Below are positions 1 through 64,000 of a DNA stretch of 64,000 bases, piece after piece (positions within the stretch are counted from its first letter, which is position 1; each line of letters starts with the position of its first letter). Below the pieces are notes generated by a model, which was not told where the DNA came from, made no database searches, and saw only the letters and a list, made by a program, of their open reading frames with translations. The DNA lies in contig NZ_ATTH01000001.1 in the NCBI RefSeq assembly GCF_000419585.1, positions 2,316,005 to 2,380,004 of the forward strand, given 5' to 3'. Both the position numbers and the translations under genes were made by a program. The DNA is from Salisaeta longa DSM 21114 (GTDB lineage: Bacteria > Bacteroidota > Rhodothermia > Rhodothermales > Salinibacteraceae).

Positions 1-129
1 TAAGGGGAGACCCCTAGACGTCGGCTGAGCTGCAACGGATGGCTGCGTCAAAGACCAACGATCGACGCGCCGATGGGTGTTCATTTTTGGCTAGGTCTCG
101 CAATGAACCAAAAAGATGCTGTGCCGCAG

Positions 130-1110
130 GTTTTTGCTCGTTTGTGGAAATTGCCGCGTACCACAGGCATGACCTACGGCTCTCGCCCTTCGCTCCTCGC
201 AATCACATTGAGGGTGGAATGCGAGAACGGTACGTTGATGGTTCTGATGGCTGCTCGGACCGAATTGCGCAACGGCACGCCCAACATTCCGAAAAATATA
301 AACCTCACTTGTCATCGCGAGGAATGACCGAAGGGAATGACGCGGGGGCCGGAGGTCATATCTACGATGCGATCTCCATGTACGGGCAGGAGCGCCCCAT
401 TGCGGAGATTGCGCTTTCAGCATGACCTAACGGCCCCCGCGTCGCCTTCGGCTCCTCGCAATGACAACAGTGGTCGGAGAAAAAACGATACGTTAATGGT
501 TCAAATGGCCATTCGGGCCGGTTGGCTCAACTGCACGCGCAACGCACAAAAAAGCAAAAATCAGTGTGTCATCGCGAGGACTGACCGAAGGGAATGACGT
601 GGCGATCTCCATGTATGGAGTATAACGCTTCACTGTGGAGATTGCCCCTCCAGGATGACCTCCAGGGCCCGCTCCAATCACCATACGCGTGCCGTTCTAC
701 GGGTGGATCAGGTCGCGGGGCAATAACCTGCAAGACCACCGTGGGGGCCGAAGATCATATCTATGATGGGGCCGGAGGTCATGCCCCTGGTGGGGCCAGA
801 GGTCATACCTACGATGGGGCCGAAGGTCATGCCACTGGTGCGATCTCCATGTACGGAGACCAACGGTCTATTGCGGAGATTGCCCGACTGCGGAGATTGC
901 CCCCCAGGGATGACCTAACGGCCCCCACGCTCACTGCGTTCGCTCGCAATGACAACAGTGGTTGATGTCAAAAACAAGGCGTTGATGGTTCAAATGGTCG
1001 ATCGGCTTGATTCGCCCACCTGCACGCGCGACGCACAAAAAAGCAAAAATCAATGTGTCATCGCGAGGAATGACCGATCGGACGGGGGCTGATACTTCAA
1101 TGCGACGTAG
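130..1110. repeat. Composite dispersed-repeat cluster R1
   Basis: No gene is convincing in the first 1288 bases; the stretch is built from repeats. Palindromic elements begin with TGTCATCGCGAGGA (near 309, 566 and 1056) and end with the complement CTCCTCGCAATGACA (near 452 and 942). Between successive elements lies a conserved spacer of about 95-100 bp (about 211-308, 471-565, 961-1055) containing GTTGATGGTTCAAATGG, GCGCAACTGCACGC and AAAAAGCAAAAATCA. Inner modules include GCGATCTCCATGTACGGAG and AATCTCCGCA. An inverted copy of a separate module (CCAATCACCATACGCGTGCC) sits at 674-701; its sister copies are in R2. Open frames across the cluster are by-products of repeat composition. Confidence 0.85.
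744..839. repeat. Four tandem 24-bp units inside R1
   Basis: Four contiguous units of exactly 24 bp begin at 744, 768, 792 and 816. Each starts GGGGCC, has GGTCAT (GATCAT in the first) at unit positions 10-15, and ends alternately in ATCTAYGAT-like and GCCMCTGGT-like sequence, so the array can also be seen as a 48-bp unit duplicated. It lies between the outer palindrome arm and a GCGATCTCCATGTACGGAG hairpin. Single or triple copies of the same unit occur in other clusters (near 340 and 45459-45524), which suggests copy number varies. Confidence 0.85.
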
Positions 1111-1288
1111 CAAATATGGAGCGTCTCCGCATTGTGGCGTCGATGATCCCCATCTTTTTTCTCCGCTTGACAAGCCGATGGGCAAGAGCCTTGCAAGCGC
1201 GCTTGACTTCTTTCAGCGGCACGAGGCGCTCAACCAGCGGCGCCTTGGGGCGCGCGTTCGTTCGGCCGCTGGCCCCTCGGGCAGAGCC

Positions 1289-2713
1289 CTACGAGAAGCA
1301 TTTCTTTAGCGCCTTCCACAGCCGGGTGCGCAGCGGCGGCGTTGCCCCCAAGTCCTTTACCGTGTACACCGTAAGCCACGCACCTGCGATGATGGCCAGC
1401 GTGTTGGCAATCCACATGCCCAGCCAGGGCGGCAAGATGCCACGGTCGGCGAGCTTTTCGCCCTGCACCAGCGTCACCCAGTAAAACATGAAGATGCCCA
1501 GCGCCACGCCGCCAATCACCCCCAGCCCGCTGCGGCCGAGCGCGAGCCCCAGGGGGGCACCAATGAAGATAAACACGAGGCACGCCAGCGCAATCGAGAA
1601 CTTTTTGTAGACCTCCACCCAGTACCGCTTGATGCGATCGCGCGTCCACGAGAGCCGCCGGTTGCGGCGCTGTACAGCCTCTTGCACCTGCCGCGCCGCC
1701 CGCGTGGCCTTCGATACGATGGTGCGCTGCGCGGCAAGGGGATGCCCGTTGAGCACCGGCCAGCCGGTAACAAGCGACGTATCGACCCGCACGCCGCGCA
1801 CATCGAGCGTGTCGGTCTGCCCCGTATCGGGCCGGACGGCGTGCTGCAACGTCGTCCTCAACGCATCGATGCGCCGCTGCATCCGCGTGCCCAGCGAGTC
1901 GATGGTGTGCAGCATCATGGGCGTGGGCATGGTGCGGTCGGTGCGGTTTACGTCGTCGTCCTCGCGCGTAAACATCAGCTCGGAGAGGTCGAGGTGCAGC
2001 ACGTGCTGCTGAAACGTAAGCCGCTCGTAGCGATCGTCGCTGCCCACCTCCGACTGCTTCCGGTGCACCTGTCCGTCATACAACCGGATGGTGAGGCGCG
2101 CTCCGCCATCGGTGATGTTCATGGTGCCGCGCGCCGCCTTGATGACCACCTGGTTGCGCCGCCCCTCGGTATAATCGTAGATCGTCACGCCCCGCAACCG
2201 GTTGGTGCCCTCGGGCCGCTCGCGCACCAGCATCGTGTAGTCGTCGATGCCGCTGTAGAAGGCACCCGGACGCAGCTCAAACCCCGGACGCTTGGTGCGA
2301 ATGTCGCGCCACAGCATGTACGCCTGATGGTTCGCTTCCGGAAGCAGCACATTGTTGAAGTACATCATGCCGCCCGCCAGCAGCATGCCCACCACCAGGG
2401 CCGGCCACACCAGTTGTCCGAACGAGATGCCCGCGCTCTTAACAACGGCGTACGTCTGCGATTCCGCGAGACTGCCAAACGCCATGAGCGCCGCCAGCAG
2501 GGCCGACATGGGCACGGCCAGCACCAGCATGTACGCCAGGTTGTACACCACCAGCTCTACGATGACGCGCGTGGGCAGCCCCTTGCCGGCAAGCTCGGGC
2601 AGCCACCGGATGAGAAACTGCATGAGCAGCAAAAACATGAGCGTGCTCAGCCATCCGAAGAATGGACCCGGCAGCTTCCGCAGAACAATTCCGTGAAGAC
2701 GACGCAGCAACAT
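1289..2713 (-). CDS. LptF/LptG-family permease (YjgP/YjgQ)
   Basis: Inner-membrane permease of the LptF/LptG family. With LptB these proteins extract lipopolysaccharide from the inner membrane and pass it to the periplasmic LptC/A bridge. The 474 residues show the family plan: hydrophobic segments near residues 15-40, 50-80 and 98-120, a long periplasmic beta-rich domain, and a C-terminal group of membrane helices (about 368-450). The periplasmic part (about 255-350) is longer than in the E. coli proteins, as I remember is usual in Bacteroidota homologues. I cannot tell LptF from LptG by reading. The start ATG faces the divergent metallo-hydrolase gene across about 107 bp. Confidence 0.85.
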   Translation of the reverse strand: MLLRRLHGIVLRKLPGPFFGWLSTLMFLLLMQFLIRWLPELAGKGLPTRVIVELVVYNLAYMLVLAVPMSALLAALMAFGSLAESQTYAVVKSAGISFGQLVWPALVVGMLLAGGMMYFNNVLLPEANHQAYMLWRDIRTKRPGFELRPGAFYSGIDDYTMLVRERPEGTNRLRGVTIYDYTEGRRNQVVIKAARGTMNITDGGARLTIRLYDGQVHRKQSEVGSDDRYERLTFQQHVLHLDLSELMFTREDDDVNRTDRTMPTPMMLHTIDSLGTRMQRRIDALRTTLQHAVRPDTGQTDTLDVRGVRVDTSLVTGWPVLNGHPLAAQRTIVSKATRAARQVQEAVQRRNRRLSWTRDRIKRYWVEVYKKFSIALACLVFIFIGAPLGLALGRSGLGVIGGVALGIFMFYWVTLVQGEKLADRGILPPWLGMWIANTLAIIAGAWLTVYTVKDLGATPPLRTRLWKALKKCFS

Positions 2714-2820
2714 ACGAGACAGACAGCGCGCAACAAAAGCGGCGGATAAACGCTTGCGGTGTTGCGTTGTTCATGCGTAGCTCCCCTGCGCCTTGCCCGC
2801 TCAGCTTACTTTTTGTGCCC

Positions 2821-3474
2821 ATGACGATCCGCTCGTTCACCTTTAATCCGTTTGCTACCAACTGCTACGTGTGCCACGATGCCGACGGCCGCGCTGCGCT
2901 CATCGATCCGAGCTGCGCGACGCCCGCGGAATGCGAGACGGTGCTGCAATACTTCCACGACAACGACCTGTCGATGGAGGCGCTGCTGCTGACGCATGCC
3001 CACATCGACCACATCTTTGGCTGCCACTTCTTTGAGGAGCGCTTCGGGCAGCGCTTTCAGATGCACGCCGCCGCCCGCCCGTTTATTGCGCGGGCCACGG
3101 AGCAAGCCCAGGCGTTTGGGGTGAACATCACGCCGCCGGCCGTGCCCGAGACGTTCCTGTCGGAGGGCGATCAGGTAGCGGTGGGCGCGCTCACGTTTGA
3201 CGTGCTGCATACGCCCGGCCACTCGCCCGACTCGATCTGCTTTGTGGCGCGCGACGCCCAGGAGGCCTTCACCGGCGATGTCCTCTTTCAGGGCTCTATC
3301 GGGCGCACGGAGGGCCTGCCCCAAACCTCGCTGCCGCAGCTCATGCAATCCATTCGCACCAAGGTGCTGCCGCTCGGCGACGCGATGACGATCCACCCGG
3401 GCCACGGCCCCTCGACCACCGTGGGCCACGAGCGGGCCCACAACCCGTTCTTGCAAGAAGATTTTGCCGCGTAG
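2821..3474 (+). CDS. MBL-fold metallo-hydrolase (glyoxalase II-like)
   Basis: Metallo-beta-lactamase-fold hydrolase of 217 residues, similar in size and motifs to bacterial YcbL/glyoxalase II-like enzymes that hydrolyse thioesters such as S-lactoylglutathione analogues. The metal-binding signature THAHIDH is at residues 58-64. Further ligands fit HTPGHSPDS, the Asp in FTGDVLF, and HPGHGPST near the C terminus. The frame is open from 2662, but the start at 2821 gives the normal family N terminus (MTIRSFTFNPFATNCY). The substrate is not evident. It is divergent from the LptF/G-type gene and followed by a MATE exporter 38 bp downstream. Confidence 0.85.
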   Translation: MTIRSFTFNPFATNCYVCHDADGRAALIDPSCATPAECETVLQYFHDNDLSMEALLLTHAHIDHIFGCHFFEERFGQRFQMHAAARPFIARATEQAQAFGVNITPPAVPETFLSEGDQVAVGALTFDVLHTPGHSPDSICFVARDAQEAFTGDVLFQGSIGRTEGLPQTSLPQLMQSIRTKVLPLGDAMTIHPGHGPSTTVGHERAHNPFLQEDFAA

Positions 3475-3512
3475 GGCGGCCGTCCTGTTCTGTCTCGCTG
3501 AGCCCCTGTGGC

Positions 3513-4838
3513 ATGCACGCGCTTTCGCTTCGCCATTCGCACGACCGCGCCATCTTTGATCTGGCCGTACCGGCGCTCGCGGGCCTCGCCGCGGGGCCGC
3601 TGGTTACGCTCGTTGACACGGCCTTCGTGGGGCAGCTCGGACCGGTGGCCCTGGGCGCGCTGGGCATCAACGCGTCGCTCTTTTCGATGACGTTCGTCAT
3701 CTTCAACTTTCTGGCGTACGGCACCACACCCCGCGTGGGCCGCGCGCTGGGAGAGGGCGACCGCGCAGAAGCCGGCCGGGTGGTGCTCCGCGCCCTCGTG
3801 CTGGCGCTGGGCGCCGGGGCCGTCGCGCTTGCCGCACTGCAGCTGCTGGCGCGTCCGCTGCTCGCCCTGATGGGCGCCGGCGAGCGGCTCATGGAACCGG
3901 CCCTCACCTACCTGCGCATCCGGGCCTGCGCGGGCCCCGCCGTGCTCCTCATCACGGCCGGCAACGGGGCCTTTCGGGGCTACCAAGACACCCGCACGCC
4001 CATGGCCATCACCGTGGGCTTCAACCTGATCAACCTGGTGCTCGACCCCCTGCTGATCTTCGGCCTGGGTTGGGGCCTGGCGGGCGCGGCCCTCGCCACC
4101 GCCGGGGCGCAGTGGACCGGCGCCCTCATCTTCTGGTGGCTCTTGCTCAACACGCGCCGCGAGGCGCTCGGCATCCCGCATACGTGGCCGTCGCTGCGCA
4201 GCCTGTGGCCGTTCCTCAAGATTGGGCGCGACCTGTTTCTGCGCACCGCCGCGCTCATTGGTACCATGACGCTGGCCACCGCCGTGGCGGCGCGCATTGG
4301 CGTTACGGCCGTGGCGGCGCATCAGGTGGCGGCGCAGCTGTGGCTGTTCCTGGCGCTCGTGGTGGATGCCCTCGCGGTGGCCGGGCAGGCGCTCGTCTCA
4401 AAGCACGTGGGCCGCGGCGACGTGGCGGCCGCGCGGTCGGTGGGCAATCGCCTGCTGGTGTGGGGGCTGGTGGTGGGCTGCGGACTGGGCGTGGGCTTCG
4501 CGCTGCTTCAGCCCGTCTTGCCGGCGTTCTTTACGGAAGACCCTGCGACGATCGCGCTGGTGCTCACCGTCTTCCCCTTTGTGGCCGCGCTGCAACCGCT
4601 CAACGGCCTCGTGTTCGTGGCCGATGGACTCTACATGGGCGCCGAGCGCTTTGGCTACCTGGCCAAGGCCATGCTGGCATCGACGGCGGTGGCGGCGGCC
4701 GTGCTCCTGCTCACGCGCCCCCTGGGCTGGGGCCTCGCGGGCGTGTGGTGGGGGCTAACCGCGCTGATGCTTGTGCGCGCCGGGACGCTGGCCGTGCCCT
4801 ATGTGCGCCGCCGCGTGTTTGCGCCCGTCGCTTCCTGA
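3513..4838 (+). CDS. MATE-family efflux transporter
   Basis: Multidrug and toxin extrusion family exporter of 441 residues, the usual length. About twelve hydrophobic segments are visible in two homologous halves. Family-typical stretches include LVDTAFVGQLGPVALGALG near the N terminus, GNGAFRGYQDTRTPM before helix 5, and ADGLYMGAERFGY in the second half, which resembles DinF-type MATE proteins. It would export cationic compounds in exchange for Na+ or H+; the coupling ion and substrate cannot be read here. It may be co-transcribed with the hydrolase upstream and queG downstream (80 bp gap). Confidence 0.88.
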   Translation: MHALSLRHSHDRAIFDLAVPALAGLAAGPLVTLVDTAFVGQLGPVALGALGINASLFSMTFVIFNFLAYGTTPRVGRALGEGDRAEAGRVVLRALVLALGAGAVALAALQLLARPLLALMGAGERLMEPALTYLRIRACAGPAVLLITAGNGAFRGYQDTRTPMAITVGFNLINLVLDPLLIFGLGWGLAGAALATAGAQWTGALIFWWLLLNTRREALGIPHTWPSLRSLWPFLKIGRDLFLRTAALIGTMTLATAVAARIGVTAVAAHQVAAQLWLFLALVVDALAVAGQALVSKHVGRGDVAAARSVGNRLLVWGLVVGCGLGVGFALLQPVLPAFFTEDPATIALVLTVFPFVAALQPLNGLVFVADGLYMGAERFGYLAKAMLASTAVAAAVLLLTRPLGWGLAGVWWGLTALMLVRAGTLAVPYVRRRVFAPVAS

Positions 4839-4918
4839 AACGATGGACCGACGGCCGCTACTCGTGCGTTTTGCTTCTCCCCTTTTGTGGCCCGCCTTCT
4901 CCTTGCCGTTTTGTTGCC

Positions 4919-5896
4919 ATGCCCGGATACGACCGCAACGCCAAGACCCGCCTGACCCAAGCGTTGAAAGCTGAGGCCCGCCGCCTCGGGTTTGATGCCT
5001 GCGGCGTGGCCGAAGCCGAGTTTTTGGACCCCGAGGCGTTTCGGCTGGAGGAGTGGCTCCTGGAGGGCCGTCAGGGCACCATGCACTGGATGAGCCGCTA
5101 CTTCGACAAGCGCACCGACCCCACGCAGCTCGTGCCCGGCGCGCAGTCGGTGGTGTGCGTGCTGCACAACTACTACCAGCCGGTCGACCCGTCGCCGGAC
5201 CCGGACGTCGGCAAGATCAGCCGGTACGCCTGGGGCGACGACTACCACACGGTCATGAAGGAGAAGCTGTATCGCCTGTACCAGTGGCTCGACCAAGAAG
5301 TGGGCGGCGCCGGCGGGCGCGTGTTTGTCGACTCGGCGCCCGTGATGGACAAGGCCTGGGCGCGCCGCAGCGGCCTGGGCTGGCAGGGCAAGCACGCCAA
5401 CATCCTCAACCGCAAGCTCGGGTCGTTCTTCTTCCTGGGCGAGCTCATCGTCGATGTGCCCCTTGTGGCCGACGACCGCGTCCCCGACTTCTGCGGCAGC
5501 TGCACGCGCTGCATCGATGCCTGCCCCACGGATGCCATCTACGAGCCGTATGCCGTCGACGCCACGCGGTGCATCTCGTACCTCACCATCGAGCACGGCC
5601 CCGGGCACATCCCCGAGGACATTGCAGCCGACATGCACAACTGGATTTTTGGCTGCGACGTGTGCCAGGACGTGTGTCCGTGGAACAAGTTTAAGCAACC
5701 CACGCAAGAGCCGCGCTATGCGCCCCGTGCGGGGGTGCGCAACACGTCGCTGCGGGAATGGACAGAGGTTACGCTGGACGAATTCCGCGAGCGCTTTGCC
5801 CACAGTCCGGTAGAGCGGGCCACGTATGCGGGCTTTCAGCGGCACGTGCGGCGCGCGCTGCGGCACGCCCCGCCGGCTACGCCATCAGATAGTTGA
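4919..5896 (+). CDS. Epoxyqueuosine reductase QueG
   Basis: Catalyses the last step of queuosine synthesis, reducing epoxyqueuosine to queuosine in the tRNA wobble position, using cobalamin and two [4Fe-4S] clusters. The 325 residues carry the ferredoxin-like motifs CGSCTRCIDACP (C192, C195, C198, C202) and CDVCQDVCPWN (C246, C249, C253), with C218 between them. The start MPGYDRNAK at 4919 was chosen because residues upstream in the same frame belong to the overlapping MATE gene. The C terminus is short compared with E. coli QueG, which has an added HEAT-like region. Its 3' end overlaps the convergent coiled-coil gene by 20 bp. Confidence 0.92.
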   Translation: MPGYDRNAKTRLTQALKAEARRLGFDACGVAEAEFLDPEAFRLEEWLLEGRQGTMHWMSRYFDKRTDPTQLVPGAQSVVCVLHNYYQPVDPSPDPDVGKISRYAWGDDYHTVMKEKLYRLYQWLDQEVGGAGGRVFVDSAPVMDKAWARRSGLGWQGKHANILNRKLGSFFFLGELIVDVPLVADDRVPDFCGSCTRCIDACPTDAIYEPYAVDATRCISYLTIEHGPGHIPEDIAADMHNWIFGCDVCQDVCPWNKFKQPTQEPRYAPRAGVRNTSLREWTEVTLDEFRERFAHSPVERATYAGFQRHVRRALRHAPPATPSDS

Positions 5897-6350
5897 CGAT
5901 CGTCATAAACGCGGCCAGCGCGCTGACGCCCGCTAGCATCCAGCAACGAATGTCTTTGCGGAGGTTGGAGATGTCTCTGGCGATTCGTTCCTCCGAAAGC
6001 TCGATGCGCTGCATGAGACGAGCTGCTACCCGGTCAATCTTGCCTTCGAGGCGAGCTGCTACCCGGCTCATCTTGGCTTCGAGGCGGGTTCCTACGCCGT
6101 CAACCTTGGCATCGGGGGCATCTATCTGAGCACTCAACTGCGTCTCAATGCCTTCCATTTTGGCGTTAAGACGGGCCTCGGTCTCCTCAATGTTGTCCCG
6201 AAGGCGCTCTTCCGTCGCGTGCAGATCCTCGACCGTCGCGGACGCGCCGTCGGTGTACGAGAGGATTTCCGCAATACGCTCGGCCTGGTCGGGCGAAAAC
6301 GTACCGCCTTCCTGGAGGCGCTTGGCGGCCTTGAGCGTGTCGATGGGCAT
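5877..6350 (-). CDS. Coiled-coil protein with C-terminal membrane anchor, DUF1640-like
   Basis: Protein of 157 residues with the layout I associate with the DUF1640 group: a short N-terminal part (MPIDTLKAAKRLQEGG...FSPDQAERIAEIL), a long coiled coil, and one C-terminal membrane helix (about residues 136-155). The coil contains three adjacent 11-residue units of the type LEAKMSRVAAR, encoded by 33-bp direct repeats (about 6018-6120), so it is a hendecad rather than plain heptad coil. Start at 6350 was chosen over 6389 because the family begins MPIDTLK. Function unknown. It converges on queG, overlapping its last 20 bp. Confidence 0.65.
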   Translation of the reverse strand: MPIDTLKAAKRLQEGGTFSPDQAERIAEILSYTDGASATVEDLHATEERLRDNIEETEARLNAKMEGIETQLSAQIDAPDAKVDGVGTRLEAKMSRVAARLEGKIDRVAARLMQRIELSEERIARDISNLRKDIRCWMLAGVSALAAFMTIVNYLMA

Positions 6351-6470
6351 GGTGCAGCGGCTCCCCGCGTGAACATGGCGTTTAGACAAAATACGCAGCG
6401 CCCCAAACGGTGTTCACGCCGCCGTTCGTCCGGGCGTCGTTCGGTGGGCCACCGCGCCGCTGCCCCCAAC

Positions 6471-6513
6471 AGCAAACGCCCCGCCGATCGCTGTTTCCAG
6501 CGTCTACGGGGCG
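6471..6513 (-). terminator. Likely intrinsic terminator after the tRNA genes
   Basis: On the minus strand, just after tRNA-Leu, CGCCCCG (complement of 6507-6513) can pair with CGGGGCG (complement of 6477-6483), with an inner GCTG/CAGC stem, followed by TTTGCTGTT. Position and shape fit a terminator for the tRNA-Lys to tRNA-Leu transcript; the T tract is short. Confidence 0.55.
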
Positions 6514-6518
6514 CTTAT

Positions 6519-6607
6519 TGGTGCCCGAGAGAGGACTCGAACCTCCACGGCCTAAAGCGGCCACATGGCCCTCAACCATGCGCGTCTGCCAATTCCGCCA
6601 CTCGGGC
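6519..6607 (-). tRNA. tRNA-Leu (anticodon GAG)
   Basis: Read on the minus strand, the 5' GCCCGAG pairs with CTCGGGC before the discriminator A and an encoded CCA end. The D arm (TGGCGGAATTGGCAGACGC), a 7-nt anticodon loop TTGAGGG giving anticodon GAG, a long class II variable arm and the T arm GGTTCGAGTCC are all present. It decodes CUY leucine codons. Confidence 0.95.
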
Positions 6608-6628
6608 AGGCACCTGTTCCAGTATGTG

Positions 6629-6701
<73 letters not shown>

Positions 6702-6802
6702 GGCGCTGAGCAGCAAAGCATACAACAGAATGCACGCGGTACGCCTCGGTTTCGCCCCGGCGCGCGCTTTTGCTTGAAGTGTCTGTGAGGCCCCGCAGCG
6801 CG

Positions 6803-9541
6803 CTAGAGCGTCCGCACGGCCTTCACCATATCGTCGGCAGGGTCGCTGCTGTGCAGGATGCGGAAGTCGAGCTTCTCGCACACGTGCTGCATGGCGCGGT
6901 TTTGCCGCAGGATGTCGGCGGTGATGCGGTCGAGCCCTTCGTTGCGGCCCACCTCCACCAGGCGGCGCAGCAGCTCGGTGCCAATGCCCTCGCGCTGGTA
7001 ATCGTCGATGACCAGCATGGCAAACTCGGCCTCGTTGCGGCCCGGCTGCTGCGTGAGGCGGCCCACGCCAATGATTTCGTCGGTATCGGTCTCCGGGTTG
7101 TGCCGCTCGGCGACGAGCGCCATCTCGCGGTCGTAGTCGATGAAGCAGATGCGCGAGAGCCGCTCGTGGGCCACGCGCTGCTCAATCTTCATCAGGCTCG
7201 CGTAGCGCAGGTACACGCTGCGCTCCGACAGCTTCTCATGGAAGGCCACCAGCTTCGGCTCGTCTTCCGGACGAATGGGCCGAATGGTGACGTCTTCGCC
7301 GTTGCGGATGGTGTGCGTGCCCACGTACTGCCGCGGGTAGGGGCGGATGGCGGGCGTGGGCAGATCGTCGGCCGGCGTCTCCGGGTCGTGGAGCACCACG
7401 CGGGCATCGAGCGCGACCAGGTCGCCCCCGGGGGCCGCGAGCAACGGGTTGATGTCGAGCTCCTTGATGCGGGGCTGCTCCACCACCAGCTGACTGAAGC
7501 GCACCATCAGCTTCTCCAGGGCATCCAGATCGACCGCGGCGCGCCCGCGCACGCCCTGCAGCGCCTCGTAGATGTCCGTCTGCTCCATCATGCGGCGGGC
7601 CAGCGTGGTGTTGAGCGGCGGCAGGCCCAGCGCGCGATCCTTGAAGACCTCCACGAGCGATCCGCCGGTGCCAAACAGCAAGACCGGACCAAACTGCCGG
7701 TCGAGGCTGCTGCCCACAATCAGCTCGTAGCCGTCGGTGTCCACCATCGGCTGCACCGAAACGCCGTCGAAGCCGTCGGCCGGCACGGCCTCTTCAATGG
7801 CTGCAAAGGCGCTTCGCACCGCCTCGGGCGTGCCCAGGTTGAGCTTCACGCCGCCCACATCGGTCTTGTGCGTGATGGAGGTGGAGTGCAGCTTCACGAC
7901 CACCGGGTAGCCGATGGACTCGGCGGCGTCCACGGCGTCGGCGGCGGTGGTGGCAACCCGCGAGTCGGTGGCGGGCAGGCCGTAGGCGCGCAGCAGCTGC
8001 TTCGACTCGTGCTCGGTGAGCAGCGTGCGCCCCGCGTCGCGCGCCGTGTCAAGCAGCGCTGTTGCGGCCGCACGGTCGGGCAATCCTTCAGCATCCTCCG
8101 GCAGGCTCGGCGTTTCGTACAGGGCGCGCAGGTTGTAGCTGTAGCGCCACATGTTGTTGAAGACCCGCGCGGCGGTATCCGGATACGCAAACGTCGGCAA
8201 TCCGGCATCGTTGAGGATGTTTTCGCCCGAGGCTACCGCGGTGCCGCCCATCCAGCTGGCCAGGATCGGCTTATTTCGGCCGCGCGCGTATGGCCGCAGG
8301 TGCTCGGCCGTCTTGGTGGGCTCGGTCATGGCCTGTGGCGTAAGCACCACGAGCAGACCGTCGCTCGCATCGTCATTTGCGGCAATCTCCAGCGCCTGCC
8401 CGTAGCGCTCCGGGTCGGCATCGCCCAGGATGTCTACGGGGTTGCTGTGGCTCCACGCGGGCGGCAGCACCTCGTCGAACCGTGCAATGACATCGTCGGA
8501 AAGCGGCGTGAGCGCCCCGCCGCCCCCAATGAGGGCATCGGTGGCCAGCACGCCCGGCCCGCCGGCGTTGGTGAGAATGGTGAGGTTGGGCCCCTCGGGG
8601 CGCGGCTGCTTGCCAAGCACCTCGGCCATGTAAAAGAGGTCGTTGATGCGGTCCACGCGCAGCACGCCCGTGCGTCGGAAGGCCGCGTCGAGCACCGCAT
8701 CGGAGCCGGCCAGCGTGCCGGTATGCGAAGCCGCAGCCTCGGCCGCGGCCTCGGTGCGGCCGGCCTTGATCACGATGATAGGCTTCGACTGCGCCACGTC
8801 GCGGGCCGCGGATAAAAACGACCGCGCGTTGCCAATCGACTCCATGTACAGCACGATGGCTTCGGTCTGCGGATCGTCGCCCAGGTAGTAAATCAGGTCG
8901 CCCCAATCCACATCCAGCATCGAGCCGATCGACACAAACGCGCTAAAGCCCACGTTCTCGCGCTGGCTCCAGTCCAAAATGGACGTGAGCAGCGCGCCGC
9001 TCTGGCTGATGAATGCCACGTTGCCGGGCTGGGCCATGCCGCCGGCAAAGGTGGCGTTGAGCCCGTTCGGCGGCCGCATCACCCCCAGGCAGTTGGGCCC
9101 CACCACGCGGATGCCCGCCGCGCGCGCATGCTCCAGAATCTCTTGCTCCAGCGCAGCGCCCGCCTCGCTCACCTCGCGGAATCCGGCGGAGATGATGACG
9201 ATGCCGCCCACGCCCGCCGCGGCGCACTCCTCCACGATGCCCGGCACGGTAGGCGCCGGCGTGGCAATGACGGCCAGGTCCACCGGCACCGACACGTCAC
9301 CGATCCGATCGGCCGCCTGCACGCCCAGCACGCTGTCGCGCTTCGGGTTGACCGGCACCACCGTGCCGCCAAACGGGTTGCTGATCAGGTTCCAGAGCAG
9401 GGTGCGCCCCACGCTGCCGGGCGTTTCGCTGGCGCCAATGACGGCGACGTTCTTGGGCGAGAAGATGGCATCGAGCGGCTGGCGGCGCGATGCGATCAGG
9501 TCGTACGACGGATCGACGGGGGTAGACTCGGCACGGCTCAT
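6803..9541 (-). CDS. ADP-forming acyl-CoA synthetase fused to GNAT acetyltransferase (PatZ/Pka-like)
   Basis: A 912-residue fusion. Residues 1 to about 460 form the CoA-binding and ligase-CoA parts of an NDP-forming acyl-CoA synthetase; about 490-705 form the ATP-grasp part; about 730-912 form a GNAT domain. Visible motifs: [12 protein letters not shown] (35-46), the catalytic-His loop ASHTGTLAG (His about 273), and the GNAT acetyl-CoA loop [13 protein letters not shown]. The layout matches E. coli PatZ (YfiQ), a protein lysine acetyltransferase whose synthetase half is catalytically dead. Here the His loop is intact, so acetate-CoA ligase activity is possible. The tRNA pair follows in the same direction. 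Confidence 0.85.
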
Positions 9542-9639
9542 AAGCAGCGGAGGGCTTGTGGAATGGGGGCGGCGGCACAGGCGCGGGCCGCGCGGGTACG
9601 CACACCAGCACGCAACCCATCAAACGACAAGAGGTCCCC

Positions 9640-9738
9640 ATGACCGTTGGTTCTCCCTTGTGGTACCTGGCCGTCTTGACGCTCGGATTGGCCACGGGCG
9701 CCGTCGTGGCGTGGCTGCGCAAGCGACGCAGCGGATGA
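9640..9738 (+). CDS. Small single-pass membrane protein, 32 residues
   Basis: A short frame starting MTVGSPLWYLAVLTLG, with one hydrophobic helix (about 7-26) and a basic end (LRKRRSG), which suggests a cytoplasmic C terminus by the positive-inside rule. AAGAGG lies 6-7 bp before the ATG and looks like a ribosome-binding site. The frame is open to 9556, but the upstream part is low-complexity Gly/Thr. It sits between a divergent synthetase gene and a convergent ferredoxin gene. No function can be assigned. Confidence 0.45.
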   Translation: MTVGSPLWYLAVLTLGLATGAVVAWLRKRRSG

Positions 9739-9745
9739 CGCGCGC

Positions 9746-9997
9746 TTACGGGACGATCTGCTCGCCTTCGTCATCTGTGGCAATGAGGGCGTCGACCGGA
9801 CACACCGCGCAGGCTTCCACCAGTTGGCTAGCGCTTGTAGACGCCGCTTCGGCGCCGTCGGTGAACGCGACAATGTTGTCGTCGGCAATCTCGAAGACGT
9901 CGGGCGCAAGGTTTACGCAATTGCCCGATCCAATGCAGAGCGAACGGTCGATGGCCACGGTGACGCCGTGGATGGTGCGCTCGGGGTGATCAGCCAT
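9746..9997 (-). CDS. Small ferredoxin, single cluster, CxxSxxC type
   Basis: Electron-transfer protein of 83 residues, acidic. Cluster ligands read C21-I-G-S-G-N-C27 and C66-P, with an extra Cys at 63. The middle position, usually Cys in [4Fe-4S] ferredoxins, is Ser24. In the small ferredoxins that serve cytochromes P450, a non-Cys residue at this position goes with a [3Fe-4S] cluster, so that cluster type is possible. The start MADHPERT at 9997 was preferred to the frame opening at 10039, whose extra residues look non-coding. No partner reductase or P450 is visible nearby. Confidence 0.8.
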   Translation of the reverse strand: MADHPERTIHGVTVAIDRSLCIGSGNCVNLAPDVFEIADDNIVAFTDGAEAASTSASQLVEACAVCPVDALIATDDEGEQIVP

Positions 9998-10079
9998 AAG
10001 AATAGGGGATTGGGATGAACGGAAGGCCCTCCAGCACAACGCCGCAGGGCCCTTGAATGGATGGATGCGCGTGCGTCGG

Positions 10080-10502
10080 TTATCCCTTCAGGGTCGCTTC
10101 CAGCGTAATCTCGGCGCCCTGGTAGAGCTTCGAGACGGGGCAGCCGGCCTTGGCTTGCTGGGCGTGCTCCTGAAACGTCTCCTCATCAAGGCCCGGCACC
10201 TCGGCCTCCGTCACCAGCTTGATGTGGTCGATGCTAAGCGACTCATCGTCGAGATGAACGTGCGCGGTGGTATGCACCGACGTGGGCGTGTAGCCGGCTT
10301 CCGCAAGCATGTTGGAGAAGGCCATCGAGAAGCAGCCCGCGTGCGCCGCTCCAATCAATTCCTCGGGGTTGGTGCCGTCCTTATCGCCGAAGCGCGTAAC
10401 AAACGAAAACGCATCGTCTACCGCGCCGCTCTGCGACGTCATGTGGCCCGTACCGGATTTCAGATCGCCGTTCCAGGTCGCTTCTGCTGTGCGTGTTGGC
10501 AT
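10080..10502 (-). CDS. OsmC-family peroxiredoxin
   Basis: Thiol-dependent organic hydroperoxide reductase of the OsmC/Ohr superfamily, 140 residues. The two redox Cys fit C57 (AAHAGCFSMAFSNML) and C121 (AKAGCPVSKLY). The PEELIGAAHAGCFSMA stretch is characteristic of the OsmC branch rather than Ohr. The last residues (ITLEATLKG) match the usual end. It lies 82 bp upstream of the ferredoxin in the same direction and just downstream of the RDD gene. Confidence 0.9.
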   Translation of the reverse strand: MPTRTAEATWNGDLKSGTGHMTSQSGAVDDAFSFVTRFGDKDGTNPEELIGAAHAGCFSMAFSNMLAEAGYTPTSVHTTAHVHLDDESLSIDHIKLVTEAEVPGLDEETFQEHAQQAKAGCPVSKLYQGAEITLEATLKG

Positions 10503-10552
10503 ATACCAAGCCTCGGTTGATGGTCAGAAAAGAATGGTGCATGGTAACCACG

Positions 10553-11719
10553 TTACCCGAGGGTGGGCCGTTCCTTGGAGGCTTCAACATTGCCGTGACG
10601 AAAATCGTCGGGGTCGTACGCCATCATCGGCCGGGCGGTATCGATCACCACGGTGCCCGCCACCCGGTCGTGGATGGCCTGCCGGTTCGGATCCCAAAAG
10701 ACCTGCGCAAAGCCAATCAGCCCGGTGGCCACGCCCGCCGCGTAGCCTCCAAAGCGCTCCAGCGCGTGCCACAGCGTAAGGGGCTGCCCGCTGAGGCGCA
10801 CCACCTGCAGGCCCATCAGCCGCTTGCCAGGCGTGCGCCCGCCCCACCATGCCAGAAAAAGGGTGAAGTAGAGGCCGATCCATCCAAACGTGATGCCAAA
10901 ATCGTCGGCCGTCGCCTTGAGCGTGGCCCACAAGCCCACGGTGTTGAGCTCCTCACGGAGGCGGTCGCGCTCGTTGCGGACCCGCTTGGTGCGCGCTTCA
11001 GATGCCGCCAGGTCGCTCTGCAGGGCGGCCAGTTGCTCGCCCGCGGCGATGCGGGCCACCTGCGGACGCAAGCGCGCGACGACCGCGCTATCACCGGCGG
11101 CGTAGGCGCGGGCGTAGCGTTGCAGGAGAGCCGCCACCTGGGCCGAATCGCGGGCCGCGAGGGTATCGGCGGCCGCCGGCTGGTCCGCAGCCGCCAGAGC
11201 AGCCGGCAGCACGGCGAGCATCTCAAGCGTCGACAAGTGACCGTCTTTTGCGGCCTGCTCCAAACTATCCACCACGCCTTCGATCCGCTGCGCGTTGGCT
11301 GTTTCGTGTTGGACCTGTGCCACCTCGTCTTCGACCGGCTGTTGGGTGGCTTCCACCGCGGCCGGCGGCGGGTCATCGGACGTATCGGGCCCCACCAGCG
11401 CGAGCGCCGTGCCAAACAGCACCAGCGCGCCCACGGTGGCGGCGGCGCCGCGCGCCCAGCGCTTCACGGGATGATCGACGCGGCGGCGCGTGGCGATGCG
11501 GAAAAAGACAAACGCGACGGCCAGGCCCACCAGCACACCGCCCAGGTGCGCCACCAGCCCCGCCAGCGCAAAATCGATCCCCAGCGCCACCAAGCGCTTC
11601 CAGGGCGTGGCCAGCGGCGTGCCCAGCAGCTCGGGATCGACGCCGAAGGCATACGGCGTAATCATGTCGCGGGGATCGCGGCCCGCGGGTGTGGTGTGCG
11701 CCGAAAACAGGGAACCCAT
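10553..11719 (-). CDS. RDD-family membrane protein split by a helical extracytoplasmic insert
   Basis: Membrane protein of 388 residues. The RDD pattern is split: WKRLVALGIDFALAGL near residue 45 carries the Arg and first Asp, and DPNRQAIHDRVAGTVV near the end is the typical closing motif. Between helices 3 and 4 lies an Ala- and charge-rich segment of roughly 160 residues (about 110-270) predicted by eye to be helical, including a coiled stretch SEARTKRVRNERDRLREEL. RDD proteins are thought to move ions or small solutes; some are Na+/H+ antiporters. The start MGSLFSAHTTP at 11719 was chosen because the upstream frame is Pro/Arg-rich and unlike coding sequence. Confidence 0.7.
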   Translation of the reverse strand: MGSLFSAHTTPAGRDPRDMITPYAFGVDPELLGTPLATPWKRLVALGIDFALAGLVAHLGGVLVGLAVAFVFFRIATRRRVDHPVKRWARGAAATVGALVLFGTALALVGPDTSDDPPPAAVEATQQPVEDEVAQVQHETANAQRIEGVVDSLEQAAKDGHLSTLEMLAVLPAALAAADQPAAADTLAARDSAQVAALLQRYARAYAAGDSAVVARLRPQVARIAAGEQLAALQSDLAASEARTKRVRNERDRLREELNTVGLWATLKATADDFGITFGWIGLYFTLFLAWWGGRTPGKRLMGLQVVRLSGQPLTLWHALERFGGYAAGVATGLIGFAQVFWDPNRQAIHDRVAGTVVIDTARPMMAYDPDDFRHGNVEASKERPTLG

Positions 11720-12153
11720 AGGTGGACAGCTGCTCGGTGGTGCCGGACGGAAGGAGGATACAGCGCAGTGCGTACGGGCCGTCGGCGCGCTGCGCGCATG
11801 CCGCGGGCGACGGGTGGGGATAGACGCGCACGGGGCGTTTTTTGTTACACACCGGTTACCCCGTAGCATCGCTGCCGAAGGTCCCCATACGCGCTCTGCC
11901 AGGACACTGGCTGACTCGGAAAACCATTGCCGCTACAATGATGAAGCAAACGACGTCTCTGACGCACCGAAGGGGCCTGCGGCCACAATCATCGCTGGTT
12001 GAGCATCCGATGCAACGCAAAGGTGCGCCCGCGTGGGGAAGGCACAACGTGGAGCGCACGCGCAGCCAACGACCCGTCGTGCCGACGGCCATCCCACATT
12101 CTGTGCGCGCGTCTGACTGAGCCGTGCCCCCAATCGGCACCCACGCTACTGTA

Positions 12154-12181
12154 GTGGGGACGACCGGCCGGTCGTCCCCAC
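12154..12181. repeat. 28-bp perfect palindrome, copy 1
   Basis: A perfect inverted repeat with core GGACGACCGGCCGGTCGTCC, extended by GTGG and CCAC. It opens the left direct-repeat block of R2. Confidence 0.9.
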
Positions 12182-12748
12182 GGTGGCCTTGCATGTTATT
12201 GCCCCGCAACCTGCCCCACCCGTAGAACGGCACGCGTATGGTGATTGGCGTGCCGTTGCTCCGGCTATATCCTAGGATCTCCGTAGAACGGCACGCGTAT
12301 GGTGATTGGAGCGGGCCCCGGAGGTCATGCTGGAAGCGAGGCCTTTAGGTCATGCCGTAGGTGAGGCCGTTAGGTCATACTGAAAGTACAATCTCCGCAA
12401 TGGAGCGCTATCCTCCATACATGGAGATCGCCACGTCCTTCACTCCGTTCAGTCTTCGCGATGACACACTGGTTTTTGCATTTCCGTACGTTGCGCGTGC
12501 AGGTGCGCACTTCGGTCCGAGCAGCCATCTGAACCATTAACGTATCGTTTCTGCATTTCACCCTTCTTGTCATTGCGAGGAGCGAAGCGACGTGGCAATC
12601 TCCGCAAAAGAGCAGGAACGCATTGTACAGTGCATAGGGGGGAGCCGTCCGTAGGGGTAATCTCCGCAATGAAGCGACATGCTCCGTACATGGAGATCGT
12701 ACCTTCGGCCCCACCAGTGGCATGACCTTCGGCCCCCACGCTGATGTG

Positions 12749-12776
12749 GCAGGGACGACCGGCCGGTCGTCCCTGC
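12749..12776. repeat. 28-bp perfect palindrome, copy 2
   Basis: The same 20-bp palindromic core as at 12154, here extended by GCAG and CTGC. The flanks differ but remain self-complementary, so the pairing rather than the exact sequence is kept. Confidence 0.9.
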
Positions 12777-12879
12777 AGTGATAAGTCATTCATTGCCCCG
12801 AGACCTGACCCACCCGTAAAACGGCACACGCATGGTGATTGGAGCGGGCCCCGGAGGGCGTCCGCCGTCGACGCAGCCG

Positions 12880-13743
12880 CTACGACCGGCTCGCGTTGAG
12901 CGCCGCCCGCACAACATCAAGCGGCATCGTGCGATCCGTCCACTGATGGTACGCCGCCGCGGCCTGCCCGATGAGCATCTCGATGCCCCCCACCGTGTCG
13001 GCCCCCGCCGCGTCGGCATCCCGCAAAAAGCGCGTGGTGCGCGGCGTGTAGACCAGGTCGTACGCGATGTGCCCCGACGCCCACCCCGCGGCCGGTACCG
13101 GACGCGCCTCGGTATCCGGTGTCATGCCCACGGGCGTCGCATTTACGATCAGGCGATGCTGCGGCATCGCATCGGCGGCGTCGGCAAACGTCGTCGTGCG
13201 GAGGCCGCCGCTGCTGTCGTAGAGCGTCATGGCCTCACGCAGGGCCTCCGCCTGCGCTGCCCGGCGCGCAGCAATCGTACAGCGGCGCACCGCATACCGC
13301 GTGAGGAGGGCGTACACCACCGCCCGCGCCGCGCCGCCCGCGCCCAGCACCAGCGCCGACGCCCCCTCCAGCGCATCGCCATAGCGGCGCTCCAGCGGAT
13401 CCAGAAAGCCTGCCGCATCGGTGTTGTCGCCCCGCAGCTGCCCGTCCGGCAGACGCACAATCGTATTCACAGCCCCCACGGCCTCGGCCTCCACCGACAC
13501 CTCGTCCATCAGCGGCACCACCGCCTGCTTGTGCGGAATCGTCACGTTGGCGCCCCAACACCGCAGCGCGCGCATCCCCCGCACGGCATCGGCCAAGCTC
13601 CCCTCGTCTACTTCGCACGCCACGTACACCGCGTTGATGCCCTGGGCCACGAAGGCCGCGTTGTGAATGCGCGGCGACTGGGAGTGCCGCACCGGGTGGC
13701 CCAAGAGCAGCACCACCTGCGTTTGTCCGTCGGGAGGCATCAT
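12880..13743 (-). CDS. aroE: Shikimate dehydrogenase
   Basis: Reduces 3-dehydroshikimate to shikimate with NADPH in aromatic amino-acid synthesis. The 287 residues include the substrate-site motifs HSQSPRIHN near residue 20 and NVTIPHKQ (about 66-73, with the catalytic Lys), RGDNTDAAGFL near 107, and the nucleotide loop VLGAGGAARA near 132. Two adjacent ATG codons stand at the start. The stop codon abuts repeat cluster R2. The Wzi-like gene is about 78 bp upstream in the same direction. Confidence 0.93.
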   Translation of the reverse strand: MMPPDGQTQVVLLLGHPVRHSQSPRIHNAAFVAQGINAVYVACEVDEGSLADAVRGMRALRCWGANVTIPHKQAVVPLMDEVSVEAEAVGAVNTIVRLPDGQLRGDNTDAAGFLDPLERRYGDALEGASALVLGAGGAARAVVYALLTRYAVRRCTIAARRAAQAEALREAMTLYDSSGGLRTTTFADAADAMPQHRLIVNATPVGMTPDTEARPVPAAGWASGHIAYDLVYTPRTTRFLRDADAAGADTVGGIEMLIGQAAAAYHQWTDRTMPLDVVRAALNASRS

Positions 13744-13821
13744 GAACGCGTCACGGGAATCGATGGGAGCAGAACGTCTGCGTATCGGATGCTACAGACA
13801 GTGAATAGATCCATGCGCCCC

Positions 13822-15261
13822 TCATGGTCCGGGCCAAGCGCCGTTCCACCGCAGGCCGAGCAGCAGCCCGGCACGGTCGGCAAACACCGCGCCGGCATCC
13901 ACGGCCAGCCCGGCGGTGAGCGCCAGGCCGTAGCGCGGAGCGAGCGGGCCGCGCACCGACAGCCACCCGCTCACCTGATCGCGGCGCGGCTGCGGGTTGA
14001 ACAGCATCCCGTGGTTGCGGCTGTACGTCAGAAACGCGCGGTACGTCCACCGCGGCGCCACATGCCCGGCCACGCCCAGGTGGTGCGCCACGATGATGTT
14101 GTTGGTCACCGGAAAGCCATCGGACGCATTGGCCAGCCGGGGCGCATAGGCATCGGTGAGGGCAAGCGGCAGGCCAATCACGCGGCCCGCGCGGGTCCAC
14201 CCCTCCCGGTAGAGGTAGTTGTTGTAGTAGATTTCGCGGCCGCGTTGGCCCTTCTTCCCGGACGCACCCCACACCGCGTTCTGCCGCACAAAACGCACAT
14301 GCTCGTAGAGCACCGCATCCAGCCAATGGCCCGTGGTGGCGCGGCGCAGGCTCAGCCCCCACAGCCCATCCCAAAAATTGCGGAAGCGCCGGCCCGCCGC
14401 GGTGTCGATGTAGAACTGCCGGTATCCTTTAGCGCGCCAGCCGGCCCCCTGCGCCGTCACCGCCACGTCGTACGCGGCCACCGTGTTGCCCACGCCGCTG
14501 TCGGTCCCCTCGGGGCCCACGTTCTCGTTGCCTTCCAGCTCCTCGGTGATGAGCACCTTCCAGAACGCATCCCACCCATCGGCCAGCTCGCCCGCCTGCG
14601 GGTGCGTACCGGCCCACATCACATTCTGGATCACGCCCAGATGCAGCTGCACCGGCCCCCGCGGAGGCAACAGGCGCAGGTAGGCTTGCTTCTGGTGCAA
14701 ATACGCGTTCGAGACGAAGCGGTCCGCGGGCATCCAGCCGTGCGACAGCAGACCGCGGACGGCTACGTAGTCGTTGGTGAAGGGCACCGAGACGTAATCG
14801 GGGGTGTACAGCGCGATGCGCGGCACCGGAAGCGCGTTCTTGCTCCACGTGGTGCCGCCCAGCGAGAGGGTGGTGTCGATGTGGCCCTGCACGGTGGCCT
14901 GCTGACCGGCCGTCAGCGCAAACGGCCCGGCATGGCCGGTGAGGTACCATGCCTGCGCGTAGAGCGCCGACTGCTCGCTTCCGCGCCCCACCACATGCAG
15001 CCCGCCCGACACGTCCCACCTCCGCCCGGCCCGCGGCTGCACCCACACGGCGGCATCGCCCACCACGCCCTGCCCGGCCCGCCCGAAGCGCCCGTAGCGG
15101 TTCGAGACGATCCAGAACGGCCCGAGGTCATCCGTCCCCCCAATGGCTGTGAGCCCGGCCTGTGCCTGTATGCGCTGCGCCTGTACGGGGGCCGCGCCCG
15201 GGCCCACGCCCCACAGCACGCCACAGAGCACGCATGCGATCCAATAGTTAACAGTGTTCAT
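13822..15261 (-). CDS. Wzi-family outer-membrane protein (capsule assembly)
   Basis: A 479-residue protein with an N-terminal signal peptide ending near PVQAQ (about residue 29), followed by alternating aromatic and glycine-rich beta segments consistent with an outer-membrane barrel. The overall pattern (DLGPFWIVSNRYGRF near the N terminus, YIDTAAGRRFRNFWDGLWGL in the middle, repeated RxGLALTAGLAVD-type strands at the end) matches the Wzi capsule-assembly family, which anchors or organises capsule at the cell surface. The polysaccharide locus begins about 3 kb away, so a role in that polymer is plausible but inferred. Confidence 0.75.
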   Translation of the reverse strand: MNTVNYWIACVLCGVLWGVGPGAAPVQAQRIQAQAGLTAIGGTDDLGPFWIVSNRYGRFGRAGQGVVGDAAVWVQPRAGRRWDVSGGLHVVGRGSEQSALYAQAWYLTGHAGPFALTAGQQATVQGHIDTTLSLGGTTWSKNALPVPRIALYTPDYVSVPFTNDYVAVRGLLSHGWMPADRFVSNAYLHQKQAYLRLLPPRGPVQLHLGVIQNVMWAGTHPQAGELADGWDAFWKVLITEELEGNENVGPEGTDSGVGNTVAAYDVAVTAQGAGWRAKGYRQFYIDTAAGRRFRNFWDGLWGLSLRRATTGHWLDAVLYEHVRFVRQNAVWGASGKKGQRGREIYYNNYLYREGWTRAGRVIGLPLALTDAYAPRLANASDGFPVTNNIIVAHHLGVAGHVAPRWTYRAFLTYSRNHGMLFNPQPRRDQVSGWLSVRGPLAPRYGLALTAGLAVDAGAVFADRAGLLLGLRWNGAWPGP

Positions 15262-15415
15262 TCAACAGCTTTTCATTGATCTAAAAGTAACGCACCGGCC
15301 GCATGCAACGCCCGCAGGCCGCGGTGGTAGAACTTTTCCGCTGTTCTTTGCTACCTTCATGCGTGCCGCTGCGGCGCATCCTGGTCTGCTACGCTCTGTC
15401 AGTCTTTTGCTACTT

Positions 15416-15865
15416 ATGCCCAACACATACGACACGATTCAAGTTGGCGACTCGTTCACGTGGGACCGCGTGATCACCGCCGAGGACGTAAAGATGTTTG
15501 CCGAGGTCACCGGCGACGACAATCCCATTCATGTCGACGAGGCGTACGCAGCAGAGCACTCGCGGTTTGGTCGCCCGGTGGTGCACGGCGTGCTGCTCTT
15601 GGGCCTCATCTCGAAGGTGCTGGGGCGCGACTTTCCGGGCCACGGCAGCATCGCGGTGGGCATCTCGTGCCGGTTTTTGCGTCCGGTGCCGGTGGGCGCG
15701 GAGGTGACGGTCGAGATTAAGGTGGCCGAGAAGCTGGAGGCCCGCAAGCACATCAAGGTGAAGGTGTACGTGTACCGCGACGGCAAGATGGCGCTGGGCG
15801 GCGAGGGCCGCGTGATTCCGCCCGAGGGCGAGAGCGAGGAGCTGCCGGTGGAGGAGGCCGCGTAG
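15416..15865 (+). CDS. MaoC-family (R)-hydratase
   Basis: Hot-dog-fold hydratase of 149 residues, like PhaJ-type (R)-specific enoyl-CoA hydratases. The catalytic Asp/His signature reads DDNPIHVDEAYA near residues 39-50, followed by VVHGVLLLGLISKVLG. The start MPNTYDTIQVGD at 15416 matches the family; the upstream frame back to 15254 is not needed. It could supply (R)-3-hydroxyacyl-CoA or act in fatty-acid metabolism. The GNAT gene begins one base after its stop, so the two are likely co-transcribed. Confidence 0.88.
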   Translation: MPNTYDTIQVGDSFTWDRVITAEDVKMFAEVTGDDNPIHVDEAYAAEHSRFGRPVVHGVLLLGLISKVLGRDFPGHGSIAVGISCRFLRPVPVGAEVTVEIKVAEKLEARKHIKVKVYVYRDGKMALGGEGRVIPPEGESEELPVEEAA

Positions 15866-15866
15866 C

Positions 15867-16301
15867 ATGACGATTCGTCCGGTACGCACCGACGACGACT
15901 GGGAGGGCGCGCGCGCCGTGCGGCGGCGCGTCTTTATTGAGGCGCAAGACTGCCCGCCGGCGGAGGAGTGGGACGGCCACGACGCGGCGAGCCGCCACCT
16001 GGTGGGCGTGCAGGACGGCGCCGTCATCGCCACGGCGCGCTGGCGCAGCGTGCCGCACCACGAACAGATTGTGGCCAAGCTGGAGCGCTTTGCGGTGCTG
16101 CCGGCCCACCGCGGCCACGGCTACGGCCGCGCGCTGGTGCAGGCCACGCTCGATGATGCGCGGGCGGCCGGGTTTGGGACGTTTCTGCTGCACGCGCAGG
16201 CCCACCTGGAGGCGTTCTACGCGTCGTTCGGGTTTCGCCCGACGGGCCGCCGCTTCACGGAGGTGGGCATCCCCCACGTCGAGATGATCCGCACCGATTA
16301 G
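15867..16301 (+). CDS. GNAT-family N-acetyltransferase (ElaA-like)
   Basis: A 144-residue GNAT protein. The acetyl-CoA loop is HRGHGYGRALVQ near residues 82-93, preceded by the VLERFAVLP-like strand, and the C terminus has HLEAFYASFGFRPTGRRFTEVGIPHVEM, the ending typical of ElaA/YjdJ-like proteins. Substrate unknown. It follows the MaoC gene directly and precedes a glycosyltransferase by 30 bp. Confidence 0.85.
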   Translation: MTIRPVRTDDDWEGARAVRRRVFIEAQDCPPAEEWDGHDAASRHLVGVQDGAVIATARWRSVPHHEQIVAKLERFAVLPAHRGHGYGRALVQATLDDARAAGFGTFLLHAQAHLEAFYASFGFRPTGRRFTEVGIPHVEMIRTD

Positions 16302-16331
16302 CCCTTCTCTCCAACGCCTTTCAAACGCTTC

Positions 16332-17426
16332 ATGCGCATCTTGGGCCTCTTAACCGACGCGTTTGGCGGCTACGGCGGCATCGCGGCGGCCAACCGTCAG
16401 TTTTTGCGCGCGCTGTGTGCGGCGGATGCCGTCGACGAGGTGGTGGCCCTGCCGCGCCTCATGCCGGAACCGCCCGGCCCGTGGCCCGACGCCCTCTCGT
16501 ACCGTCGCGACGGCCTCGGCGGCCTCGGCTCGTACGGCGCGGCCCTCGCTCGGTTGCTGCTGCGCGACCGCTCGTTCGATCTCATCTGGTGCGGCCACAT
16601 CCACCTGGTGCCGCTCGCCCTCGCCGCCCGCGCGCTCACCGGCGCGCCGGTGCTCCTGCACATTCACGGCATCGACGCCTGGACCCCAACCGACCGGGGG
16701 CTCGTCAACCGCCTCGTGCCGTTTGTGGATGCGTTTGTAGGGGTGAGTGCCGTCACCAACCGCCGCTTCACGGCGTGGAGCGGCGTGCCGTCCGCCCGCG
16801 GCTTTGTGGTGCCCAACACCATCGGCTTCGAGGCGCTCACCCCGGGCCCACGTGACGCAGCTCTCGTGGATCGCTACGGCCTTACCGGTCGCTTTGTCTG
16901 CATGACGATGGGCCGCCTGGTGGGCCCCGAGCGCAAGAAGGGATTCGACCGGATGCTGGAGGTGCTCCCGCGCGTGGCCGAAACCCGCCCCGCGGTGGCC
17001 TACCTGATCGTGGGCAAAGGCCCCGACCAGCCCCGCCTGGCGGCAAAAGCCGAGCGGCTAGGCGTGCGCGACCGGGTGGTGTTCGCGGGCTTCGTGCCCG
17101 AAGAGGAGAAGGCGGCGCACTTTCGTCTGGCCGACGTGTACGCCATGCCCAGCGAGGGCGAAGGGTTCGGCCTCGTCTTGCTCGAGGCGATGGCCTGCGG
17201 CGCACCCGTCATTGCGAGCACCCGCGACGGGAGTCAGGAGGCGCTGGCACAGGGGCGCTTCGGCCGCCTGATTGACCCGCGCGACGACGCCGCCCTCTGC
17301 GCGGCCTTGCGCCACCCGCCGCCCGCGCCCGATCGAGCGGCGGTGGTGGACACATTCGGTCCGGCGGCCTACCGGCAGCACGTCGCGGCCCTGCTTGATG
17401 CCGTGGTCCCCACCGCCTCACGGTGA
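16332..17426 (+). CDS. Family 4 glycosyltransferase
   Basis: GT-B fold, GT4-type glycosyltransferase of 364 residues. The N-terminal domain opens MRILGLLTDAFGGYGGIAAANRQF, with the glycine-rich acceptor loop. The C-terminal domain has the nucleotide-sugar motif EGEGFGLVLLEAMACGAP near residue 275 (EX7E). Donor and acceptor are not evident. It is on the plus strand, unlike the main locus, and is separated from it by R3. It may belong to the same polymer pathway or to a separate glycan. Confidence 0.88.
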   Translation: MRILGLLTDAFGGYGGIAAANRQFLRALCAADAVDEVVALPRLMPEPPGPWPDALSYRRDGLGGLGSYGAALARLLLRDRSFDLIWCGHIHLVPLALAARALTGAPVLLHIHGIDAWTPTDRGLVNRLVPFVDAFVGVSAVTNRRFTAWSGVPSARGFVVPNTIGFEALTPGPRDAALVDRYGLTGRFVCMTMGRLVGPERKKGFDRMLEVLPRVAETRPAVAYLIVGKGPDQPRLAAKAERLGVRDRVVFAGFVPEEEKAAHFRLADVYAMPSEGEGFGLVLLEAMACGAPVIASTRDGSQEALAQGRFGRLIDPRDDAALCAALRHPPPAPDRAAVVDTFGPAAYRQHVAALLDAVVPTASR

Positions 17427-17434
17427 CGGGACGG

Positions 17435-18480
17435 GAGCCTGCTTTTTCTGTGTTGCGCGTGCCGTTGCGCAATCAGTCCTGATATACCACTTGAACCATC
17501 AACGTATCGTTCTCGCATTCCATCCTCAATGTCATTGCGAGGAGCCGAAGGCGACGTGGGGGCCGTTAGGTCATGCTGAAAGCGCAATCTCCGCAGTGGA
17601 GCGACATTCTCCGTACATGGAGATCGCACCAGTGGCATGACCTCCGGCTCCATCGTAGATATGACCTCCGGCCCCCGCGTCCTTCACTCCGCTCAGTCCT
17701 CGCGATGACACACTGGTTTTTGCATTTCCGTGCGTTGCGCGTACAGTTGCGCACTTCGGTCCGAGCAGCCATCTGAACCAATAACGTATCGTTTCTGCCT
17801 TTCACCCTTCTTGTCATTGCGAGGAGCCGAAGGCGACGTGGCAATCTCCGCAGTGAAGCGCTATCCTCCATACATGGAGATCGCCACATCCTTCACTCTG
17901 TTCAGTCCTCGCGATGACACATAGATTTTTGCATTTCCGTGCATTGCCCGTGCCGTTGCACAATCAGTCCTGATATAACACTTGAACCATCAACGTATCG
18001 TTTTTTCTCCCACCACTGTTGTCATTGCGAGGAGCCGAAGGCGACGTGGGGGCCTTTAGGTCATGCTGGAAGCGCAATCTCCGCAGTGGGGCAGGAACGT
18101 ACCGTACAATGCAGAAAGGTCAACCGTCCGGAGGGGAGGCCGTAGGTCATGCCTGTGGTACGTGGCAATCTCCACAGTAGAGCAGGAACCCATCGTACAG
18201 TGCATAGGGGTGAGCCGTCCGGAGGCGCAATCTCCGCAATGGAGCGACATTCTCCGTACATGGAGATCGCCACGTCCTTCACTCCGTTCAGTCCTCGCGA
18301 TGACACATAGATTTTTGCATTTCCGTGCGTTGCCCGTGCCGTTGCACAATCAGTCCTGATATACCACTTGAACCATCAACGTACCGTTCTCGCATTCCAT
18401 CCTCAATGTCATTGCGAGCGAACGCAGTGAGCGTGGGGGCCTTTAGGTCATGCTGGAAGTGCAATCTCCACTGATGGGTC
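17435..18480. repeat. Composite repeat cluster R3
   Basis: About 1 kb without genes between two convergent genes. Four conserved spacers (about 17438-17535, 17708-17812, 17921-18020, 18305-18410) all read in the minus orientation (e.g. TTTTTGCATTTCCGTGCGTTGC...GAACCATCAACGTATCG). They alternate with palindromic elements carrying TGTCATTGCGAGGAGC and CTCGCGATGACACA ends, the hairpin CTCCRTACATGGAG, the module GCAGGAACGTACCGTAC and GGGCCTTTAGGTCATGCTGGAAG units. The cluster marks the left edge of the polysaccharide locus. Confidence 0.85.
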
Positions 18481-18502
18481 GTCCCCGCGGGGCGGCGCCC
18501 AC

Positions 18503-19138
18503 CTACGGCTCCAGTGTGCGCACCACCTGCGCCGGGTTGCCTGCAACCACGGTGCCTGGCGGCACATCACGGGTGACCACGCTCCCGGCCCCCACCACGC
18601 TGCCCGCGCCCACCGTCACCCCCTTCAAGAGCAGACTATCCATCCCGATGAATACATCATCCGCAATGGTGATCGGGCGCGTCGCTCCGGCATTAAAATT
18701 GGCCGCTCGTGCGTCCGGCGTGAGCGGGTGAAAGTCGGTGTCCACAATCGAAACGTTGCCGCCCACCTGCACGCGGTCGCCGATGGTGATGCCCGTGGCC
18801 GCGACGAGCACAGTGCCCGTAAACCCGCAGTCTGCACCGATGACAATGTGGGCCTCGGGGGTGCGCGTGGCCCACACCACCGGCTGCCGCGGCGCTAGCG
18901 GATTCGCCCGCGGCCACGAACGGAGCACGAGCCCGTCTCCTGCCTTGATGGTGCTGCCCCGGTGCTTTTGAATGATCGGCCGGCCAAAGAGGCGCCACCG
19001 ACGCCCCCACGAAATCCCGTGCCACGCAAATTGCATCCGGCATGCCGGCCAGGCGAGGCGGCGGCGAAGCTCCAGCCCAAGCAGCCAAGGCATCGCCCGT
19101 ACACGTGCGGTGATGGATTGGCGATTTTCCTGCGTCAT
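18503..19138 (-). CDS. Hexapeptide-repeat acyltransferase (WcaF/NodL-like)
   Basis: Probable O-acetyltransferase for a sugar of the surface polymer, 211 residues. The second half is a left-handed beta-helix of imperfect hexapeptides (ITIGDRVQVGGNVSIVDTDFHPL, then ITIADDVFIGMDSLLLKGVTVGAGSVVGAGSVVT) and ends VVAGNPAQVV, the usual closing motif of this family. The catalytic His fits DTDFHPL. The N-terminal 60 residues are basic and hydrophobic. Its ATG overlaps the stop of the upstream glycosyltransferase by 4 bp, so the two are translationally linked. Confidence 0.85.
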   Translation of the reverse strand: MTQENRQSITARVRAMPWLLGLELRRRLAWPACRMQFAWHGISWGRRWRLFGRPIIQKHRGSTIKAGDGLVLRSWPRANPLAPRQPVVWATRTPEAHIVIGADCGFTGTVLVAATGITIGDRVQVGGNVSIVDTDFHPLTPDARAANFNAGATRPITIADDVFIGMDSLLLKGVTVGAGSVVGAGSVVTRDVPPGTVVAGNPAQVVRTLEP

Positions 19139-20271
19139 ACCTGCTGGGCGGTCGATTCGTACATCTGACGCAGCTGCTGCCCAACTACTGACCGTCCGAA
19201 GGTCGCTGCAACGGCATCGGAGGTGCGTGCTGCAATGGACGCGCGGCGCTCGCGGTCTTGGAGCAACGTGGTGAGCGCTGCCGCAATCGCATCGGGGGAC
19301 CGATCGGTGACGCGCCCCAGGTCGTGCTGCTGAACAAACGACGCGAGCTGCACCTCGGGCGAAATAACGACCGGAAGGCCTGCGGCTACAGCCTCCAACA
19401 CGGCGATGCCAAAGTTTTCCTGGTGCGAGGGCAAGACAAACACCCAGGCCCGCGCCAGGGCTGCTGCCTTGTCTGCGCCGGTGAGGAACCCGCAGAACGT
19501 GACCGAGGCGTCAATGCCTAACGTGCGTGCCTGCTTCTTGCGGGCGGCCACGTACGGCTCGGCACCGGTTCCGGCAATTTGCAGATGGGCCGTTGGACAC
19601 GCCTGCACTACCTGCCGCCAGGCCTCCAGCAAGCCCTCTATGTTCTTTTTGGGATGCAAACGGGACAGAAACAGTACCGTGGGCCGCGAGGCTTTTGCTG
19701 TGGAGGGTTCGGATGCGCGCGTGCCCCGCCAGGGCGGAGGCACCACATGACCGCGTGAGGACACCGTGTCCAGCGGCAGCCGGGCCGCCTCGTCTTTCTC
19801 CGCCGCGGTGGTGAAGTGCAACGCCGCCGCAGCCTGCAGGGCCGGACGGTCGACGGTGTAAAAATACAGCCGCTTGAGCAGCGCGCGCCGCGAGAAGGTG
19901 TAGCGCGACAAGGTGCCAAACGGACGCATCACCGTGGGGTAGCCGCGCGCTGTGGACACGCGCGCGGCCAGGCTGCTCACCGGGTTGAAAAGCCCATGGG
20001 TGTGCACCACGTCGTAGGCTGCACCGCGCTCCCATACAAACGACCACAGCCCTGGCGCAATGGCATATGCGTGCCGGCCCCATCCCCGAAAGAAGTGGAA
20101 GGAGGCAAACGGCACCTGTGCCTGCAACCACGCAAGATCATCCGGCGGCGCAGGCGCGGCCACGTCTACGGCAATGCCGGCATGATGCGCAGCCTGGGCA
20201 TAGCCAATCAACGACTCGGTGGGGCCACCAAAAGCCCGCGAGACGTTCGGCATGACGTGGAGAATGTGCAT
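19135..20271 (-). CDS. Family 4 glycosyltransferase
   Basis: GT4-type enzyme of 378 residues. It starts MHILHVMPNVSRAFGGPTESL; the glycine-rich acceptor loop is normal. The second domain shows PTVLFLSRLHPKKNIEGLLEAW near 200 and the donor motif SHQENFGIAVLEAVAAGLPVV near 285. GC-rich, like the core genome. Lies in a tight minus-strand group with the next glycosyltransferase 12 bp upstream and the acetyltransferase overlapping downstream. Sugar specificity unknown. Confidence 0.9.
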   Translation of the reverse strand: MHILHVMPNVSRAFGGPTESLIGYAQAAHHAGIAVDVAAPAPPDDLAWLQAQVPFASFHFFRGWGRHAYAIAPGLWSFVWERGAAYDVVHTHGLFNPVSSLAARVSTARGYPTVMRPFGTLSRYTFSRRALLKRLYFYTVDRPALQAAAALHFTTAAEKDEAARLPLDTVSSRGHVVPPPWRGTRASEPSTAKASRPTVLFLSRLHPKKNIEGLLEAWRQVVQACPTAHLQIAGTGAEPYVAARKKQARTLGIDASVTFCGFLTGADKAAALARAWVFVLPSHQENFGIAVLEAVAAGLPVVISPEVQLASFVQQHDLGRVTDRSPDAIAAALTTLLQDRERRASIAARTSDAVAATFGRSVVGQQLRQMYESTAQQV

Positions 20272-20283
20272 TCGACCGGGCCT

Positions 20284-21468
20284 CTAATCCAAAATATTTC
20301 GTATGACGTCCACCACCCGCTTCCGGTACGCCGCCCACGAATACTGTTGAGCGGTTTGGACCGCATCGTCGCGCATGGCGCGCACCTCTCCGCGGTGCGT
20401 GATGCACCAACGCATCCGATCCGCCAGCGCGCCCGCATCCTCCGCGGGCACCGTCCAGCCGGTTACATCCTCCGTGATCACCTCCTTGGCCCCCACGTGC
20501 TCGCTTACCAGCACCGGCGTGCCGGTGGCCAGCGCCTCCACCACCACGCGTCCGAAGGAATCATGACGCGACGGCAGCACCAGGCAGTCGGCTGCTTGCA
20601 ACGCCTCTACCAGCGCCGGGCGGCCTAAATATCCCAGTGCTTGAACGGCCGATGCCTCATTGATGGCATCTTGCATCGATGCATCAATGCCACCCGCCAC
20701 CTGAACGTTAAAGTCTAAGCCGTTGTCCGATAGCTGCCGAGCGGCCTGAAGCAACAGGTCCATGCCCTTGCGTGGTCCTGCTTGCCCCACAAACAAGAAG
20801 GTGAATACATCTTCTTGCACAGGCTTAGGGGACGGCGCAAAGTCCTTTAACGTGGCCCCCATCGGGACCGAGGTGACCCGGTCCGCGGGCACTCCTGCGG
20901 CCAGATAACTCTGCCGCGCCAGCTCCGAAACCGTCAAAATATGGTCGGCCTGCGCAATCTCCTCGTCTTTTCGGCGGTTGATGCGTGCATGAACGGCATC
21001 AGACTCTACGTACGTGTAATGCTGGTCCTGCCAGGCATGATGAAAGCTCGCGGCATCCAGAATTGTGGGAAGCCCCCGGCGGCGTGCGGCCTTGAAGGTG
21101 TGTAGCGCCGAATTCTCATATCCGATCACGCCGTCGACACGCGACCAGTCGACCCGGCGGGCCACCCACGCATCGAACCACCCATCGGCACGGTGTCCCC
21201 AATCGACCATCACGCCCGGATCGGTGCACACGGCCTTGGCTATGCGGCGCACCATCGGCGCGATGTAGCAGTGCCGCACGCTTCCATCGGGGAGTGCGGT
21301 GGTAGGCTGCGGGCTCCCCTGCGCGATGCGCTTGTACATTGCCCCTTTGGTTACAGGATCCGCCGTGGGAACGCCCGTCCAGTACCGCGCCAGCATCCGA
21401 TGTTCGTGAAGCGCTTGGGCCAGTTGGTGCGCGTGTTGACGTCCGGAATGGGCAACCAGTAATTGCAT
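20284..21468 (-). CDS. Family 4 glycosyltransferase
   Basis: GT4-type enzyme of 394 residues. N terminus MQLLVAHSGRQHAHQLAQAL; a donor domain with FTFLFVGQAGPRKGMDLLLQA near 225 and the EX7E region SRHDSFGRVVVEALATGTP near 300. Residues around 120-170 (YENSALHTFKAARRRGLPTILD) resemble enzymes acting on lipid-linked polysaccharide intermediates. It is 32 bp downstream of the polymerase/ligase gene, probably in one transcript with it. Confidence 0.88.
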   Translation of the reverse strand: MQLLVAHSGRQHAHQLAQALHEHRMLARYWTGVPTADPVTKGAMYKRIAQGSPQPTTALPDGSVRHCYIAPMVRRIAKAVCTDPGVMVDWGHRADGWFDAWVARRVDWSRVDGVIGYENSALHTFKAARRRGLPTILDAASFHHAWQDQHYTYVESDAVHARINRRKDEEIAQADHILTVSELARQSYLAAGVPADRVTSVPMGATLKDFAPSPKPVQEDVFTFLFVGQAGPRKGMDLLLQAARQLSDNGLDFNVQVAGGIDASMQDAINEASAVQALGYLGRPALVEALQAADCLVLPSRHDSFGRVVVEALATGTPVLVSEHVGAKEVITEDVTGWTVPAEDAGALADRMRWCITHRGEVRAMRDDAVQTAQQYSWAAYRKRVVDVIRNILD

Positions 21469-21500
21469 GGTGGGGAAACCGTTGAACAGAGAACGACTGA

Positions 21501-22895
21501 CTATGCGGCGCGATAGGCATTGCGCTCAATCTCTTGCCGGCTCCACACCCACACCGCACACCCGGCACAGATCCAGTAAAGTGCTCCAGCAATATGGTTG
21601 AAGACAATCATACCAGCCCCGGCAGAAAGAAATAGCTTCCCAAAAGCCACGATCGACAATAGGCTACGCCACGCCGTTCGGGCCCGCACCATCGCTTGCC
21701 ACGCCACCCACGCAAGAAAAAGCTTGAGCAAGACAAAGAGTGCGCCGCCAACAATGCCGAGCTCGATAATGACACGCCCCAACTCGCCTTCGTAATAGAC
21801 GCCCGGTATGCTAACCCTTCCGCTGGCCGACAACGCGCCGGCCGCCTGGTGCGTTGCGCCCGTGCCATACCCGGTGAGTCCCCCTACCGATAGCTTGTAG
21901 AACGGATCAAGCAGCATGGTCTGGATGCGTGTATCCTGATCTGAAGCATTTTCGATTCGGTACTCGATGGTCTCCCACCCCTGGGCCGCCCACTCACTTT
22001 CCGAGGCCACGACGCCGCCAAGTGCTAACAGCACGATGATTCCGGCCAGAACGCCGCCCTTCTTTTGCCGACGCAAACTCGCATACAAAATGAAAGGAAG
22101 TGGGACAAACACGCCATACACGACGCTCCGTGAGCCATTCATGGGCGCCACGATGAGGGCCAATAAGAGCAATCCTCCGCCCAGCCATTGGTACCATCGG
22201 TGTTTGTGCTTCAATCCCGCCAGCAGAATGCCCATGCCAAGAAACAGGGCAAACGACAAAAATGCCCCCATGCCGCCAATATAGCTAAACGTGCCTGTGA
22301 TACGCGGGTTACTCAATACGCCCACCTCAGCCATATCTTCGGCCACGTACTGGTTAATCCAGCTACCAACCGGCTGGTAGAACTGATACCAGCCCAGTAG
22401 CAGCACCGGCACGACGCCCACAAGCACAATCGCCGTAATGACGTGCTCGGGGCGCCGGACGCGCTCCAGTGCTACGGGCAAGAGAATAAGCAGCACGCTG
22501 TAGAGCAAATAACTGCGGACCCCCAACACCCCCACAGCCAGCGACGGTGTGTTGAAGTTAAACGCCTGCAGCACCACCACAAACACAAATGCGCCCCACA
22601 GCACCGGCAGGAACGTACGGCGCAAGGGGCGCGCCAGATGAAAGCCGTGACGCTGTCCAAAGAGCACCGCAGCACCAATCAACGCGACGTCCTTGGCCAC
22701 GTACAGCGGCGTCGCGAGGCCCGGAAAGACCCACTTGCGCAAGGCGCCCTGCACCACGATGAGCAACGCGAATGCGGCCAGCATCCACAACCAGGCCGGA
22801 CGCGACACCGTGCCGGACGGGGCACGCGCCTGCAGGGGGCTACCGGGATGTGACGCGGCGAAGGACGGCAAGGTACTGTTCAGCGATCGTGTCAA
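21501..22895 (-). CDS. O-antigen ligase/polymerase-like membrane protein
   Basis: Integral membrane protein of up to 464 residues with roughly ten hydrophobic segments and a long extracytoplasmic loop (about 285-360) between late helices, the layout of Wzy polymerases and WaaL ligases. It is the only such protein in the locus and so probably polymerises the repeat unit or ligates it to its carrier. The annotated ATG overlaps the upstream pseudogene by 56 bp; a GTG at 22808 (SRPAWLWMLAAFALL) is an alternative start that removes the overlap. Confidence 0.75.
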   Translation of the reverse strand: MTRSLNSTLPSFAASHPGSPLQARAPSGTVSRPAWLWMLAAFALLIVVQGALRKWVFPGLATPLYVAKDVALIGAAVLFGQRHGFHLARPLRRTFLPVLWGAFVFVVVLQAFNFNTPSLAVGVLGVRSYLLYSVLLILLPVALERVRRPEHVITAIVLVGVVPVLLLGWYQFYQPVGSWINQYVAEDMAEVGVLSNPRITGTFSYIGGMGAFLSFALFLGMGILLAGLKHKHRWYQWLGGGLLLLALIVAPMNGSRSVVYGVFVPLPFILYASLRRQKKGGVLAGIIVLLALGGVVASESEWAAQGWETIEYRIENASDQDTRIQTMLLDPFYKLSVGGLTGYGTGATHQAAGALSASGRVSIPGVYYEGELGRVIIELGIVGGALFVLLKLFLAWVAWQAMVRARTAWRSLLSIVAFGKLFLSAGAGMIVFNHIAGALYWICAGCAVWVWSRQEIERNAYRAA

Positions 22896-23474
22896 TGGTA
22901 AACTGCTCCAGGTGGGCGTCCCGGTGGGCCTGCAGATCCGCGCGCTGGGCCGTGGCGTCGCGAATACCCTGCGCTAGTGCCTCAGGGTCGTTTGGGGGCA
23001 CGAGCACGCCACACGGCCCCACGGCCTCCGGCAGCCCGCCGGTGCGCGACGCAACGATTACGCACCCGGCTGCAATGCCTTCCAACGCTACGATACCAAA
23101 CGGTTCGTAGCGCGAGGGCACGAGCTGGATGGATGCGCGCTGTGCAACCGTGGACAGTTCGTCATGATCCACCCAGCCCGGTCGCCGAGTCCTAGCTGTG
23201 CTGTGAGCGTCTCAAGCGCGGCCCGCTCGTCACCATCGCCGCAGATGGTCAGCGTGTAGGCGGGTGGTAACTGCGCCAACGCTTGCAACGCGACATCCAC
23301 GCCTTTCACTAACACCAGCCGTCCGACAAACAACAGATTCGTGTCTGCCGGCGCGGTGGAGGGCGGACGAAAGGTAGGCACGAACGGGTTATGGGTGACT
23401 ATCTTATGTTGCGACGGCAGATCGTTGGCCACCACACAACTCACAGCGATGTTTTGAACAACCGAGCAAGCTAG
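22840..23474 (-). pseudogene. GT4 glycosyltransferase pseudogene, N-terminally truncated and frameshifted
   Basis: The C-terminal half of a GT4 enzyme survives in two frames. Minus-strand sequence from about 23474 encodes VVQNIAVSCVVANDLPS, THNPF, LLFVGRLVLVKGVDVALQAL and LTICGDGDE up to LGLGDRAGW near 23175. The frame then shifts and continues DHDELSTVAQRAS, LVPSRYEPFGIVALEGIAAG and ends at 22840. A few residues expected between GDR and GW are missing, so a small deletion caused the shift. The N-terminal acceptor domain is absent, because an in-frame stop precedes the remnant. Confidence 0.85.
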
Positions 23475-23499
23475 TTATGGAAACTGAAAGACCTCCGGC

Positions 23500-23802
23500 T
23501 TACGCGCCCTCTTCCATATACTGCTCAATCACCTCCAGATATTCATCTGCCACACGGTCGATGCGGTGACGGGCAATGTGGGCAGGCATGGCTTCTCGCA
23601 ACTCGTTTCGCACAGCAGGCGCCAGGGCCTGTTCGATGCCATCGGCCAGCGCTTCTGGATTCTCTGGCTCGACTAAAACTCCGCAGTTTCCAACCGATTC
23701 CGGAAGACCATCAACAGCTGAGGCCACTACTGGACTCCCACAGGCAATTGCCTCCAACGCAATCATATCAAACAATTTGTCTTGGCAGGCTACGGTTTCC
23801 AC
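23500..23802 (-). pseudogene. GT4 glycosyltransferase C-terminal fragment
   Basis: About 100 residues matching only the donor-domain end of a GT4 enzyme: DKLFDMIALEAIACGSPVVA and LPESVGNCGVLVEPENPEALADGI, then the helical tail HRIDRVADEYLEVIEQY. Everything N-terminal is missing. The fragment starts inside the last codons of the sulfotransferase gene, in another frame, so it is probably not expressed as a functional enzyme. It resembles the tail of the adjacent frameshifted pseudogene (both LPESV/LPEAV-GxCGVLV), consistent with a former tandem pair. Confidence 0.8.
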
Positions 23803-24401
23803 AGATCTCGCTTCATTAGCCTGTGCTCCACGAACCCTTTGAGATAACTTAGTGAAGACCAGAGTTTTGAGCGGCCTTTGTTCCTGTGAGGTAGTTTCTC
23901 GTCAGGCGCATCTCTATTCAAGAAACTGCACAGCTTCTTCCACCCATCCCCTTCTTCCCAACATATCTCAACCAATTTGTTCGGGCGATTCTTGAAGTGA
24001 TCCCGAACTGCCTGGTTGTGCTTCAAGTATTGCTCTATATGGCTACGTTTATATCCAACTGGCATGGTATGTCCATATGCAATTTGGCGATATTCAGTGG
24101 GTCCCGTTCGGAGAGCATGACGGTATAAGCTGTCGAACCATTTCTCGGGATTCTTTCGTCGCGTGATAATAAACTTTGCGTTTTTATATCTTTCATCTAT
24201 TTCTTTGTATATTAAAGGCCAAGGCCAATCTTCAAAGCTTTCATACTTATCAGCATGGTTAAAAACTGGCCCTAACTTGTTCTTTTTCACACATCGCATA
24301 AGCTCCAAATTGCAACTTGTATGCTTAAAACCAAGCTTTTTCATACAGTAAGCAAGTGTAGTTGTACCTGTTTTGTTAAGACCTACTCCAAAAACCTTCA
24401 T
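23790..24401 (-). CDS. Sulfotransferase family protein
   Basis: A 203-residue protein with the PAPS 5'-phosphosulfate-binding loop GLNKTGTTTLAYCMKKLG at residues 7-24 and a 3'-phosphate-type region AKFIITRRKNPEKWFDSLYR near 75-94. It would transfer sulfate from PAPS to a sugar. The gene is markedly more AT-rich than its GC-rich neighbours to the left. Its stop lies within the glycosyltransferase fragment, and the final residues (MKRDLWKP) may be a fusion junction rather than the original end. Confidence 0.75.
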   Translation of the reverse strand: MKVFGVGLNKTGTTTLAYCMKKLGFKHTSCNLELMRCVKKNKLGPVFNHADKYESFEDWPWPLIYKEIDERYKNAKFIITRRKNPEKWFDSLYRHALRTGPTEYRQIAYGHTMPVGYKRSHIEQYLKHNQAVRDHFKNRPNKLVEICWEEGDGWKKLCSFLNRDAPDEKLPHRNKGRSKLWSSLSYLKGFVEHRLMKRDLWKP

Positions 24402-24415
24402 ATTTATTTTGTTAT

Positions 24416-25459
24416 TTAATCTAAAGTAGAGATAATAGCTCTGATTCTCTGCTTGTAATGAGCAAAGCTGAACTTAGCCCTTCGTTCTTCCGTATGCTGG
24501 AGCGTTTCTCGATATATAGATTCATTTTCGTACAAGGACCGGATTGCTGACACAAGTGCCTTCGCATCTCCTTGCTCGACAATTTGACCTGCTTTGCCCA
24601 CAGACTCAATCATTGGCGGCTGATCGGAGGCGATAACCGGCGTCCCAGCATAGATCGACTCCGCAATTACGAGCGGATTACCCTCTTTGTGTGTTGTGGA
24701 AGGCACAACCAACGCTCGCGCTTGATGGTAGGCTTCAACTAGTTGCTCACTATTCAGCCGTCCAGCCAACTCGATGTCACCATCTATCTCACGGGCTCGC
24801 TTCTCTAATGTGCCCTGATCCTCCCCCTCACCAGCAAACATTATGGGAGGACGCAGCTCCTGAGGGATCATCTCAATCGCGTCCATTAAAACAAATATTC
24901 CTTTCCCGGCTATCAGACGCCCAGCAAATAACAGCGGTTGCTTTGCATTGCGCTCGCTCTGGTGGATGTCCTCATACAGCGGTTCCATCTCACGATCAAC
25001 CGGGTTGAACACAACATGTGATCGACTTTCAGGGACATCCGCGTGCTGCTTCCCATACGTGCTCGTAAAGATGTTAGCGGCACTGTTTCGTGCAACTTGC
25101 TCTCGGATCCAGTTCTCGATACGCGTTCTTGGCCCGCTTCCTCGTCGCGCGTATCCCTCGTAGTTATGATAGATGACTGCGTATGGAATGCCCCGTATAA
25201 TTGCAGGCACAATGGCACGCAGAGACACATTGCCATTCACAATGAGAAGATCAGCCTCTCCGAGGAGTTTGTACAACTCCAATACCGACGTAGAGCGCGT
25301 TACCGGAAACGAATAGGTGTCTTCCTGAGCTTGAGCCGTTTCTGTGAAGAGATGGGGGGAATGGCCAAGTTCTTCAAGCGCAAGACAGAGCGAGAGGGTA
25401 TTTCGCTCCAGCCCTCCCATCAGCGGGAAAAACGGCTTCGAATAAACGACTGTCTTCAT
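24416..25459 (-). CDS. Family 4 glycosyltransferase
   Basis: GT4-type enzyme of about 347 residues, starting MKTVVYSKPFFPLMGGLERN, where the glycine loop is typical. The donor region shows LLFAGRLIAGKGIFVLMDAI near 180 and TTHKEGNPLVIAESIYAGTP near 265; the Lys-Glu-Gly-Asn form resembles enzymes of capsular loci. Codon use is intermediate between core-like and AT-rich genes. An ATG 18 bp further upstream would overlap the preceding sulfotransferase gene; the start at 25459 avoids this and matches the family. Confidence 0.87.
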   Translation of the reverse strand: MKTVVYSKPFFPLMGGLERNTLSLCLALEELGHSPHLFTETAQAQEDTYSFPVTRSTSVLELYKLLGEADLLIVNGNVSLRAIVPAIIRGIPYAVIYHNYEGYARRGSGPRTRIENWIREQVARNSAANIFTSTYGKQHADVPESRSHVVFNPVDREMEPLYEDIHQSERNAKQPLLFAGRLIAGKGIFVLMDAIEMIPQELRPPIMFAGEGEDQGTLEKRAREIDGDIELAGRLNSEQLVEAYHQARALVVPSTTHKEGNPLVIAESIYAGTPVIASDQPPMIESVGKAGQIVEQGDAKALVSAIRSLYENESIYRETLQHTEERRAKFSFAHYKQRIRAIISTLD

Positions 25460-25467
25460 GCACAACT

Positions 25468-26331
25468 TCAGTTCCAATGGGAAAAGTCAAGTTCTGCCTC
25501 TAACTCGGTGCGTCTGATCGTTGGCTGGTAGATTTTCTGGAGATACTGCTTATCTGCGTTAGTAAGCTTTGGGCGGCTTCCACGGAGGAAAATCTGTTTC
25601 CCTTTGCTACGCAGTGTATATGCAACTTTAGGAGCTACTGACTCTATTCTGTGCTCCACACCTTTCCAAACACCTTTTGCCCAAGAGAAAGCAGTAGGGG
25701 ACGATGGGTGCTGCGTAACATTCTGCCTCTTGACAGGAAGCTCAGGATGTTCATTCGGGTCTACTCCGATAAACCGATCTACTCTCTCTACCAGCATGCG
25801 CGCATCTTCACGCAAGTCGCGATATCGTAGAATGAGAAGTTGATCTTCATCGAAGTACATTTTGAAGCGCTTCAGATGTTTATGGTACTCACCATACTGG
25901 ATGATCTCATGACGAAGCGGATGCCCCTCATTTCGTATAAAGGTTCCGAAATCTGTTCCGGCTGGCAAAATACCTGTTGAGAGGTAAAACCAGAATGCGG
26001 AGTATGCGCGATCAACTGGGTTACGCAACACGAAGACTAACTTAACATCTGGAAGCCTCTCACAAATACGTTCGGGCGCCTCAGGCGTCGGCATGGTCCG
26101 TGTGGAGGCCTCGCCAACAGCTGATTCGCCGTTGTGGTGAGCAAAGTTCGACTCGAACCATTTCCATCCTCGGTCAAAGCGCCAGTTAAAAAATTCAGTC
26201 TCCTTTGGACGACTCATGCATATGTCTGGATGCTGCTGCAAAGCGGCATAGAGTGCTGTCGTACCCGCCTTCTGAGCACCACAGATCAGGAAAGTGGGGA
26301 GTGCATTTCTAATTTGCACAAGCTTCGCCAA
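25468..26331 (-). CDS. Sulfotransferase, PF00685 type
   Basis: Sulfotransferase of 287 residues resembling heparan-sulfate-type and bacterial homologues. PAPS loop FLICGAQKAGTTALYAAL (about 14-31). The 3'-phosphate-binding motif VKLVFVLRNPVDRAYSAFWF is near 95-114, with the conserved Arg and Ser. The region RYRDLREDARMLVERVDRFIGVD is also family-typical. Probably sulfates the exopolysaccharide in the cytoplasm before export. It overlaps the upstream glycosyltransferase by 23 bp. Confidence 0.88.
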   Translation of the reverse strand: MAKLVQIRNALPTFLICGAQKAGTTALYAALQQHPDICMSRPKETEFFNWRFDRGWKWFESNFAHHNGESAVGEASTRTMPTPEAPERICERLPDVKLVFVLRNPVDRAYSAFWFYLSTGILPAGTDFGTFIRNEGHPLRHEIIQYGEYHKHLKRFKMYFDEDQLLILRYRDLREDARMLVERVDRFIGVDPNEHPELPVKRQNVTQHPSSPTAFSWAKGVWKGVEHRIESVAPKVAYTLRSKGKQIFLRGSRPKLTNADKQYLQKIYQPTIRRTELEAELDFSHWN

Positions 26332-27433
26332 TTATCTGGTAGAACACATCTCCCGCTTTTGCGGAATGGGCAGATGCCTTATACAGTTCGTAGGCATTTT
26401 TCCCAACACCCATAGAAAAGTTTAGGTAAGAGCTTCGGTCATCCTTATTTTCTATTGTTTTAATTCTGTGGTAATGAACACCCTCTTTCCAAAGTTGGCT
26501 TGCATTCATACTATCTCGAAGTCCAATGAATGTTGGTATGCCATAAGCAGCATAGGCAGCCAAGCTTCCTGACTTCGTAAATGCTTCCGGATTACGGCAT
26601 ACAAATCCGGCCTTCGCATTCTTCAGATAGTTCTGAATTTCCTGAATCGGAAGAAAGCCCTTCACTGTGACTCGATCGTGACCAATAAATTTAAGCAGTG
26701 ATTCGTCAGGTTTCGGCCCAACATCTACCAATTCGGGTACTTTAAGCATGTCAAGCACTCGAGCTACGTGCTTCCCGTACTGACTGTATAGTGCATTCTT
26801 GCCTGTCCCACCAAACACCACCGCATACGCGGCCCGCTCGTTCCAAGAGGGCACCTGCTCGGGCTCTCCCACATTCGAGAACACCGGTTGCACGCGCACG
26901 GACGCCTCCTCCGAAACGTAACGACGCAGCCAGGTCGCGGACTTCACCCGATTCGTAACGACGGCGCCACTCAATTGCGCCAACTGCGCCGCTACATACC
27001 GTTGCACCGGTGAGACCCAGAACGCGCTGGTCCAGGGCGGACCGCTGGCATACAGCTCATGAAACATCGTAACCAGCGGCAGCCCACCGCGTCCACAGGC
27101 CTGCTGCAATCCCCGCAGTAGCCACAGCGGGGCGCCGCGCTTCGCGTAGCCGTAGCCCGAGTATTCCAGCAGCACGGCCACGCGATCGCTTCCTTGCGCC
27201 GCCTCACGCAGCGCCGCGGCCAACGCCTCATCCGCACACGTACCGCTGAGATCCACCGTCGGGAAGTTCGCTTCGGGCGCCGGCGCATCCGGCGTCCACC
27301 CAGCCCGGATGAGCACCGGCTCTACGGCCCCATCGGACACCTCCACCAGCCGCCGGGTCAGGATCGCGGTGTAGTCGGCGATCCCGCCTACGGTCGGGGG
27401 GAGTTCTGGGGTGATGTGGATGAGACGAGTCAT
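26309..27433 (-). CDS. GT4-like glycosyltransferase with split base composition
   Basis: Protein of 374 residues. N terminus MTRLIHITPELPPTVGGIADYT is like GT4 enzymes with a proline- and glycine-rich acceptor loop. The C-terminal domain has VVFGGTGKNALYSQYG and AKAGFVCRNPEAFTKSGSLAAYAAYGIP in place of the usual EX7E motif, so it is an atypical member. The first ~200 codons (about 26830-27433) are GC-rich like the core genome and the rest AT-rich, with a sharp change near codon 200. The gene may therefore be a recombinant of two alleles. Its ATG overlaps the stop of the FkbM gene. Confidence 0.7.
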   Translation of the reverse strand: MTRLIHITPELPPTVGGIADYTAILTRRLVEVSDGAVEPVLIRAGWTPDAPAPEANFPTVDLSGTCADEALAAALREAAQGSDRVAVLLEYSGYGYAKRGAPLWLLRGLQQACGRGGLPLVTMFHELYASGPPWTSAFWVSPVQRYVAAQLAQLSGAVVTNRVKSATWLRRYVSEEASVRVQPVFSNVGEPEQVPSWNERAAYAVVFGGTGKNALYSQYGKHVARVLDMLKVPELVDVGPKPDESLLKFIGHDRVTVKGFLPIQEIQNYLKNAKAGFVCRNPEAFTKSGSLAAYAAYGIPTFIGLRDSMNASQLWKEGVHYHRIKTIENKDDRSSYLNFSMGVGKNAYELYKASAHSAKAGDVFYQIIGEACAN

Positions 27434-28215
27434 ACTGACTTTCTACTCTCGGGGGTCGCCCAGTGGTCACTTCCGAGCATACTAAGCTCATAATTGAGTT
27501 GACGAAGGTACGATAGAGGAGCCTCCTTCGCAATTCCTAATTCTGCGGCGCGTGGCTCATTGTGCTCAAAACAGATGTGCCTAATCTTCTTGGCACGAAG
27601 CAGCTTTTCAGCACCCTGTATGACCCAAGTATCAGCGCCCTCCACATCAACCTTCAACAAGTTGATGGGCTCTTCTACGATATCATCGATGCGAACCTGC
27701 GGAACTTTGACCGTTTTTTCCGTCCGGCTTTTCGCTATTCTTCCCCAACCCGTCTCAGACTCTGGACCAAGATCAAATTCAACTTCACCTTCCTGCTTGC
27801 CCGCGGCTGCTCGTACAATTGAGATCTGTTCACCCAACTGGTTGCGCTGAACATTTTCCTTAAGGAGAGGAAGCACACGTGGCGAGGCTTCAATTGCTAT
27901 AACCTTGTTTCTTGGCGACTGTGCAGCCCAAAGAAGAGAAAAATAACCAATGTTGGCACCAACATCCACGAAAAGCCCCCCTCTGCTCTTTGCGAGCTGA
28001 ACCACTTTACGTGACAGCAACTTCTCATAGTACTCAAGGAAAGCAATTTGCCCGTGCATCCGATCTTTTGGATCCAGGCGCATACGTATACCAGGGGCAT
28101 ATTCCAGCGGTGCATTCTCATACAGAAAATGCCACCGCTCATTTGGTGGATAAATAAATCGGTGGTAAAGAGAGGATTTTATATTTTCTGGTAAAATTTT
28201 TAAAATTTGATTCAT
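27430..28215 (-). CDS. FkbM-family methyltransferase
   Basis: SAM-dependent methyltransferase of 261 residues. Motif I reads LFVDVGANIGYFSLLWAAQ near 83-101, followed by KVIAIEASPRVLPLLKENV and the characteristic FkbM DDIV-x-INLLKVDVEGADTWVIQGAEKLL near 190-218. Members methylate hydroxyl groups, often of sugars in surface polysaccharides. Its last bases overlap the start of the next glycosyltransferase. AT-rich relative to the core genome; a 154-bp AT-rich gap upstream could hold a promoter. Confidence 0.87.
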   Translation of the reverse strand: MNQILKILPENIKSSLYHRFIYPPNERWHFLYENAPLEYAPGIRMRLDPKDRMHGQIAFLEYYEKLLSRKVVQLAKSRGGLFVDVGANIGYFSLLWAAQSPRNKVIAIEASPRVLPLLKENVQRNQLGEQISIVRAAAGKQEGEVEFDLGPESETGWGRIAKSRTEKTVKVPQVRIDDIVEEPINLLKVDVEGADTWVIQGAEKLLRAKKIRHICFEHNEPRAAELGIAKEAPLSYLRQLNYELSMLGSDHWATPESRKSV

Positions 28216-28369
28216 TATATTAAAATTATTTATTTGATATTTGTATTAGTATTAACAAACAAAGCCTATACATTTATAAATTGAGAGAAAGCTGCCTGTT
28301 TTGAGTGTAATACCTGCTGTTTGGGAAATACAGAACAGTGAGAAGCTCATCTCGATACCGGTTCCACAT

Positions 28370-29203
28370 TCACTCGTAGCCCAGCTTACGCACGATGCCA
28401 CGGTACTCTCGGTCAAATGCATTTGCAACGCGGTCCGTAAAGTGGTCTCTCCAATCTCCAGATTTTCCTTTTCTATAATGGCTTTTCTTACCGTCTCGGC
28501 GTTTCAAATCTCGCTTTTTGACTTTCTTAAACTCATGATACGCCATAATACTTTTGAAAATATTAGTGTGTACATGACCTTCTTTCCGGATATGCGTCGG
28601 CACACTGTTGCCTAAGCGGTGATTTAGCGCGTAAAGGAGCCGGTTCATTTTCTGCGTTAACCATGGGATTGGGCCAGACGACTGGACGGTAAGTCCGAGA
28701 TGGGTCAGAATACGGCGGAATGATTCAGATGGACTTGCTGTAAGCTCTTCCATTTTTATTTCGAGTATGTGTTTTTGATTGTAATCCCATTTGTACATAT
28801 TGATCATATTTTGCTTGCTGAACTGAATTTCTTTCAATAGCCCGTTCTCTTTTGAAAGTGACTCTAGTTGTTCTCTATGAGACTTCAACACCTGCCAGTT
28901 ATCTGTACCATGTGTATAAAGATGAGAATAATATGCTGAAACCAAAACATCACGCGGATCGCGAACTACGTGAAAACCGCGGTGGGGTCGTAGTTTTTTA
29001 ACCTCACTGATTCGTGCATTCGTAAATGCAAGAAATTCTATATCTTTTTCACGCACAACAGCATCAAGGCCGCGAAATGAGGAGTAATTACCTACGCCAT
29101 GAAATGTGTAGTGGTTGCACCCCGTGTGAAAGCAGACTTCTCGGACAATTGAGTTGGTCCATCCTGTAGCACATTTATGGTGACTATAATAAGCAAACCG
29201 CAT
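28370..29203 (-). CDS. Sulfotransferase family protein
   Basis: A 277-residue protein with sulfotransferase features: YYSHHKCATGWTNSIV at residues 5-20 stands in for the PAPS loop, and RGFHVVRDPRDVLVSAYYSHLY near 74-95 is the clear 3'-phosphate-binding motif. A C-terminal basic region (KKVKKRDLKRRDGKKSH) precedes WRDHFTDRVANAFDREY, typical of many bacterial sulfotransferases that end in a FTPELAxxFxxxY-like helix. The third intact sulfotransferase of the locus, from yet another subgroup. AT-rich. Confidence 0.8.
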   Translation of the reverse strand: MRFAYYSHHKCATGWTNSIVREVCFHTGCNHYTFHGVGNYSSFRGLDAVVREKDIEFLAFTNARISEVKKLRPHRGFHVVRDPRDVLVSAYYSHLYTHGTDNWQVLKSHREQLESLSKENGLLKEIQFSKQNMINMYKWDYNQKHILEIKMEELTASPSESFRRILTHLGLTVQSSGPIPWLTQKMNRLLYALNHRLGNSVPTHIRKEGHVHTNIFKSIMAYHEFKKVKKRDLKRRDGKKSHYRKGKSGDWRDHFTDRVANAFDREYRGIVRKLGYE

Positions 29204-29223
29204 ATCTTAATTTATTTATTGGT

Positions 29224-29691
29224 TTAGCTACGAGATGAAATACTAAGAGCGACAATTCCAACTGCTTTTATTACACCACCAACCAAAAAGGCAATATAAG
29301 AAGACAGCCCGCAACCTTTATGAGTCAAGAAGTGGCCATACACATCATCGAAGGCAGCGAAAACAGGACTCAGAAGATAACCAACTCTGAACTCTTGAAT
29401 CTTGTCAGGATGCTTTTTTGCAAATCGATACCAGCCCCGGAACTCACGAAGCTGTCGATTAAATATCGCTTCCGGGCTTTGAACACGCCAGGGATGAACA
29501 ACCGCTGCATCTTTTACAAACACAGTTGAAAATCCCGCCTTTGAAACACGGATTTTAAAGTCCATATCTTCGAGCGCAAACGGATAGGACTCATCGAATC
29601 CATCAAGCTGACTAAACACATCAGATCGAGCAGAAAAATTGCACGACCAAAGCCGTCCGCCTTCTGTGTTAATCGGAGCGTACCAGGCCAT
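29224..29691 (-). pseudogene. GT2 glycosyltransferase fragment (C-terminal part)
   Basis: About 155 residues equivalent to the second half of a GT2 enzyme: APINTEGGRLWSCNFSARS, GGFDESYPFALEDMDFKIRV-like sequence and VVHPWRV. The nucleotide-binding start and DXD region are missing, and a stop codon lies 13 codons before the ATG. It aligns with the middle of the next gene (APLNLKGGKLWSCNFA, YPSAAVEDVDFRKRV, VVHPWRRM), so it is a decayed paralogue or the remnant of a replaced gene. Confidence 0.75.
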
Positions 29692-29763
29692 GTTTTTCGT
29701 GGGCTTTTTGCATAATTTATTATTATCCTTTTACTTGATAATATGAATCAAAATATGTTTTTG

Positions 29764-30591
29764 CTATCTTACATTACTACATTTTATCTTCAAAATAATA
29801 AAAGACTTGAAAAGTGAAGCTGCTTTCGAAAATACTTCTTTCTTATTGCTCTTACCGATTACGAAACGTGCAGCTTCTTTAAGCAGGGCACTTACGGCTC
29901 CAATGAAGTAGTTCCGGTTGAAGAGACACAGCTCTTCGGGGTATTTTTCGTAATAACGCCTCCAAGAAACTACCTTTTTCAATTGGCTAAGCAGTGTCCC
30001 CATACGTCGCCACGGGTGAACCACGAGCGCGGACTCTACAAACCAAAGGTCACCTCCGCTCATGAGCACGCGCTTTCTAAAGTCAACGTCTTCTACAGCT
30101 GCTGACGGATACAGTTCGTCGAAGCCTCCGACCTTATCAAATGCTTTGCGCGGAATAGCGAAGTTACAGGACCAAAGCTTTCCGCCCTTCAGGTTCAGCG
30201 GGGCTTCCCAGCCAGGTCCGGGTTTAGGGCCATTCGCAATTGTTTTACCTTCAAGAATCGTATTGGCAGGTGCCTCCATATGGTGCGCAAAGGCGGCTAA
30301 CCACTTTGCGTCTGGAATACAGTCGTCATCCGTAAAGACCAACCACTCGCCTTTTGCATACCGAGCTCCATTATTTCGATTCGCAGCAGGGCCTTGTCCC
30401 GGGGCTGGCACCCATCGCGCCCAGTCATAGTTTTCTTTTACCAGTTGCTCGGTTTCACTTCCTTCGCCCTCATCATCAGTCACAATGACCTCATACTGAT
30501 CAAACGGCAACGTCTGCGCCCCCGGTACCAGCTGATCCAGGCAACGGGCCAGATCATCCGGACGCTGGTAGGTAGGAATGATAACGCTCAT
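29764..30591 (-). CDS. Family 2 glycosyltransferase
   Basis: GT-A fold GT2 enzyme of 275 residues from the start MSVIIPTYQRPDDLARCLDQ. The nucleotide-binding DXD-type motif is WLVFTDDDCIPDAKWL near 82-97, and the acceptor or base region is FDELYPSAAVEDVDFRKRVL. Sugar specificity unknown. Upstream in-frame ATGs at 30603 and 30615 are also possible. GC content is intermediate and falls in the last 30 codons, where the sequence becomes AT-rich. Confidence 0.87.
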   Translation of the reverse strand: MSVIIPTYQRPDDLARCLDQLVPGAQTLPFDQYEVIVTDDEGEGSETEQLVKENYDWARWVPAPGQGPAANRNNGARYAKGEWLVFTDDDCIPDAKWLAAFAHHMEAPANTILEGKTIANGPKPGPGWEAPLNLKGGKLWSCNFAIPRKAFDKVGGFDELYPSAAVEDVDFRKRVLMSGGDLWFVESALVVHPWRRMGTLLSQLKKVVSWRRYYEKYPEELCLFNRNYFIGAVSALLKEAARFVIGKSNKKEVFSKAASLFKSFIILKIKCSNVR

Positions 30592-30759
30592 CAGGAGACT
30601 CATTGTCTGATACACCGCTTGATAACTGATAGGATACGCTCAGATGCAATGGAATCGTTGCAGCGCATTAAAACTTACGCTGTACGTGCCGACTTTTTCA
30701 TTTGCATGAAGTACTTGTTTGAATGCAAGTTGTTGTGATAGGCAAAATATCGCCTGATT

Positions 30760-31893
30760 TTACCGCTCACGTTCTGCAACTGCTCTGTACATTTCAATGT
30801 AATCTGCTTTCAACTGTCCCCAATCAAACATCTCGTACGCGCGTCTCTGATTCGATGTCCCTAGATCACCTCGCAGCGCCTCATCATCGGCCATCTGCTC
30901 GATTTGGGTGGCTAGCCTGCCCGGCTTATCCATCGCAACAAGTCCCGGATTGGTCTCCCCAAGAATCCATTCCGTGTTAGGGGTCGGATGCGCAAGCACG
31001 GGGCGCTCCGCCGCCATTGCCTCAATGTACACGCGCCCGAACCCCTCGTGCAGGCTACAGAGCGCAAATAGATCAGCCGCTCGATATACGGCAGGCATCT
31101 GGTCGTATGAGACGGTGTCGAATTGATACGAAGCGTCTGAAAGCTTTTCTTTGGCCAGTGCCTTTACGTCCCGCGTTTCTTTCCCTTCTTTCTGCCCGAC
31201 CATCCAGAAGAAGTACTCCGATGGATCAAGCCGGGCCGCTTCCCGAACCAGCCAGTCCATACGCTTGTGATGCGTATTGATTGCGCCAACCGAAAGCACA
31301 ATGGTGCGGTCTTTCGGGAGATCAAACTGGTCCTTCAGGTCGAGATTAGCGGATTGCTTGCTGGCCTCAAAGCAGCTGCAGTTGAGACCGTACGGTACCA
31401 AAAACAGACGATCCTCAGGAAATCCTGCCTCCAGCGCCTGTCGCTTCTGCATAGGCGTCAAAACCTGCACATAGTCAAACCGCATGTAGTGCTCAGGAGA
31501 CATCGGTCCGCCATTTGAAAACAGGAGCGTGAAGTCTCCGCCCAATCGCTCGCGTAGCTTGTAGAGGACGCGGACTGGTACACTTTCACTGAAGTGAATG
31601 ATCGGCTGATCTTGCTGATACGCGGCCTTGATGATAGGTAGGCTAAAGACCAAGCTCTCCATGAAGTACCGGCGTCCACGCGGTACGTTGAACGGAAATT
31701 TGTCATACAATTGAGAATTCCGGCGGGGCGCCCAAACAACTTGCCCTCCCTCGACAACATCATCACCGCGGCCTTGAAAGAGCGTGACGCGGAGCTCAGA
31801 GACTTCGTTAACAGTCTCGTACAACTCACGTGTGAAAGTTTCGAACCCGCGATTTATGTAGCCAAGACCAGAACAGTAATATATTACGTTCAT
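30760..31893 (-). CDS. Family 4 glycosyltransferase
   Basis: GT4-type enzyme of 377 residues starting MNVIYYCSGLGYINRGFETF. It lacks the GG pair of the classic acceptor loop but has RTIVLSVGAINTHHKRMDWLV near 205 and ALCSLHEGFGRVYIEAMAAERP near 283, the EX7E donor site. Together these resemble enzymes of polysaccharide loci in which the acceptor is a lipid-linked oligosaccharide. It lies directly downstream of the GT11 gene (20 bp) and is less AT-rich. Confidence 0.87.
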   Translation of the reverse strand: MNVIYYCSGLGYINRGFETFTRELYETVNEVSELRVTLFQGRGDDVVEGGQVVWAPRRNSQLYDKFPFNVPRGRRYFMESLVFSLPIIKAAYQQDQPIIHFSESVPVRVLYKLRERLGGDFTLLFSNGGPMSPEHYMRFDYVQVLTPMQKRQALEAGFPEDRLFLVPYGLNCSCFEASKQSANLDLKDQFDLPKDRTIVLSVGAINTHHKRMDWLVREAARLDPSEYFFWMVGQKEGKETRDVKALAKEKLSDASYQFDTVSYDQMPAVYRAADLFALCSLHEGFGRVYIEAMAAERPVLAHPTPNTEWILGETNPGLVAMDKPGRLATQIEQMADDEALRGDLGTSNQRRAYEMFDWGQLKADYIEMYRAVAERER

Positions 31894-31913
31894 ACTTGTA
31901 TTTACTATTTATT

Positions 31914-32795
31914 TTATATTACTTTCACAAAACCCATATGACGGCCAATAAACTGATTTAAGGGCATAGAACTGGGTACGAACAGGTATTTTTCTTTGTT
32001 TGGATTTATCCAATGTGCCCAAAGACTGAAAGTGCTGTCTGGTATGATATTTATTCTGAATCTAGACATCAACAACATATCTTCGTGTGGCCTTTCTTTA
32101 TTTTCATCCACGAAATAATCAATGTAACTCTCGTCTATGTTTCTCTTGCACCACTCTATATCGTCTGAGAAAACAAATACCTCAGGTTTTTTTATTATTT
32201 TTTTTGCTTTTTTTAACGCTTTTTTGTAGTAAGGACTAAAAGTGGCATATTTATTATTTTTCTCTCCAATTTTTAATCTATCTCCTCTCCTTATGTGTAT
32301 AGAGATTGCATTTTTGAAATTGATGTCTTTGTTTTTTATTTTTTCTTTCATTTTTTTATTAACAGTATATTGTATCTTTTCCACCGTCGGCTCAACATAT
32401 TTATAGTCAAGCCAGTAGCCAAGTAAATACACATCACCATCAAATCGATTTATTCTTTTTATTTTTTCTTTTATTCCCATATTCATTTCTCCCTCATAAA
32501 AGAAGCCAGGACTTGGGTGCCCTCTTGTCACTTTTCTATAAATTTTTTTTGCGCTAGGAATTACACCTCTCTTTGTGATTCTGAAATACTCTTTTTCTTT
32601 TTTAGATGCGTATTTTAGATTAAAACCTAGTTTATCAAGAAGAAAATCTCTGTCATCGTACTCCGGATGTTGGTTTCCATCGTACCAATCTGTGACTATT
32701 TTTAGTTCCTCTTTTCTTTCTTGGGCAACACGTAACCCAAAAGCATACTGGAAAAGTTGATTCCCGAGACCGTGTCTTAACTCCAACACTACCAT
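31914..32795 (-). CDS. GT11 family, alpha-1,2-fucosyltransferase-like
   Basis: A 293-residue protein of glycosyltransferase family 11. The N-terminal ELRHGLGNQLFQYAFG (residues 5-20) and AISIHIRRGDRL near 167-178 are the family hallmarks; the latter binds the GDP-fucose diphosphate. Later motifs VFVFSDDIEWCK and IIPDSTFSLWAHWI also fit. It would add fucose, or a related deoxyhexose, in alpha-1,2 linkage. This is the most AT-rich gene of the window, rich in AAA and TTT runs, so recent acquisition is likely. No GDP-fucose synthesis genes are in view. Confidence 0.88.
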   Translation of the reverse strand: MVVLELRHGLGNQLFQYAFGLRVAQERKEELKIVTDWYDGNQHPEYDDRDFLLDKLGFNLKYASKKEKEYFRITKRGVIPSAKKIYRKVTRGHPSPGFFYEGEMNMGIKEKIKRINRFDGDVYLLGYWLDYKYVEPTVEKIQYTVNKKMKEKIKNKDINFKNAISIHIRRGDRLKIGEKNNKYATFSPYYKKALKKAKKIIKKPEVFVFSDDIEWCKRNIDESYIDYFVDENKERPHEDMLLMSRFRINIIPDSTFSLWAHWINPNKEKYLFVPSSMPLNQFIGRHMGFVKVI

Positions 32796-32866
32796 ATGCT
32801 ACATGTTTTTGTTATTGTTTGCTTCTAGGGTGCAATAATAACAGCCGATTACGGCCATAGCATTTG

Positions 32867-33451
32867 TTAGATACGCATTGCCCTCTTACAAGGCACGTCT
32901 GTGTCAAATCGGTCGTTGCGCGTAACGGCGTCGTGGCGCTGCAGGTTCGCGATGCCGTTGTATCCAATCGTGTTGTTCATCGCGGCGGCGACGGTGGTGA
33001 CCCACTCGGTTAGTTGGGCATTGGGCGTTGGAGACGTGTTGAACCGGGCGTGGGTTTCCCCGGAGACGGCGATGCCGTGAATCACGTCGTTCCGTACTGT
33101 CCTAAGGGTGCGGAGCTGATCGAGTGCGTTGCGTCCGATGCTGCGCTGTGCGGCCGGGTCGGCCTCGGGGCGTTTGTGGCGGCCCATGATACGCTGGAAC
33201 GATGGCGTCTCGTTGGTGCTGTACCGGTCGAAGTCGCTGCGCCAGTGGTCGGGGTCGCGATCCTGGGATGCGATGTACCGCTTCACGTGGCTCCAGTGGA
33301 GGGCGTGCGGATCGGTGCGGAGGACGAAGGCGACCCGGTTGCGCATCTGGACGTCCATCTTGGTGTACAGGAGCGTGAATGCATCGAACGTGCGGGGCGG
33401 GTCGAGGGACAGGAGCGTGCGCGGGGGTTCGAGATAAGCGTGGAGGGTCAT
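32867..33451 (-). CDS. Hypothetical protein with HEPN-like RX4H motif
   Basis: A 194-residue frame with core-like GC content between AT-rich genes. It contains LRTLRTVRNDVIHGIAVSGE near residues 114-133, where R-N-D-V-I-H fits the RX4-6H catalytic motif of HEPN ribonucleases; the surrounding sequence looks helical. No nucleotidyltransferase partner is visible. The frame continues, with a stop codon, from the chimeric glycosyltransferase remnant upstream, so it could also be a decayed gene. I do not recognise the N-terminal 100 residues. Treat as a candidate gene only. Confidence 0.4.
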   Translation of the reverse strand: MTLHAYLEPPRTLLSLDPPRTFDAFTLLYTKMDVQMRNRVAFVLRTDPHALHWSHVKRYIASQDRDPDHWRSDFDRYSTNETPSFQRIMGRHKRPEADPAAQRSIGRNALDQLRTLRTVRNDVIHGIAVSGETHARFNTSPTPNAQLTEWVTTVAAAMNNTIGYNGIANLQRHDAVTRNDRFDTDVPCKRAMRI

Positions 33452-33484
33452 GAAGCCGATGGAGGATTTGCAGCAGCGGTTCGC

Positions 33485-33811
33485 TTATGCCAGCAGGGAT
33501 CGGTACAACTGTTCGTACGCTCGCGCTTGCACCGCCAACGTATATTTGGCTTCGACAACCTCTCGACACCGATGTCCCATCTGCTCGCGGCCCGACTCGC
33601 TCTGCCAGAAGTCAATGTCTGCATCGTAGCGCTGCAAGATGCCGACCGTCTCATCCTCGCTGCCTCCATCCATGACGATGCACTCTAAGTTAGGATATTC
33701 CAGCAAGAACACTAAGCGGATCGTGGCTTCGATAAACCGGCCTTGATTATAACTGGGCATAACGACCGTTACTTTGAGAGATTCATTGATGTTATCAGAT
33801 ACAGAAGGCAA
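33485..33811 (-). pseudogene. GT2 head joined to GT4 tail, chimeric remnant
   Basis: A 108-residue frame. The first part, VTVVMPSYNQGRFIEATIR through CIVMDGGSEDETVGILQRYDADIDFW, is the start of a GT2 enzyme. After SES it changes to GREQMGHRCREVVEAKYTLAVQARAYEQLYRSLL, which is the C-terminal helix of a GT4 enzyme. The DXD region of the GT2 and nearly all of the GT4 are missing, so a deletion fused two glycosyltransferase genes. The first codon counted is TTG; the same frame continues upstream through a TAG into another GT2 remnant. Confidence 0.8.
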
Positions 33812-34000
33812 AGACTTTGTTTGAGGCCAAGTCTACCGCATAGCGCTTTGGTTATAACTGGGCGTTACAATACTGGTTTTCGGCCAGGGCGACCCGTCGG
33901 GCTGTGTCTCGGGAAGTGGGTCGCTCTGCTCCGTGCACGGCCAGCCGGTTTTGACGGAAGGGTGAGCGAGGAGGTCTTACAGGGTGGGTTAGGGCATATC
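33812..34000 (-). pseudogene. GT2 N-terminal remnant
   Basis: No intact gene lies between 33812 and 34138. On the minus strand from about 33980 to 33850 the frame reads AHPSVKTGWPCTEQS, PLPETQPDGSPWPKTS and IVTPSYNQ, the linker and start of a GT2 domain of the kind found in long bacterial glycosyltransferases. It ends in a TAG four codons after SYNQ. The same frame then continues into the second GT2 start at 33485-33811. The DNA around both SYNQ motifs is nearly identical (33743-33758 and 33848-33863, 15 of 16). Confidence 0.7.
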
Positions 34001-34138
34001 GGTGTTCGTTAAATGCAATCGACCAAGGTTGCAGGCAGCTTGTTTAAATTATGCCTTTGAGTCAATAAAAATTGGTCTGTAAGCTGCTTTTTCATTCTAG
34101 ATATAACCTGACTATCACTGCTTTGGCTTCTAAAGATC

Positions 34139-35416
34139 CTAATTTTTTATTTCAGCATGTACGAACTTTTGAAACTGATGCTTGATGTAATTGTTTTTTA
34201 CCCATTTTGGTCTTTCATAGTCAACCGTCTTCTTGATTGCCTCTTCTAATTCAGACACATTCTCAAAGAACTCGGCACCCTTGCTCACTCCATTAATTTC
34301 GAGTTGTTCAGATTTACCGTATAACAGATTAGGCACGCTAAGTTTGTTTGCAACAACGATTGAACCCGAACTTACTGTCACATGAGTCTTTGACCTCCGC
34401 AGCAAATTCTGTAGTGAGGCTTCATCCGCGTCATATATTTTATAATCACATGCTCCGCCTCGCATCATGTGTTCAACGGTCGATTTGTCTTTTTTGCTAT
34501 CAAAAGGATGCATTTTTACACATATTTTTTTTGATTGATCCAAATTAGATATCAATTCAAACACTTTGCTAAATCTGTCATCTTTATGTGATGCATGGAT
34601 TTGACTTGTCACCAAAATATCAAATTCGAAAGGGTCTTTTGGGATTTGTTTTTTTGATTCTGCAACCAAACCATACATTTCTAAAAACCCGATGCTATAG
34701 CAGCTTTCATTGATGCAAAAGTAACTTTTCATCTCCTCATTCCAGAAAAGCTGCACGTCAGATATTAATGGTAAATTTACCTTTCCTATTATTCCGTGTG
34801 GATAGTGGATAGTTTTTACGTCATTCTCTTCTGCATATTTTATTAGAGATGATGTTGGAAGCCAATCTTCATTGATGACAACGACTCCTTGTAATTTTCT
34901 CAAGTCTATGGATATCTTGTCTTGATTGATTTTCACTTCTTTGTAGGAGTGGAGCATCTTCGGTAGCGAACGCAACACGTGACTCCAATTTTGTCTACTA
35001 CTGGGATTAAGTTTTACAATAAACCAAATGAAGAAAGTCATAAAACTTAATAGCACACTAATATGCTCTTGAATACTGGTTCGTGCCCATTTCTTGCATA
35101 GGTTTAAGGTTGATATATTATTTTTTTCAAATAGAGATGAAATGGAGTTTATTATTTGACGGTAGTGTGGGGCGTCAACTGTGTTTGCAACAAGAACAGA
35201 AGGCAGTCCTTGAGAGACTTCCCCAATACTGTATGATTGGTGACTGGGGTAAAGGGCTCTTTTCAGCGATCGAAGTGAGGCACGCCAAGAAGGAGGTCTA
35301 CTGTACAACGACGAAAACAAAATTGCGAATAGCATTTTTTCATTTTCAGACACACGCTTTTTAGCTATACTCTTGGCTTTCTTGAAAACAATTTTGCTTG
35401 TGGGTTTATTTTTCAC
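34139..35416 (-). CDS. GT-B fold protein, candidate nonulosonic acid (sialyl-type) transferase
   Basis: A 425-residue protein with a GTG start. I do not recognise a named family. Three short motifs fall in the order seen in bacterial sialyl- and polysialyltransferases: an acidic cluster VVVINEDWLP near 175, KKICVKMHPFDSKKD (an HP motif) near 308, and TVSSGSIVVANKL (a Ser pair) near 365. It also has HYPHGIIGKVNLP near 204. These enzymes use CMP-activated nonulosonic acids, and the gene lies beside pseI, so a pseudaminyl or sialyl transferase is plausible. AT-rich. A CDP-glycerol transferase-like protein is an alternative. Confidence 0.5.
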   Translation of the reverse strand: MKNKPTSKIVFKKAKSIAKKRVSENEKMLFAILFSSLYSRPPSWRASLRSLKRALYPSHQSYSIGEVSQGLPSVLVANTVDAPHYRQIINSISSLFEKNNISTLNLCKKWARTSIQEHISVLLSFMTFFIWFIVKLNPSSRQNWSHVLRSLPKMLHSYKEVKINQDKISIDLRKLQGVVVINEDWLPTSSLIKYAEENDVKTIHYPHGIIGKVNLPLISDVQLFWNEEMKSYFCINESCYSIGFLEMYGLVAESKKQIPKDPFEFDILVTSQIHASHKDDRFSKVFELISNLDQSKKICVKMHPFDSKKDKSTVEHMMRGGACDYKIYDADEASLQNLLRRSKTHVTVSSGSIVVANKLSVPNLLYGKSEQLEINGVSKGAEFFENVSELEEAIKKTVDYERPKWVKNNYIKHQFQKFVHAEIKN

Positions 35417-35556
35417 TTGTGTTTACCTTAATAACTACAGTGCCAGTATACCATTTTTGTTAATCCTGAAACCATCAGAAATTCAGATACACTTTGGTAA
35501 TGTTTAGAAGTCTATGCACTGAATTATGACTTGCCTTTTCGCTCATTCACATACGC

Positions 35557-35862
35557 CTAGTCATCGGCATACTCGGTGCGGAGAAATGATTCCGTCGCTT
35601 CCGGTAGGGTGAATAGGGTATTCCCATAGTTTGTAAGGCGGTGCTGGCATAAGGCTTGTGGCGTGACGTTGAAGCGGCGAAACAGACGGTTGTTGAGGGT
35701 GGGCACAAGTGGTACCTTTTTCAGTCCTCCGTTCATACGGTTCAAAGTGCGAAGCAGACGGACTTGTTCTTGGCTTCGCACTCCGACGTTTCGCTTTGTC
35801 TGGTCGATTTTGTTGGCTCGGAGGATATACCAGGGAATCGGCATGGCGATTTCAAGAAGGTC
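35557..35862 (-). pseudogene. Remnant, possibly the C-terminal end of a sulfotransferase
   Basis: A frame of about 100 residues following an in-frame stop at about 35863. It reads DLLEIAMPIPWYILRANK..., KKVPLVPTLNNRLFRRFN and LPEATESFLRTEYADD. The pattern of basic linker, LNxLxRxF, then LPxxxxxxLRxxYxDD resembles the tail of PAPS-dependent sulfotransferases, but the PAPS loop and 3'-phosphate motif are absent. The region around it (35417-35556) shows no gene. Assignment is weak; it could be a fragment of another protein. Confidence 0.35.
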
Positions 35863-36135
35863 TCACTCGTTTCCGCGTCTTGGTCTTGAACTACTGCAGG
35901 GCTTTGCGTCGGATTTGATTACAGCTGCCGCAACCCGCATATCCACCTCATCATCCACATCCACCGCCCGCTCCTTTGGCATCGGATACGCCACTGTCTC
36001 GTGTTGAAGAAAGGTCCCGTCGTTTCGCAATGCCTCCGTCTCTCCCACGTACACCGCTCCGTTGAGGGCATACGTCGGCGGGGCGTCTTGGCGGCGGGGG
36101 ATGCGTTCGGTCTCCATGATGATGCGCAGCCTCAT
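35863..36135 (-). pseudogene. NeuA/PseF-type cytidylyltransferase remnant
   Basis: A frame of about 90 residues whose ATG overlaps the pseI stop as ATGA. It opens MRLRII, then jumps to ETERIPRRQDAPPTYALNGAVYV, and ends YPMPKERAVDVDDEVDMRVAAAVI. The later parts match the end of CMP-nonulosonate synthetases (substrate-binding RRQDxPPxYxLNGAxYV and the ERxVDIDxExDF closing motif). The CTP-binding ARGGSK region and about 130 further residues are gone. MRLRII could be the original first residues, which would imply one large internal deletion. Beyond AVIKSD the sequence is unrelated. Confidence 0.75.
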
Positions 36136-37169
36136 CCCACGTGCGTCCATTCAAGCGGCACTCCCCGCTCAAGATCCTTCGCGGCCCGTTTGCCCAGGAC
36201 TTCTTCGTAGTAACGTGTATGCAGTCCATGGCCCGGACGAATACTGCGGACATTGTCTTTGGTAAAAGGTTGCCCTGCTTTCACGTCTTGGACTACGAAC
36301 AGCGAACGACGGAACACCCCGCTTTCGGCTTCTTTGCCTCGGGTGCCATACTGCACGGTACCTATTGCTTGCTCTGTTTTGCGGACCGCACGGACCATCT
36401 CTTTGAACTCGCGGGGCTCCAACGAGAACCCGCTATCCGGACCTTCATCGTCTCGCGAAAGGGTGAGGTGCTTCTCGATGATACGTGCGCCCAAGGCCAC
36501 GGCTGCAACCGGGATCTCTGTGCCCAATGTGTGGTCAGACAGGCCCGTGGCGACGTCAAACGTTTCGGACAGGTGCGGAATACGGCGTAGGTGCATGTCT
36601 TCAGGCGAAGCCGGGTACGAACTGGTGCATGCCAGCAGGGCGAGTTCGGTCCCTCCTGCTGTCCGAAAGGCGTGAACGGCCTCGTCAATCTCCGCGAGCG
36701 TGGCCATGCCCGTCGACATGATGAGCGGCTTGCCTGTGGCGGCGATCTTTCGAATCAGTGGAAGATCAACATTTTCAAATGAGCCGAGCTTATAGACTGG
36801 CACCTCCAGTTTCTCCAGAAAGTCTACCGCCGTCGGGTCAAACGGAGTCGAGAAAAAGTCCAGCCCGCAGTCATAGGCTGCCTCTTGAAGATCCGCGTGC
36901 CACTCCCAGGGCGTGTATGCCTCTTCGTACAGATCGTAGAGCGTGCGCCCGTCCCAGATGGTTCCCTCAATCTGAAAGGGCTCCTTATCGCAGTCAATCG
37001 TGATCGTATCGGGCGTGTAGGTCTGGAGTTTAATCGCATCGGCTCCCGCCTCTGCCGCTGCCTGCACGATGTCCACCGCACGGTCGAAGTCGTGATGATG
37101 GTTGGCTGACATCTCGGCGATGATATAGGTTGGCTCTGTAGCGCCTACCTTTTTAGTTCCTATCGTCAT
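36132..37169 (-). CDS. pseI: Pseudaminic acid synthase
   Basis: Condenses 6-deoxy-AltdiNAc with phosphoenolpyruvate to give pseudaminic acid. The 345 residues show the NeuB-family start TYIIAEMSANHHHDFDRAV and KLQTYTPDTITIDCD, plus GTIWDGRTLYDLYEEAYTPW, which I associate with the PseI rather than NeuB or LegI branch. A C-terminal SAF (antifreeze-like) domain covers about 290-345 (RRSLFVVQDVKAGQPFTKDN). The start MTIGTKKVG aligns with PseI; in-frame upstream codons (ATG 37196, TTG 37202) are less likely. Last intact gene of the pse operon. Confidence 0.9.
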   Translation of the reverse strand: MTIGTKKVGATEPTYIIAEMSANHHHDFDRAVDIVQAAAEAGADAIKLQTYTPDTITIDCDKEPFQIEGTIWDGRTLYDLYEEAYTPWEWHADLQEAAYDCGLDFFSTPFDPTAVDFLEKLEVPVYKLGSFENVDLPLIRKIAATGKPLIMSTGMATLAEIDEAVHAFRTAGGTELALLACTSSYPASPEDMHLRRIPHLSETFDVATGLSDHTLGTEIPVAAVALGARIIEKHLTLSRDDEGPDSGFSLEPREFKEMVRAVRKTEQAIGTVQYGTRGKEAESGVFRRSLFVVQDVKAGQPFTKDNVRSIRPGHGLHTRYYEEVLGKRAAKDLERGVPLEWTHVG

Positions 37170-37214
37170 GGATTGTTGATTGGACAGGGGAATCATACGC
37201 AAGTTATATAAAGG

Positions 37215-37895
37215 TTACTCTATTGAACGGACAAGATGAAAGGCCTCAGCGGCATTTACACCAACCGTCCGTCCCCAATGCTGTGCAATTGATCTCAGGG
37301 CCTTCGGGGAGCGGGGATGCGGATAGGGACGGGCCTCGCTTTCGTACGCTTGCATCGAGCGTATTTTAGTCTCCAATGTGTCACTGATATCGACAAACGT
37401 ATTTGGGTGGAACGGCGGATCAAATTTCTGAAAAGCCCACTCGGTTGAGGAGGCAACTTCATACGAGTATACGGTGGCCACCGGGTGATCCGCCATTGGA
37501 CGCGTTGCTGTCAATGTGGCTCGATATACCACATTATGATCAATATTCAGATCTCCACCGTGCTGTGTAAACACAGTTTCAGGCTCGATCTTTGAAATCA
37601 AGTCCTCAATGATTTTAATCACCTCAAGTAGAGGCACGGTATCAAACCGGTTATCCGGCAGATCATACGTGAAGATATCCTTTGCGCCAAGCATCTCAGC
37701 AACCGTTCGGCTCGTGGCCTGCAAAGCCTTCAACTGCTCTTTTTCGGCGTCGTCTCGGCTATCATGCCGGGAGGTAATGCCTTCCCCCAAAATTGCGATA
37801 TATACGTCTTTTCCCTCTGCAGCTCGGCGCGCAATGGTTCCTCCACATCCGAGTACTTCATCATCCGGGTGTGCAGCAATTACTAATGTAGCCAT
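37215..37895 (-). CDS. PIG-L (LmbE-like) family deacetylase
   Basis: Zinc-dependent N-deacetylase of 226 residues. The metal motif AAHPDDEVLGCGGTIARRA is at residues 7-25 and the second metal/catalytic region is TQHGGDLNIDHNVVYRAT near 115-132. Family members remove acetyl groups from amino sugars. Its place in the pse operon, between pseI and a formyltransferase, suggests it deacetylates a pseudaminic acid intermediate or product so that another acyl group can be attached. That role is inference. Confidence 0.85.
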   Translation of the reverse strand: MATLVIAAHPDDEVLGCGGTIARRAAEGKDVYIAILGEGITSRHDSRDDAEKEQLKALQATSRTVAEMLGAKDIFTYDLPDNRFDTVPLLEVIKIIEDLISKIEPETVFTQHGGDLNIDHNVVYRATLTATRPMADHPVATVYSYEVASSTEWAFQKFDPPFHPNTFVDISDTLETKIRSMQAYESEARPYPHPRSPKALRSIAQHWGRTVGVNAAEAFHLVRSIE

Positions 37896-37914
37896 ACATC
37901 TACTTGCTTGCTAT

Positions 37915-38610
37915 TTATTGATCCGTGGGTAAAATAGTCACTGTAGCTTCAATGCGCCTATCGTATCGAGATGCTCGCCTAAACTCGAACCTGAATCCAC
38001 CTTCTTCAATGAAGGCAGGAGGATATCCTTCCGCATCCAACATCCGAATGAAATCAAAAAGTGCCTCCAGTGACTTCACTTCACTGATTTCGCTCTGCTC
38101 AGGTCGGCGTCTTTGAAAAACGACCGGATCCCCTTTCTGCGGATCGGGCTCTATCTCTTTTTCGATGATCGTTTGAATCATCGACGCTGAGAGCTTACTT
38201 GAGCGTATGAACACTTCTTCCGCTGTACTTCCTTCGAGCGAAAGATCTCGCTTGAGGTAAACGGGACCAGCATCAAGTTTAGGGACCATGCGCAGGGCAG
38301 TCAGCTTTGTTTCTCGGTGCCCACGGACAATCAAGTTCTGTAGGGGACTTCCGCCCCGTCCATATGGAACGTCCGTCATATGAAAGCACACGCACTCATA
38401 GGTATTCACAATCTCTTCAGGGACGATGTGTGACCAGTGTAAAAAGAAGATGTATCGAGGATTTACCTGTGATACCCATTTTAGCGTTAGATCGTCCGAT
38501 GAATCAATGAATATCCAATGGCCAGGGAAATTGGAGATTTGACTTTCAAATACTTGGCGGTTCCATGGATTTGATCCTGCAACTGCATATACGGTTTTAC
38601 TGCTACTCAT
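37915..38610 (-). CDS. Formyltransferase-fold protein of nonulosonic acid loci
   Basis: A 231-residue protein with the formyltransferase core: FHMTDVPYGRGGSPLQNLIVRG near 75-96 and the catalytic-Asp loop VPKLDAGPVYLKRDL near 109-123. Compared with methionyl-tRNA formyltransferase (NxH), the Asn is replaced by Cys (VCFH), while His and Asp are kept; I recall FHMTDxPxGRGGSPLQNLI as a stable feature of homologues in Pse/Leg loci. It probably transfers formyl from N10-formyl-tetrahydrofolate to an amino sugar, giving an N-formyl derivative. Lies 19 bp upstream of the PIG-L gene. Confidence 0.75.
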   Translation of the reverse strand: MSSSKTVYAVAGSNPWNRQVFESQISNFPGHWIFIDSSDDLTLKWVSQVNPRYIFFLHWSHIVPEEIVNTYECVCFHMTDVPYGRGGSPLQNLIVRGHRETKLTALRMVPKLDAGPVYLKRDLSLEGSTAEEVFIRSSKLSASMIQTIIEKEIEPDPQKGDPVVFQRRRPEQSEISEVKSLEALFDFIRMLDAEGYPPAFIEEGGFRFEFRRASRYDRRIEATVTILPTDQ

Positions 38611-38623
38611 TGCTCTTTTTATA

Positions 38624-40222
38624 TTAGTCAGATGATGAAGCTATATAGCAATACGATTCTTGGCCTTTCATAGAACTCTTCCCATGATAAGCATATCCAG
38701 CTTTTTCGAAGGCTCGACAGGAAGCGATGTTATCGATTTTTATATATGCATGAACTTGATTTAAGTCAGATAAGTCTAAAAACTTGCCTGTGCCTTCCTT
38801 AATTATTTTGGTACCGAATCCTTTGCCATGCTGGTCAGGATCGACGTGAACATCTACAACTGACCTCTCATCCTCAACGTCAAACCGGATCTGCCCGACC
38901 GGGTCGCCTCCAAACTCTGCAATATAGATCGTGCAGTCGTCGCTCGCTCGTTTTCGCCGAAACCACTCCTTGTGATCTTCCCAAGGGATCTCCCCCGTGT
39001 TATAGGACTGCCTGCGCACCTCAGGGTCGTTCGCCCACTCCCAGAGCCGCCTGCAGTCTGAATCCTCAACAGGACGTAGAGTGAGGGCTGCACTCTCGCC
39101 TTGAGCAAACCCATCGGCTTCTTGGTCATCCGGTCTTCTCATACTGGTCTCTATGCCGCTCGGCGCATTGCCATGATCGGTATGATGGGCTGCTCGTATG
39201 GTATCGATCACACGTTGAACGCCCTTGCCATCCACTAGATACTGCGCGGACTGAGCCATCTGGAGTCGTTTATTATCATTGAGGAGAAGGGCGTGAAACG
39301 CCGCTTCCAAGTCATGGGGGGTTACCTCGGCGTGCCACCCCAGGTTCACGGAGGCGCCTGCTTCATCAAGCCCTTCGGCAATGCCGCGCTGGTTCTCGGC
39401 CAGGATGACAATGACGCTCGGAAGGCCCATAAATGCCAGTTCCCAACACGTGCTTCCACCAGCCGACACAGCCATGTCGTGTTGTGCCATCAATGCGGCC
39501 ATGTTGCTCACGTCCTCCCGGAGTGTCATCGGCTGATCGGCATGAGCAATCGCTCTGGCGATGGCGTCCCGGTGAGGGTTGCTCCCTCCAACAACAACGG
39601 TCACCTCCAGTGGAACCGAATGTTCAATCGCATCCAATGCCCGGATAACGTCCGTGGTCACGTTGTCGGGGTCTCCGCCGCCCAAGGTTACCAGAATACG
39701 CCGGGGCGGCAGGGTTGGCTCACGGTGCGTGCCGCGCCAGGGCCAAAACTCTTTCCGCAGAAGTGCAAATTGGGGACCCAGAAGCAATGTGGTATGATCT
39801 GCACGATCTGCGTATAGCGAGGCGTCCGCGTCAATATTTTGGTTCAAAACCAGGTCGGCGGCATAATGAGACGCGTGTCCGTAGTCGTCCAATGCAAGAA
39901 CACGGAATCCTTGGTCTCGAATCTCTGCTTGGTAATCGCCATCAAAGTGATATCCATCGATGACGACCCAGGAGGCATTCGCTTCCCTTGCTAGGCGTGC
40001 CGTGTGTTCTGCATCGCGTAGGCTGCCCGGAGGCACAGCACAGGACGTCCCCTGAATCCCCTCTGCTTGAAGGCGCTTCTGAAGGGCAGGCGTCACATTT
40101 CCACAGAAGGCAACCTGTCCGCCCTGTGCCATCCATTCCTGGGCCAGCGCCAGGCACCGCATCACATGGCCGGTTCCCATCTCCGGGGAGGCGTCGGCGC
40201 GAATGAGAAGGGGATCTAACAT
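38624..40222 (-). CDS. PseG-PseH fusion: UDP-sugar hydrolase plus N-acetyltransferase
   Basis: A 532-residue fusion of two steps. Residues 1 to about 345 match PseG, which removes UDP from UDP-2,4-diacetamido-2,4,6-trideoxy-altropyranose: RADASPEMGTGHVMRCLALA at 8-27 (catalytic His about 19), ILVTLGGGDPDNVT near 177, and MAVSAGGSTCWELAFMGLP near 250. A linker follows. Residues about 377-528 form a GNAT domain like PseH, the 4-N-acetyltransferase: VDVHVDPDQHGKGFGTKII and SCRAFEKAGYAYHG. In many genomes these are separate genes. Overlaps the spsF-type gene by 7 bp. Confidence 0.9.
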   Translation of the reverse strand: MLDPLLIRADASPEMGTGHVMRCLALAQEWMAQGGQVAFCGNVTPALQKRLQAEGIQGTSCAVPPGSLRDAEHTARLAREANASWVVIDGYHFDGDYQAEIRDQGFRVLALDDYGHASHYAADLVLNQNIDADASLYADRADHTTLLLGPQFALLRKEFWPWRGTHREPTLPPRRILVTLGGGDPDNVTTDVIRALDAIEHSVPLEVTVVVGGSNPHRDAIARAIAHADQPMTLREDVSNMAALMAQHDMAVSAGGSTCWELAFMGLPSVIVILAENQRGIAEGLDEAGASVNLGWHAEVTPHDLEAAFHALLLNDNKRLQMAQSAQYLVDGKGVQRVIDTIRAAHHTDHGNAPSGIETSMRRPDDQEADGFAQGESAALTLRPVEDSDCRRLWEWANDPEVRRQSYNTGEIPWEDHKEWFRRKRASDDCTIYIAEFGGDPVGQIRFDVEDERSVVDVHVDPDQHGKGFGTKIIKEGTGKFLDLSDLNQVHAYIKIDNIASCRAFEKAGYAYHGKSSMKGQESYCYIASSSD

Positions 40223-40941
40223 GACTTCTGCTCCACATGTTGGTTGATTGAAGCGAGTCCGTCGTGCGTCTCAACAAGCCGGACAACGTCTTCGTAGGAG
40301 GCTGTTTCTGTTTTGGCCCCAAGCATTTCGTATATGCGACGAACCAGTATCAAATCCTCTTCTTCGTCCACCGTCCACCTCAGCCCCGCTCGATTATTGT
40401 TCGCCGTAACCGAGCACAATGCAAAATCCTCCGAATGCTTCCGAATGTATCGGGTTACATGTTCGCGATCTGCGGGATCGGATGCCATCGAATGCACGCG
40501 GCGTAGCGCGCTACAGGAGATCACCTCGGTATCGAGACCACGCGGGTACGTTCGCTCGATGGTATTCGCTGCGTAGTCGCAAGAGGTTTCTACAAACGTC
40601 TGAATTACATTTTCGGACACATCAGGCATCAACAGGGGGCAATCCGATGTAATTCGGACAACCGCATCGGCATCATATGCCTCTGCGGCATCCACATACC
40701 TTTCGAGCACGTCGGACTCTGAACCCCGAATAAAGGGGATTTGTTGGCTTTCGAGATGCTCAATGAGTGGTTTTTCCTTGTCGAGGACGGACGTTGCAAC
40801 AACCACTTGATCAACACTGGAGATGCGGCGGGCACGTCGTACAACCCAATCAATCATCGGGCGCCCTGCGATGTCACGCAGCACCTTTCCTGGAAGCCGC
40901 GTCGACCCCATGCGCGCCTGTATGACAGCAACGATGTTCAT
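40216..40941 (-). CDS. SpsF-type cytidylyltransferase, likely PseF function
   Basis: Nucleotidyltransferase of 241 residues: NIVAVIQARMGSTRLPGKVL at the N terminus is the SpsF signature, followed by VVVATS and VVRITSDCPLLMPDV. In Bacillus sps operons and many pse operons this protein sits at the place of the CMP-pseudaminate synthetase. Here it is the only intact cytidylyltransferase of the operon, since the NeuA/PseF-type gene at the operon end is reduced to a fragment. The start at 40941 was chosen because the IVAVIQARMGS strand normally begins at residue 2 or 3. Confidence 0.8.
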   Translation of the reverse strand: MNIVAVIQARMGSTRLPGKVLRDIAGRPMIDWVVRRARRISSVDQVVVATSVLDKEKPLIEHLESQQIPFIRGSESDVLERYVDAAEAYDADAVVRITSDCPLLMPDVSENVIQTFVETSCDYAANTIERTYPRGLDTEVISCSALRRVHSMASDPADREHVTRYIRKHSEDFALCSVTANNNRAGLRWTVDEEEDLILVRRIYEMLGAKTETASYEDVVRLVETHDGLASINQHVEQKSC

Positions 40942-40967
40942 GTCGGTCTCCATATCGGCCTCAGCCA

Positions 40968-42179
40968 TCAAGCACGGTAAGCGGCCATGACTTTTTCAAC
41001 GGCATTGACGGTATCACGAACATCTCCGTCTGTCATCCGCGGAAACACCGGCAGCGTCAAGATCCGCTCGTATGCCGCCTCCGCATTGGGGCACAGTCCT
41101 TCCTTCGTGTCAAACCGCTTGCGGTAGAACGGATGATAGTGGACGGGAATGTAGTGGACGTTGACGCCAATTCCTTCCGCACGGAGGGCATCAAACACCG
41201 TGGAGCGATCGACAGACAGGGCATCCAGATTGAGTTGAACGACGTACAGATGATATGCACACGTGGCATCCTCGCGCATGTGGAGGGGCTGAATGCCATC
41301 GAGTGATGCAAACGCCTCGTCGTACTGCGCAGCAATCGCCTGGCGCCGCTCCGTCCACTCTGGCACCTTTGCAAGTTGCGAACGGCCCAGCGCACACTGG
41401 AAGTCCGTCAGGCGGTAGTTGTAGCCCAGATCGGGCATTTCATAGAACCACGACCCTTGCTCTGACCGCTCGTGGTGGGTGGTGGTGATGCCGTGATTCC
41501 GAAACTCACGCATCCGCCGGGCAGCCTCGGCATCGTCCGTGGTAATCATGCCGCCTTCCCCCGTCGTCATATTCTTGACCGGATGGAAGCTGAATGTGTT
41601 AAAGTCGGCGAGAGCCCCCACCGGACGTCCATTGAACTCGGCTCCAATGGCATGGCACGCATCGTCGTGCAGAACCAGGTCGTGCGCGTCCGCCAACTGG
41701 CGCAGCTCGTCGTAGCGACACGGCTGACCGGCGTAATCCACGCCCACGATGATTTTGGTCCGCTCCGTAATCTTCTTCGCCACATCCTCTGGATCAATCA
41801 GCAGCGTGTCGGGCCGAACATCCGCAAACACCGGCGTTCCGCCCTGAAAGACCACGCTGTTGGCGGTGGCCGCGAACGTGAGCGTCGGCACAATCACCTC
41901 ATCGCCCGGCCCAACCCCCACGGCGTGCATCGCAGCATGCAGAGCGGCTGTGCCATTCGAGACTGCAACCGCCTCCTCCGCACCGACAAACGCGGCGAAG
42001 TCTTTTTCAAAGGCATCCACCATTGGGCCGGTGGTCAGCCAGTCGGACCGAAGGACATCTGCAACGGCGTTAATGTCGTCCTCGCGGATCGTTTGTCCCC
42101 CGTAGGGAAGCAAATCGTTCCGAACGGGAGGGCCGCCCTCCACTGCGAGTTGCGTTTCTGCCTGGGTCGATATACTCAT
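40968..42179 (-). CDS. pseC: UDP-4-amino-4,6-dideoxy-N-acetyl-beta-L-altrosamine transaminase
   Basis: PLP-dependent aminotransferase of the DegT/DnrJ/EryC1 family, 403 residues, catalysing the second step of pseudaminate synthesis. The PLP lysine is K202 in FNTFSFHPVKNMTTGEGG. SNGTAALHAAMHAVGVGPGD (74-93) and VDYAGQPCRYDEL near 148 fit PseC specifically. It follows pseB by 32 bp and precedes the spsF-type gene by 26 bp. Confidence 0.92.
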   Translation of the reverse strand: MSISTQAETQLAVEGGPPVRNDLLPYGGQTIREDDINAVADVLRSDWLTTGPMVDAFEKDFAAFVGAEEAVAVSNGTAALHAAMHAVGVGPGDEVIVPTLTFAATANSVVFQGGTPVFADVRPDTLLIDPEDVAKKITERTKIIVGVDYAGQPCRYDELRQLADAHDLVLHDDACHAIGAEFNGRPVGALADFNTFSFHPVKNMTTGEGGMITTDDAEAARRMREFRNHGITTTHHERSEQGSWFYEMPDLGYNYRLTDFQCALGRSQLAKVPEWTERRQAIAAQYDEAFASLDGIQPLHMREDATCAYHLYVVQLNLDALSVDRSTVFDALRAEGIGVNVHYIPVHYHPFYRKRFDTKEGLCPNAEAAYERILTLPVFPRMTDGDVRDTVNAVEKVMAAYRA

Positions 42180-42211
42180 TTGAGCGTATTGTCTTGGTGC
42201 GCGGGCGTCGG

Positions 42212-43240
42212 CTATTCGGAGGTCCCGTTCGTTGTGGCGTAATCGGCTTCATCCAGCCCGATCATGGCACGAAGCTCCTCTGCGGTTAACCAGCGATCGT
42301 TGTTGTCGCTGCTGTATATGAACTGATCCTCGCACCAGATCCCTCCGTTGCGCTCCTGATAGCCGTCTGTATCCCAGCGGTGAAAGGTCGGCAGGATCGT
42401 AAAGTAGTCATCAAACTCCAGCGTGTGACGCGAGACGTTGCGGGGCACCATGACCTCGTGGAGTTTCTCCCCAGGACGAATGCCAACGACTTCTTGCTTG
42501 CACTCAGGGGCAATCGCGCGGCCAAGATCCGTCACCTTCATGCTGGGAATCTTCGGAACAAATACTTCTCCTCCCTCCATACGCTCCAGGTTATCCAGCA
42601 CAAAGTCAACCGCCTGCTCCAACGTAATCCAGAACCGCGTCATGCGGGGATCTGTGATCGGGAGCGTGCCGGTTTTTCGCTTCTCCAAGAAGAATGGGAT
42701 GACGCTCCCCCGGCTTCCAGCGACGTTGCCGTAGCGCACAACACTAAACCGCGTTCCGTCCTGGCCGGAATAGTTGTTTCCGGCAACGAAGAGCTTATCC
42801 GAACATAGTTTTGTTGCGCCGTACAGGTTGACTGGATTTGCGCCTTTGTCCGTGCTGAGGGCAACGACGCGATCCACCCCACAGTCAATCGCCGCATCGA
42901 TGACATTCGCACCTCCCATCACGTTGGTTTTAATCGGCTCGATGGGATTGTACTCGGCGGCCGGCACACGCTTCAGTGCCGCAGCATGGACCACGATGTC
43001 CACCCCACGAAACGCACGGTACAGCCGGTCTTTATCGCGCACATCGCCGATAAAATACCGGAGGCACTCGTGCTCCCGAGGCGAGAAGCGCTGCTTCATT
43101 TTGGCCTGCTTCAGTTCATCGCGGCTCAAAATGATCAACCGTTCCGGATCATATCGGTCCAAGACCATGTCCGTGAATTTTTTCCCGAACGATCCGGTGC
43201 CGCCCGTGATGAGAATATGTTTGCCGTTTAAATCGGTCAT
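42212..43240 (-). CDS. pseB: UDP-N-acetylglucosamine 4,6-dehydratase (inverting)
   Basis: First enzyme of pseudaminic acid synthesis: UDP-GlcNAc to UDP-2-acetamido-2,6-dideoxy-arabino-hexos-4-ulose. The 342 residues begin MTDLNGKHILITGGTGSFGK with the NAD(P)-binding Rossmann loop; the catalytic set T130-D131-K132 (ALSTDKGANP) and Y140-x3-K144 (LYGATK) is intact. RDELKQAKMKQRF and WITLEQAVDFVL are also typical. A longer start at 43282 is in frame but adds residues absent from the family. First gene of the operon; the ABC transporter gene ends 142 bp upstream of it. Confidence 0.93.
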   Translation of the reverse strand: MTDLNGKHILITGGTGSFGKKFTDMVLDRYDPERLIILSRDELKQAKMKQRFSPREHECLRYFIGDVRDKDRLYRAFRGVDIVVHAAALKRVPAAEYNPIEPIKTNVMGGANVIDAAIDCGVDRVVALSTDKGANPVNLYGATKLCSDKLFVAGNNYSGQDGTRFSVVRYGNVAGSRGSVIPFFLEKRKTGTLPITDPRMTRFWITLEQAVDFVLDNLERMEGGEVFVPKIPSMKVTDLGRAIAPECKQEVVGIRPGEKLHEVMVPRNVSRHTLEFDDYFTILPTFHRWDTDGYQERNGGIWCEDQFIYSSDNNDRWLTAEELRAMIGLDEADYATTNGTSE

Positions 43241-43382
43241 TCGTTGCGTGGTGTCAGTTGAGATGAATCGGTTGTTCGTCAAGCAATGATCGCGGTGTCG
43301 CTTCGGCCTCTACTTTTTAATGATGGACGCCCTCGGCACATCACATACTTCCATAGGTACCCCCCCTTCACACCTACACCCG

Positions 43383-45185
43383 TCAGAGACTTTGCATCTC
43401 CACCATCTCCCGAAAGCGCGACCCCTCATGCAACCGCAGGGCTTCGTAGGGGCCTTCCTCCACAATGCGCCCGTCGTCCAGCACGTACACGTGATCCACG
43501 TTTTTGATGGTGGAGAGCCGGTGCGCAATGATCACCACGGTCATCTCGCCTTTGAGCGCATCAATGCTTTGCTGAATGTAGCGCTCCGATTCGGTATCCA
43601 GCGCGCTGGTGGCCTCGTCCAGAATGAGCAGGTTCGGCTGCTTGAACAGCTCCCGCGCAATAAACAACCGCTGGCGCTGGCCGCCGGAGAGGCGCACGCC
43701 CCGGTCGCCCACCACCGTCTGGTACCCCTGCGGCAGGGCGCGGATGAAGTGATCCGCATGCGCCCGGCGCGCCGCATCGCGCACCCGCTCGTCGAGCGCC
43801 GCGTCTTGCGTCATATCGCCGGCCCATAGGCTAATATTATGCGCAATCGTGTCGTCAAATACAACCGTCTCCTGCGAGACGTAGCCAATCTGCGCGCGCC
43901 ACGAGGCCAAGTCGATGGTCTCGGCCGGTACGCCGTCAATGCGCACGGTGCCTTGCTGCGGCTTGAGCAGGTACGTAAAGAGGTCAACGAGCGTCGACTT
44001 CCCCGCGCCCGACTCGCCCACAAAGGCGACCGTGGTATTCGCCGGAATCGTTATGTTGATGTCTCTGAGCACCGGCCCCTCGCTGGGGTCGTACGCAAAC
44101 GATACATCCTCGCATGTGAGAGCGGTTTCCAGCGTGCCAATGGTCTGCCCGCCCTGCCGCTCCTGATGCCTGGTCACCTCGGCAAACTCCTCGTCGACCA
44201 TCTCCACCGCCCCAATGCGGTCCATCATCATTTGAAAGCCCGACTGCATCGAGATGAGCGCCTGCATGCCCCGGTGGAAGAGCAATAGAGCAACGAAGAT
44301 GGGGGCGACCGGCGCTTCAAATACCGTGACCTGGATGGCGATGAGGCTCACGATCAGGAGCACGGAAAACGGCTCCTTCAGCGCAGCCGTGAAAGCGCCT
44401 GCCACACGCTGCCGGAAGATGTAGTGCGTGAGCCGTTGGATGCTTTCCATCACGCCGGTGCGCAGGTGCGCCCCCTGGTTGGTGGAGGCAATGTACTTAA
44501 ACGACTGCAGGCCCTGCACCAGCAGCTTGTTGAGCTGGCTCATCTCCTGCGAGCGCTTGCGCGACAGGGTGCGCACGTACACGTTCAGCCGGCGAAAGAG
44601 CGCAAACAGCACCGCGCCCACGCCGATCGCCATCAGCGAGAAGCGCCACGTGATGGCAAACGCAAAGGCAAAATAACTGATCGTTGTAATAATTTGTGTG
44701 AGGAACCCCGCAAAGCTGCCAAACGATGCAAAAAACTGGTTGATCTGACCATTGATGACGTTGATGAAGTGACCGGTATTGTGCTGGATGTAGTACCGGT
44801 AGTCCATCTGCTGGTAGGCATCGAAGAGGCGGCGCTTGAGCTCTCGCAACAGGCGGGACTGGAGGTAGCCCTGGTAGCCGCCGTTGGCAAACTGCAGGAG
44901 GCCCTTGCCCACGAAGACGACCGCGATGAATCCGAGGATGCCGATCATGGAGTCGGCGATGCCCATCCACTGGAGGAGGGTTTGCAGCCACCGCTCGGCC
45001 GTACTCATGTCGGCCGGCGCACTGCTGGTGGCCTGCGAGGCCTGCAAGAGGGGCAGCAGCAGCGTAATGCCGAAGCCCTGCGCGAGGGCCGTGGTGATCG
45101 TGAGGGCGAAGACGAGATACATCCGCCGTCCGATATACCGCCGGTAGATGCGCAGGTACCGGGCGATGTCGCGAAGCGTCTCCAT
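43383..45185 (-). CDS. ABC transporter, fused permease and ATPase, flippase-like
   Basis: Exporter-type ABC half-transporter of 600 residues, related to MsbA and PglK flippases. About six membrane helices occupy residues 20-330. The nucleotide-binding domain has Walker A GESGAGKST (390-398), signature LSGGQRQR (499-506), Walker B LLILDEATSALD (519-530) and H-loop His about 555. It probably flips a lipid-linked glycan of this locus across the inner membrane; no Wzx-type flippase is seen in the window. The start METLRDIARYLR at 45185 was preferred to the long upstream frame that runs through repeat R4. Confidence 0.85.
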   Translation of the reverse strand: METLRDIARYLRIYRRYIGRRMYLVFALTITTALAQGFGITLLLPLLQASQATSSAPADMSTAERWLQTLLQWMGIADSMIGILGFIAVVFVGKGLLQFANGGYQGYLQSRLLRELKRRLFDAYQQMDYRYYIQHNTGHFINVINGQINQFFASFGSFAGFLTQIITTISYFAFAFAITWRFSLMAIGVGAVLFALFRRLNVYVRTLSRKRSQEMSQLNKLLVQGLQSFKYIASTNQGAHLRTGVMESIQRLTHYIFRQRVAGAFTAALKEPFSVLLIVSLIAIQVTVFEAPVAPIFVALLLFHRGMQALISMQSGFQMMMDRIGAVEMVDEEFAEVTRHQERQGGQTIGTLETALTCEDVSFAYDPSEGPVLRDINITIPANTTVAFVGESGAGKSTLVDLFTYLLKPQQGTVRIDGVPAETIDLASWRAQIGYVSQETVVFDDTIAHNISLWAGDMTQDAALDERVRDAARRAHADHFIRALPQGYQTVVGDRGVRLSGGQRQRLFIARELFKQPNLLILDEATSALDTESERYIQQSIDALKGEMTVVIIAHRLSTIKNVDHVYVLDDGRIVEEGPYEALRLHEGSRFREMVEMQSL

Positions 45186-45307
45186 GCCGTAGAGGTGCGT
45201 GTGTGTAGTGTGCGGTGTTGTAGCGGGCAAGCGCCGTGCCGGGTTCCCCAACGCGCCGCGGCCGATGGGCTTTTCGTGTGTGCCCGGGCGAGTGGCGGTC
45301 GGCCGGG

Positions 45308-45925
45308 CCTTCAGGATGATCTCTTTTGCATTGTACGGTACGTTTGATGGTTCAGATGGCCAATCGGGCCGGTTTGCGCAACTGCACGTCCAACACACCA
45401 AAAAAGCAAAAATCAGTGTGTCATCGCGAGGAATGAACGGAGTGAGTGACGCGGGGGCCGAAGGTCATATCTACGATGGGGCCGGAGGTCATGCCCCTGG
45501 TGGGGGCCGGAGGTCATATCTACGATGCAATCTCCATGTACGGAGCATAACGCTCCATTGCGGAGATGACACCTATGGCGTGACCTAAGGGCCTCACTTC
45601 CAGTATGACCTGACGATCTCCTTTCAGGGTGACCTCTTTTGCATCGTACGGTACGTTCCTGCCCCACTGCGGAGATTGCGCTTTCAGCATGACCTAAAGG
45701 CCCCCACGCTCCCTATGGTCGCTCGCAATGACATGAATGGTTAAAGCTGAAGAACAGACGTTGATGGTTCAAACGGTTTATCGCGGCTGACTGCGCAACT
45801 GCACGCCCAACGCACGAAGAAGCACTACCCTCCTTGTCATCGCGAGGACTGAGCGGACGCGAAGGACGTGGCGATCTCCATGTACGGAGCAATCTCCATG
45901 TATGAAAAGGCAAACGTCTGAAAAA
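45308..45925. repeat. Composite repeat cluster R4
   Basis: Repeat block between the ABC transporter gene start and the GIY-YIG gene, with nothing else in the gap. It opens with the module CTCTTTTGCATTGTACGGTACG, has conserved spacers at about 45330-45415 and 45735-45830 (plus orientation), a palindromic element with TCATCGCGAGGAATG and TCGCTCGCAATGACA ends, and three tandem GGGGCCGNAGGTCAT units (about 45459-45524). It breaks off after GCAATCTCCATGTATG at about 45922, close to the nuclease gene. Confidence 0.85.
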
Positions 45926-45951
45926 TGCCGAGGAGGCCCGCGTACGTCCTC

Positions 45952-46242
45952 TCAAAGATCAGCCGACAAGTCACGCCACGACGGGTTTTGCCGCTGGATA
46001 CATGCCACCTTCTGTGCACGCGTCCCCGCCTTTAGCTGCTTCTCGCGACGGATCGCATCGCGCACCTCGCTGTAGGCCTCGGCATAGACCAGCTTCGTTG
46101 CGTTGTACCGCCGCACAAACGCGCTTCCTTCACCTTGCCGGTGCTCGGCCACACGCCGGCGCAGATCGTTCGTCATGCCGGTGTACAGGACGGTGTGATG
46201 AGCGTTCGTCAGGATGTAGACATAATATGTGCGCCGTGCCAT
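45952..46242 (-). CDS. GIY-YIG nuclease-domain protein (UPF0213-like)
   Basis: A single-domain GIY-YIG protein of 96 residues. TYYVYILTNAHHTVLYTGMTNDLRRR holds the first strands with the YVY...YTG form of the GIY-YIG motif and the catalytic Arg; RREKQLKAG and NPSWRDL complete the domain. Such proteins cut DNA or RNA; homing endonucleases use the same fold with extra binding domains, absent here. The frame stays open upstream through repeat DNA to 46677, but the start MARRTYYVYI is the natural one. It stands between R4 and R5, with only about 30-45 bp of unique sequence on each side. Confidence 0.85.
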   Translation of the reverse strand: MARRTYYVYILTNAHHTVLYTGMTNDLRRRVAEHRQGEGSAFVRRYNATKLVYAEAYSEVRDAIRREKQLKAGTRAQKVACIQRQNPSWRDLSADL

Positions 46243-46274
46243 AGCGCTTGACTGCCTCGTTTCGGTGCTTGCCC

Positions 46275-47140
46275 GATGGGACGATTTTTCCTTCAGGAAG
46301 AACTCTTTTGCATCGTACGGTACGTTCTTGCCCCACTGCGGAGATTGCGGCGCTCCCGCTGGTCGCTCGCAATGACATGAATGGTTAAAGTTGAGATCAG
46401 ACGTTGATGGTTCAAACGGTTTATCAGGACTGATCGCGCAACTGCACGCGCAACACATCGAAAAAGCAAAAATCAGTGTGTCATCGCGAGGAATGACCGA
46501 AGGGAATGACGCGGCGATCTCCATGTACGGAGCATAACGCTCCATTGCGGAGATTGCCACGTCGCTCCGCTCCTCGCAATGACATTGAGGGTGGAATGCG
46601 AAAATGGTACATTGATGGTTCAAACGATTTATCGCGGCTGACTGCGCAACTGCACGCCCAACGTCCCAGAAAGGCAAGGTTCAATGTGTCATTGCGAGGA
46701 ACGAACGGAGTGAGTGACGCGGCAATCTCCATGTACGGAGCGTAGCGCTCCACTGCGGAGATTGCCACGTCGCTCCGCTCCTCGCAATGACATTGAGGGT
46801 GGAATGCGAAAACGATACATTGATGGTTCAAACGGCCAATCGGGCCGGTTTGCGCAACTGCGCGTCCAACACACCAAAAAAGCAAAAATCAGTGTGCCAT
46901 CGCGAGGAATGACCGAAGGGAATGACGCGGGGGCCGGAGGTCATATCTACGATGCAATCTCCGTGTACGAAGGACAACGCTCCACTGCGGAGATTGCCGC
47001 GCACCACAGGCATGACCTACGGCCCTCGCCTTCGCTCCTCGCAATGACAACAGTGGTGGAAGCACAAAGGGCACGTTAATGGTTCAAATGGCTCGGATGG
47101 GATTGGTCAACTGAACACCCAACACCCCGAAAGGCCAGGG
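46275..47140. repeat. Composite repeat cluster R5
   Basis: Fills the gap between the GIY-YIG gene and the Wzc-like gene. Starts with CTTTTGCATCGTACGGTACG, then four conserved spacers (about 46382-46470, 46600-46690, 46800-46890, 47050-47140, plus orientation) alternating with palindromic elements. Two consecutive elements (46480-46600 and 46685-46800) are nearly identical, with GAGCATAACGCTCC or GAGCGTAGCGCTCC inner hairpins. 47141-47193 holds nothing recognisable. Confidence 0.85.
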
Positions 47141-47193
47141 CACTTGTTACCCCACCGCTGCTTGACATCCAAGGGCCGGTGAGGGACCTCTAG

Positions 47194-49608
47194 CTATCCG
47201 CGCAGCCAATCCCGGAGGCGCGTGCCGGTGGTGGCCTCGTTGTAGTAATTCGTCAGCTCGTGGTAGCCGTAGCTGTAGCCATAGCCGTAGTTGGTGCTGT
47301 CGAAGAAGTTGCTGGCGGTAAAGCGGTTCAGCACACAGCCCAGCACCGAGCCGTCCACCTCGCGGATGCGCTGCAGGGCATGATCCACCGCCCGCTGATC
47401 GGTGTCATCGGCGCCCACGACCAGCATCGTGCCGTCGCAGTGCGCCGATAGCGCCAAGGCGTCGCTGAAGAGCAGCACAGGCGGGGTGTCAAAGATCACC
47501 ACGTCAAACTGCGGGCGCATCGCCTCGATGAAGTGCCGCATGCGCTGCGAGCCCAGCAGCTCGGACGGGTTGGGAACGGTCTCGCCCGCCGGCACGGCGT
47601 AGAGGTGGTCGATGGACGTCTCGAACCGCTCCACGGGTTGCCCTTCGTCGTACAGCAGGTGCGAGAGGCCCGGCTCCCGCTCGAGGCCCAACAGCTTGTG
47701 GAGGCGCGGACGCCGCAGGTCGGCGTCGATGATGAGCGTCCGCTTGCCGGCGCTGGCCAGCGCCACGGCCAGATTCACCGCCGTGGTGGTTTTGCCCTCG
47801 CCCTTCCCGGAGCTCGTCACATTAATCACCTCCACGTTCGCATCGGGGCGCGCAAACTGCAGGTTCGCGCGGATGCGCCGGTACGACTCCGCCACCGACG
47901 ACATCGGGCTGACGAGCATCGCCAGCGTGGTGTCAATCGACGTGCCGTTCACCTGCACGTGCGACTGACCGTCGAAGTCGTCCGCAATCATGGGATCCAT
48001 CGTGGGCACCACGCCCAGCACGCGATGCCCCTGCGCCTCCAGGTCGTCCGGCTGATGCACGCGGTTGTCCAGCTGATCCCGCAGCACCACCAGTCCGCCG
48101 CCCAGCAGCAGTCCCAAGAGCGCGCCGAAGAGCAAATTCTTCTTCGTGTCGGGCGCTACGGGCGCGTACGGCACGCCTGCCGGACGCACCACCTCGGCGT
48201 AGCCCACTTCCGACTGCTCGGCGATGCGCGCTTCTTGCAGCTTTTGACGGATGAAGCTGTACATGCTCTCGGCCGACCGCCGCTCGCGTTGCAACTGCGC
48301 CAGTTCAATGGATTGCGCCGGGATGCGCTCCAGCGTCTGCCGCGCTTCCACAAGCTCGTCTTGTACGGATTGAAGCTGCGCCTGCAGGCCGCTCACCTCG
48401 ATGCGGAGTTGCGCCAGCTGCTCGCGCTGCTGCGCCACAAACGAGACGCCCCCACCGCCGCCCGATGCAGCACTGGACGGAATGCCGCCGGCCGCCAGCG
48501 ACTCGTTCACGTACACCCGCGCGAGGGAGTCGGCCTGCGCCTGTAGGTTCTGAATGCGCTCCCGGAGCCGCTGCACCTCGGTCCGGATGGCCGGCGCGAA
48601 CGGCTTCGTGTGTCGGCGCTGCACAGCATCCAGCTGAGTTTGCAGCTGCGCCTTTTGGGTTTGCACCGTGTTGAGCTGCGCGGGCACCGAGGAGGCTACC
48701 TGTTCGATCAGCTTCGGCTCAATGGAGGCCAGCTCGCGCTTCTGGCGTTCGATGGCCTGTTGCTTCATGTTCAGCTCAATGCGGAGCTGGTCGCGGCGCG
48801 CCTCAAGCTCCGCAATGCGGCTGACCGTCCGCTGCGTCTCCTGGTCGAGCGCCACGGCGCCTTCGCGGCGCATGTACGCCTCAATCTTGGCCTCGGCCCG
48901 CTCCACGCGTTGCTTGAACCGGTCGGCCTGGGTTTCCAGAAAGCGCCGCGACGCCTGCAGCTTCTCGCGACTCTTTTCCTTCGTCCGCTCGATGTACTCC
49001 AGCGCGTAGAGGTTGGCGATCCACGCCGCCTCACGCGGCCGGGTGCTCGTGGCGCTGATGCTGATGGCATCCACCTCCTGACTCGCCGCGCCCGCGCTCA
49101 CAAACCCGCCCAGGCGTGCAGCGATGGCGCCCTCGGCGTAGCGCTTGCCCGTCTCCGCGTTCCGCACGATGCTAAACACACCTTCGTACCTGGGCAGGCG
49201 CGCCAGGCTGTCGATGCGAGCGGCCACGCGCTGCGCGATCACTTGCGAGTTGCGGAGCACAAACAGCTCGTTGGGTACCTTGCTGCTCTGGTAGCCAAAG
49301 GCCGACGACCGGTTGCCGCTGCCAAAGAGGGGCAGGGCGGTGTCCGATTCCTTTTTGATCATCAGCAGGGTCGCCGTGCGGTACTTCGGCGCAATGCTGT
49401 AGGTGTAGGCCGCGGCGGCGCCCAGCACCAGCACAAACGACGCGAGGATGATCCACTTGCCGCGCCACAGGGTGCCCAGTAGCTGCCGCAGCTGCATGCC
49501 GCCGGTCGCAGACGTTAGCGCCTCGGGGTATAGCGCGCTGCCGTTGGCGGGCGGGCGGTAGCCGTCGCCCGAGGGGCCGTTGGTTGGATGTAAAGGCGGA
49601 TGCGCCAT
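47194..49608 (-). CDS. Wzc-like polysaccharide co-polymerase and tyrosine autokinase
   Basis: Controls chain length and export of the polysaccharide. 804 residues: Wzz domain with a first membrane helix near 48-68, a long periplasmic coiled coil (about 200-440, rich in Gln, Arg and Leu), a second helix near 485-505, then a cytoplasmic BY-kinase. Kinase motifs: Walker A GKGEGKTTT (601-609), Walker A' LIIDADLRR (625-633), Walker B VVIFDTPP (703-710). The tail carries a Tyr cluster (NYGYGYSYGYHELTNYY, 779-794 approx.), the autophosphorylation site. Followed within 45 bp of its start by the Wza-like gene. Confidence 0.9.
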   Translation of the reverse strand: MAHPPLHPTNGPSGDGYRPPANGSALYPEALTSATGGMQLRQLLGTLWRGKWIILASFVLVLGAAAAYTYSIAPKYRTATLLMIKKESDTALPLFGSGNRSSAFGYQSSKVPNELFVLRNSQVIAQRVAARIDSLARLPRYEGVFSIVRNAETGKRYAEGAIAARLGGFVSAGAASQEVDAISISATSTRPREAAWIANLYALEYIERTKEKSREKLQASRRFLETQADRFKQRVERAEAKIEAYMRREGAVALDQETQRTVSRIAELEARRDQLRIELNMKQQAIERQKRELASIEPKLIEQVASSVPAQLNTVQTQKAQLQTQLDAVQRRHTKPFAPAIRTEVQRLRERIQNLQAQADSLARVYVNESLAAGGIPSSAASGGGGGVSFVAQQREQLAQLRIEVSGLQAQLQSVQDELVEARQTLERIPAQSIELAQLQRERRSAESMYSFIRQKLQEARIAEQSEVGYAEVVRPAGVPYAPVAPDTKKNLLFGALLGLLLGGGLVVLRDQLDNRVHQPDDLEAQGHRVLGVVPTMDPMIADDFDGQSHVQVNGTSIDTTLAMLVSPMSSVAESYRRIRANLQFARPDANVEVINVTSSGKGEGKTTTAVNLAVALASAGKRTLIIDADLRRPRLHKLLGLEREPGLSHLLYDEGQPVERFETSIDHLYAVPAGETVPNPSELLGSQRMRHFIEAMRPQFDVVIFDTPPVLLFSDALALSAHCDGTMLVVGADDTDQRAVDHALQRIREVDGSVLGCVLNRFTASNFFDSTNYGYGYSYGYHELTNYYNEATTGTRLRDWLRG

Positions 49609-49652
49609 GGCCTGTCAAGCTGTCTACAAAGCGCGCACGGCCGCGGGCCGCG

Positions 49653-50180
49653 CTACGTGCGATCGAAGATGCGCAGGAGCAAGAGCGTGAGCGACAGCCC
49701 GGTGCTCGTGAGCGACAGCGCATCCCGCCACGTAAAGCCATCCGGCGGGCGAATGGTTTCCACGGTGATGATATCGCCGTCCTGGAGGTCGGGGTAGGAC
49801 AGGCCGCCGCGCAGCATGTCCTGGAGGCGGGCCTCAAACAGCGGCGCCTCGGTGCTCGTTGCCGGCCGAAAGACGCGCACGTAGATCTTGGGCGGGTCCT
49901 GATTTTCGCCGCGCGGTGCAATGGGCGCGCCCCCCGCCATGGTCAGGAGCTTGTCGAGATCGGTGTTGATGGGAATCTCGTAGATGCCGGGCCGCGGCAC
50001 CGTGCCCCATAGCTGCACCTGCACTGTAGCCTGTCCGGGGCGCGCGAAATAGAAGTAGGCGACGTTGTTCGTCTCCTTCATCTCGGCGATGCGCCCAATC
50101 TCCTGCGCGTGCGCCGGGCCGCTCCACGCGAGCAGCAGCAACAGCACGGGCCCAATCCAGCGGGTCAGCGGGGTAGTCAT
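49653..50180 (-). CDS. Wza-like polysaccharide export protein (SLBB domain)
   Basis: A 175-residue protein with a signal peptide (WIGPVLLLLLAWSGPAHAQ) and a soluble ligand-binding beta-grasp region VQVQLWGTVPRPGIYEIPINTDLDKLLTMAGGAP, typical of SLBB domains in outer-membrane export proteins. It is much shorter than E. coli Wza and has a C-terminal hydrophobic segment (TSTGLSLTLLLLRIF), so it may be anchored by that helix. An upstream in-frame start at 50219 would add 13 residues. It lies immediately upstream of the Wzc-like gene. Confidence 0.8.
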   Translation of the reverse strand: MTTPLTRWIGPVLLLLLAWSGPAHAQEIGRIAEMKETNNVAYFYFARPGQATVQVQLWGTVPRPGIYEIPINTDLDKLLTMAGGAPIAPRGENQDPPKIYVRVFRPATSTEAPLFEARLQDMLRGGLSYPDLQDGDIITVETIRPPDGFTWRDALSLTSTGLSLTLLLLRIFDRT

Positions 50181-50269
50181 CAACGGCAAGGGGATGGCGG
50201 CAGGACACGGATGAATCATGCAAATAACGGGTCGCCCGCAGCACTTACAACCGTCTTACGGCGGATTCA

Positions 50270-51085
50270 CAGAATCCCGTTGCGCGCCCGCTGCTCGCTC
50301 GTAATGACAAGAAAGAGTAGTGGGACACGAAGCGTCTATGGTTCAGAAGGGCCTTCGGTTTGGTTTGTGCAGCTGCACGCCCAACATATCAAAAAAGCAA
50401 AAATCAGTGTGTCATCGCGAGGACTGAACGGAGTGAAGGACGTGGGGGCCAGAGGTCATATCTACGATGCGATCTCCATGTACGGAGAATGTCGCTCCAC
50501 TGCGGAGATTGCCCTTCCAGGATGACCTAAAGGCCCCCACGCTCCCTATGGTCGCTCGCAATGACATGAATGGTTAAAGCTGAAGAACAGACGTTGATGG
50601 TTCACATGGTTTATCAGGGCTGACTGCGCAACTGCACGCGCAACGCACGAAAAAGCAAAAATCAATGTGTCATTGCGAGGAACGAGCGGAGTGAGTGACG
50701 CGGCAATCTCCGTGTACGAAGGACAACGCCCCACTGCGGAGATTGCCACGCTCACTGCGTTCGCTCGCAATGACATCGAGAATGGAATGCAGGAGTGATG
50801 CGTCGTTGGTTCAAATGACCACTCGGGTTGGTTTGCGCAACTGCACGCCCAACGCACGAACAAACAATACCCTCCTTGTCATCGCGAGGACTGAGCGGAC
50901 GCGAAGGACGTGGCGATCTCCATGTACGGAGAAGAACGCTCCATTGCGGAGATTGCCACGTACCACAGGCATGACCTACGGCCCTCGCCTTCGCTCCTCG
51001 CAATGACAACAGTGGTTGATGCCACAAACAAGGCGTCGATGGTTCAGATGGCCAATCGGGCCGGTTTGCGCAACTGCAAATATGT
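50270..51085. repeat. Composite repeat cluster R6
   Basis: Gene-free stretch between the Wza-like gene and the second pseB-like gene. Four conserved spacers (about 50305-50410, 50570-50670, 50775-50875, 51010-51080), all in plus orientation, alternate with palindromic elements; the last element has GTACCACAGGCATGACCTACGG, also seen in R1 and R5. One GGGGCCAGAGGTCATATC unit occurs near 50446. Confidence 0.85.
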
Positions 51086-51115
51086 TCTCTTCAGGAGGCC
51101 CCAGCGCCGCCCGCG

Positions 51116-52156
51116 CTATGATGGGGCGGCGCCGTTGGTTACCGCGGGGGCCGCGGCCGGGCCCGCCACAAACCGCTGGATCATCGGCCGCAGCGCATCC
51201 ACCGAGAGCCACCGGTCGTTCGTGTCGCTGCGATAGGCAAACCCCTCGCCGCACCACGCGCCGCCGTGCACGTCCTGGTACGTCGCCGCCGGCCACGGCC
51301 CAAACGTGGGGACGATGGCAAAGTGATCGTCGAAGGCGAGCGTGTCGCGCGCCACATCCGACGGGATCATGGCCTCGTGGAGCTTTTCGCCCGGACGAAT
51401 CCCCACCACGTCCTGCTCGCAGGTGGGCCCCACGGCCGTCGCCAGATCCGTGATCTTGATGCTGGGGCTCTTGGGCACGAAAATCTCGCCGCCGTGCATG
51501 TCCCCGAGGCGCGCGATCGTAAACCGCGCGGCCTGCGGCAGCGTGATCCAAAAGCGCGTCATGCGCGGATCGGTGATGGGCAGCACGCCGGTGGATCGCT
51601 TCTTGAGAAAAAACGGCAGCACGCTGCCCCGGCTGCCGGCCATGTTGCCAAAGCGCACCACGCTCAGCCGGGTGTGCTCCGGCGCCCGGTGGTTGCCCGC
51701 CACAAACAATTTGTCGGCGCACAGCTTCGAGGCGCCGTAGAGGCTGATGGGATTCGCGGCCTTGTCGGTGCTCAGCGCGATGACGCGCGCCACGCCTTCC
51801 GCGACGGCCGCCTCCACGACGTGGTGGCTGCCCAGCACGTTGGTCTTGATCGGCTCGATGGGCGCGCGTTCCCCTGCCGGCACGCGCTTCAGGGCCGCGG
51901 CATGAATCACCACATCGGCCCCGGCAAACGCCTGACGCAGGCGCTCAAGGTCGCGCACGTTGCCCATGACGTAGCGCAAGGCAGGATGCGCCGCCGGGGG
52001 CCACTCTTCCTGCATCTGGGCGTGCTTCCCCTCGTCGCGGCTAAAGATCGTGATCTGCTCGGGGGCGTGCTCGGCAAGCAGTATGCGCAGGAGGGCGTGC
52101 CCAAACGACCCGGTGCCGCCGGTCACCACGACCCGCTGTCCATCCAATATCCCCAT
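51116..52156 (-). CDS. Second PseB-like UDP-GlcNAc 4,6-dehydratase
   Basis: A 346-residue paralogue of the pseB gene at 42-43 kb, with the same catalytic layout: GGTGSFGHALLR, ALSTDKAANPISLYGASK (T130, D131, K132, Y140, K144) and WITLPQAARFTI. Both end with NDRWLSVDALRPMI-like sequence. The proteins are clearly related along their whole length but differ in many residues. It stands alone, not beside pseC. It may feed another UDP-6-deoxy-4-keto sugar, or duplicate the first pse step. GC-rich. Confidence 0.85.
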   Translation of the reverse strand: MGILDGQRVVVTGGTGSFGHALLRILLAEHAPEQITIFSRDEGKHAQMQEEWPPAAHPALRYVMGNVRDLERLRQAFAGADVVIHAAALKRVPAGERAPIEPIKTNVLGSHHVVEAAVAEGVARVIALSTDKAANPISLYGASKLCADKLFVAGNHRAPEHTRLSVVRFGNMAGSRGSVLPFFLKKRSTGVLPITDPRMTRFWITLPQAARFTIARLGDMHGGEIFVPKSPSIKITDLATAVGPTCEQDVVGIRPGEKLHEAMIPSDVARDTLAFDDHFAIVPTFGPWPAATYQDVHGGAWCGEGFAYRSDTNDRWLSVDALRPMIQRFVAGPAAAPAVTNGAAPS

Positions 52157-52203
52157 GCAGCCTCACTCTTCCATGAAACAAGCAGCGTCGTATGGCCTGC
52201 GGG

Positions 52204-52638
52204 CTATGCGCTGTGGTGCTGCCCGTGAACGACCATGATGCACCGGTTTTTAACGTAGGGGAGCGCGTGTTCAGTTGCCAGTGCCTCCGCTTCGGCGCTG
52301 GAGACGCCCAGCTGCGTCCAGATGACGGGCTTCCGATCGGTGGCTTTGCCGCGTTCGATGACGTCGCGCACCATGTCGGCGGTGTGGTCGGCCCGGCGGA
52401 AGATGTCGACGATGTCGATCGATACGTCGGCGGGAATGTCTTGCACCCGCGGGTAGCACGGCACGCCGAGCACCTCGTCGTACGCCGGGTTCACCGGGAC
52501 GATGCGGTAGCCCTGGTCCTGCAGGTAGCGCGCAATCTTGTGGCTCGTGCGCGTGGGCCGCGCCGAACACCCCACGATAGCGATGGTCGTGGCGCGGTCT
52601 AAGAGGGCGCCGAGGTCGAGCGTGGACGGGTCGGGCAT
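52204..52638 (-). CDS. CoA-binding domain protein (YccU-like)
   Basis: Rossmann-fold CoA-binding protein of 144 residues. TIAIVGCSARPTRTSHKIARYL near residues 18-39 is the glycine-rich nucleotide site; GYRIVPVNPAYDEVLGVPCYP and IDIVDIFRRADHT follow as in YccU. Ends with KNRCIMVVHGQH. The family binds CoA but has no fixed reaction; it may take part in regulation or transfer of acyl groups. It lies 47 bp upstream of the second pseB-like gene in the same direction. Confidence 0.85.
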   Translation of the reverse strand: MPDPSTLDLGALLDRATTIAIVGCSARPTRTSHKIARYLQDQGYRIVPVNPAYDEVLGVPCYPRVQDIPADVSIDIVDIFRRADHTADMVRDVIERGKATDRKPVIWTQLGVSSAEAEALATEHALPYVKNRCIMVVHGQHHSA

Positions 52639-52789
52639 GTCGCAGCGGTAGGGTGTGGATACGGCGGGTGTGGGTATATCCGCGATGCCTTGCGGAGTTC
52701 ATCGGCGCGCTCCAACGGCACTGCGAGAGGCCGGCGACCATGATTCGTCACTATCCATTGCGCAATGGCGGAAGGTCACCGGACGGTGG

Positions 52790-53335
52790 GAGGGTGCACG
52801 TCTGCATCGATTGCACCTACGGCATGACCTAAAGGCCTCGCTTTCGGGATGACCTAATGCCTCCTTCAGGATAGCCTCTTCTGCATTGTATGCTACGTTC
52901 CTGCCCCACGGCGGAGATTGCCACGCTCCCCATGGTCGCTCGCAATGACATGGATGATTAAAGTTGAAGAACAGACGTTGATGGTTCAAACGGTTTATCA
53001 GGGCTGGCTGCGCAACTGCACGCCCAACACACGAAAAAGCAAAAATCAGTGTGTCATCGCGAGGACTGAACGGAGTGAAGGACGTGGCGATCTCCATGTA
53101 TGGAGGATAGCGCTCCATTGCGGAGATTGCTCCTCTGGACGGTTCACCCCTATGTGCTGTACGGTGCGTTCCTGCCCCACTGCGGAGATTGCGCTTTCAG
53201 CATGACCTAAAGGCCCCCACGCTCACTGCGTTCGCTCGCAATGACAAGAAGGGGGAAAGGCAGAAACGATACGTTGATGGTTCAGATGACCGTTCGGGCC
53301 GGTTCGCTCAACTGCACCCGCACCACACGAAGCCG
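52790..53335. repeat. Composite repeat cluster R7
   Basis: Separates the CoA-binding gene from tsaD. Two conserved spacers (about 52950-53050 and 53250-53335, plus orientation), one palindromic element with TCATCGCGAGGACTG and TCGCTCGCAATGACA ends, and the modules CTTCTGCATTGTATGCTACG and GTGCTGTACGGTGCG. 52639-52789 shows nothing clear. Confidence 0.85.
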
Positions 53336-53346
53336 CCTGCTTTGGG

Positions 53347-54351
53347 CTAGAGCGCAAGGCGCGGGTCGATGTCTAGCGTCGCGGGGGCCGCGGTGCCACG
53401 GGCCCACCGGAGGGCCCCCACGTGCGCAATCATAGCAGCGTTGTCCATGCAATAGTCCATGGGCGGGAGGTGCACCGACAGCCCGCGCTGGGCCGCAAGG
53501 GTATGCACCGCCGCGCGGAGCGCGCTGTTGGCCGCCACGCCGCCCGCAATGGTGATCGTCGACACGCCGGTAGCCGCAACGGCATCCGCCAGCGCGCCCA
53601 CGAGCACATCCACCACCGCCTGCTGAAATGACGCGCACACGTCGGCCAAGTGGGCATCGAGCACCGCCGCCCGCTCTGCCCCCAGGTCGCGCAGGTAGTA
53701 CAGCACCGACGTCTTGAGGCCGCTAAACGAAAAGTCGAACGCATCGAGCCGGGTGCGCGGAAAGTCGTGAAACGACGGATCGCCGGCGGCCGCGTGCGTG
53801 TCGATGGCCGGCCCGCCGGGGTAGCCCAGGTCGAGCAGCTGCGCCACCTTGTCGAACGCCTCGCCCGCCGCATCGTCGCGCGTTTGGCCCAGCACGCGGT
53901 GCGTAAAGGTATCCGCGACGTGCACCAGCATCGTATGGCCGCCCGACACGATGAGCGCCACGTACGGCCGCTGCGGGGGCTCGGGGGCCAGATCGGTCGA
54001 GTAGAGGTGGCCCGCCAGGTGGTTCACCCCAACGAGCGGCAGCCCACGGCCCGCGGCGAGGGCCTTGGCGTAGCTGAGCCCCACGAGCAGCGATCCCGGC
54101 AACCCGGGCCCGTGCGTTACCGCGACGGCGTCGAGCGCATCGAGCGACACCTCCGCCTCCGCCAGGGCCTGCTGCACCACCGGCGCGATGTACCGCTGAT
54201 GGTTCCGCGAGGCAAGCTCCGGCACCACGCCGCCATAGTCCGCATGGATGTCGTGCTGTGACGAGACGATGCTCGATTGCACGGCGCCATCACGCAGCAC
54301 GGCGGCCGCGGTATCATCGCACGATGTTTCAATACCCAAGAGGCAGCTCAT
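53347..54351 (-). CDS. tsaD: tRNA N6-adenosine threonylcarbamoyltransferase
   Basis: Transfers the threonylcarbamoyl group from TC-AMP to A37 of ANN-decoding tRNAs, with TsaB and TsaE. The 334 residues from MSCLLGIETSCDDTAAAVL show the metal-binding pair H111 and H115 (VNHLAGHLYS), ALIVSGGHTMLVHV, and FDFSFSGLKTSVLYY; the C-terminal GGVAANSALRAAV and DNAAMIA close the fold. The start at 54351 fits the family; longer in-frame options are not supported. Essential in most bacteria. Confidence 0.95.
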   Translation of the reverse strand: MSCLLGIETSCDDTAAAVLRDGAVQSSIVSSQHDIHADYGGVVPELASRNHQRYIAPVVQQALAEAEVSLDALDAVAVTHGPGLPGSLLVGLSYAKALAAGRGLPLVGVNHLAGHLYSTDLAPEPPQRPYVALIVSGGHTMLVHVADTFTHRVLGQTRDDAAGEAFDKVAQLLDLGYPGGPAIDTHAAAGDPSFHDFPRTRLDAFDFSFSGLKTSVLYYLRDLGAERAAVLDAHLADVCASFQQAVVDVLVGALADAVAATGVSTITIAGGVAANSALRAAVHTLAAQRGLSVHLPPMDYCMDNAAMIAHVGALRWARGTAAPATLDIDPRLAL

Positions 54352-54502
54352 TGATAGACGCCGACGGTTCGAGGGGATGCGCCCTCGGCCCAACACCGGG
54401 CAAAATTGCGGGTTTCCATCCGAACAAAACCTACACACGCAGCGTTATGCTTGCGCGTACTTCTTGCACCCAACGGCTTTCATCGCAGACGCCCCCGGCC
54501 CT

Positions 54503-55027
54503 ATGCGCATCCGTACCACTGCTTCCCTTGCCTGCGTGCTGCTCTTCTTGCTGTGCGCCACGCCCAGCCACGCGCAGCTGCGCGCCACGAGCCCGAGCGG
54601 GCCGTCGCCGGTGCGCCTGTACCAGCAGGCCTCCGACGCGCTCGATGGCTTGCTGCCCAACGATCGCTTCAAGATGAATCACTCGTTTTCGATGTCGTTT
54701 GGCTCGTTCGGCGGGCGCTCAACCTCGCTGGGCATGTACACGAACACGATGATGTGGCAGCTGAACGACGAGCTGGCCGCCCGCGCCGATGTGAGCCTTG
54801 CGTATTCGCCCATGAACAACAGCTTCGGGCAGCAGCAGGCCCCGCGGGTCATTCTGCAGAACCTGGAGGTGGCCTACAAGCCGACCGACAACATGTCGAT
54901 TCGCTTCCAGATGCGTCAGAGCCCGTACGGCGCCTTCCATAGCCCGTATGGCTACCGCCGCGGCTACGGGCACGGCGTTGGCTTTATGCAGCCCACCGCG
55001 ACCGAGTCGCTGTTCTGGAGCAACTAG
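54503..55027 (+). CDS. Secreted, probably periplasmic or outer-membrane protein
   Basis: A 174-residue protein with a signal peptide (RIRTTASLACVLLFLLCATPSHAQ, cleavage likely after Ala24). The mature part has a Ser/Met/Phe-rich start (FKMNHSFSMSFGSFGG), short amphipathic strands (WQLNDELAARADVSLAYSP) and a Tyr/Gly-rich end (HSPYGYRRGYGHGVG). It resembles small beta-barrel-like proteins I have seen upstream of LytR_C genes in this group, but I do not recognise a family. 35 bp upstream of the LytR_C gene, likely co-transcribed. Confidence 0.65.
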   Translation: MRIRTTASLACVLLFLLCATPSHAQLRATSPSGPSPVRLYQQASDALDGLLPNDRFKMNHSFSMSFGSFGGRSTSLGMYTNTMMWQLNDELAARADVSLAYSPMNNSFGQQQAPRVILQNLEVAYKPTDNMSIRFQMRQSPYGAFHSPYGYRRGYGHGVGFMQPTATESLFWSN

Positions 55028-55062
55028 CCGTCTGTTCTGCTGAATCACCTTGCGCGCTGCTT

Positions 55063-55554
55063 ATGCGCTTCTCGTGGCGCTCGCTTGCTGCCGGCCCGCT
55101 GCTCACCGTTCTCATCGTTGTCCTGGCGGGCGGAGCCCTGGTGCTGGGGTACGCCTTCGTGCAGCAGTCGCTGCAGCCCCCCAGCGACCCGACCCGCGTG
55201 CAGCGCAACCCCACGCTGGTGAGCGACGTCATCCAGGTGTCGGTGCAAAATGGCTGCGGCGTGGCGGATGTGGCCGAGCGCACCACGCACTTCCTGCGCG
55301 GCCGCGGCTTCGATGTGGTGCAAACGGGCAACTACACGTCGTTCGGCGTGGCCCGCTCGAAGGTGATCGACCGCACCGGCGACCTGGCCTCCGCCCGCAA
55401 AGTGGCCCGCGCGCTGGGCATCCCCACCTCGCGCGTGGTGCAAGACCTTGCGCCCGGTTTGTATTTGGATGCGTCGGTGGTGCTGGGCCGCGATTACGAG
55501 CAGCTGCGCCCCTTCCGCGGATCCCGCGTCGCAGCGACGGCGCTCGCGCCCTGA
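55063..55554 (+). CDS. LytR C-terminal domain protein
   Basis: A 163-residue protein with one N-terminal membrane helix (about 8-35) and a LytR_C domain: VIQVSVQNGCGVADVAERTTHFLRGRGFDVVQTGN, then the helix SARKVARALGI and a final VVLGRDYEQLRPF. The domain is found at the end of LytR-CpsA-Psr proteins and alone in Bacteroidota, often just before rsfS, as here. The exact function of the stand-alone form is not established. Faces the periplasm by topology. Confidence 0.85.
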   Translation: MRFSWRSLAAGPLLTVLIVVLAGGALVLGYAFVQQSLQPPSDPTRVQRNPTLVSDVIQVSVQNGCGVADVAERTTHFLRGRGFDVVQTGNYTSFGVARSKVIDRTGDLASARKVARALGIPTSRVVQDLAPGLYLDASVVLGRDYEQLRPFRGSRVAATALAP

Positions 55555-55595
55555 GGGCGCAGTTGCGTATGTTTTCCTTCCATGATTGAACGCCT

Positions 55596-56075
55596 ATGGC
55601 TTCTTCATCCTCAACATCGTCTGCTTCGTCCTCGCCCGCCAAACAGCGCGTGCCGCGCAATGCCGGCTACGAGCTTGCGGCCTATGCCGTGGATGCGATG
55701 GCGGACAAAAAGGCCACGGACATCGTGGTGCTCGACCTTCGCTCCATTAGCAGCATGGCCGACTTCTTCGTGATTGGCACGGGCCACTCCGACCTGCAGG
55801 TGCGCGCCATTGCCAACGGCGTGATGGACGACATCGAAGAGATCTGCGACGAGACGCCCTGGCACAAAGAGGGCCTCGATCATCGGCAGTGGGTGCTGCT
55901 CGATTATGTAGATCTGGTGGTGCACGTCTTTAGCGCCGAGCGCCGCGAGCATTACAACATTGAGCGCTTGTGGGGAGAGGCCACGGCCGAGGAGGTGCCC
56001 ACCGATGGCGATGCGGCCGATGTGGCGTTGCTGCAACAGCTGTTGCGCGGCGACACGCCGCCGGAGGATGCGTGA
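55596..56075 (+). CDS. rsfS: Ribosome silencing factor RsfS
   Basis: Binds ribosomal protein uL14 and blocks subunit joining under low nutrients. 159 residues; the core DIVVLDLRSISSMADFFVIGTGHSDLQVRAIAN is typical, as are WVLLDYVDLVVHVFSAERREHYNIERLW near the C terminus. The Ser-rich first 20 residues are an extension. Its stop overlaps the DUF423 start (TGATG). Confidence 0.93.
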   Translation: MASSSSTSSASSSPAKQRVPRNAGYELAAYAVDAMADKKATDIVVLDLRSISSMADFFVIGTGHSDLQVRAIANGVMDDIEEICDETPWHKEGLDHRQWVLLDYVDLVVHVFSAERREHYNIERLWGEATAEEVPTDGDAADVALLQQLLRGDTPPEDA

Positions 56076-56479
56076 TGCCAATCGTTGACGACGCCATTCC
56101 GACCACGGCCCGCCTCTTTCTTATCGTTGGGAGCGTGCTGGCCGGGCTTGCCGTTGCGGCGGGCGCGTTTGGGGCGCACGGCCTCGACGGCCGCGTCTCG
56201 CCCGACCGCATTGCGACCTTCGAGACGGGCGCGCAGTATCACATGTACCACGCCCTGGCGCTGCTTGTGGTGGCCTGGCTTGTAAGCATCGGCGGCGGCG
56301 CGCTGGCTGTGGCGGCCGGGTACGCCTTCCTAACGGGCATCGTCATCTTTTCGGGCAGCCTGTACCTGCTCGTCCTCACCGATACGCCCTGGCTGGGCGC
56401 CATCACGCCGCTGGGCGGCGTCGCGTTTATCGTGGGCTGGGGACTGCTGGCCTGGAGCGCCTGGTCGGGCGGTGGATGA
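56075..56479 (+). CDS. DUF423-family small membrane protein
   Basis: A 134-residue protein with four hydrophobic helices. The motif GAFGAHGLDG near residues 29-38 and TGAQYHMYHALALL near 51-64 mark the DUF423 (YgdD-like) family, whose function is unknown. The ATG at 56075 overlaps the rsfS stop codon, so the two are translationally coupled. Confidence 0.88.
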   Translation: MPIVDDAIPTTARLFLIVGSVLAGLAVAAGAFGAHGLDGRVSPDRIATFETGAQYHMYHALALLVVAWLVSIGGGALAVAAGYAFLTGIVIFSGSLYLLVLTDTPWLGAITPLGGVAFIVGWGLLAWSAWSGGG

Positions 56480-56503
56480 CGGGCGCGCCGCGGGCGGCAC
56501 CGC

Positions 56504-57883
56504 TCACGGTACGGCGGCGCGAAGCTCCTCTTTGAACCGCGTGGCAAGGGCCTGCGCCTCGTCAGCCGTGGGCGCCTCGGCGTACACCCGCAAGATCGGT
56601 TCGGTGTTGGACGGCCGCATGTGCACCCACCGATCATCAAAGCTAATCTTGAGGCCGTCGACGGTCGACAGCTCGGCTTCGCCGTCGTAGCGCTCCTCCA
56701 TCGCGCGGAGGAGCGCCTGCACGGGCAGCCCGTCAAGCGGCAGTTTGTCTTTGGCCATGGCGTACTGCGGCAGCGCATCGTGCACCGCCGCGAGCGTCGT
56801 CTGCTGGTTGGTGAGGTGCTGCAGCACCATCGCGACGCCCACGAGCGCATCGCGGCCGTAGTGCAGCTCCGGCAGAATGACGCCGCCGTTGCCCTCGCCG
56901 CCCAGCACCGCATCGACGGCCTTCATGGTCTGCACGACGTTGATCTCGCCCACGGCCGAGCGGTGCACCGGCTGTCCGTGCGCGGCGGCCACGTCGTCGA
57001 TGGCGCGGGACGACGAGAGGTTCGTGACGAACGGCCCGTCGCGGAAGCCCCACAGGAAGTCGGCGGCAAGGACCTGCGTCAGCTCTTCGAGGATGAAGCG
57101 CCCCGCGTTGTCGACGAGCGCGAGCCGGTCGGCGTCGGGGTCGACGGCCACGCCCAAATCGGCGCCCGTGGAGGCGACGGTCTCGGTGAGCTCGGTCAGA
57201 TGCGCGGGCCGCGGCTCGGCCGGGTGCGCAAAGCGTCCGGTCGGTTCGCAGTGGAGGGGAATGGTGGAGGCCCCAAGGCGCTCCAGCAGGGCCGGAAGGG
57301 CCACGCCCCCCACCGAGTTGACGCCGTCCACGACCACCGTGAATGCCTGTTCGGCAATGGCCGCCGCGTCGATGAAGTCGAGCGCCAAAATGGCGTCGAG
57401 GTGCGCGGGCAGCGCATCGGCCGTGGCGTAGCTGCCGGTCGACGCATAGCCGACGGGCGCGGCGTCCGCCGCCTCGGCCATGGCAATGATCGTTTCGCCT
57501 TGCGCGGGCGTCAGAAACTCGCCGTGCTCGTTCAGGAGCTTCAGCGCGTTCCACTCTTCCGGATTGTGCGAGGCCGAGAGGATGATGCCCCCGGCGGCGC
57601 CGCGCTGCAGGACCGCCAGCTCTACCGTGGGCGTGGCGGCCAGCCCCACGTCAATCACGTCGCACCCCATGCCGCGCAGCGTGGCCATCACGAGGTCCGC
57701 GCACAGCGGACCGGTAACGCGGGCGTCGCGGCCTACAACAATCACCGGGGCGCGGCCCTGCGCGACGGCTCGCTTGCGCGCCCACGTGCCATACGCGCCG
57801 GCGTAGCGCACCAGCACCGACGGGTCGAGCCCGTCGCCCACAATGCCACGAATGCCAGAAATGGATGCAATGAGGGTGCCCAT
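56504..57883 (-). CDS. Phosphomannomutase/phosphoglucosamine mutase
   Basis: Alpha-D-phosphohexomutase of 459 residues from MGTLIASISGIRGIVGDGL. The phosphoserine loop is ILSASHNPEEWNALK (S105), the Mg2+ loop VDPDADRLALVD near 240, sugar loop GEGNGGVILPE near 320, and phosphate loop RPSNTEPILRVY near 428. The layout resembles the archaeal-type GlmM/ManB group. It could supply GlcN-1-P for UDP-GlcNAc, the precursor of peptidoglycan and of the PseB substrate, or Man-1-P; substrate cannot be decided here. Converges with the DUF423 gene. Confidence 0.88.
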   Translation of the reverse strand: MGTLIASISGIRGIVGDGLDPSVLVRYAGAYGTWARKRAVAQGRAPVIVVGRDARVTGPLCADLVMATLRGMGCDVIDVGLAATPTVELAVLQRGAAGGIILSASHNPEEWNALKLLNEHGEFLTPAQGETIIAMAEAADAAPVGYASTGSYATADALPAHLDAILALDFIDAAAIAEQAFTVVVDGVNSVGGVALPALLERLGASTIPLHCEPTGRFAHPAEPRPAHLTELTETVASTGADLGVAVDPDADRLALVDNAGRFILEELTQVLAADFLWGFRDGPFVTNLSSSRAIDDVAAAHGQPVHRSAVGEINVVQTMKAVDAVLGGEGNGGVILPELHYGRDALVGVAMVLQHLTNQQTTLAAVHDALPQYAMAKDKLPLDGLPVQALLRAMEERYDGEAELSTVDGLKISFDDRWVHMRPSNTEPILRVYAEAPTADEAQALATRFKEELRAAVP

Positions 57884-58034
57884 CGGTTGGGGAGTCTTGC
57901 GTTCTGAAGAATAATCGCTGTCGTGGACCCGTGGGGCGTCGACGGGGCGCGCCCGGCCCACACGTCCGGGAGATGTCTAACGGTTGGCGGCGTTCCCGTC
58001 GCGCGCCCGCCTGTGCTTCTGACGGGCCTGCCGG

Positions 58035-58937
58035 CTACGAGCGGCATTCAAAGTGCACCGGACGGGCCTCTTCCTTGTCGAAGCTACGCCCCAAGCTGAT
58101 GCGGCCGCTGCCTTGCAGCTGCACCTGGTCGCGGTGGAGAAACATCGGGTCGTTGTTGCCCAGCTGCACGTACGTTCCGTTGGTGCTGGCATCCATAAAG
58201 ACGAACGCCCCGTTCCGAAACTCGATCTGGGCATGCCGCCGCGACACGCGGGCATCGCGCACCGTGAAGTCGTTGGAGGGGCTGCGCCCGATGGAAAACG
58301 GCCCGTCGTTGGTTACGATCGTGCGCCGGTCGTCAATCGACAGCTCCAGCTGCATCGTATCATCGCTGCTCATGGGCGGCTCAAAATCGCGGGCCACGAT
58401 GGTGAGGTCTTGGCGCGAGCGCTGGGGCAGGATCTCGATCATCTCCAACGGCTCATCGCGCCCCTTCACCTGCGCCGTGCCCAGACTGCGCACATTGGGC
58501 TGCAGAAACTCCGGCAGCTGGTCCATGGTCACGCGGTCGGTCATCACCTGATCGGGGCGCGCCCAATCCACCAGCCGGGCTGCCACATTCACCGCATCGC
58601 CGTACACATCGCCGTCGTCCTCCTGAATCACCGGCCCGTAGTGCATGCCTACGCGAATGATGACGTTGGCCCGCGACAGCTGGTCGTCTTCGTTCACGAC
58701 CTGCGTCATCTTCGACACCGCGGACACCGCCGAGGGCAACTGCTCGAACGTACCCATAATCTCGTCGCCAATCGTCTTGATCACCACCCCGTCGTTGCCC
58801 GTGGTCTCATCCGCCAGCAGTTCCAGCGTTCGGGCAATCAGGTGACGCGCGCGCTCGTCCCCCAGGTTCTCGTACAGCTTGGTACTTCCACAGACATCGG
58901 CAAAGTAGATGGCAAGTTCGCGGCCTTCTTGCTCCAT
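58035..58937 (-). CDS. Class III adenylate cyclase domain fused to FHA domain
   Basis: A 300-residue protein. Residues 1-165 form a class III nucleotide cyclase: metal Asp in YFADVCGSTKLY (D14), IKTIGDEIMGTFEQ with the second Asp, and the transition-state pair in YGDAVNVAARLVDWA. Residues about 205-290 form a forkhead-associated domain: GPFSIGRSPSNDFTV and VSRRHAQIEFRNGAFVFMD, then TNGTYVQL. The catalytic residues look complete, so cAMP synthesis is likely. The FHA part would bind phosphothreonine, linking it to a Ser/Thr kinase. No membrane segment is seen. Confidence 0.88.
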   Translation of the reverse strand: MEQEGRELAIYFADVCGSTKLYENLGDERARHLIARTLELLADETTGNDGVVIKTIGDEIMGTFEQLPSAVSAVSKMTQVVNEDDQLSRANVIIRVGMHYGPVIQEDDGDVYGDAVNVAARLVDWARPDQVMTDRVTMDQLPEFLQPNVRSLGTAQVKGRDEPLEMIEILPQRSRQDLTIVARDFEPPMSSDDTMQLELSIDDRRTIVTNDGPFSIGRSPSNDFTVRDARVSRRHAQIEFRNGAFVFMDASTNGTYVQLGNNDPMFLHRDQVQLQGSGRISLGRSFDKEEARPVHFECRS

Positions 58938-59214
58938 GTTAAGCTGAGCGGATCGGTCGTTTAGCGATTAGCGAATGCACGTGGCGCTGCGGCGGAGGCG
59001 TCAGCGGCCCCAACCGAGGGCATTGGAGTTGGCAACGGAAGGCACCTTGGCCGGAATGATGGGCCCGCGACGGCTGCCACGGGGCAAGAAAGCACACGAC
59101 GGCAGCGAAAAGTAGAACCTCAAGCAGCGGCACTGTTCCATAACACTCGTTTCCAAAAGCCCACACACGCGTTCCTGCGGTCTTCCTTTCGATTGGCACA
59201 GGCTGCAGAACGCG

Positions 59215-60225
59215 CTACCCCACAACCACGCTTGTAACGCCCATCGTCTCCAGCACCATCCATCCAACAAACACCCCATACAGCACCAGCAGCACCCAGG
59301 CTTCAAAGCGCGTCAGCGAGAGCCGGGTGCGCAGCATGGCAAACAGCACGATGCTGACGAGCGTCAGGTAGCCCATCATGGGCACCGCTACGGTAAAGTC
59401 GACCGGCGCGGCGCCCGCGATAAGGATGCCCACGGGCACGGCAATCAGCAGATCGAAGATGTTGCTGCCCAGCACGTTGGCCATGCTCATGGTGCCCTCG
59501 CCCCGCTGCGCCGCCCGCACGCTCACAAACGCGTCCGGCAAACTCGTACCGGCAGCGATGACCGTAAGCCCCCACAAAAACGGCGGCGTGCCAAACCATT
59601 CGCCCAGCCCCAGCGCCGACTGCACCAGCGCCTCAACCCCGCCGATGATGACCACGAGGCTGATGAGCAGGCGCCCCCACTCGCGGCCCACTTTGATGGT
59701 GTCGGGCACCTCATGGTCGGGCTCGTACTCGCTCATGTCCTGCTGCTGCAAGAACAGGTACAGGCCGTACAGCAGCACCGGCACGATTGCCAGCGGGCGC
59801 GTCATCTCGCCCACGAGCTCGCTGCCCGGCACGGGGTTGTAGATCACCGCCAGGGCAAAGATGAGCAGCGTAACGGCCACCGAGGTGATGTAGAACTGCG
59901 CATCTTTGTACACCAGCATGCGCGCGGACGTCAGCTGCTGGCCGACCAATCCCGAAATGCCGGGAATGACGAGGATGTTGAAGATCGCCGAGCCCACAAT
60001 GGCCGATACGCCCAAATCGAACGAGCCGTGCAGCAGGGTCGCAATGACGGTGCTGGAAAGCTCCGGAAAGCTCGACCCCACCGCCGCGATCACGGCGCCC
60101 TGCACGATAACCGGCAACTGGTAATACATGGCCAGCCGCTCGGAGGCCTTCTCCAACAAGCCGCTGCCCTTCCAGCACACGGCGGTTCCGAGGACGGCGA
60201 GGCCAACGTAAAGCAGCAGTTGCAT
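59215..60225 (-). CDS. Calcium/sodium antiporter, CaCA family (YrbG-like)
   Basis: Membrane antiporter of 336 residues with about ten helices in two inverted halves. Alpha-repeat motifs are GSSFPELSSTVIATL near 45-60 with GSAIFNILVIPG, and GTSLPDAFVSVRAA near 215 with LGSNIFDLLIAVPVG. A cytoplasmic acidic stretch (EYEPDHEVPD) joins the halves. Exchanges Ca2+ (or K+) for Na+, fitting a halophile. The start MQLLLYVGLAVL at 60225 matches the family. Upstream is one of the 75-bp duplicated blocks that bracket R8. Confidence 0.87.
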   Translation of the reverse strand: MQLLLYVGLAVLGTAVCWKGSGLLEKASERLAMYYQLPVIVQGAVIAAVGSSFPELSSTVIATLLHGSFDLGVSAIVGSAIFNILVIPGISGLVGQQLTSARMLVYKDAQFYITSVAVTLLIFALAVIYNPVPGSELVGEMTRPLAIVPVLLYGLYLFLQQQDMSEYEPDHEVPDTIKVGREWGRLLISLVVIIGGVEALVQSALGLGEWFGTPPFLWGLTVIAAGTSLPDAFVSVRAAQRGEGTMSMANVLGSNIFDLLIAVPVGILIAGAAPVDFTVAVPMMGYLTLVSIVLFAMLRTRLSLTRFEAWVLLVLYGVFVGWMVLETMGVTSVVVG

Positions 60226-60297
60226 GTACAAAGCGAGGCATATGCGCAGGCGGACTGCTTGGATGATACCAGTCCGCAGGCGCAATCGCCAACCAGG

Positions 60298-60370
60298 TGG
60301 CGGCTCTCCCCATTATCATTGGACGATCGCAACCCTGCCCCCCGCGATGCGTGAGGTGGCCCCCGACGCT
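60298..60370 (+). repeat. Flanking direct repeat, left copy
   Basis: About 73 bp shared with 61611-61687. In the best part (60311-60359 against 61625-61673) 46 of 49 bases agree, including GACGATCGCAACCCTGCC and CCCGCGATGCGTGAGGTGG. The copies bracket cluster R8 and read in the same direction; the right copy is the DNA just upstream of coaX. Confidence 0.9.
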
Positions 60371-60384
60371 CTTCACATCTGCTT

Positions 60385-61440
60385 ACTCCTCGCGATGACA
60401 AGAAAGGATTTTTTTCTTTGGGACGTTGCGCGTGCAATAGGACAACCCGGCCCGAACGACCATTTGAACCATTAACGATGCGTTGTCTCTTTTCTCCTTT
60501 CATGTCATTGCGAGCGACTGGAAGGAGCGCGGGGGCCTTTAGGTCATCCTGGAAGGGGGGCCTTTAGGTCATCCTGGAAGGGGGGCCTTTAGGTCATGCC
60601 GTTAGGTGCAATCTCCGCAGTGGAGCGTTACGCTCCGTACATGGAGATTGCCACGTCACGCCCTACGGTCGTTCCTCGCAATGACACACTGGTTTATGCT
60701 TTTTTGTGCGTTGCGCGTGCAGTTACGCAGTCAGCCCTGATAGACCATTTGAACCATCAACGTCTGGTCTTCAGCTTTAACCATTCATGTCATTGCGAGC
60801 GACCATAGGGAGCGTGGCAATCTCCGCAATGGGGCAGGAACGTGCCGTACAAGGCAAAAGAGGTCACCCTGAAAGGGGCAATCTCCACAGAACGGCAACT
60901 TCCACATCGGATCGTTCTCCTTCGTACACGGAGATCGCACCAGGGGCATGACCTCCGGCCCCCGCGTCATTCCCTTCGGTCATTCCTCGCGATGACAAGG
61001 AGGGTATTGCTTGTCCGTGCGTTGGGCGTGCAGTTGGGCGAACCGGCCCGAATGGCCATTTGAACCATCGACGCCTCGTTTGTGCCATCAACCACTGTTG
61101 TCATTGCGAGGAGCGAAGGCAAGGGCCGTAGGTCATCCCTGTGGTACGCGGCAATCTCCGCAATGGACTGTTGATCTTCGTACATGGAGATTGCCACGTC
61201 ACGCCCTACGGTCGTTCCTCGCAATGACAAGGTGGGGGTTGCAGTTATCGACATGTCGGGCGTGCACTTGCACAAACCGGCCGGAACGGCCATCTGAACT
61301 ATCCACGCGTGATCCTTCATGCGGTCATTCATGTCATTGCGGGCGACCAACGGGAGCGCGAGGGCCGCTAGGTCATCCTGGAAGGGGGCCTTTAGGTCAT
61401 GCCGTAGGTGTAATTTCCGCAAACGAGCAAAAATCTGTCG
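60385..61440. repeat. Composite repeat cluster R8
   Basis: Gene-free region between the divergent antiporter and coaX genes. Four conserved spacers (about 60405-60500, 60685-60790, 61005-61100, 61240-61335), all in minus orientation, alternate with palindromic elements ended by CATTGCGAGCGAC or TGCGAGGAGCG and CCTCGCAATGACA or CTCGCGATGACA. It includes the module GGCAGGAACGTGCCGTACAA near 60833. 61441-61610 shows nothing recognisable. Confidence 0.85.
60531..60605. repeat. Three tandem 25-bp units inside R8
   Basis: Units begin at 60531, 60556 and 60581, each GGGGGCCTTTAGGTCATCC (the last GCC) followed by a short tail TGGAAG (the last unit ends differently). The period is 25 bp. It is the R8 counterpart of the 24-bp array at 744-839, sharing GGGGCC and GGTCAT but with TTTA between them. 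Two more such units lie near 61363-61400. Confidence 0.85.
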
Positions 61441-61610
61441 GACATTGCAATCAGCGAAACGTACTGACAGAGCAATTGAGTGAGGCATCGTGAATCTGCC
61501 CTATGCGCTTCAAAGTCAGCTCCTGCTTCCGGGGGGTATCATCGTCATTTTACAAATCACTCCTGATCGGTGTCAGCACGAACCCCAAATTGATACGATT
61601 GCCCAGTCCA

Positions 61611-61687
61611 TGGGCGGCGTTTCGCATTACCATTTGACGATCGCAACCCTGCCTCCCGCGATGCGTGAGGTGGGCATCCCCGACGCC
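61611..61687 (+). repeat. Flanking direct repeat, right copy
   Basis: Partner of 60298-60370. It ends about 30 bp before the coaX start, so the duplicated DNA may be the original upstream region of coaX. Confidence 0.9.
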
Positions 61688-61716
61688 TGCTGCTTTTCGC
61701 CCGCCGCTTTGTTGCC

Positions 61717-62499
61717 ATGCTGCTCGCCCTCGACATCGGAAATACGGCGATCAAAGCGGGCTGCTTTGCCGGCCACCGGCTGGTGGCGGTTGAGGCGCAC
61801 CGCTGGACATCTGGCGCGCCGCGGGCGTGGGACGCCGCATGGGAGACGCTGTGGGCGCAGCTTTCGGTACCGGCGCACGAGGTGGAGCGCATCGGGCTGG
61901 TCTCGGTGGTGCCCGAGGCCCGCGCCCGTCTGACGGCTGTGCTGGCCGCTCGCTTCGCTTGTCCGCTTGTGACGGTGACGCCCGCCCTGCCGCTTCCGTT
62001 TACGATGGCCTACGAGACGCCCGACACCCTCGGCGCCGATCGGGTGGCCGCGGCCGCCGGGGGATGGGCGCGCTACCGCGTGCCGGGGCGTCCGCTGCTC
62101 GTCATCGACGCGGGCACGGCCATCACGTACGAGGTGCTCACGGCCGACGGGTGCTACCGGGGCGGCGCCATCGCACCGGGGCCCGCGCTCATGGCCCGCG
62201 CCCTGCACGATCGCACCGCCCAACTCCCCGAGGTACCCCTCGCGCCACCGCCCGACGTGATCGGCGCCTCGACCAACGCCGCGCTGCAAAGCGGCATCGT
62301 GTGGGGTGCCGTGGAGAGCGTCCGCGGCATGATTGCGCGCTACACGCGCCGCCTCGACGCGCCCCCCGTGGTGGTGCTCACCGGCGGCGGGCATCCGCTG
62401 CTGGCCCCGCACCTCGACGCCCTCGATCATGTCGATCCGCACCTGGTGCTGCGCGGCGTGCAGGTGCTCACCGCAGCGGCTTCGTCGTCGGCTGCATAG
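61717..62499 (+). CDS. coaX: Type III pantothenate kinase
   Basis: Phosphorylates pantothenate, the first step of CoA synthesis. The 260 residues start LLALDIGNTAIKAG with the ASKHA phosphate-1 loop (Asp6), followed by DTLGADRVAAAAG near 105, LLVIDAGTAITYEVL near 126 (phosphate-2) and GGAIAPGPALMARALH. Near the end VVLTGGGHPLLAPHL is the adenosine site. CoaX enzymes need a monovalent cation and are not feedback-inhibited. A shared hairpin terminator separates it from the convergent rpmA gene. Confidence 0.93.
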   Translation: MLLALDIGNTAIKAGCFAGHRLVAVEAHRWTSGAPRAWDAAWETLWAQLSVPAHEVERIGLVSVVPEARARLTAVLAARFACPLVTVTPALPLPFTMAYETPDTLGADRVAAAAGGWARYRVPGRPLLVIDAGTAITYEVLTADGCYRGGAIAPGPALMARALHDRTAQLPEVPLAPPPDVIGASTNAALQSGIVWGAVESVRGMIARYTRRLDAPPVVVLTGGGHPLLAPHLDALDHVDPHLVLRGVQVLTAAASSSAA

Positions 62500-62502
62500 C
62501 AA

Positions 62503-62533
62503 AAGCCCCTGCAGCGCTAGGCTCCAGGGGCTT
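62503..62533. terminator. Bidirectional hairpin terminator between coaX and rpmA
   Basis: AAGCCCCTG (62503-62511) pairs with CAGGGGCTT (62525-62533), with a 13-nt loop, A-rich on the left and ending CTTGC on the right. It lies between two convergent stop codons. The stem is strong, but the T tract is only moderate. Confidence 0.75.
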
Positions 62534-62559
62534 GCAAATGGAAGCGTGTCAACGACGCG

Positions 62560-62820
62560 CTACGCGTCCTCCGGTACAATGTGCACGAACCGGCGGTTGC
62601 CGCGGCTGCGCTTGAAGTGCACCTTGCCCGCTTTCTTGGCGAAGAGCGTATCGTCGCCGCCCTTGCCTACGTTTTGTCCGGGATGAAACTTGGTGCCGCG
62701 CTGACGCACAATGATGCCGCCTGCTTTGATAAACTCGCCGCCGTACGCCTTCACGCCCAGGTACTTCGGATTCGAGTCCCGACCGTTTTTGGTCGAGCCC
62801 ATGCCTTTCTTATGTGCCAT
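62560..62820 (-). CDS. rpmA: 50S ribosomal protein L27
   Basis: Ribosomal protein bL27, 86 residues: [20 protein letters not shown] at the N terminus, [22 protein letters not shown] in the middle. The N terminus reaches the peptidyl transferase centre; no cleavable extension is present. It lies 49 bp downstream of rplU, the usual order. Confidence 0.97.
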
Positions 62821-62869
62821 AACAACCTCGCAGGTCCAAATTCAGAAGTTTGCTGCTGCGCCCTCAGGG

Positions 62870-63193
62870 TTACGCCCCGGCCGCCACCGACTCGATCGTG
62901 ATTTTGGTGTAGCGCTGGCGGTGTCCGCGCTTTACGCGATACCGCTTGCGTCGTTTCTTTTTGAAGACGATGATCTTGTCGCCCTTCACCTGGTCGATCA
63001 CGCGCGCCGTAACCGACGCCCCCTCTACGGTGGGCGTGCCCAGCGTGGTTGCTCCCTCCCCGTCGGAAGTGAGCAGCACCCGGTCGAGCGTGAGCGTGTC
63101 ATCTACGGCCGCCTCGGAATGGTACGGCACGTAGATGGTGTCGCCTTCGTGTACCTTGAACTGCTTATCTTTTACGTCAACAATCGCGTACAT
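62870..63193 (-). CDS. rplU: 50S ribosomal protein L21
   Basis: Ribosomal protein bL21, 107 residues from [18 protein letters not shown], with [26 protein letters not shown] near the C terminus binding 23S rRNA. The frame opens upstream to 63292, but the start at 63193 is the conserved one. The region from 63194 to 63345 lies between this gene and the divergent FAH-family gene and probably holds both promoters. Confidence 0.97.
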
Positions 63194-63345
63194 GAGCCGT
63201 CTCTGCTTTGGAGCGCCGGGTTGAGTACCGACGCGAGAGTGAATAAATGCGGCGGACGCTGCCTGTGGCAGCCGTTTGCAGACGATAGCCACGCGATGCG
63301 TGCGCCCAAGTTTCTAAAGGCCCCACAAACCACCATCTGTTTCCC

Positions 63346-64000
63346 ATGAAGATCTCTCTCCCCTCGTCAGACGCGCCGGTGCGCCCGGGCAAGCTGCTGT
63401 GCATTGGCCGCAACTATGCAAAGCACGCGGCCGAGATGGATAGCGATGTACCCACGACGCCTATGGTGTTTCTGAAGCCGTCTACAGCGCTCGTGCGCAG
63501 CGGCGGCGCGGTCACCATTCCGCGGGCGTCGTCGAATGTGCACCACGAGCTGGAGCTGGTGGTGGCCATCGGGCGGCGCGGCAAAGACATTCCGGCGGCC
63601 GACGCGCTCGACTATGTGGCGGGCTACGCGCTGGGGCTCGACATGACGGCGCGCGACATCCAAAGCGCGGCCAAAGAGCGGCGGCATCCGTGGTCGGTGG
63701 CCAAGGGCTTCGATACGTTTGCGCCCCTGGGGCCGTTTGTGCCGGCGCGGTCGGTGGAGAATCCGCAGGCGCTCACCTTTCAGCTGGCGGTGAACGGCAC
63801 CGTGCGGCAGCAGGCCGACACCCGCCACATGATCTTTTCGGTGGCCGACCTCATCGCGTACTGCTCGACCGTGTTTACGCTGGAAGCGGGCGACCTGCTC
63901 TACACCGGCACCCCCGAGGGCGTGGCGCAGGTACAGGCCGGCGACGTTCTCGAAGCGACGGGCGACGGGCTGGAGCCGCTGCGCGTCACCGTAGGCGCGG
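63346..64000 (+). CDS. Fumarylacetoacetate hydrolase-family protein (partial, runs off the window)
   Basis: The first ~218 codons of a FAH-family enzyme. [29 protein letters not shown] near the N terminus, [33 protein letters not shown] (metal-binding Glu pair HxELE), [30 protein letters not shown] and [19 protein letters not shown] are all family motifs. Members act on 2-oxo acids, for example as acylpyruvate hydrolases or oxaloacetate decarboxylases; the substrate is not certain. The reading frame is still open at the end of the window. Confidence 0.9.

Follow-up and report, generated by a model that had tools for sequence, protein, structure and literature searches.

The pseudaminic acid operon and its surroundings

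The window, by which we mean the whole stretch of 64,000 nucleotides of Salisaeta longa DSM 21114 that was analysed, carries on its reverse strand an operon for the synthesis of pseudaminic acid (Pse). It is transcribed in the order pseB, pseC, a cytidylyltransferase gene, a pseG-GNAT fusion, a formyltransferase gene (hereafter FT1), a gene for a PIG-L/LmbE-type N-deacetylase (hereafter PIG-L), and pseI, and neighbouring genes overlap or stand apart by no more than a few dozen bases. PseB (dehydratase/epimerase, 42212-43282, TIGR03589, 524.6 bits, cut-off 407.75), PseC (aminotransferase, 40968-42179, TIGR03588, 451.4 bits, cut-off 423.5), the UDP-sugar hydrolase PseG (TIGR03590, 236.4 bits), and the pseudaminic acid synthase PseI (36132-37202, TIGR03586, 497.4 bits, cut-off 340.25) lie in one run, each above its NCBIfam cut-off; the listed start of pseI is TTG, and a later ATG start is possible. 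PseG forms part of a fusion protein of 532 aa (38624-40222) whose other half is a GNAT acyltransferase, over the cut-offs of the GNAT Pfam models and with 46.1 bits on TIGR03585 (cut-off 93.1). The gene in the PseF position (40216-40971) reaches 110.7 bits on PF02348 and 34 bits on the PseF model (cut-off 205.7). Since the curated PseH and PseF models of NCBIfam both stay below their cut-offs in this operon, where the general family models are reached, we keep to the labels "PseH-like" and "a cytidylyltransferase".

The two remaining genes lie between the fusion and pseI, as the first-pass annotation had placed them, with intact ORFs and family cut-offs passed. FT1 (37915-38610, 231 aa), an N-formyltransferase of the type of 1zgh, starts 13 bases past the fusion, and 19 bases separate it from PIG-L (37215-37895, 226 aa), which is predicted to take off the C2/N5 acetyl and ends 12 bases ahead of the pseI ORF.

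The G+C content of the operon is ~52-58%, lower than the ~65% found farther out, and the cluster therefore looks acquired. The wider region between 22000 and 46000 of the window, with 40-59% G+C against the same ~65%, is likely an acquired surface-polysaccharide island; its genes include a truncated GT2 (33485-33811), a GT11 of fucosyltransferase type (31914-32795), and a sulfotransferase (28370-29203). Two short ORFs (35557-36150), neither with a Pfam match, separate pseI from a glycosyltransferase. One of them (35863-36150) resembles by eye the C terminus of a NeuA-type cytidylyltransferase and is thus perhaps a decayed gene. Upstream of the operon, imperfect direct repeats of 208 bp (45344-46954) overlap an ORF with a GIY-YIG domain.

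FT1 belongs to a divergent family of formyltransferases

FT1 reaches 84.4 bits on the Pfam model PF21553 (Formyl_trans_C_2, cut-off 27) and 20.2 bits on the general N-domain model PF00551, under its cut-off of 26.1; PF02911, the model of the usual formyltransferase C-terminal domain, has no match in it. The nearest sequence in the PDB is 1zgh of C. thermocellum (phmmer, E 6.5e-62), a member of the same family (PF21553) that is titled methionyl-tRNA formyltransferase. The predicted structure of FT1 (pLDDT 95.2) matches 1zgh with a TM of 0.89 and 46% identity across the fold match, and it also matches Fmt, ArnA, and WbkC with a probability of 1.00, which places FT1 in the formyltransferase fold.

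The canonical triad of these enzymes, as in ArnA and Fmt, is Asn-His-Asp. FT1 has the His (His77) and the Asp (Asp113), with Cys75 at the position of the Asn: in the phmmer alignment, the Cys of its VCFH motif faces the Asn of INVH in a canonical Fmt (4iqf). His77 and Asp113 are invariant in the 81 FT1 sequences and the GRGGSP loop is nearly so among the relatives, and the column of the catalytic Asn holds Cys in 72 sequences, Val in 3, Ile in 3, Gly in 2, and Asn in 1. The VCFH motif, which had been singled out as the difference from tRNA formyltransferases, is real, and the Cys does distinguish FT1 from those enzymes; the Asn is, however, also absent from other formyltransferases encountered in this work. 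The sugar N-formyltransferases ArnA, WbkC, and VioF share with FT1 the fold and the active-site His and Asp, and differ from it in that FT1 has Cys for Asn. Their pathways are not known to need a separate deacetylase.

The title of 1zgh might suggest that FT1 is an ordinary methionyl-tRNA formyltransferase that stands in the operon by chance. We regard this as very improbable. A separate fmt lies elsewhere in the genome, with 259 bits on the methionyl-tRNA formyltransferase model TIGR00460 (cut-off 201.5), on which FT1 itself scores 41.8-43.3 bits, and the lack of the PF02911 domain and the operon context also argue against it. We rejected this identity for FT1 in view of the separate fmt.

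The loss of the Asn (replaced in 80 of 81 relatives) would fit another possibility, namely that FT1 is in practice no formyl transferase and hydrolyses or binds the cofactor, or moves another acyl group, leaving N5 free or differently acylated. Pse with a non-acetyl N5 and an acetyl N7 does exist, since the 5-N-lactyl, 7-N-acetyl form is described in Psychrobacter marincola (PMC7281560). We consider this possibility quite unlikely, given the invariant His and Asp of the triad, the near-invariant GRGGSP loop, and the modelled fold with its matches to Fmt, ArnA, and WbkC.

A phage or plasmid origin of FT1 was tried and rejected: a search for phage relatives gave six records, none covering 80% of the protein, hence partial matches and no full-length one. 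One cyanobacterial plasmid carries an entire pse operon with FT1.

PIG-L has the metal site of LmbE-type deacetylases

PIG-L of the window reaches 90.3 bits on PF02585 (cut-off 28.2). LmbE/PIG-L proteins are defined by an HxD1D2 motif and a distal His after a spacer of 97-148 residues (PMC4101496), and the protein has H9, D11, D12, and H120, with 108 residues from D12 to H120. The HxDD motif and the distal His are present in 80/80 relatives with letters at those positions. The AlphaFold2 model (pLDDT 93.1) has its best fold matches in diacetylchitobiose deacetylase and BshB. Three residues ahead of the distal metal His stands Asn117, which is Asn in 80/80 relatives; the corresponding position in LmbE enzymes is a His, named as important in MshB (PMC4101496), and on our reading of the motif Asn117 would be the equivalent of that His. 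In its predicted fold and its HxDD and His metal motif, PIG-L is thus like MshB, BshB, and diacetylchitobiose deacetylase, and it differs from them in the Asn for His and in its place in a nonulosonic acid operon. Given the missing Asn of the formyltransferase triad in FT1 and the Asn in place of the His in PIG-L, either of the two may be slow or have another activity. The genome holds two further PIG-L genes elsewhere.

FT1, PIG-L, and PseI occur together across phyla

We retained the best 80 of 214 relatives of FT1 from one scan of species genomes (loci L006-L085), so that the sample leans to close relatives. According to the record titles, the 80 loci come from Cyanobacteria, Verrucomicrobia, Planctomycetes, Acidobacteria, Proteobacteria, Nitrospirae, Armatimonadetes, Dehalococcoidia, Gemmatimonadetes, Bacteroidia, and others. 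The first-pass annotation had proposed to count the co-occurrence of the two genes in pse/leg operons, and the counts bear the pairing out: among these best 80 of 214, PIG-L is present in 79, within 1.5 kb of FT1 in 78 and at 2.3 kb in L067, and a PseI-type gene lies at most 3 kb from FT1 in 74. The single locus where no PIG-L was found (L062) has FT1 and PseI. The six loci beyond the 74 comprise L019 and L074, with the PseI-type gene slightly past 3 kb, and four whose contigs, of 3.6 to 10.5 kb, hold no PseI-type gene. The gene order is FT1-PIG-L-PseI in 46 of the 80 loci and FT1-PseI-PIG-L in 22.

Even draws of genomes from three phyla (296 from that of the window, 299, and 194) gave a similar association. 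FT1 exceeds the PF21553 cut-off in 2/296, 6/299, and 3/194 genomes, sub-threshold matches in G066, G331, and G355 being left out of these counts, and PseI is found at E 1e-100 in 41/296, 47/299, and 15/194 genomes of the same draws. Once the seed genomes (G000, G296, and G298) are excluded, PseI is present in 8/8 genomes with FT1, and the product of the hypergeometric tails is 4.8e-8, uncorrected for kinship. FT1, PIG-L, PseG, and PseI are clustered together in 7/7 non-seed neighbourhoods from outside the phylum of the window, and in three of these FT1 is identical to one among the 80 loci; the eighth genome (G275) also holds PIG-L by FT1, with PseI on a different contig (L101). The association of FT1, PIG-L, and PseI is far beyond chance. 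Most genomes with PseI lack FT1, and its pathway is therefore a minority variant.

The pair most likely acts on the nitrogen inherited from UDP-GlcNAc

Pse has two acylated nitrogens of different origin. PseC yields a free 4-amine, the later N7, open to direct acylation or formylation. The later N5 is the nitrogen of the 2-acetamido group; this group comes ready-made from UDP-GlcNAc, so that a change there requires prior deacetylation. We therefore looked at the content of the slot of the N4-acyltransferase in the 71 loci with PseG (from the best 80 of 214): it is filled by a GNAT in 42, by a second formyltransferase (FT2) in 20, by both in 3, and by neither in 6. A candidate N4-acyltransferase thus accompanies FT1 in 65/71 loci and a second formyltransferase in 23/71, and in five loci PseG is fused to FT2 where others, including the window, have PseG fused to a GNAT. 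In the loci with neither, the slot holds a WbqC-like protein (L042), an ATP-grasp protein (L035), or proteins that look by eye like methyltransferases (L052 and L077), and nothing was found in it in L063/L064. The control set consisted of 40 PseI neighbourhoods of the phylum of the window, of up to 20 kb each; a formyltransferase without a GNAT fills the slot in L094, L096, and L124, and PIG-L is absent from 3/3 of these stretches.

It follows from the filled PseH slot (65/71) and from the lack of PIG-L in the loci with a slot formyltransferase (3/3) that the site of the pair is most likely the C2 acetamido group, i.e. N5. A role as replacement of PseH was rejected for most loci, the slot being already filled. 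The pair might instead swap the acyl group of N4, the later N7, with PseH acetylating, PIG-L deacetylating, and FT1 formylating to give Pse5Ac7Fo. A formyl group at N7 is indeed on record: Pse5NAc7NFm occurs in P. aeruginosa O7 (PMC12795346), and titles of cited work name a 7-formamido form in P. distincta. The first of these confirms the earlier claim that N-formyl Pse is known from O-antigens, but places the formyl at N7. We hold such a swap at N7 to be unlikely, since an N4-formyl group can be formed straight on the amine made by PseC without any deacetylase, PIG-L is missing from the surroundings of a formyltransferase in the PseH slot in 3/3 loci, and 23/71 loci have another formyltransferase besides FT1.

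The first-pass annotation had proposed a conversion of Pse5Ac7Ac into an N-formyl form by deacetylation followed by formylation, leaving the nitrogen unnamed. Deacetylation and then formylation is the best-supported reading, with a near-obligate pairing of FT1, PIG-L, and PseI and one fusion of PIG-L with a formyltransferase, and the evidence now points to N5. What the sequences show is the set of genes, their order in the operon, their families and conserved motifs, and their co-occurrence; we infer from this the activity, the formyl donor, the site, and the stage of an acyl-exchange step in Pse synthesis by which PIG-L and FT1 would give 5-N-formyl Pse, and we put the probability of this reading at about 0.6. 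The process would involve 1) acylation of the 4-amino group made by PseC, the later N7, by the PseH-like GNAT fused to PseG; 2) removal of the C2 acetyl from a Pse intermediate by PIG-L, by means of a metal-bound water; 3) transfer of a formyl group onto the freed amine by FT1, presumably from 10-formyl-tetrahydrofolate; and 4) condensation of the formylated sugar with PEP by PseI. That the exchange precedes PseI is a guess, of which the gene order, with both genes ahead of PseI in 46/80 loci, is a weak sign. If acetyl is what the GNAT transfers, the predicted 5-N-formyl Pse would be Pse5Fo7Ac, with a mass some 14 Da below that of Pse5Ac7Ac. The N5 site is further supported by the pairing of PIG-L with another formyltransferase in operons with NeuB and NeuC (L138 and L139) and in a haloarchaeal neuB-neuC cluster.

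Relation to known systems

Formylation in Pse synthesis is already known from PseJ, which gives 7-N-formyl Pse. PseJ takes the role of PseH by formylating the free 4-amine, and it is not known to require a deacetylase. It has the formyltransferase fold and belongs to the Pse pathway, as FT1 does, but FT1 coexists with an N4-acyltransferase, which in the window is the GNAT, and shows no sequence match to PseJ. PseJ is represented in the PDB by 6ci2, 6ci4, 6ci5, and 6edk. Its identity with FT1 was rejected: there was no match in the PDB at E 1, and a profile of 40 FT1 rows gave none at 0.01.

A counterpart of the predicted product is found in Halorubrum sp. PV6, which makes 5-N-formyl-legionaminic acid and whose leg cluster includes a gene for a formyltransferase (PMC6137143, in the part available). 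Formyl on N5 of a nonulosonic acid and a clustered formyltransferase gene are what we predict here, but that sugar is legionaminic and ours pseudaminic. In size, the formyltransferase of PV6, with a product of 953 bp, resembles the ~300-aa type of L139 more than it does FT1, and PIG-L is not mentioned for the cluster in the same part of that source. Surveys of other groups give scattered components. In Aeromonas, "deacetylase" genes stand between pse genes in some strains, and the word formyl is absent from the available text (PMC7874193); both words are absent from the surveys of Clostridium and Vibrionaceae (PMC13317340, PMC7371886). Formyltransferases occur in flagellin glycosylation islands of Geobacillus, with no deacetylase in the excerpted survey (PMC5109656). 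Shewanella oneidensis, with a nonulosonic acid of 274 Da, was set aside as a candidate: according to the authors of its study it has no clear PseI orthologue, and the words formyl and deacetyl are absent from the text at hand (PMC3765264). Full-text searches of the open-licence literature returned no description of PIG-L and a formyltransferase as a module, in agreement with the earlier statement that the pair was undescribed as such, nor of a step that couples a deacetylase to a formyltransferase at the inherited nitrogen.

Nonulosonic acids are surface sugars of Bacteria and Archaea, and their variation lies mainly in the N-acyl groups. The variants at N7 arise by exchange of the PseH-type enzyme. 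To our knowledge, the origin of the variants at N5, where the acetyl is inherited from UDP-GlcNAc, has apparently not been described. A deacetylase with a re-acylating enzyme would be a simple and testable route to them. It would make N5-formyl sugars predictable from genomes, and it offers enzymes for making them.

PIG-L has partners other than FT1

FT1 is tied to PIG-L, and PIG-L is not tied to FT1. A PIG-L profile search at E 1e-40 in the phylum of the window matched 23/296 genomes. Five of them are that of the window, G275, and those of three pse operons without FT1 (L109, L114, and L125), and we examined the neighbourhoods of PIG-L in 14 of the other 18 (L126-L139). PIG-L clusters with PseG and a NeuB-family gene in L127, L129, L131, and L132; L135 has neither these nor a PseB- or PseC-type match. 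In L136, L137, L138, and L139, it is directly preceded by a ~300-aa formyltransferase of another subfamily, with Gly at the position of the Asn. NeuB and NeuC exceed their cut-offs in the operons of L138 and L139, as does LegC in L139; the clusters of L136 and L137 we take to be bacillosamine-like. L139 is from G147, a genome of the same family as that of the window; instead of a pse operon it carries one of legionaminic type, with genes for LegC, NeuC, the formyltransferase, PIG-L, NeuB, a NeuD-like protein, a nucleotidyltransferase with CBS, and a cytidylyltransferase. By analogy, the acyl group would be exchanged there in the same manner, but by another formyltransferase. A plasmid of Halorussus caseinilyticus, which serves here as a proxy for the cluster of Halorubrum sp. 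PV6, has a formyltransferase, neuB, PIG-L, and neuC consecutively. On a Sinorhizobium plasmid (L149), PIG-L adjoins an aminotransferase, and the stretch of 22 kb has no match to NeuB or to a formyltransferase; the stretch from Palleronia (L151) has the ~300-aa formyltransferase and no annotated PIG-L.

One locus, present twice in our set with identical FT1 (L029:10018-12105, the same as L146:8935-11022), encodes PIG-L and an FT2-type formyltransferase as a single protein, beside FT1 and PseG-GNAT. This leaves three candidate N-acylators for two nitrogens, and the fusion supports the logic of deacetylation followed by formylation. It also bears on the idea that FT1 and PIG-L have separate substrates, e.g. 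further amino sugars within one and the same surface polymer. Members of this PIG-L subfamily do occur in clusters that showed no NeuB-type gene and have matches of PseC or PseB type only (L126, L128, L130, L133, and L134). Still, we find separate substrates improbable: by record titles, FT1, PIG-L, and PseI remain adjacent in many phyla, one protein fuses PIG-L with a formyltransferase, and other formyltransferases pair independently with PIG-L.

The pse operons that lack FT1 (L109, L114, and L125) have other candidates near PIG-L, namely a large protein resembling GNATs, carbamoyltransferases, and a protein of ATP-grasp type, which suggests that the deacetylase serves several refilling enzymes. 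Exchange by PIG-L and FT1 at N5 might then be one case of a broader function, in which PIG-L of the NxDH type would generally serve to open the 2-acetamido group of sugars derived from UDP-GlcNAc (pseudaminic, legionaminic, and bacillosamine-like), the amine being refilled in Bacteria and Archaea by interchangeable partners. The partners would include FT1 (with Cys) and the ~300-aa formyltransferase (with Gly), two distant families that both lack the canonical Asn, and possibly the large GNAT, carbamoyltransferases, ATP-grasp ligases, and WbqC-like proteins. We put forward this generalisation tentatively, at somewhat less than even odds; if true, it would explain the origin of non-acetyl N5 groups in nonulosonic acids.

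Several other proteins were seen near these genes. WbqC-like proteins stand near PIG-L or in the PseH slot in L127, L042, and L150. In L114, pseI and PIG-L are flanked by a carbamoyltransferase-type protein according to Pfam (L114:7687-9366) and by one that resembles it by eye (L114:11382-13169), hinting at a carbamoyl-modified Pse. In two loci (L004:15831-17054 and L029:13188-14339), the module is followed by proteins that by eye resemble N-acetyl-sugar amidotransferases, and these, with an N-formyl group, might make formamidino sugars. Finally, L046 encodes a fusion of PseH with PseI (L046:1113-2630).
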